IMG/VR virus record: IMGVR_UViG_3300030109_000617
Location: 1-20,933 of that record
DNA: 20,933 nucleotides
DNA from: a virus
Strand: one strand, 5' to 3'
The position numbers were made by a program, and so were the translations under genes. The notes beneath the pieces are model-generated. The model ran no database searches. It saw nothing but the letters and a program-made list of their open reading frames with translations, and had not been told where the DNA came from. Shown here in pieces: positions 1-20,933 of the stretch; position 1 is the stretch's first letter; every line of letters starts with the position of its first letter.

Positions 1-57
1 GCTGAGGCGAAAGCGTCTGGTCGCAATATTGAACCTGTTGGAGCGCGGTGGGTGTAA
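1..57 (+). CDS. 3' end of an upstream gene, probably terminase large subunit
   Basis: An open frame enters from the left edge and ends at the TAA at 55-57, giving 18 residues that finish GRNIEPVGARWV. The final A of its stop is the first base of the portal ATG (TAATG overlap), so the two genes are translationally linked. Too little is visible to recognise a family. The assignment to terminase rests only on position, because in most tailed phages the large terminase subunit lies directly upstream of the portal. It could also be another small gene between terminase and portal. Confidence 0.5.
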   Translation, partial: AEAKASGRNIEPVGARWV

Positions 58-1943
58 TGGCTCGTAAAACCCGTAAAGAAAAATATGAATTAATTAACGA
101 GAGACTTGTAGCGTCTACTCGTTGGCGTGAAGAGATGGGTTATGACCGTCTTTGGCGACGCATGATTGATCTTTACCGAGGTAAGCATTGGCCGCAAACT
201 ACATCTAATGAAGATTTGATAGCCGTAAACATAGCGTTTTCTACTATTAACGTTATTGCTCCTTCAGTTTCAGTTAATCATCCTAAAATTGTTGTAACAC
301 CTAATCAACCAGAAGACGAGGATCGTTCTGCTTTTGTTGAAGCAGTAGTTAATTATCTTTGGAAGCATCACGATTTTCGTAGCCCGTTTAAACGTGCTGT
401 TAAAGATTTTCTTATTTTTGGTCACGGTTGGATTAAAGTTGGTTGGAAGTTTGTTGAGCAGGAACGTGCGTTAAGCGATTCTGAAAAGGATGTTTATTTA
501 GACGAAGCGATAATGGAGGCTGATACCTTCGCTATGCAAAATCCTGATTTGGCTGGGGATTTACCAACTGATGAAGATTTGATGGCTAATTTGCCTTCAA
601 CAGAAATGACTATTGTTGAAGATCAACCTTTCGTTGAACGTGTGTCACCTTTTGATATTCTTGTAGATCCTGAAGCAACATGCATGGATGACGCTAAATG
701 GATCGCTCAAAGAGTGGTACGTCCTTTAGATGAAGCGCAGGCTGATAAACGATATAAACCTTCTGTTAGAAGAAAGTTGTCTGCTGACGCTACTGTTACA
801 GATTCATTACAAAATCCTGCCAGAGATGACCGTTACGTTTCTGACGCTGAACGTGTAATTATTTGGGAATATTACGACATTATGGGTAACACTATGTGTG
901 TTATGGCTGATTCTGGCGACGAGTTTCTTGTGGACCCAACTCCTATGCCGTATGCGTATGGTCAACCGTTTGTGATGATACGCAATTACGATGTTCCTGA
1001 TTTCTTTTACCCTATGGGTGATTTAGAAGCAATAGAGTCTTTACAAGAAGAACTAGACAAAACCCGTAGCCAATTAGTTAACGCTAGAAAACGTTATGGA
1101 CGTAAATATTTATACCACGAACGTTCTTTTGGTCCTGAAGGTCGTGAGGCTTTAGAATCTGAACAAGATGGACGGTTTGTTCCTGTCGTTGACGAGAACA
1201 AACCTTTGTCTGAAGTCATTATGCCTTTGCCGCAAATACCGTTGTCGCCTGAAGTTTACAATACTTCTTCAATTATTGAAAACGACATTAACGTTGTATC
1301 AGGTGTTTCTGAGTATGCTCGTGGTCAAATGCCTGAGATACGGCGTACCGCTACTGAGGCTTCAATTATTGCTGATGCTGGTAACGCTAGAGCGGCAGAC
1401 AAACTAGCGATTGTAGAACTTAGTATTGGAATGATTGCTCGTCGTGTGATCCAAGTTATGCAACAGTTTATGACTGGTGAGCAAATGGCTTATGTCGCTG
1501 CTAATGGTGGCGAAAATCTTTTTATTCCTTTCAACAGGGAAGACATTGTTGGGGAATACGATTTTAGTGTTGAGGCTGGTTCTACTCAGCCAATGAACGA
1601 CACTATAAGAAAACAGCAGGCTGTTTCTTTGTTAAACGCTATGGCTCCTTTGATTGGAACTGTTATTGATCCTATGGCTTTAGCAAAACATGTTCTTCAG
1701 CAAGGATTTGGTATTAAAAATCCTGATAAATTTATTATGCAGCAACCTCCTATGCCGATGGGACCGGAGCAAGGCGGTCCTGAAGGTGGACCGAATGCTG
1801 CTATGGGGATGCCTGCGGACATGGGAAGCATGATGCCTCCTGTTGCTCCTGAAGCCGGTGCTTTTGCACCGACTGGCGGTGTTCCCCCTGAGTTGTTAGC
1901 ACAAATGCAAGGCCAAATGGGTTTGGATTTGTTTAACTTATAA
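57..1943 (+). CDS. Phage portal protein
   Basis: Predicted portal, the ring at the capsid vertex through which DNA is packaged and ejected. The 628-residue length is normal for portals. The N-terminus is basic and helical, followed by an LYRGKHWP stretch (about residues 40-47) and a VNHPKIVVTPNQPEDED segment, both in the style of portals from aquatic short-tailed phages. A long helical segment (about 325-365, LEELDKTRSQLVNARKR) fits the portal stem/wing. The C-terminus, from about residue 560, is rich in Met, Pro and Gly and probably disordered. A GTG start at 48 would add three residues. I prefer ATG 57 because it overlaps the upstream stop as TAATG and has GGAG at 40-43. It is followed directly by scaffold and capsid genes, which supports the call. 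The exact portal family was not determined. Confidence 0.85.
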   Translation: MARKTRKEKYELINERLVASTRWREEMGYDRLWRRMIDLYRGKHWPQTTSNEDLIAVNIAFSTINVIAPSVSVNHPKIVVTPNQPEDEDRSAFVEAVVNYLWKHHDFRSPFKRAVKDFLIFGHGWIKVGWKFVEQERALSDSEKDVYLDEAIMEADTFAMQNPDLAGDLPTDEDLMANLPSTEMTIVEDQPFVERVSPFDILVDPEATCMDDAKWIAQRVVRPLDEAQADKRYKPSVRRKLSADATVTDSLQNPARDDRYVSDAERVIIWEYYDIMGNTMCVMADSGDEFLVDPTPMPYAYGQPFVMIRNYDVPDFFYPMGDLEAIESLQEELDKTRSQLVNARKRYGRKYLYHERSFGPEGREALESEQDGRFVPVVDENKPLSEVIMPLPQIPLSPEVYNTSSIIENDINVVSGVSEYARGQMPEIRRTATEASIIADAGNARAADKLAIVELSIGMIARRVIQVMQQFMTGEQMAYVAANGGENLFIPFNREDIVGEYDFSVEAGSTQPMNDTIRKQQAVSLLNAMAPLIGTVIDPMALAKHVLQQGFGIKNPDKFIMQQPPMPMGPEQGGPEGGPNAAMGMPADMGSMMPPVAPEAGAFAPTGGVPPELLAQMQGQMGLDLFNL

Positions 1944-1944
1944 T

Positions 1945-1959
1945 GGGACAGTTAGTCCC
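1945..1959 (+). terminator. Small hairpin after portal gene, weak terminator candidate
   Basis: GGGAC (1945-1949), loop AGTTA and GTCCC (1955-1959) form a perfect 5-bp stem one base after the portal stop, followed by TCTTT. The stem is short and the T-tract interrupted, so termination would be partial at best. It may instead mark an RNA processing site or protect the 3' end. The rest of the 61-base gap (1944-2004) holds only the GAGG ribosome site at 1992-1995 for the next gene. Confidence 0.35.
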
Positions 1960-2004
1960 TCTTTAATAGAGCAACCTTATGGACTCTAAGTGAGGTAAAA
2001 CAAA

Positions 2005-2745
2005 ATGGAAGACGAGTTGATGGAACCCACGGAAGTGGACACTTCGGAAGCGTCAGAGGAAGTATTAGAGGAACCTGTTGAGGGAGCCTACACCATAAAG
2101 GTGGACGGCGAAGAACATCAGGTCAGCCTTGAAGAACTTCAAGACGGCTACCAACGACAAGCAGATTACACACGTAAGACGCAAGAGTTGGCAGACGAAC
2201 GTAGACGGTTACAGCAAGCGGAAGCAATAGTGTCTTCGTTGGAAAATAATCCAGCAGAGACTTTAAATGCTTTAGGAGAAGCCTTTGGTTTGGCAGCACA
2301 ACCACCGGCTCCGATCCGGAATACTAATGATAATTGGTATGACGATGAAGAGCCTCAACAAGTGGACGCTACTGCAATGCGTGTATCTGAATTAGAGCAA
2401 CGTTTAGCGCAGCAAGATCGTCTAGCACGTAAACAACAAGTAGAAAAACAAGTAGAAGATCTTAAAGATCAATACGGAGATTTTGACTCTAACGAACTTT
2501 TTGAACATGCGTTGCGGCACAAAATAGGAAACCTTGAAGCAGCATTAACTCATATGCGGTTTGATTCAGTTTCTGAAAAAGCAACAAAGTTGGAAAAGGA
2601 ACAAGAGCGTACTGGGGCTAAACGGGATGCCGCAGTTGTTGAATCTGGTGGTTCAACAGCAGCGAATACTGTTAAAACTCAGGCTAAAAATCCTCCGCAA
2701 ACGATCAGAGAGGCTTTTGCTCAGGCTAAGAAAAACTTAGTCTGA
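2005..2745 (+). CDS. Capsid scaffolding protein
   Basis: Predicted scaffolding protein that directs capsid assembly from inside the procapsid and is then lost. It has 246 residues. The first 30 are strongly acidic. Then comes a VDGEEHQVSLEELQDGYQRQ motif (33-52) continuing into QADYTRKTQELADERRRLQQ, a pattern I know from scaffold genes of many aquatic and actinobacterial phages. The middle (about 120-200) is highly charged and predicted helical/coiled coil, and the C-terminus is basic, as expected of scaffolds that contact the capsid protein. GAGG at 1992-1995 supports ATG 2005. It lies between portal and capsid genes, the usual place. No protease gene or protease motif is visible, so how the scaffold leaves the head is not shown. 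Confidence 0.82.
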   Translation: MEDELMEPTEVDTSEASEEVLEEPVEGAYTIKVDGEEHQVSLEELQDGYQRQADYTRKTQELADERRRLQQAEAIVSSLENNPAETLNALGEAFGLAAQPPAPIRNTNDNWYDDEEPQQVDATAMRVSELEQRLAQQDRLARKQQVEKQVEDLKDQYGDFDSNELFEHALRHKIGNLEAALTHMRFDSVSEKATKLEKEQERTGAKRDAAVVESGGSTAANTVKTQAKNPPQTIREAFAQAKKNLV

Positions 2746-2775
2746 TAATTTCACTGTAGGAGGTGGAGAAATAAA

Positions 2776-3717
2776 ATGGCTGGTAACAGTAATTTTGATG
2801 AAATACTTTCCACTACCCTGAATAACTACGTGCCGAAATTGGTTGATAACGTCTTTTCGGCTCGGCCTCTGTTTTATGCCTTGACAAAAGGTGACAACAT
2901 TCGGCGCATTTCAGGTGGTGCGAAAATTGTAACTCCTATTATCTATGGTTCAAACTCTACTGCTGCATCATATTCTGGTGTAGATACTTTGACGGTTACC
3001 GCTCAAACAGGTATCTCAGCCGCTGAATACGACTGGAAACAGTACGCAGCAACAGTAACTATTACTGGTATAGAGGAAGCCAAAAATAATGGCGAGGCTC
3101 AAATAATTGACTTGCTTGAAGGAAAAATTTTCCAAGCACAGGAAACAATCATTGATAACATGAATACCATGTTTTGGGGTGATGGTTCTGGCAACTCAAG
3201 CAAGGACTGGGAAGGTATCCAAAGTTTAGTTTCTGGTAGCACTGTGGGTGGTATTAACCCCGGTGGCTCTGGTAACTCTTTCTGGGCACCAACTCAAACA
3301 AACCTTGGTGGAGCGTTGTCTCTTGCAGGAATGGGAACTATTTATAACACCATTTCTGTAGGTAACGACCAACCTACCATTATATTTGCAAGACAACAGG
3401 GCTATGAAGCCTACGAAGCATTGCTTTCAAGTCAAATTCGGTACACCGACACTGACTTGGCTGACGGTGGATTCCAAAATCTTATGTTCAAGGGTGCGCC
3501 CATAACATTTGATTCTACATGTCCAGCAAATGAAATGTATTTCCTTAATACAAAATACATTCAACTTGTAGGCCACAGCGATGTTTGGTTCAAACCAACC
3601 CCGTTTGTGCGCCCAACCAACCAAGATTCTGTGTTCTCACAAATCTTGTGTTATGGAAACATGACCATTAGCAATCGTGCGCGTCAAGGACGTTTACACG
3701 GAATTACTAACGGTTAA
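2776..3717 (+). CDS. Major capsid protein, HK97-fold type
   Basis: Predicted major capsid protein, 313 residues. The layout fits HK97-fold capsid proteins: a short N-terminal arm (FDEILSTTLNNYVPKLVDNV), then RISGGAKIVTPIIYG, then a QYAATVTITGIEEAKNNG segment and a long helix (about 105-130, IDLLEGKIFQAQETIIDNMNTMFW) that would be the spine helix. Next are a Gly/Ser-rich domain and a C-terminal strand region. There is no obvious long cleaved prodomain, in keeping with a separate scaffold gene. It has the strongest ribosome site of the head genes (AGGAGG at 2758-2763 and GGAG at 2765-2768), and codon choice shifts to more C-ending AAC, ACC and TTC, both expected for the most abundant virion protein. 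A strong hairpin follows it. Confidence 0.88.
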   Translation: MAGNSNFDEILSTTLNNYVPKLVDNVFSARPLFYALTKGDNIRRISGGAKIVTPIIYGSNSTAASYSGVDTLTVTAQTGISAAEYDWKQYAATVTITGIEEAKNNGEAQIIDLLEGKIFQAQETIIDNMNTMFWGDGSGNSSKDWEGIQSLVSGSTVGGINPGGSGNSFWAPTQTNLGGALSLAGMGTIYNTISVGNDQPTIIFARQQGYEAYEALLSSQIRYTDTDLADGGFQNLMFKGAPITFDSTCPANEMYFLNTKYIQLVGHSDVWFKPTPFVRPTNQDSVFSQILCYGNMTISNRARQGRLHGITNG

Positions 3718-3730
3718 TTCTATTGTTAGG

Positions 3731-3752
3731 TGGGGGCTGCTTGCAGCCCCCA
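3731..3752 (+). terminator. Strong GC hairpin after the capsid gene, no U-tract
   Basis: TGGGGGCTGC (3731-3740) is directly followed by TTGCAGCCCCCA (3741-3752). It forms a stem of up to 10 bp, closing on a 2-base TT or, more realistically, 8-9 bp on a 4-6 base loop. It begins 13 bases after the capsid stop. No run of T follows, so it is not a standard intrinsic terminator. It is more likely to stabilise the capsid mRNA 3' end, cause a pause, or partly reduce read-through into the genes below. Confidence 0.6.
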
Positions 3753-3773
3753 TCCGACATGAAAGAATAAAGT

Positions 3774-4025
3774 ATGTCAAGAACTAACGCACTCGCTTAC
3801 ACGAAAAACATGAGGCCTTACGGTCAGCCAGCAGAAAATTTTAGAGATGCCACTCCACGCCCTCAAGCAGTTGGGCCGAACAGAAATGTTCGTCAAGTGG
3901 CAGATACCAGCGTGATCGCGCCTGTGTATGATTCAAATATTTGTTCTGCGTCTAAAAAGAATGGTGAACCTTGTAAGGGGAATAGGGTTGCGGATAGCGA
4001 GTTTTGTTCTTTTCATAGAGGATAG
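3774..4025 (+). CDS. Small protein with C-terminal Cys/His zinc-binding-like motif
   Basis: 83 residues, function unknown. The N-terminal 50 residues are Pro/Arg/Asn-rich and probably disordered. The C-terminus carries Cys57, Cys67, Cys78 and His81, spaced C-X9-C-X10-C-X2-H, in the context CSASKKNGEPCKG ... FCSFHRG. This resembles the short CxATxKxGxxCKN...YCxxH motif of small DUF5763-like zinc-binding proteins; that match is from memory of the pattern, not a search. Its position between capsid and adaptor genes suggests a minor head, head-decoration or completion role, but this is inference. The ribosome site is weak (GAAAGAATAA region upstream of 3774). The gene ends 8 bases before the adaptor start. 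Confidence 0.72.
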   Translation: MSRTNALAYTKNMRPYGQPAENFRDATPRPQAVGPNRNVRQVADTSVIAPVYDSNICSASKKNGEPCKGNRVADSEFCSFHRG

Positions 4026-4033
4026 GGGTTTTA

Positions 4034-4732
4034 ATGCAGTTATCTGAAATGCGTGATTACGCTAGAAATGTTGTTGATATTGATTCAACAGATATTTCTG
4101 ATGCTACGTTAAATCATTTTATTACTGAAGGCTATAACCTTATTATTCATTCTGAGAAACGTTGGCCGTTTCTTGAAACTTCAACTACTTTTTCAGCGGT
4201 TGCTGACACGAAAGATTATTCTATAACGACTGTTGGTGCTTCTGTAACGAATGGTTTACGGGAAATTAACAGTATAAGAACTGAAGATCATGTTCTTGAA
4301 TTAATCGGTTCAGACGACGGAGACATTATGTATCCGTTAGATACAAACACTACTGGTGAGCCTTGGTACTGGTCTTACTGGGGTGAAACTGTTCGGGTGT
4401 ATCCTACTCCTGATGCTACGTACACGATGCATGTTCGTGGTTATCGTAACGCTGCTCCTTTTGGAACTGGAACTGCTGACGACACTACTCCTGATTTGCC
4501 TGATCCTTTTGACAATGTTTTAAGTCTTTACGCTATTTACCGCTGTTATCAGCAGCAGGAAGATGGCGGCATGGCGCAACAATATTATGTTCAGTTTGTG
4601 GGCGAGTTAGGCAATTTGGCTGCTCGTTACAATGACACTCCGGCTCCTCAACCTATGATTTTAAATAGTCGCAGGGTTAGTAAATGGATGAGTCAATATT
4701 TGCCTGCTCGTTTACGTTACTCTTGGGAGTAA
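4034..4732 (+). CDS. Head-tail adaptor (connector) protein
   Basis: Predicted adaptor that docks under the portal and joins it to the tail, the role of P22 gp4 or T7 gp11. It has 232 residues. The N-terminus (LSEMRDYARNVVDIDSTDIS, then DATLNHFITEGYNLIIHSEKRWPF) has the helix-turn-helix pattern common to such adaptors: a short helix, a D/S-rich turn, then a helix with 'LN..I.EGY..I'. The middle is beta-rich with GEPWYWSYWGETVRVYPTPD, also typical of this group in short-tailed phages. The C-terminal part is helical (DNVLSLYAIYRCYQQQED, then the YVQFVGELGNLAARYND region). AGGGG just upstream supports ATG 4034. It lies between the capsid block and the nozzle-like gene, as expected. The subfamily is not certain. 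Confidence 0.75.
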   Translation: MQLSEMRDYARNVVDIDSTDISDATLNHFITEGYNLIIHSEKRWPFLETSTTFSAVADTKDYSITTVGASVTNGLREINSIRTEDHVLELIGSDDGDIMYPLDTNTTGEPWYWSYWGETVRVYPTPDATYTMHVRGYRNAAPFGTGTADDTTPDLPDPFDNVLSLYAIYRCYQQQEDGGMAQQYYVQFVGELGNLAARYNDTPAPQPMILNSRRVSKWMSQYLPARLRYSWE

Positions 4733-4735
4733 CGT

Positions 4736-6415
4736 ATGGCTTTAGATGATCACATTCCGCCTGCTAGTAGCGGAGAGCCTTATCGTTATGAGGAATTAAA
4801 AGATTTTACTGGTGGTTTGAACCTTAGATCGGATCAAACGTCTTTGGGTCCGTCAGAATCTCCTGCGATGTTAAACGTTGAGGTTGATCCACGGGGCGGT
4901 ATTGCTCGCCGTGACGCTATTGATGCGTTAAACGCTTCTGCTTTGGGTGAAATTCTTAAAATTTCTTCCCATCATGAAACTACTGGCGATAATCAGATTC
5001 TTGTCGCTGCTAAGGATAGTTCTAATACTGGTTTATATTATGGCACTGGTGGCAATTTTACTCGTATAAATACTAGCGCTAGTGGTTCTGGTGTTGCTTT
5101 GGCTGGTCATACTTTACCTAGTTTTGTTACGTTTAATGATGCAACTTTTATTTCTAATGGAGCATTTTTTGAAACTAATAAATCTGCTGTAAAGTGGACT
5201 GGTGCTAATAGTGCTTCTGTATTAACAGCAACTATTGATGGTAGCGCAGGTCAATTTCCTTTGGCTCGTTCATCATGCACTTGGGGAGAACGTGTTTGGG
5301 TAGCGAATACTACAGAAAGCAGCACAAACTATCCTAATCGTATTCGTTGGTCTGAAATAGATAAAGGTGACGAATGGGAAGCAGATTCTTATATAGATAT
5401 TGATATTGGGGAACATGGCGACCACATAACCGCTATTGTTCCTAATGGTGATCGTTTACTTGTGTTTAAAGAAAACGCTGTTTACGGCGTTTATGGGTTT
5501 GATTCCGATTCTTTTCAAGTAATTAACTTGACTAGAATTGCAGGAAGCATAGATGACTGCACTCCTGTTTCTTCTCCTATGGGTGTTTTCTTTTGGTACG
5601 CTCAAGAAGGCGTGTACAAGTTAGGTACAGAGTCTTTAGAGTACATGTTTCATCCTATTAAACCAGCGGTAACAAGAAGTCAGTTAACGTTTACTGGTGT
5701 TCCTTCTTTAATGTGGCATGACAATCGTTTGTGGGTTTCTGTTGATTATCAATCAGGCGACAATATACAAAATTCTAATCAAGTAAATCGTCGTAACGTT
5801 TTTGTATTTGATCCTTCTTTAGGTCAGGGCGGTAGTTGGACTCGTTTTGATATTAATGCCCGTAATTTGTTTGCTTATAAACCGCCGGGTGGAACTTTTT
5901 TAGGTTTATGTGCTACTTCTGATGTGGCTAGTGGAGTAACGACTGCTGCTTTTACTCGTGTGTGTAAAGTAAACATTGACGCTGATGTAGACGATTATAC
6001 TGGTGCTCCTTCTAATACTCAGATTCATTCGTTTTATCAGACTCGCTGGTTGGAAGGTAATCGCCCCACGTTTAATAAACGGTGGGGCAAAACACGTACG
6101 GTGTTGTTGGCTGATAACACTGTTGCTATTCAAATGAAAATTTATAAAGATTATAATACTGGTAGTGAGGCAACTACTTTGTCGCAGCAGATTACTGGTG
6201 AGGCTTCTTCTGCTGCTTGGGATTCTGCTACGTGGGATACCGATACTTGGGTTTCTTTTGGTGATTCTCAAATTTACAAGTTCTTTAAATGGCCTTCTGC
6301 TGGGACAGCAAAGGCTATATGTATAAGGTTTAATGTTGAACCGACCACGAATAACAACGGTAAGTGGGGTTGTACTTCTGTGGTTGGGATGTATCGGACT
6401 AGGAGAATAAGGTAA
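4736..6415 (+). CDS. Tail nozzle / stabilisation protein, P22 gp10-like
   Basis: 559 residues. Near the N-terminus is a FTGGLNLRSDQTSLGPSESP motif followed by ML-NVEVDPRGGIARRDAI. This 'GGLN.R.....L...E...L.N.....RGG...R.G' pattern is the hallmark of the P22 gp10-like stabilisation/hub family and related nozzle proteins of short-tailed phages. The rest is beta-rich with repeated W-rich blades (RVWVANTTE, NRIRWSEIDKGDEWE, NRLWVSVDYQ), fitting a propeller-like fold. It would extend the adaptor and hold the fibres and tail tip. GGGAG at 4725-4729 and a gap of three bases to the adaptor stop support ATG 4736. The stop overlaps the next ATG by one base. An 11-bp hairpin lies inside the gene at 6063-6088. 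Confidence 0.7.
   Translation: MALDDHIPPASSGEPYRYEELKDFTGGLNLRSDQTSLGPSESPAMLNVEVDPRGGIARRDAIDALNASALGEILKISSHHETTGDNQILVAAKDSSNTGLYYGTGGNFTRINTSASGSGVALAGHTLPSFVTFNDATFISNGAFFETNKSAVKWTGANSASVLTATIDGSAGQFPLARSSCTWGERVWVANTTESSTNYPNRIRWSEIDKGDEWEADSYIDIDIGEHGDHITAIVPNGDRLLVFKENAVYGVYGFDSDSFQVINLTRIAGSIDDCTPVSSPMGVFFWYAQEGVYKLGTESLEYMFHPIKPAVTRSQLTFTGVPSLMWHDNRLWVSVDYQSGDNIQNSNQVNRRNVFVFDPSLGQGGSWTRFDINARNLFAYKPPGGTFLGLCATSDVASGVTTAAFTRVCKVNIDADVDDYTGAPSNTQIHSFYQTRWLEGNRPTFNKRWGKTRTVLLADNTVAIQMKIYKDYNTGSEATTLSQQITGEASSAAWDSATWDTDTWVSFGDSQIYKFFKWPSAGTAKAICIRFNVEPTTNNNGKWGCTSVVGMYRTRRIR
6063..6088 (+). other. Intragenic long hairpin in the nozzle-like gene
   Basis: GCCCCAC (6063-6069) pairs with GTGGGGC (6082-6088), and GTTT (6070-6073) with AAAC (6077-6080). 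This gives an 11-bp stem with one bulged G (6081) and an AAT loop. It encodes NRPTFNKRWG. No terminator T-tract follows (AAAACA). Role unknown. Confidence 0.5.
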
Positions 6416-7314
6416 TGGCAGATTTAAGTACGGGGTCGGCGTTTGTGGCTGGTACCACGATTGTGGCTTCGGCTATGAATACTCGGTTTACTAGTGTGGA
6501 GACTTGGGCTAAGGGTACTCCTGATTTAAGTACTTCTGGGTCTATGACTACGATTAAAGGTACTTTGAATGTTGATGAGGCGGTTTCGTTTGATTCTTCT
6601 TTAACGATGACTGGTGCTTTAACTGTTGGGGTTAACGATACTGGCCATAATGTAACGTTTTATGGTGCGACTGATGGGGCGTACATGAAGTACGATCAAG
6701 CCGCTGATAGATTAATTGTTTTAGGTGGTGAAGTAGGTATTGGTACTACTTCTCCTGCTAAGCCACTTGATATTGTTACAGCAAGCGGTGATGCTTATAT
6801 CAAACAAAGCGATGGCACGACAACTACTGTTTTTGGTCCTGCTGGAAACTCCTCTGCTTTATGGGGTACTACCTCTGATCACGACATTTATTTTATTGTA
6901 AACAATACAGAAAAATTAAGATTAAAAGCCGATGGTACTTTAAACAGTTCTACAACTTATACCACTACGACTAGTACAGGCGCAAACATGGTTGTTGATT
7001 CTTCACCTCAAGGAGATTTCAAACGTTCTACTTCTTCCATAAGGTTTAAAACAGATGTTGAAACAATGGATGACGACTCTGCTGATGCGGTGTTAAATCT
7101 TCGTCCTGTTTCTTACAAGTCTTTGTGTTCTGGCGATGATAAAGATAGATCTCATTGGGGTTTTATTGCTGAGGAAGTTGTTGAAATTGATTCTCGTTTA
7201 GTGCATTTTGGTCCTAACGGAGAAGCAGATGGTGTTCAATATGACCGTGTTATACCTGCTTTAGTAAATGTTATTAAGCGTCAAGAAGCACGTATAGCAG
7301 CGCTGGAGGCATAA
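6415..7314 (+). CDS. Tail fibre with C-terminal S74 self-cleaving chaperone domain
   Basis: 299 residues. The N-terminal 60 residues (SGSAFVAGTTIVASAMNTRF) resemble fibre attachment regions of aquatic phages. Residues 67-180 hold GALTVGVNDTGHNVTFYG and GEVGIGTTSPAKPLDIV beta modules shared with the larger fibre downstream. Residues about 200-299 form a peptidase S74 / intramolecular chaperone domain: SSIRFKTDVETM, LNLRPVSYKS, HWGFIAEEVVEID, VQYDRVIPALVNVIKRQEAR. Ser207 and Lys212 have the S-X4-K spacing of the catalytic dyad of this family. By analogy with phage endosialidase and neck appendage proteins, the domain would help the fibre trimerise and then cut itself off just before Ser207. The AGGAG/AAGG upstream and TAATG overlap support ATG 6415. 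Host receptor unknown. Confidence 0.85.
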   Translation: MADLSTGSAFVAGTTIVASAMNTRFTSVETWAKGTPDLSTSGSMTTIKGTLNVDEAVSFDSSLTMTGALTVGVNDTGHNVTFYGATDGAYMKYDQAADRLIVLGGEVGIGTTSPAKPLDIVTASGDAYIKQSDGTTTTVFGPAGNSSALWGTTSDHDIYFIVNNTEKLRLKADGTLNSSTTYTTTTSTGANMVVDSSPQGDFKRSTSSIRFKTDVETMDDDSADAVLNLRPVSYKSLCSGDDKDRSHWGFIAEEVVEIDSRLVHFGPNGEADGVQYDRVIPALVNVIKRQEARIAALEA

Positions 7315-7544
7315 TGGGTGCCGAAATCATCGGCGCAGTCGGGCTTATTGCAGCCGCAACTGTAACTGGCATCTTGGCGTTGCTGGGTAAACGATTTCGG
7401 GACGAAAACAGTGAGCAACACGCTCAAAATTTAGACATGTTGGAAATGATTATAGATAATGTTGGAGAAGTAAAAGATGATGTGCGCGAAGTCAGAGACT
7501 CGCAAAACCGGCATCTTGAGTGGCACTTGGAGGAGGATAAATGA
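7314..7544 (+). CDS. Small one-helix membrane protein, holin candidate
   Basis: 76 residues. A single hydrophobic segment (about 4-25, IIGAVGLIAAATVTGILALL) is followed by KRFRDE and then a highly charged, predicted coiled-coil part ending RHLEWHLEEDK. This plan (N-terminal membrane helix, charged cytoplasmic tail with heptads VGEVKDDVREVRD) is common to small holin-like or DUF2746-like proteins of actinobacterial phages; the family assignment is by eye only. It could equally be a membrane-anchored accessory of tail function. GGAGG at 7305-7309 and TAATG overlap with the fibre gene support the start. Its stop overlaps the next start (ATGA). Finding it between two fibre genes, 12 kb from the endolysin, is unusual for a holin. 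Confidence 0.75.
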   Translation: MGAEIIGAVGLIAAATVTGILALLGKRFRDENSEQHAQNLDMLEMIIDNVGEVKDDVREVRDSQNRHLEWHLEEDK

Positions 7545-10282
7545 GTATCCCAAGATTTCAGGTACAAAAAAACCTTACACCACCCGTTACTATCGCGATA
7601 TCGGGAAGTCCCGATTACGTCGGGACATACGGGTCTGGCACAACATACGCCACTGGTGATGTAGTCACATACAACAACTCATCATATGTTGCTAGACAAG
7701 CAACAACTGGTAACACTCCGGGTGAAACCGCTTACTGGCAAACTCTTGCTTCTCAAGGAAATACCGGGGCAACCGGCCCTGCCGGTGCATCGGGTTCGTC
7801 AGGCACCGACGGTGTAATTAATACTCTTACGGCTGGTACTAATTTAAACGGTGGAGGCTCTGCGTCCACCGTGACAGTTAATCTTGATTCAGATATTTCT
7901 TTAACCTCTGCTACGTTTTCTGCTGCTAGTCCTCTTATTTTTGAAGGGGCTACACCAGATGCTCATGAAACAACTATTGCGATTACTGATCCAACTGGAG
8001 ATCGTACAGTTACAATTCCTGACGGATCGGGAACGGTTGCTTATTTAGATAGCAGCATCACTGGTAATGCAGCGACTGCTACTACAGCAACTACAGCAAC
8101 CAATGTTACGGCTACTGCTAATAACTCTGCGGATGAAACGGTTTATTTAACTTTTGTTGACGGCGCTACTGGAAGCCAAGGCATTGAAACAGACACAGGT
8201 TTAAATTACAACCCAAACAGCGGCGTGCTAACTACTACTTCAGTTACTGGCAATCTTACAGGCAATGTGACGGGCAATACTTCTGGAACGTCTGGATCTA
8301 CTACTGGTAATGCGGCCACGGCTACAGCGTTGGCAACTGCAAGAAATATTGGTGGAGTAAGTTTTGACGGTACAGGCAATATTGATTTGCCGGGAGTAAA
8401 TACTGCCGGTAATCAAGCAACTTCTGGCAATGCAGCAACTGCGACAGAAGCCACTAACGTTACGGCGACAGCAAACAATTCTGCTAACGAAACAGTTTAT
8501 TTGACGTTTGTAGATGGGGCTACGGGAACTCAAGGTGTAGAAACTGATACTGGGTTAAATTACAATCCAAGCACCGGTGTGTTAACGACTACTTCTGTTA
8601 CAGGTAACTTGACAGGAAATGTGACTGGCAACGTTACAGGCAATGTTTCAGGTTCTGCCGGTTCTGCTACGGGTAATGCTGCTACTGCGACTGCGTTGCA
8701 GACTGCACGAAACATTAATGGTGTTTCGTTTGACGGCACAGGAAATGTTACAGTTACGGCTGCTGCTGGAACTTTAACTGGCACAGAGTTGAAGTCTACG
8801 GTAGTGACTTCTTCGTTAACAAGTGTGGGTACTCTTAGCGCTCTTACTGTTTCTGGTACGGTTACAATAGATTCGGTTGGGATTACAGCCGTTCAAACTT
8901 CTGGAGAATCATTTTCTGATAATGACACTTCGTTTATGACGAGTGCCGCTATTGATGACAGGATTAATGCGGCTAGTGGTGCTTCTCCCGGTGGGTCTAA
9001 TACTCAGGTTCAGTACAACGGTTCTGGTTCTTTTGCTGGTTCTTCAAGTTTTACTTTTGCTTCTGGTTCAGGTATTGTTACTGCTACTGGGTTTGCTGGA
9101 GCGTTAACTGGAAATGTGACTGGTAATGTTTCTGGTTCTTCTGGTTCTTGTACAGGAAATTCGGCTACTGCTACGGAGGCTACTAATGTTACAGCGACTG
9201 CAAACAACAGCGCAGACGAGACTGTGTACCTTACTTTCGTTGACGGTGCTACAGGCACTCAAGGAATTGAGACAGATACTGGTCTTAGTTATAATCCGAA
9301 TTCGGGGATATTAACCACTACTTCGGTTACTGGTAATTTAACAGGGAACGTTACTGGTAACGTTTCTGGTTCGGCTGGGTCGGCAACTGGCAATGCCGCT
9401 ACCGCTACAGCGCTTGCTTCTGCAAGAAACATCGGAGGTGTTTCTTTTGATGGAACTGGAAACATAGATCTTCCGGGAGTTAACGCTGCTGGTAATCAAA
9501 ATACAAGCGGCAATGCTGCAACAGCAACTGCATTGGCTACGGCTAGAGCAATTAATGGTGTTGACTTTGATGGTACTGGCGCTATTACGGTAACAGCGGC
9601 TGCTGGTACTTTGTCTGGCGGTACTTTGGCTAGTGGTGTTACTGCTTCTTCTTTAACAAGTGTCGGAACTTTAGGTGGTTTAAGTATTACTGGCGCATTA
9701 ACAGTCGGAGTTGACGATACTGGACATGACGTTAAATTCTTTGGTGCTGCTGCTGGTTCTCATCTTTTATGGGATGAGTCAGAAAACAGGTTAGATGTAG
9801 TTGCATCATCTGGGGCTGCTTATTTTAGATCGTTGAATGGTACGGCTACTACTTATATAGGTTCTGATAGTTCTAATACAGGACTGTTCGGAACAAGTTC
9901 AGCGCATAGAGTTAGGTTTATAACTAACGACAGCGAAAGAATGACTATTTTGAGTGGTGGCAATGTTGGTATTGGAAAATCTGATCCTGCTACTGCGTTA
10001 GATGTTGTTGGAACAATAGATTCAACGGTAAACCCTCCTCCTATTGTAGAAACATTTGCGTCTCAAAGCATTTCAGCATCAGGAACAACTGTAACATTTA
10101 CTTCTAGTCGTTTTTCCAGTGCACCTAATGTAATGGTTACACAGGCAAATAGTGGCGGTGGCGGAAGTAAAGTTCCAAACGTAGATAATATTACTGCTTC
10201 GTCTTGCAGAGTTTTCTTGCTTAATACTTCAAATGGTTTTGTAGCCGGCGACGCTTCGCTTCTAGTGACCTTGGAGGTTTAG
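7541..10282 (+). CDS. Large repeat-rich tail fibre with carbohydrate-binding-like modules
   Basis: 913 residues. Residues 28-70 (TYATGDVVTYNNSSYVAR ... GNTPGETAYWQTLA) match the short CBM5/12-like chitin-binding pattern. Residues 73-91 are six collagen-like GXY triplets. Residues 95-700 are a low-complexity Thr/Gly/Asn/Ala shaft built of two recurring modules. One is NVTATANNSA ... LTTTSVTGNLTGN (three copies). The other is TARxIxGVxFDGTG (four copies), joined by TGNVTGNVSG stretches. Residues 718 onward share a module with the preceding S74 fibre. The end (about 845-913, VTFTSSRFSSAPNVMVTQAN) resembles an H-type lectin beta-sandwich, by inference. There is no S74 domain. The protein would be a trimeric receptor-binding or side fibre. 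The start is fixed by the ATGA overlap and GGAGGA just upstream. Confidence 0.82.
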   Translation: MSIPRFQVQKNLTPPVTIAISGSPDYVGTYGSGTTYATGDVVTYNNSSYVARQATTGNTPGETAYWQTLASQGNTGATGPAGASGSSGTDGVINTLTAGTNLNGGGSASTVTVNLDSDISLTSATFSAASPLIFEGATPDAHETTIAITDPTGDRTVTIPDGSGTVAYLDSSITGNAATATTATTATNVTATANNSADETVYLTFVDGATGSQGIETDTGLNYNPNSGVLTTTSVTGNLTGNVTGNTSGTSGSTTGNAATATALATARNIGGVSFDGTGNIDLPGVNTAGNQATSGNAATATEATNVTATANNSANETVYLTFVDGATGTQGVETDTGLNYNPSTGVLTTTSVTGNLTGNVTGNVTGNVSGSAGSATGNAATATALQTARNINGVSFDGTGNVTVTAAAGTLTGTELKSTVVTSSLTSVGTLSALTVSGTVTIDSVGITAVQTSGESFSDNDTSFMTSAAIDDRINAASGASPGGSNTQVQYNGSGSFAGSSSFTFASGSGIVTATGFAGALTGNVTGNVSGSSGSCTGNSATATEATNVTATANNSADETVYLTFVDGATGTQGIETDTGLSYNPNSGILTTTSVTGNLTGNVTGNVSGSAGSATGNAATATALASARNIGGVSFDGTGNIDLPGVNAAGNQNTSGNAATATALATARAINGVDFDGTGAITVTAAAGTLSGGTLASGVTASSLTSVGTLGGLSITGALTVGVDDTGHDVKFFGAAAGSHLLWDESENRLDVVASSGAAYFRSLNGTATTYIGSDSSNTGLFGTSSAHRVRFITNDSERMTILSGGNVGIGKSDPATALDVVGTIDSTVNPPPIVETFASQSISASGTTVTFTSSRFSSAPNVMVTQANSGGGGSKVPNVDNITASSCRVFLLNTSNGFVAGDASLLVTLEV
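7600..7626 (+). promoter_or_regulatory. Two alternative hairpins sharing one arm, start of fibre gene
   Basis: ATCGGG (7600-7605) pairs perfectly with CCCGAT (7610-7615) across an AAGT loop. GTCCCGA (7608-7614) pairs perfectly with TCGGGAC (7620-7626) across TTACG. The central CCCGA arm can take part in only one at a time. The element starts 59 bases into the fibre reading frame. Whether it regulates anything is inference. Confidence 0.4.
8102..8278 (+). repeat. Fibre repeat, copy 1
   Basis: Residues 188-246 of the large fibre, beginning NVTATANNSADETVYLTFVD and ending TGNLTGNVTGN. Compared by hand with copies 2 and 3, the protein is almost unchanged while most codons differ (see findings). 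Confidence 0.9.
8456..8632 (+). repeat. Fibre repeat, copy 2
   Basis: Residues 306-364 of the large fibre. Against copy 1, by hand count over 59 codons, 5 residues differ, 31 codons are synonymous changes and 23 are identical. Confidence 0.9.
9185..9361 (+). repeat. Fibre repeat, copy 3
   Basis: Residues 549-607 of the large fibre. Against copy 1, by hand count over 59 codons, 3 residues differ, 38 codons are synonymous changes and 18 are identical. Confidence 0.9.
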
Positions 10283-10284
10283 TT

Positions 10285-10437
10285 ATGAATACTTATATTG
10301 TTACGTGCCGTACCGAAAATTGCGTAAATAAAGACGTTGGGATAGAGGTAATAAAACCTGCTGATGGTGACGTTATGTGCGGTCCGTGTAAGCAACCTAT
10401 TACTGATATAAAATTTCCATATGAAGTAGAAGCGTAA
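10285..10437 (+). CDS. 50-residue zinc-ribbon-like protein
   Basis: A short gene with 50 codons before its TAA. It starts two bases after the fibre stop and has GGAGG at 10273-10277. It reads MNTYIVTCRTENCVNKDVGI ... DGDVMCGPCKQPITDI. Four cysteines at 8, 13, 32 and 35 (C-X4-C ... C-X2-C) are the expected ligands of a small zinc ribbon or rubredoxin-like knuckle. Its stop overlaps the next ATG (TAATG), so it is embedded in the operon. Tiny genes with this Cys pattern also follow the fibre/minor tail genes in several actinobacterial phages, as I recall them. The role is unknown; virion metal-site, regulatory or nucleic-acid-binding roles are all possible. A minus-strand frame across the same bases lacks a credible context. 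Confidence 0.8.
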   Translation: MNTYIVTCRTENCVNKDVGIEVIKPADGDVMCGPCKQPITDIKFPYEVEA

Positions 10438-10799
10438 TGAGTGAAGACGCGCCAACATCATGGAAAGAAGTAGGTTTAAGGAAAACAACGTTAGGGTTTG
10501 TTGCTTCTTGTGTAACTTTAGGGGCTGTCATTGCATGGCAAGGTTCTATGGTTGTTGGAAGAATAAGTGATTTAGAAAGAAGCGTTCAACATTTTGACAA
10601 CGGCATAACAGCCGTTGTTGAAGAAGACATGGATGAACTCCGTGTTCAAATGAATATTTTAGATGACAATATGAATAATTTAAATACGTTACGTGCTGCT
10701 GATTTGGAACGTAATACTCCTCAGTGGATTACTGATGAGATTAATAATCGTTTAATTTTGGTAGAGGTTCAAGTTCAAAGTTTATTAGAGGGTGATTAA
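10437..10799 (+). CDS. One-helix membrane protein with coiled-coil tail
   Basis: 120 residues, function not recognised. A short charged N-terminus (about 16 residues, ending GLRK) precedes a membrane helix at about 17-41 (TLGFVASCVTLGAVIAWQGS, then MVVGRI). A long acidic, predicted coiled-coil domain with heptad-like Leu/Met/Ile spacing follows (about 42-118, LERSVQHFDNGIT, VEEDMDELRVQMNILDDNMN). The predicted topology is one helix with a large soluble domain. That fits a holin of the one-helix type, an inner-membrane spanin-like partner, or a membrane anchor for the infection machinery. There is no clear Shine-Dalgarno site; translation probably depends on the TAATG overlap with the zinc-ribbon gene. 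The stop overlaps the next start in the same way. Confidence 0.75.
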   Translation: MSEDAPTSWKEVGLRKTTLGFVASCVTLGAVIAWQGSMVVGRISDLERSVQHFDNGITAVVEEDMDELRVQMNILDDNMNNLNTLRAADLERNTPQWITDEINNRLILVEVQVQSLLEGD

Positions 10800-10996
10800 T
10801 GTCAGCGACAAAAATAGTAACGGCTATTACTGCAATGTTAACTGCTGTGGGTGGGTTGATTGTGGCTATTAATACCATGTTTGGAGATGAGGCTACACCT
10901 CAGCCTGTGACCCATATTATTATTCAACAGGTAGGGGATTATCAAGAGTTTGTGGATAACACGGACTTGTCTTATTACGAAGGAATGAAAAATTGA
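10799..10996 (+). CDS. 65-residue one-helix membrane protein, holin candidate
   Basis: A hydrophobic segment at about 6-28 (IVTAITAMLTAVGGLIVAIN) is followed by a soluble, slightly acidic tail (GDEATPQPVTHIIIQQVGDY...). The size, single N-terminal helix and overlap with another one-helix gene fit a holin/antiholin-like pair, but no family was recognised. GAGGG in the end of the preceding gene and the TAATG junction at 10797-10801 support the start. Its stop overlaps the TTG start of the following gene (TTGA). It may instead be a virion-associated membrane peptide. Confidence 0.72.
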   Translation: MSATKIVTAITAMLTAVGGLIVAINTMFGDEATPQPVTHIIIQQVGDYQEFVDNTDLSYYEGMKN

Positions 10997-11157
10997 GCGA
11001 TATTACCTTAAACGATGTCACGTCTAATCTGTCGGAACGTGGTGCTTTAGAGTTTGAGTTGGCTTCTTTGCGAGCACAAGTTAAGCATTTACAAGAACTT
11101 ATTAGTTCTTGTAATTGTTGCGATGATTGTGTTTCTCAGGATTCTGGGACAGAATAG
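10993..11157 (+). CDS. 54-residue Cys-rich coiled-coil mini-protein with TTG start
   Basis: An open frame starting at TTG 10993, overlapping the previous stop as TTGA, with AAGGA at 10980-10984 eight bases upstream. There is no ATG in frame. It reads (M)SDITLNDVTSNLSERGALEF, then a heptad-rich helix (about 19-37, LEFELASLRAQVKHLQELI), then SSCNCCDDCVSQDSGTE. Cysteines at 40, 42, 43 and 46 make a dense C-X-C-C-X2-C cluster that could bind a metal or form disulfides. The layout of a short coiled coil plus terminal Cys cluster recalls small oligomeric regulators or lysis-associated peptides, but I do not recognise it. Without it there would be a 183-base gap, long for this window, which supports it as a real gene. 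Confidence 0.65.
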   Translation: MSDITLNDVTSNLSERGALEFELASLRAQVKHLQELISSCNCCDDCVSQDSGTE

Positions 11158-11179
11158 CATTGTTTTATAGGAGGTTTCC

Positions 11180-11572
11180 ATGAGTTTCGGTGAGCAGGAG
11201 TATACTGCGGCTAAGTCACATTCTAATTATCAGTCTGGTTTGGCTGGTCAAATGTATGGCAGGGGTGTTCGTGACTGGAAGTTGCAACGCGATTCTGGTT
11301 TAAGAAGCGCTTATTCTGGGTTGGCTAACCGTGGGTTGGTTAATTCTGGTATTAAGCGTAAAGATTTGGGCGAGTATGGACGTGCGACTTTGCGTGGTTA
11401 TGGCGATTTGCGTAGTGCTTTAGAGAAGGCTGTCGCTGAGTTGGCTTTTCAAAACATGGGTACTGAAATGAGTTATGCTGATCCTCGTTTCCAGATGGTG
11501 TTGAGTGAGGGTTTGGAGGCTGCTGAGCGTCAGGCGAATGTGGCGGAGCAGTATCGGAAGGCTACACAATGA
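11180..11572 (+). CDS. Unknown 130-residue protein, probable virion/internal component
   Basis: Function not recognised. The protein is helical and polar. Residues about 3-35 are rich in Gly, Tyr and Gln, then comes DSGLRSAYSGLANRGLVNSG with IKRKDLGEYGRATLRGYGDL. This Ala/Gly-rich 'LA.RG..NSGI....L..Y' helical hairpin pattern occurs in small proteins encoded just before large internal or tail proteins of aquatic and actinobacterial phages. The C-terminal half (LRSALEKAVAELAFQN ... LEAAERQANVAEQYRKA) is a long charged helix. AGGAGG at 11169-11174 gives a strong start. Its stop overlaps the next gene (ATGA), pointing to co-translation with the 501-residue protein. By analogy with T7 gp14/15/16 order it may be the smallest of three ejected proteins; this is inference. 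Confidence 0.8.
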   Translation: MSFGEQEYTAAKSHSNYQSGLAGQMYGRGVRDWKLQRDSGLRSAYSGLANRGLVNSGIKRKDLGEYGRATLRGYGDLRSALEKAVAELAFQNMGTEMSYADPRFQMVLSEGLEAAERQANVAEQYRKATQ

Positions 11573-13074
11573 GTTATCGTGGTTTTACCCCAAATTCTCG
11601 TGGTTTTACCCCAAGGACAGACACTTGGTTAGGCGATGTGTGGGATGCTACTGGTGGCAAGGTAGTAGCCGAAATAAGTGATGCTTGGGATGCTACTAAT
11701 GAAAGCGGCGAAGATACTCTCATTGAACGTTTTTTAGATACGGCTGGTTCTGTAGGGTCAGACATTTGGAATTATGATGTTCCCGGTTTGAGTACAAACA
11801 CTAATGTGAATCCTATTACTGGGGCAAGGTATGGGTTGAATTGGCTTGGAGATGCCATGAGGCCGTTTACACCAGATTCGTTTGAAAGATTTATGGATAA
11901 CTTTGAAGCAAACAGCCCGATTGTTCAATTGCCAGACCGAGGCATTATCCAACCATTGGAACGAATTATAGACGCTGCTGTGTCGCCACGTGAACAGGAA
12001 TGGGTTCAAAATCTTGGCAGTTGGGTTAACGAAAACGTTTTAGGACAACCTTCTTCTCAAGTTAATTTTACTGAAGATGATTACGCTACTTTGATGGATC
12101 AAATAGCAGGCATGGATTTTGCTGATCCGTTTATGCAGGATGAAATAATTAAAGCAACTATGAGCGATTTAGAAGAGGTTCCAGAAAAAACGGGACCGGG
12201 TTGGAACCCTAATGGTTTAACCAATTTGCTTCAAGATCAAATTGGTTTCATTAACGAGTTGACTGCAGCAGGAATATTGAATGTTAACGACGCACGTGCG
12301 GCTACAGAACAAAGACTTGACCAAGTGTGGGGAGAACTTCAAGCAGGTTTCCAATCCGAATTAGATGATTTGGTTGCTGGCGATGCGGCTGCTGCCGCTT
12401 CGCTGGGTGCAACGACTGATTCTATAGCCGCTGATTTAGCAGACATGGGTGTAGACGCTGCCGTTTTGGACCCTGAAAGGCGCGCTATAGAAGAAATGAT
12501 GGCGATGCAGGCTTCTAATGAAATGAATTTTGCTGAAGGTTTAAGAGATTCTGCTGCTTTTGGTCAGGCTGACAGGCGTTCTTCTATGAATTTCGGCATG
12601 GATGACCTTATTTTAGGTTTAGAAATGGGTCAGTTGCAGCAGACAGGTCAGTTGGAAAACATGGCTGAGATGGCTCAGATACAAGGTTCCGCTATGGGTG
12701 TAGATCCTGCGTTGATATTTGCAGACATGTTGAGTGGAACTAGTGTGGCTCAACAGATGATGGCAGGCAACGCTTCTGCCGCTAAAGATGAAGAAATGTG
12801 GCAAAACGCTATGTGGTTGGCAGGTGCGAATCAATTTGGAGAACCAAATGATCCACGCTTTGCCGGTAATCCAATGGCTGCTTATCTCGTGTTAACAAAC
12901 CAATTATCAGAAAAAGGGTATGCACTTCCAGACGTTGATCCGCAAATATTACCTTTCTTATTAGACGAAATACTAGCGATAACACAAGAAAACCAAAACA
13001 TTAATCCGGGTGTAAATGCGTACGACATAGCACAAGCGGGATTGATGGCGGAACTACAAGCACCTGTTGAGTAA
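11569..13074 (+). CDS. Unknown 501-residue putative internal virion protein
   Basis: No family recognised. The N-terminus holds a perfect tandem duplication encoding RGFTPNS and RGFTPRT, then two WDAT motifs (DVWDATGG, DAWDATNE). The middle (about 225-330) is Ala-rich helix (VWGELQAGFQSELDDLVAGD, AAAAASLGATTDSIAADLAD). About 305-420 is strikingly rich in Met and Gln (EEMMAMQASNEMNF, GLEMGQLQQTGQLENMAEMA). Such extended Ala/Met helical proteins lacking enzyme motifs, placed just before a giant protein, are typical of ejection/internal core proteins of short-tailed phages. It is translationally linked to the preceding gene by ATGA, with GGAAGG at 11556-11561. The giant gene starts two bases after its stop. 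A structural role is likely; the ejection role is inferred from context. Confidence 0.8.
   Translation: MSYRGFTPNSRGFTPRTDTWLGDVWDATGGKVVAEISDAWDATNESGEDTLIERFLDTAGSVGSDIWNYDVPGLSTNTNVNPITGARYGLNWLGDAMRPFTPDSFERFMDNFEANSPIVQLPDRGIIQPLERIIDAAVSPREQEWVQNLGSWVNENVLGQPSSQVNFTEDDYATLMDQIAGMDFADPFMQDEIIKATMSDLEEVPEKTGPGWNPNGLTNLLQDQIGFINELTAAGILNVNDARAATEQRLDQVWGELQAGFQSELDDLVAGDAAAAASLGATTDSIAADLADMGVDAAVLDPERRAIEEMMAMQASNEMNFAEGLRDSAAFGQADRRSSMNFGMDDLILGLEMGQLQQTGQLENMAEMAQIQGSAMGVDPALIFADMLSGTSVAQQMMAGNASAAKDEEMWQNAMWLAGANQFGEPNDPRFAGNPMAAYLVLTNQLSEKGYALPDVDPQILPFLLDEILAITQENQNINPGVNAYDIAQAGLMAELQAPVE
11577..11614 (+). repeat. Perfect 17-bp direct repeat, 21-bp period
   Basis: TCGTGGTTTTACCCCAA occurs at 11577-11593 and again, identical, at 11598-11614. 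The 21-base period keeps the frame and yields RGFTP twice. Perfect DNA identity suggests a recent duplication or a constrained DNA/RNA site. Confidence 0.9.
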
Positions 13075-13076
13075 TT

Positions 13077-16000
13077 ATGGCTTTAAGTAGAGAAGATTAC
13101 TTAAACGCTGTAAATAGTTTAAATAGTCAACAGCAAAACAAATCTCCAAATTTTGCATCTCAAATAACTCCTGACGTTCTTGCTGGTATGCAAGAACGTT
13201 TAAGCCCTTGGACTACAGGCAACACGGATGCTGGCGGTGTCGGCGGTTTTGTAATGAAAACGTTAAGCATGCTTGACATGCCTCGTTCCGCTATTTCTTC
13301 TACTATTCAGGAGACTGTGGACCTTTTCCAAGGTGAAGGGTTTTCTGGTTCTGACTGGTTGCAGCAAACCCGTCAACATCACGGGTTTGGTGACATTATC
13401 GCTGACATGGGTATTGACGCTGGTTTAGGCGGTTGGGGTAACCGCATTATAGGTTTTGTTGGGGATGTCGCTACCGATCCTTTGATGTGGCTGGGTGGCA
13501 TGAATGTTTACAGCAGGGCTAGAGGTGCGAGAGGTCTTATAGACGACGTAACGCCTCGTATCGGGGAGTTACGTAAGGCTGGTCAGGCTACCCCTGAGTT
13601 GCGTGCTTTAGAGGACGCTGTGAAGGCTGCAAGTAAAGGCAAGAGTGTTTCTGCTGCTCGTAACGTGTTGATAAGACAGCACGGTGATGTTGGCGCGCAA
13701 CTTGTTAAAGATTTAGGTATTGACACTGGGTTGAAGTTTCGTGTGCCGGGTACTGGACCTGTGTTGGGTCGTATGTCTCGTTCAACTCCGTTTGTGGGTT
13801 TGTCTTCTGCTAGAAGGGCAGGTCAGGTTCCTGCGTATACTCAAAGAAGGTTAGCGGAGTCTTTGGGCGATGAGTCTTGGGAGAATTTGATTAGAACGGC
13901 TGCCCGTAAAGAAGCGTTTGCTGAGGGAGTGAGTCCTGCTGTTCAACAGGTTGCTCGCAGGGCTGCTTACATGCCTGTTGAATTTTCTGTACCTGTTTTG
14001 GGTGGGGTTTTTGGAACGATTCAGGCGTTGCCGGGTTCTTTAGTTGGCCGTGCCGCTGTGAGTCGTTTGGGTCAGGGTATGGGTAAAACGTTTGGCACTC
14101 CTCAAGATAATATGGCCGCTAAACTTGCCCGTTCCGACAAGGTAGAAGAAGTTATTTTGTCACATATTATGCGTAAAGGTAATATGCGTGGCGACACAAT
14201 GGCTGCTCGTTGGCAGGCTGTCAGTGGTGACGCGAATATTAGATTCGCTAACCACATGAATCAAGATTTTGGTTTAACAGATGACACGCTTTTGGGGAGG
14301 ATTATATTAGAGGTTTCTGATGAAGAAGCGGCGTTGATTGATGCCGGTACTTTGTCTTCTGCTCGTACCGCTAACTTAGAACAAAAATATGGGATGTCTG
14401 TGCAACGGATTGCTCAGATTCGTTCAACGTGGAAAGAAATGGTTGGCGATCCGTTAACACAGTTTTTGTTAAGAGATGATGTTTATACATCTACTGGCAG
14501 GGTTTCTAAACAATTTGAGGAAATGCTTTTAATGGAGGGCGGTTATTCTCCGCATACTTTATTTCAAGACGAGGTTGGCGGTTTCCGATCTGCCCGTGAG
14601 TTGTTGGAAAATATTTGGGGGAATGTTCCTGACAGGTTACCTGCTTGGGTTAAAGGGATTTTAGAACCTGATGTTCCTTACGCTAAGGTTAATACTGCGG
14701 CTGAGGCGAGGGAACGTATGTCTTCTCGCCATTTGCAGGAACGTTCTCTTAAACCTACTTATGTGGACTCTGATGGAGTTCTCCAGTTGGGAACTCAATT
14801 AGATATTCCTTACAAAAGTGATCCTACTCGTTCTGTAAGATTTAAGTTGCGTAGAAAAACGATGCAGCCCGGTGTAGACGAAACAAGGTTTTCTAAATAC
14901 ATGGTTTGGGATGAAGCCGACCCTAGGTTTAACATGTCTACAACGGAGCAGATTGATTGGGCGTTCAGGGAGGCTGGTTGGATCGGCCCGAATGAATCTG
15001 TTTATACGCGAGGTTACGCTAAAAGGCAAAGCGGTTACGCTTCTTCTTTGGGTAGAGATATTCGTTTGGCTGTCAATGAACGGCATTTAGCAGATAACGG
15101 TATTTTGTTTAACGCTGAAACTTTTGACGAGTATTTTGCGGTTATGAAACAGTACGACGAGTACGCTGAAAAGGTTGCTGCTCAGGTAGCGAAGTTAGAT
15201 GCTAAAGCGCAGTCAAAAATGGAAGAAACGGTTACGCGCGCTACTGTTGAATCCGGTTTAGGGCATACTGTTAGAAACACGAAGAGGTGGAAAGCGAAGG
15301 CTTCTGCTGATCGTGAAGCGGCTGCGTTAGGTATAGATGAAATTTTAGAACCTTTGGAAGAGATTCTTGGCGGCACATCTGCGAGAATGTTTATAACTGA
15401 TTTGATTAAAACTGGTCAAATTTCCGAAGACGGTATCAGAGTGTTGTTGCGTGAAACTGGTCAGACTTTAGCCGAAAGCAATATTCTTGTTAACGAATTA
15501 AATGCTATACGTAAAGAATTAGATTCTTTACTAGTTAAGACAGGGATGTATCCTGAAGGAAGCGTTATCGTCAAGGAGGCTGACGGTTCTTTTTCTATTC
15601 GTCATGGTTTAGAAGATCCTAATGCTGCTGATGCTGCTAAAGAATTATTGTATGGGCCGGGTTTAAATCAAATTGATGCTGTCCGAGAGTTGGTTCCTAT
15701 TGTTGAACGTCTTCAAAAATTTAGCGCTCGTTCCGATGTAATCAATAATGGTTTAGAAAAATTAGGTGCTGTTATTGACGATTTGGAAACCTTAGCCCCT
15801 GACGGCAAAGGTTTCCTTACTATTCCAACGGCAGGCATTGCTGACAACATGAATTTGGTTCAGGAGATGTTGGAAGACATCGGCGTTAATATGAAAAAGT
15901 TGATGCTGGCTGATGAAACTGTTGAAGGAATGGAAGATCTGCAACGTTTTTATCGTGGAGACTACAGCGTTTATTATCCGGGTCAGATGTATCGGTCTTC

Positions 16001-19000
16001 TGGGGAATTGTTTGATTCTTTCTCTACGAGATTGAAGGGTCGCAGGCAGAAAACTTTAGGTAATTGGTTTCAAGATGGTGGGCATAATCTTCCTCAGTCT
16101 CGCAGGGAGTTGAATACTGTTAACAAGTTTGAGGGTCATCCTCGTGCTGCTGAGTTGAACAATATTGTTGATGAGTATTTGAAACTTGTTAAAGAGTTCC
16201 CAGAGGCTAGGTTGTTGATTACTGCCGATTTTACTGAAGGTGCCGTTATGGGGCGTTTGGGTCCAGATGTTTATACTGCAACGCCAAGTGCTAGACCTGT
16301 TGAAGTGACGTGGAATATAAACGAAACGATTCTGGCTGGAAAATCAAATCTTCCTGTTGAGGCTCAGAAACGTGCTGTAGATATTGCGGAGCGTTGGATG
16401 AACAATACTGTTTTGTTGCATGCTGACATGTCTGGGAGGACTTTAACTGCAACAGTTCCTGTTGAAATTAAAGCATTAGAAGTTTTACGCAAGTTAGAAT
16501 CTCCTGTGTTAAGTGAACGGTATGCGATTCCGTTAAGAGATCGCACTCCTATTGATCCTAATTTATTTGACGATCAAGTAATAGAAGTTTCTGGAGAAGG
16601 TGTGCGTCAAGTGGCTTCAACCAGAGGCGCGCTTCCTGAACCACGATCTTCTCTTTTCAGGGGAGAACCTACGCCGACAATAGATGAAATATTTTTTTCA
16701 CCTGTTAAAGAAACGTATGGTACGCCTCCGAAGCCAAATCCTCAGTATCTTAGAAACACACGGCTTGAAAGCCTTCCTTTGACGGGTAATTTAAGAAGAT
16801 ACTTTGAATTTGTTGAACAACGTTTAACAAATCTAAAACCTGATGATGCTGAAAAAGTTTGGGATGAGGTTGTTATGCCTTTATTGTTTCCTGCGGTCCG
16901 CAGAGCAGAATTTACTGCAAGTGGATTTGAAGGATTGCGTTCTATGGAATTTCTTCGTCTTAGAAGAGCGTGGGAAGAACTATATGGTGTAGGTAGGTAC
17001 GCAGACGGGCAGCCTGCAAGTTATACAGCATCAAAAACTAAAAGAACGAAGAGAACGGAAGAAATTTTAAGCGAATTTCCAAAAGAACCTAATCTTGACG
17101 TGAGGAAAATAAGGCTTCGACTTGAATTAGAAAAAGTATTAAAAGATGTTGACTTCAGAGGTAAAGTTTATACAGCGGTTACAGAAGAAGGTAAAAGAAA
17201 TTATGGCCGTTGGGCGACTTCTGGCCGCGCCGGATTCCGAACAGAGAACGGATTACCTTTATCATCTAACCAATTTATTGATACAGGAGGCACTCAATCT
17301 GTAAGGGTTAGGAGAGAGCCTATAAGCACTTATGGGCAAGACAACATGGTGCCTAATCAGCAAGGCGGTTTAGTGGCACGTGTCACAGGCAAGCACAACA
17401 GAGCGACCTTTCCCCCTGATGTGATCCCTTCTGAGCAGGTTGGCCGAGTTCAAGACATAGGGCCGAAAGTTAACGATCCTAAAGAATGGGTTCCAACTTT
17501 TAAACAGTTGGAAGCAGATGTTAACCACGAATTTTCTTTATCAGTTTTGGGTAAAGACATGTACGCTAGAACTCCTCAACTTTTACAGGATCTTGTAGAA
17601 AAAATAAATGTTTTAAGGAACACAGGTGGAAGAACGGCCGCTTTGCTTGACGAGACTGGGGCGCTTGTAGATCGCGTTACTGTTCGCGCTGTTCCACGTC
17701 AAACTGTAGATTCGTTGTTTACTCCCGAAAAGGCTCCGAATGTTTTGAGATCTTTTCAAGAATCAGTGGTTTCTGAATTAGGTCCGAACCCTAGTTTGGA
17801 TGACATCCATAATTTGTTTAAACGTATAGCGGCAGAGAATATGTCTGGTACGCACATGTTTACTCAAAGCGGAGAATTAACTTACGTCCGCCCTCAAGTA
17901 AAAATGGAAGACGTTATAGAAATAGCAGATCTTGTTAAAGGGTTTGATTTAAAGTTGCCTGCTGCTCGTAAAGCATATCATGGTGTTTTGGATAAAATGT
18001 TGGTGGAGCAAACAGACAGGCTTATAAACCTTCAGCGTAGATACGCTGAGGCTACTGCAAGAGAGCAAAGCCGAACTGCTGCTGTGACTGTTGCTGAACA
18101 AAAATTGTTAGATGCGGAACGGGCGGCTTTACAATCATTAACAAATAAGGAAATGTTGGAAGCAGAACGTTTAATGTCTCTTAACCGTCAGGCTAAAGAA
18201 CACGACGTTTTTGTTTCTGAAACTTTCGGCGGCGGAAAAGGCTTATTTGATGAAGTAGATTTAACTGGCCTTACGACAGAAGATTTCCGAAAACTTTTTG
18301 ATGATGATTCTTTAATGTGGGGTGCTTGGAGAATTGCTGGCGATCAAGAGTTCGCTGATCAAGTGACTTACGCTTTGTTGGCTGTTCAAAAAATGAATGA
18401 CCGAACACAAGTCAACGCATTTTTGAAACAGTTTGACAGAACCCATAACTGGTTAAAGGCTCAGATGGTTGCCACTCCCGGTTTCGTTACTCGTAACATT
18501 ATGGGCGGAATGTTCAACATGTGGACTGAAGACATTCCGTTGAGCGCGACGCTTCGTACCGGCAAGATGATAAAGAAAGCATACCAAGAAGGTCAAGGCG
18601 ACCTTCTTGCTGGTTTAAGGGCGATGGATCAGACTCCAGAGGTGCAGTTCGCTATTCAACTAGTTGACATGGGCGCTCATGGCGGCGGTCAAGCCGCCTC
18701 CATGGTTGAACACAACCTGCGACTAACTCGTAAAATGGAATGGATTTTCGGCACTAAAGATGGTGCCGCTAAAGGCTGGCGTATAAACCTCAACCCGGCA
18801 GATGCTCAGTTTGCTTTATACAGTGGGGTTCGTCACGCTAACACTTACGCTGAGGAAATGTTAAGGCTCGCTACTGGTATACATGCTATGCAGGTAGGCG
18901 GTTCGTTAGACGACGCTGTTGACATGATTTACAGGTTGCATTTCAATTACGGCAATCTTTCTGGCAGGGAAAGCGAGTGGTTTAAACGTTTGTTCCCGTT

Positions 19001-19703
19001 CTACACTTGGTCGCGTAACAATCTGCCTTTACAGATAACGCAGATGGCGAAAAACCCTAAACGATACAACAGGCTGTTAAGTATTAAACGTAATTTAGAG
19101 TATGGCACGGAGGAAGAAGGAACTGTTCCTAGTTATTTTTTAGAACCGTTTGGTTTCCGTATGCCTTTCAGTATCGCAGGAAGCCAAGTTTATTCTGTCC
19201 CTGATTTACCTTTTCAAGATTTGTTAAGGTTTGACCCTACTGGTGTTGGGTTCGTTGACGCAGCCCAACACATCCTTTCTGCTGGTTCACCTATGATCAA
19301 AGTTCCTTTAGAGTATTGGGGTGGCAAACAGTTCTTTAAAGGCATTCCTTACTCTGGCAGGTATCAGCAAGTTCCTGTTGTTTGGGAAAACATTCCGGGT
19401 TTGATGCCTGTTTTGTCTACTATTGGTTGGGCTGAAAAAAACAATAAAGGCGAATGGAAGATGACGGATCAACGTATCGCTGTTATGGACGGCTTAATGC
19501 CTTATATCGGCCGTTTACGTCGTGCTGTTCCTAACGAACGACGTTATCAAGAGCGTGTAGTCCAAACACTTGTATCTACTTTGGGCGGTATGAGTGTGCG
19601 TATTAACACCCCGTATGAGCAGGAAATGCAGCGTATACGTGACATGATTGAACGTGATGAGGCTCTTCAAGACGCTGAAGATATTCGTTTCAGACAGCGC
19701 TGA
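13077..19703 (+). CDS. Giant 2208-residue putative internal/ejection virion protein
   Basis: One uninterrupted frame of 6.6 kb, about a third of the window. Residues 124-141 read IIGFVGDVATDPLMWLGG, a motif seen near the N-terminus of very large virion proteins of aquatic short-tailed phages. Residues about 1641-1705 are a charged coiled coil (LQRRYAEATAREQ, AEQKLLDAERAALQ). Residues 1792-1815 (W1792, P1801-G-F, R1806-N1807, NIMGGMFNMW) and 1973-1985 (FPFYTWSRNNLPLQ) match C-terminal motifs of large polyvalent/MuF-associated phage proteins. I see no convincing transglycosylase, protease or polymerase motif. There is no clear ribosome site; the start lies two bases after the preceding stop, suggesting re-initiation. 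The position is like T7 gp16, the channel-forming ejection protein, so a similar role is the best guess. A very large tail or capsid-interior protein is the alternative. Confidence 0.85.
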   Translation: MALSREDYLNAVNSLNSQQQNKSPNFASQITPDVLAGMQERLSPWTTGNTDAGGVGGFVMKTLSMLDMPRSAISSTIQETVDLFQGEGFSGSDWLQQTRQHHGFGDIIADMGIDAGLGGWGNRIIGFVGDVATDPLMWLGGMNVYSRARGARGLIDDVTPRIGELRKAGQATPELRALEDAVKAASKGKSVSAARNVLIRQHGDVGAQLVKDLGIDTGLKFRVPGTGPVLGRMSRSTPFVGLSSARRAGQVPAYTQRRLAESLGDESWENLIRTAARKEAFAEGVSPAVQQVARRAAYMPVEFSVPVLGGVFGTIQALPGSLVGRAAVSRLGQGMGKTFGTPQDNMAAKLARSDKVEEVILSHIMRKGNMRGDTMAARWQAVSGDANIRFANHMNQDFGLTDDTLLGRIILEVSDEEAALIDAGTLSSARTANLEQKYGMSVQRIAQIRSTWKEMVGDPLTQFLLRDDVYTSTGRVSKQFEEMLLMEGGYSPHTLFQDEVGGFRSARELLENIWGNVPDRLPAWVKGILEPDVPYAKVNTAAEARERMSSRHLQERSLKPTYVDSDGVLQLGTQLDIPYKSDPTRSVRFKLRRKTMQPGVDETRFSKYMVWDEADPRFNMSTTEQIDWAFREAGWIGPNESVYTRGYAKRQSGYASSLGRDIRLAVNERHLADNGILFNAETFDEYFAVMKQYDEYAEKVAAQVAKLDAKAQSKMEETVTRATVESGLGHTVRNTKRWKAKASADREAAALGIDEILEPLEEILGGTSARMFITDLIKTGQISEDGIRVLLRETGQTLAESNILVNELNAIRKELDSLLVKTGMYPEGSVIVKEADGSFSIRHGLEDPNAADAAKELLYGPGLNQIDAVRELVPIVERLQKFSARSDVINNGLEKLGAVIDDLETLAPDGKGFLTIPTAGIADNMNLVQEMLEDIGVNMKKLMLADETVEGMEDLQRFYRGDYSVYYPGQMYRSSGELFDSFSTRLKGRRQKTLGNWFQDGGHNLPQSRRELNTVNKFEGHPRAAELNNIVDEYLKLVKEFPEARLLITADFTEGAVMGRLGPDVYTATPSARPVEVTWNINETILAGKSNLPVEAQKRAVDIAERWMNNTVLLHADMSGRTLTATVPVEIKALEVLRKLESPVLSERYAIPLRDRTPIDPNLFDDQVIEVSGEGVRQVASTRGALPEPRSSLFRGEPTPTIDEIFFSPVKETYGTPPKPNPQYLRNTRLESLPLTGNLRRYFEFVEQRLTNLKPDDAEKVWDEVVMPLLFPAVRRAEFTASGFEGLRSMEFLRLRRAWEELYGVGRYADGQPASYTASKTKRTKRTEEILSEFPKEPNLDVRKIRLRLELEKVLKDVDFRGKVYTAVTEEGKRNYGRWATSGRAGFRTENGLPLSSNQFIDTGGTQSVRVRREPISTYGQDNMVPNQQGGLVARVTGKHNRATFPPDVIPSEQVGRVQDIGPKVNDPKEWVPTFKQLEADVNHEFSLSVLGKDMYARTPQLLQDLVEKINVLRNTGGRTAALLDETGALVDRVTVRAVPRQTVDSLFTPEKAPNVLRSFQESVVSELGPNPSLDDIHNLFKRIAAENMSGTHMFTQSGELTYVRPQVKMEDVIEIADLVKGFDLKLPAARKAYHGVLDKMLVEQTDRLINLQRRYAEATAREQSRTAAVTVAEQKLLDAERAALQSLTNKEMLEAERLMSLNRQAKEHDVFVSETFGGGKGLFDEVDLTGLTTEDFRKLFDDDSLMWGAWRIAGDQEFADQVTYALLAVQKMNDRTQVNAFLKQFDRTHNWLKAQMVATPGFVTRNIMGGMFNMWTEDIPLSATLRTGKMIKKAYQEGQGDLLAGLRAMDQTPEVQFAIQLVDMGAHGGGQAASMVEHNLRLTRKMEWIFGTKDGAAKGWRINLNPADAQFALYSGVRHANTYAEEMLRLATGIHAMQVGGSLDDAVDMIYRLHFNYGNLSGRESEWFKRLFPFYTWSRNNLPLQITQMAKNPKRYNRLLSIKRNLEYGTEEEGTVPSYFLEPFGFRMPFSIAGSQVYSVPDLPFQDLLRFDPTGVGFVDAAQHILSAGSPMIKVPLEYWGGKQFFKGIPYSGRYQQVPVVWENIPGLMPVLSTIGWAEKNNKGEWKMTDQRIAVMDGLMPYIGRLRRAVPNERRYQERVVQTLVSTLGGMSVRINTPYEQEMQRIRDMIERDEALQDAEDIRFRQR
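18678..18704 (+). other. Intragenic hairpin in the giant gene
   Basis: CATGG (18678-18682) pairs with CCATG (18700-18704), and GGCGG (18684-18688) with CCGCC (18694-18698). The stem is 10 bp with one C/T mismatch and a TCAAG loop. It is GC-rich in an otherwise AT-leaning gene and encodes HGGGQAAS. Role unknown. Confidence 0.4.
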
Positions 19704-19729
19704 CACGGGACACAGGTGACTGTTATAAT
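19700..19729 (+). promoter_or_regulatory. Sigma-70-like extended -10 promoter before the lysis genes
   Basis: CTGACA (19700-19705, five of six matches to TTGACA) and a perfect TATAAT (19724-19729) are 18 bases apart, and TGT directly before TATAAT makes an extended -10. It sits across the end of the giant gene. Expected transcription start is near 19736, inside the 42-codon gene and upstream of the endolysin. I found no equally good box pair elsewhere by eye. Confidence 0.55.
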
Positions 19730-19858
19730 ATGGAAGATAAAGAAAAAGAAACCGAGCAACCTGACGCAGTTCCAGCGGATTCCGCTGAATCTGCTGAACA
19801 TTTAAGAAACATGGGTTTGGCTAATCATCACCATTCCCCTAGATCATTTGGAAAATAG
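19730..19858 (+). CDS. 42-residue acidic, His-containing mini-protein
   Basis: ATG 19730 to TAG 19858, reading MEDKEKETEQPDAVPADSAE then SAEHLRNMGLANHHHSPRSF and GK. The first 23 residues are acidic and probably disordered; the end is basic with a HHH triplet. AGGTGA at 19714-19719 is a plausible ribosome site. It fills nearly all of the gap before the endolysin and ends one base before the endolysin ATG (TAG-T-ATG), consistent with coupling. No family was recognised. The promoter would start transcripts inside this gene, so it could be translated only from longer upstream mRNA. It might be just a leader. Confidence 0.5.
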   Translation: MEDKEKETEQPDAVPADSAESAEHLRNMGLANHHHSPRSFGK

Positions 19859-19859
19859 T

Positions 19860-20633
19860 ATGGATTTTAATTTGCCGGTAACGTCTAAATGGGTACGCAC
19901 TGAAGAGTTGCACCCTAAGTTTAAGTATCGTTTAAACCAATTCTTTAAAGATAATCGTATTGTTGGGCGTGTAAAGATTGTCAGCGGTGTACGCACGTTA
20001 GCGCAACAGCAAGCGTTGTATGACAAGTACAAGGCAGGTCGCGGAAATCTCGCCGCGAATCCGATGAGGCGTATGTCTAATGGTATGAGAGGCTCATACC
20101 ATATGGCTCAGGAGGCTTTCGGAGGATACGGTTACGCTGTTGATTTAAGGATCACAGGCAAAGGGTTGTCTACTGCTGAGGTTAACCGTATTGCAGCGGA
20201 GTATGGCTGCGTTAAAACAGTACCTTCGGAGTGGTGGCACGTATGTCCAGGTCGTGTGCAGGGTTCAGAGTTTGTGTGGTTTGACGCTCCTGCCGTTTCA
20301 GGTGATGAAACGTTGGACGCTGCAAAGATGGATGAAAGAACTCCTTTACAGATTTTTGCTGAGGCTGTAGCGCAGGCACGTTTACATGTGTTGCGTAAAG
20401 GTAGCCGTGGCAAACATGTTGAAATTCTTCAACTTTATTTAGAACAAGAAGGGTTTAACACAGCAAAGAATAAGAAACGTTCTCGTAAAGGTGCCGGCAT
20501 TGACGGCATTTTTGGGTCGGGCACGAAGGCTGCTGTTATGAAATTTCAAGATTCGGAATCTATAAACACAGGTAACAAACTCACTATGGATGGGATCGTT
20601 GGTCCTGCTACGTGGGATGCGTTAATTAATTAG
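19860..20633 (+). CDS. Endolysin: M15 peptidase plus peptidoglycan-binding domain
   Basis: 257 residues. The N-terminal domain is an M15 (VanY/D,D-carboxypeptidase-like) zinc peptidase that would cut peptide cross-links of the host wall. VSGVRTLAQQQALYDKY (41-57) carries the conserved Arg45. Zinc ligands are likely His81 (GSYHMAQ), Asp95 (GYAVDLR) and His127 (EWWH), with Glu124 as catalytic base. The His-to-Asp spacing is 13 residues, longer than in classic VanY (six), as in phage variants with HMxQ...GYAVD. Residues about 178-257 are a PG_binding_1 domain (VLRKGSRGKHVEILQLYLEQ ... GIDGIFGSGTKAAV ... DGIVGPATWDAL), with a basic KNKKRSRKG loop inserted. There is no signal peptide, so export needs a holin. 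I chose ATG 19860 over TTG 19848, which lies inside the preceding gene. It may instead, or also, act in the virion. Confidence 0.88.
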   Translation: MDFNLPVTSKWVRTEELHPKFKYRLNQFFKDNRIVGRVKIVSGVRTLAQQQALYDKYKAGRGNLAANPMRRMSNGMRGSYHMAQEAFGGYGYAVDLRITGKGLSTAEVNRIAAEYGCVKTVPSEWWHVCPGRVQGSEFVWFDAPAVSGDETLDAAKMDERTPLQIFAEAVAQARLHVLRKGSRGKHVEILQLYLEQEGFNTAKNKKRSRKGAGIDGIFGSGTKAAVMKFQDSESINTGNKLTMDGIVGPATWDALIN

Positions 20634-20641
20634 GAGTATTT

Positions 20642-20926
20642 ATGGCTGCTAAAAAAGATCCACGGTTAGCAAGAGCAGGTGTTTCTGGGTTTAATAAACC
20701 TAAACGTACACCTAGTCATGCTACAAAGTCTCATGTTGTGGTCGCTAAAGAAGGCGATCAGATTAAAACGATTCGTTTTGGACAACAGGGAGTTAAGGGT
20801 GCAGGTAAAAATCCTGCATCTGCTAAGGAAAAAGCAAGAAAAAAATCGTTTAAGGCTCGTCATGCAAAGAACATTTCTAAAGGAAAAATGTCTGCTGCGT
20901 ATTGGGCTGATAAAACGAAATGGTAA
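20642..20926 (+). CDS. Small very basic conserved phage protein
   Basis: 94 residues, rich in Lys, Arg and Ala. It begins KKDPRLARAGVSGFNKPKRT and ends with FKARHAKNISKGKMSAAYWA then DKTKW. The ending RHAKNI..GKMSAAYWA.K.KW is a conserved signature I recall from small uncharacterised proteins of aquatic phages, possibly the DUF6321 group; this is not confirmed. A Val-rich segment (SHVVVAKEGDQIKTIRFG) suggests a small beta-hairpin in a basic, probably nucleic-acid-binding protein. A role in DNA condensation in the head or in RNA binding would fit the charge but is inference. AGGAG at 20632-20636, overlapping the endolysin TAG, gives a strong start. Confidence 0.8.
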   Translation: MAAKKDPRLARAGVSGFNKPKRTPSHATKSHVVVAKEGDQIKTIRFGQQGVKGAGKNPASAKEKARKKSFKARHAKNISKGKMSAAYWADKTKW

Positions 20927-20928
20927 CT

Positions 20929-20933
20929 AGGAG
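20929..20933 (+). promoter_or_regulatory. Ribosome binding site of a gene beyond the window
   Basis: AGGAG at the very edge, directly after the preceding TAA, in the same arrangement as the junction at 20631-20642. It implies that the + strand gene block continues to the right. Confidence 0.5.

Follow-up and report, generated by a model that had tools for sequence, protein, structure and literature searches.

The repeats of polyubiquitin genes are among the closest described systems, and whether they evolve by birth-and-death or in concert is debated (PMC10457151). According to the same source, the polyubiquitin repeats of Plasmodium are nearer to one another within a locus than between species. 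For repeats within proteins, Persi, Wolf and Koonin (2016) report that evolution is faster between repeats than between orthologues (PMC5120217). The variability of tail fibres in marine phages has been described by read recruitment in a study of metaviromic islands (PMC3909814). The literature searched contained no title on the module treated here or on codon divergence between phage fibre repeats, which is not proof of absence.

The window, i.e., the whole stretch of viral DNA analysed (20,933 nucleotides), had been reported in a first-pass annotation to contain three 59-codon repeats, and all three were recovered in frame within one ORF (Table 1). We assign this ORF to the phage tail fibre proteins by its family matches and its place among virion structural genes: the top PHROG match is phrog_6722, tail fiber protein (E 4.5e-46), several of the 12 PHROG families matched carry the same annotation, portal and major head protein matches lie upstream and an endolysin match lies downstream. 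Pairs of the second repeat type in this gene have 65–75% DNA identity and the same residue at 20–24 of 25 positions. Pfam matches of the fibre to CBM_5_12 and PT-HINT stayed under their cut-offs, phmmer against solved structures gave four weak matches (top E 0.005), and BLAST of the fibre against itself returned the trivial hit only. For one 105-aa unit, where a trimeric fibrous fold is in question, AlphaFold2 produced a poor model as a monomer (pLDDT 61, pTM 0.28). The units may recur along the fibre shaft, and the demands of packing or folding may fix their sequence.

Table 1. Features of the fibre region (positions within the window).
Feature	Position	Strand	Remarks
Shorter fibre-like ORF, adjoining	6415..7314	+	S74 intramolecular chaperone domain, Pfam PF13884, E 1e-11
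Predicted tail fibre gene	7541..10282	+	Single ORF, 913 aa, holds all three module copies
Module copy 1	8102..8278	+	59 codons, in frame; 98.9% DNA identity to L003:3166 over 58 codons
Second repeat type, GNAATATALATARNIGGVSFDGTGN	8306..8380	+	Further copies at 8672, 9389 and 9509
Left GNAATAT linker of copy 2	8426..8446	+	Left joint of the L003 event
246-bp in-frame block	8446..8691	+	Contains copy 2; in window, not in L003
Module copy 2	8456..8632	+	59 codons, in frame; missing in close relative L003
Right GNAATAT linker of copy 2	8672..8692	+	Right joint of the L003 event
Module copy 3	9185..9361	+	59 codons, in frame; L003:4003 100% identical

Copies 1 and 2 have 23 identical, 31 synonymous and 5 replaced codons, and copies 1 and 3 have 18, 38 and 3, exactly as the first-pass annotation had counted by hand; the corresponding numbers for copies 2 and 3, a pair absent from it, are 18, 35 and 6. 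By inspection, a protein identity of 90–95% over 59 residues is far above chance. At the DNA level the pairs 1/2, 1/3 and 2/3 are 77, 72 and 72% identical, with longest identical runs of 11, 8 and 8 nt. Swaps between codon boxes, previously claimed for Leu, Ser, Thr and Gly, do occur for Leu and Ser (four and two cases, respectively, between copies 1 and 3). They do not for Thr and Gly, whose changes stay inside their box because each of these residues has one codon box only.

The identical codons in the three pairs (23, 18 and 18) compare with 22.0, 22.9 and 21.4 expected from the fibre's own codon usage (z = +0.29, −1.35 and −0.97), so that codon sharing equals that of independent drawing. 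Permutation of codons among identical residues over 58 columns gave 23, 17 and 18 identical codons vs. 22.1, 20.7 and 17.6 expected. The number of differing codons is within chance for unrelated codon choice. A dN/dS comparison, which had been suggested with the original observation, found dS between the copies saturated (NG86 undefined, ML 16–25) at an ML dN of 0.04–0.065; the silent sites of the copies are saturated rather than avoided. Saturation with a conserved protein is likewise seen between phages. The protein is nearly identical and the DNA very different because the repeat is old and the protein tightly conserved. Thus, the earlier reading of an old duplication under strong purifying selection holds as to age and constraint, but a simple local duplication does not fit, the copies being members of DNA lineages common to several phages.

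Copy 3 has 85–88% DNA identity to L005:4237 and to modules in L006, L010 and L014 (one module each) and 71–72% to copies 1 and 2; the closest DNA to copy 2 elsewhere is L005:3658 (81%). A single clade for the three copies of the window was rejected by the AU test (p = 0.033) after removal of both L003 rows and of an L014 row that duplicates L010, a modest result; an identical L003 row outside the tested group spoils the test (p = 0.45). Rejection was stronger in L004 (p = 1.2e-5), L005 (p = 1.4e-4) and L015 (p = 8e-5), so that in four of five genes tested the copies do not form a clade; L016, whose copies are sisters in DNA, is the exception. Support along the backbone of the module tree is weak: 9 of its 26 inner branches have good support. 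The analysis supports that the copies of the window are not DNA sisters and belong to lineages shared by several phages.

The module is widespread among viral contigs and common to 126 genome groups in the analysed set; a scan of bacterial genome contigs yielded one relative among 391 pattern matches. One analysis drew on 152 of 194 module copies. The larger copy set retained 512 of 659 copies (at most 8 gaps, 1 insertion), or 301 after removal of near-identical copies between loci, 205 of which are of the A type and were used for A-type comparisons within and between genes. Copies were labelled by ORF within locus, and several loci share one public contig: L004, L006 and L136 lie on one contig with the same fibre stretch at its ends, and L006 therefore probably continues the L004 gene. 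A recount of the main figures by genome group, which also merges near-identical genomes, left the conclusions unchanged.

Whole units are gained and lost between close relatives. The fibre of L003 is 97.6 and 98.8% identical to that of the window on the two sides of the 246-bp block, whose ends lie inside the linkers with the crossover placeable within 8 identical bases. L010 is 85–90% identical to the window up to the array, where the copy-3 lineage occupies the place of copy 2; no such module was found in L010 at the places of copies 1 and 3. From 50 raw candidates we picked 16 fibre events by hand as independent; the others either repeat one of the 16 or are among seven candidates outside fibres. 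In all 16 the length is a multiple of three. Joints lie at most 6 aa from a linker in 7 of the 16, vs. 1.1 expected for a motif that was defined only after the joints had been seen. That only in-frame events are seen in fibres presumably reflects the removal of out-of-frame ones by selection.

The first-pass annotation had also raised the possibility of selection for divergent silent sites, which would keep the copies from recombining and shortening the fibre, an explanation we consider very unlikely. The window itself could be taken to favor it: exact 12-mer repeat pairs number 7 in its fibre, whereas 500 synonymous shuffles of the whole gene gave 25.1 (p = 0.022). L004, L070, L153 and L242 are low as well. 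However, these five are all the low genes among 116, compared with 64 high ones (60 shuffles each). The window pairs are, moreover, at expectation with per-copy composition or gene codon usage. In L005, one pair shares 16 codons vs. 22.7 expected (p = 0.00, 500 shuffles), but the gene z of codon sharing was under −1.64 in 6 of the 116 genes and over +1.64 in 47, extremes that are inflated in both directions because overlapping segments of one gene were treated as independent. Across 369 repeat segments from 116 non-redundant genes, all at roughly 80% protein identity or higher, median DNA identity was 73–80% by class and codon sharing, at 0.47–0.52 vs. 0.40–0.44 in shuffles, slightly exceeded expectation. 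Of three settings of an orthologue swap, one gave a codon difference of −0.0175 with p = 0.042 and the other two p = 0.15 and 0.17; by genome group the values were 0.33, 0.38 and 0.056, the last being the only one formerly below 0.05. Among the 369, no within-gene segment pair exceeded 0.93 DNA identity, as avoidance would predict, yet pairs within genes are on average nearer in DNA than pairs between genes (0.740 vs. 0.688; by genome group 0.745 vs. 0.688), pairs with 84–87% DNA identity exist, DNA-similar copies occur in L016, L047 and L028, and units are gained or lost even with 0–25 bp exactly shared at the joint. All A-type copies taken together show codon sharing of 0.499 within genes and 0.426 between them, and therefore some genes hold recent copies. 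Codon avoidance as a general explanation was rejected by per-copy shuffles, whole-gene shuffles, label permutation, orthologue swap and codon-usage expectation. The absence of repeats above 0.95 identity among 775 segment pairs could alternatively stem from short-read assembly, which would collapse identical repeats and leave only scrambled arrays visible, all the more as every relative counted is a viral contig of a metagenome-based collection. Such an artefact would account for missing identical copies but not for the saturation of those seen; exact repeats as long as 98 bp do assemble in module-bearing genes (a length that speaks against avoidance, too), and copies 1 and 3 are 98.9 and 100% identical between the window and L003, which are separate records. 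We find it scarcely credible.

Highly improbable, too, is concerted evolution, in which ongoing gene conversion would keep the protein uniform inside each fibre and leave the silent differences as leftovers. Amino acid identity of saturated copies within a gene exceeds label permutations (0.839 vs. 0.765; window subtype, 0.953 vs. 0.912; within coarse subtypes, 0.804 vs. 0.777), and hence copies of a gene share some residues beyond common constraint. Gene-specific residues common to the copies are SA in the window, TA in L005 and ST in all four subtype copies of L004 and likewise of L015. This homogenisation first looked strong, but shrank to +0.0065 (p = 0.067; by genome group +0.0061, p = 0.12) with DNA lineage controlled. 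For only 2 of 50 genes was identity within the gene higher than that to the closest other gene, a comparison biased against homogenisation because the closest gene is a maximum over many. Gene conversion copies DNA, whereas most of the shared residues have codons that differ from copy to copy: Ser-Ala in the window is TCT GCG, TCT GCT and AGC GCA, while in L005 two of three copies share ACT GCT. The copies are, furthermore, not DNA sisters in the window, L004, L005 and L015, L016 being the only one of the five genes tested with sister copies, and codon sharing in the window subtype (28 copies, 17 ORFs) is not higher within genes (0.375 vs. 0.395 between, permutation p = 0.18; by genome group 0.392 vs. 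0.394, p = 0.47).

We therefore consider it highly probable that the modules are ancient and evolve under strong purifying selection, by birth-and-death and by exchange of whole units at short linkers. The 59-residue unit would be an old tail fibre module widely shared among uncultured viruses, which are probably marine, judging from kin in phages of Pelagibacter, Flavobacterium and cyanobacteria. Purifying selection would hold the module protein while silent sites turn over to saturation, and copies in one gene would mostly derive from DNA lineages predating the split of related phages. Arrays change by in-frame gain and loss of whole units, with crossovers at short stretches of shared sequence that frequently lie in the TGN-AATATA linker joining the units, and fibres may be resized in this way between close relatives. 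A more tentative extension, which we regard as doubtful, is that fibres draw their units, which would be interchangeable, from a pool common to the whole community, with the recurring TGN-AATATA linker as the usual crossover site. Selection rather than gene conversion would then adjust, in parallel across the copies of a fibre, the residues in which phages differ. If true, the length and order of a fibre could change in one step with each unit still functional. No special selection has to be invoked for scrambled codons in repeats of nearly the same protein, because saturation and purifying selection yield the observed counts.

Compared with the systems named at the outset, the module recalls the repeat stretches described for the tail fibres of marine phages that are uncultured, fibres that turn over rapidly among close relatives (PMC3909814); the repeats of the fibres shown there had no sequence similarity, unlike the module shared here by so many genome groups. 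As in Persi et al., within-protein repeats can be set against orthologues in other genomes, but copies 1 and 3, with dS saturated, have only 3 of 59 residues different, whereas 5–6 of 59 distinguish copy 3 from its counterparts in L005, L006, L010 and L014 at a lower dS (about 0.3–0.7 by NG86/YN00, 0.53–1.44 by ML). The module thus runs counter to the reported rule of repeats diverging faster than orthologues (PMC5120217). With polyubiquitin it has in common repeats in one gene with near-equal protein and differing silent sites, strong purifying selection at the level of the unit and variable copy number (PMC10457151). Unlike the Plasmodium repeats described there, the fibre DNA lineages cross phages and most copies within a gene are not each other's sisters, and the phage units sit in a structural fibre, joined by linkers. 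On the best reading, the system may be seen as a phage parallel to polyubiquitin, and it offers the polyubiquitin debate a phage case with many natural variants.

The first-pass annotation had described three repeats in the window with nearly the same protein and scrambled codons, and had counted their differences by hand. All three copies lie in frame in one ORF, which matches tail fibre families (phrog_6722, E 4.5e-46), and the counts proved exact: between copies 1 and 2, 23 codons are identical, 31 synonymous and 5 replaced, and between copies 1 and 3 the numbers are 18, 38 and 3; for copies 2 and 3 they are 18, 35 and 6. At the DNA level the pairs 1/2, 1/3 and 2/3 are 77, 72 and 72% identical, and their longest uninterrupted matches measure 11, 8 and 8 nt. 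Swaps across codon boxes, reported for four amino acids, occur between copies 1 and 3 for serine (2 cases) and leucine (4 cases), which fits great age; threonine and glycine have one box only. The window makes up a complete virus record of 20,933 bases; its head protein is 30–37% identical to proteins of Myxococcus Mx8-like, Ruegeria and other phages (among the matches listed, 10 of 22 records).

Features of the fibre region and other long ORFs in the window
Feature	Position	Description
Shorter fibre-like ORF	6415-7314	directly upstream of the big fibre; S74 intramolecular chaperone domain
Stretch in common with the big fibre	6562-6951	39% identity
Tail fibre ORF	7541-10282	913 aa; contains all three modules in frame
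Fibre N-terminal region	7628-7741	resembles carbohydrate-binding module CBM_5_12; match just under the Pfam cut-off
Copy 1	8102-8278	59 codons, + strand
Copy 2	8456-8632	59 codons, + strand
246-bp block	8446-8691	includes copy 2
Copy 3	9185-9361	59 codons, + strand
Very long ORF	13077-19703	2208 aa

With the codon of each shared residue chosen independently at random according to usage in the fibre, the expected numbers of identical codons are 22.0, 22.9 and 21.4 for the pairs 1/2, 1/3 and 2/3, against 23, 18 and 18 observed (z = +0.29, -1.35 and -0.97); codon usage in the other 13 genes leads to almost equal expectations. Permutation of same-residue codons inside each copy (58 columns) gives 22.1, 20.7 and 17.6 against 23, 17 and 18. 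Neither the codon-usage expectation nor the within-copy permutation revealed scrambling beyond chance in the window. Between copies, dS is inestimable by NG86 and reaches 16–25 by maximum likelihood (ML), with an ML dN of 0.04–0.065; the silent sites are saturated. Both comparisons, dN/dS and codon usage, had been proposed in the first-pass annotation.

Scrambled-codon repeats are not peculiar to this fibre. One module query against viral contigs gave 505 matching stretches, from which 79 loci were retained, and three further queries led to a set of 293 loci plus the window. Sliding self-comparison of the ORFs (40-residue windows with identity of 80% or more, segments of 35 or more after trimming) yielded 775 segment pairs, and 369 of these belong to 116 non-redundant genes. 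Median DNA identity by protein-identity class was 0.73, 0.76, 0.77 and 0.80 (4 pairs in the last class), and the highest value among the 369 pairs was 0.93. One scan of genome contigs from bacteria and archaea yielded one relative, which lies in a MAG, and the module pool therefore appears to be mainly viral.

Selection for DNA divergence, which would prevent recombination between copies, had been offered as one cause of the scrambling, but the family points the other way. Codon sharing is a little above the shuffled expectation in every class (e.g., 0.489 vs. 0.444), per-gene z falls below -1.64 in 6 of 116 genes and exceeds +1.64 in 47, and the 205 A-type copies are closer in DNA within genes (0.740, 94 pairs) than between them (0.688, 20,816 pairs), also when grouped by genome (0.745, 128 pairs, vs. 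0.688). Weak selection of this kind is possible but not supported. Exact 12-mer repeat pairs in the window number 7 against 25.1 in whole-gene synonymous shuffles (p 0.022), and such repeats are low in four further genes; however, over the 116 genes these five stand against 64 with high values, and a 12-mer deficit could arise where copies differ in composition. One pair in L005, a module-bearing locus on another contig, shares 16 identical codons where 22.7 are expected (p printed as 0.00, 500 shuffles). In an orthologue-swap test, each copy was compared with its sister copy and with the sister's DNA counterpart in another phage, using three definitions of counterpart. The codon difference was -0.0175 under the third (41 genes, p 0.042), but -0.0142 (p 0.147) and -0.0137 (p 0.165) under the others (58 genes each), and -0.0113 (p 0.33), -0.0109 (p 0.38) and -0.0151 (39 groups, p 0.056) after regrouping by genome. 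The favourable signals are nominal and uncorrected, and DNA-similar repeats do exist, with pairs at 87% in L016 and L047 and exact repeats as long as 98 bp in genes of this kind.

The other suggestion, old copies under strong purifying selection, agrees with the saturated dS and low dN; it needs amendment in that copies of the same gene mostly do not form one DNA clade. Copy 3 is only 71–72% identical in DNA to copies 1 and 2, but 88% to the L006 module, 87% to those of L010 and L014 (identical to each other where they match copy 3) and 85% to the third copy of L005. L004 and L006 lie on one contig, 3300030107_002518, both ends of which carry the same fibre stretch; this contig is therefore probably circular, with the fibre gene cut at its ends, and L006 is likely to be one more module copy within the L004 gene. 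A DNA tree of 31 rows of the window copies' subtype has a weak backbone, and its well-supported groups unite rows from different genes, except for the L016 pair and near-identical copies paired between the window and its close relative L003. With the L003 rows and one duplicate row left out, AU tests rejected a single clade for the window (p 0.033), L004 (1.2e-5), L005 (1.4e-4) and L015 (8e-5). Consequently, in most tested genes the copies predate the divergence of the phages sharing their lineages. L016:4003 and L016:4204 (87% DNA identity, sisters in the tree) represent a genuine recent duplication. The module protein changes slowly: copies 1 and 3, with dS saturated, show 3 residue differences, and copy 3 differs at 5–6 residues from its counterparts in L005, L006, L010 and L014, at a dS of about 0.3–0.7 (NG86 or YN00) or 0.53–1.44 (ML).

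Whole units are gained and lost. Compared as far as the point matching window position 9496, L003 (contig 3300012952_000306) has 97.6% identity to the window fibre before copy 2 and 98.8% after it, and lacks the 246-bp block; the crossover lies inside GNAATAT linkers at 8426 and 8672, with 8 bases exactly shared. Upstream of the fibre, identity is only 76–83%. As far as the array of modules, L010 and the window are 85–90% identical; judged by neighbouring residues, the copy-3 lineage in L010 occupies the place of copy 2, and no such module stands at the places of copies 1 and 3. In the 294 sequences, a scan of near relatives for pairs of aligned pieces displaced by a block of 45 bp or more gave 50 raw candidates, hand-grouped into 16 fibre-ORF events; seven non-fibre candidates (L160/L162, L168/L178, L248 with L286 and L289) were left out. 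All 16 fibre shifts are divisible by three, and 6 of the 7 outside fibres are out of frame. Chosen fibre pairs share 0–25 bases exactly at the joint (72 for one event in its L090 version). In 7 of 16 events, against 1.1 expected, the joint is no more than 6 residues from a linker; the probability is indicative only, as the motif was picked post hoc and some events have a sequence in common. The near relatives in the pairs L168/L178 and L160/L162 are set apart by successive blocks of about 262–266 bp, mostly out of frame and lying outside the fibre.

At a handful of variable columns, the copies of one gene tend to agree: the window has SA, L005 has TA, and ST is common to the subtype copies of L004 and L015. 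Columns 7, 8 and 38 (counted from 0) carry gene-specific residues in all or most copies of these four genes. Amino-acid identity within genes exceeds label permutation, and with DNA lineage controlled the excess is small, +0.0065 (p 0.067), or +0.0061 by genome group (p 0.12); in 2 of 50 genes within-gene identity exceeds that to the nearest other gene. Gene conversion could spread such residues, but is less likely, because they are mostly written in different codons; parallel selection is possible.

The observation of scrambled codons is thus correct and its cause ordinary, most probably birth-and-death evolution under purifying selection. The fibre shaft may be built from such repeated units, and folding and packing would then fix their sequence; the structure model of the unit was poor. 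The family offers a useful natural system for the study of fibre rebuilding. Variable tail fibres of marine phages are already described (PMC3909814). The module's trend, in one family and few comparisons, is opposite to the accelerated evolution of repeats within proteins reported by Persi, Wolf and Koonin (PMC5120217), and its pattern is of the birth-and-death kind, with purifying selection, that has been under debate in polyubiquitin (PMC10457151).
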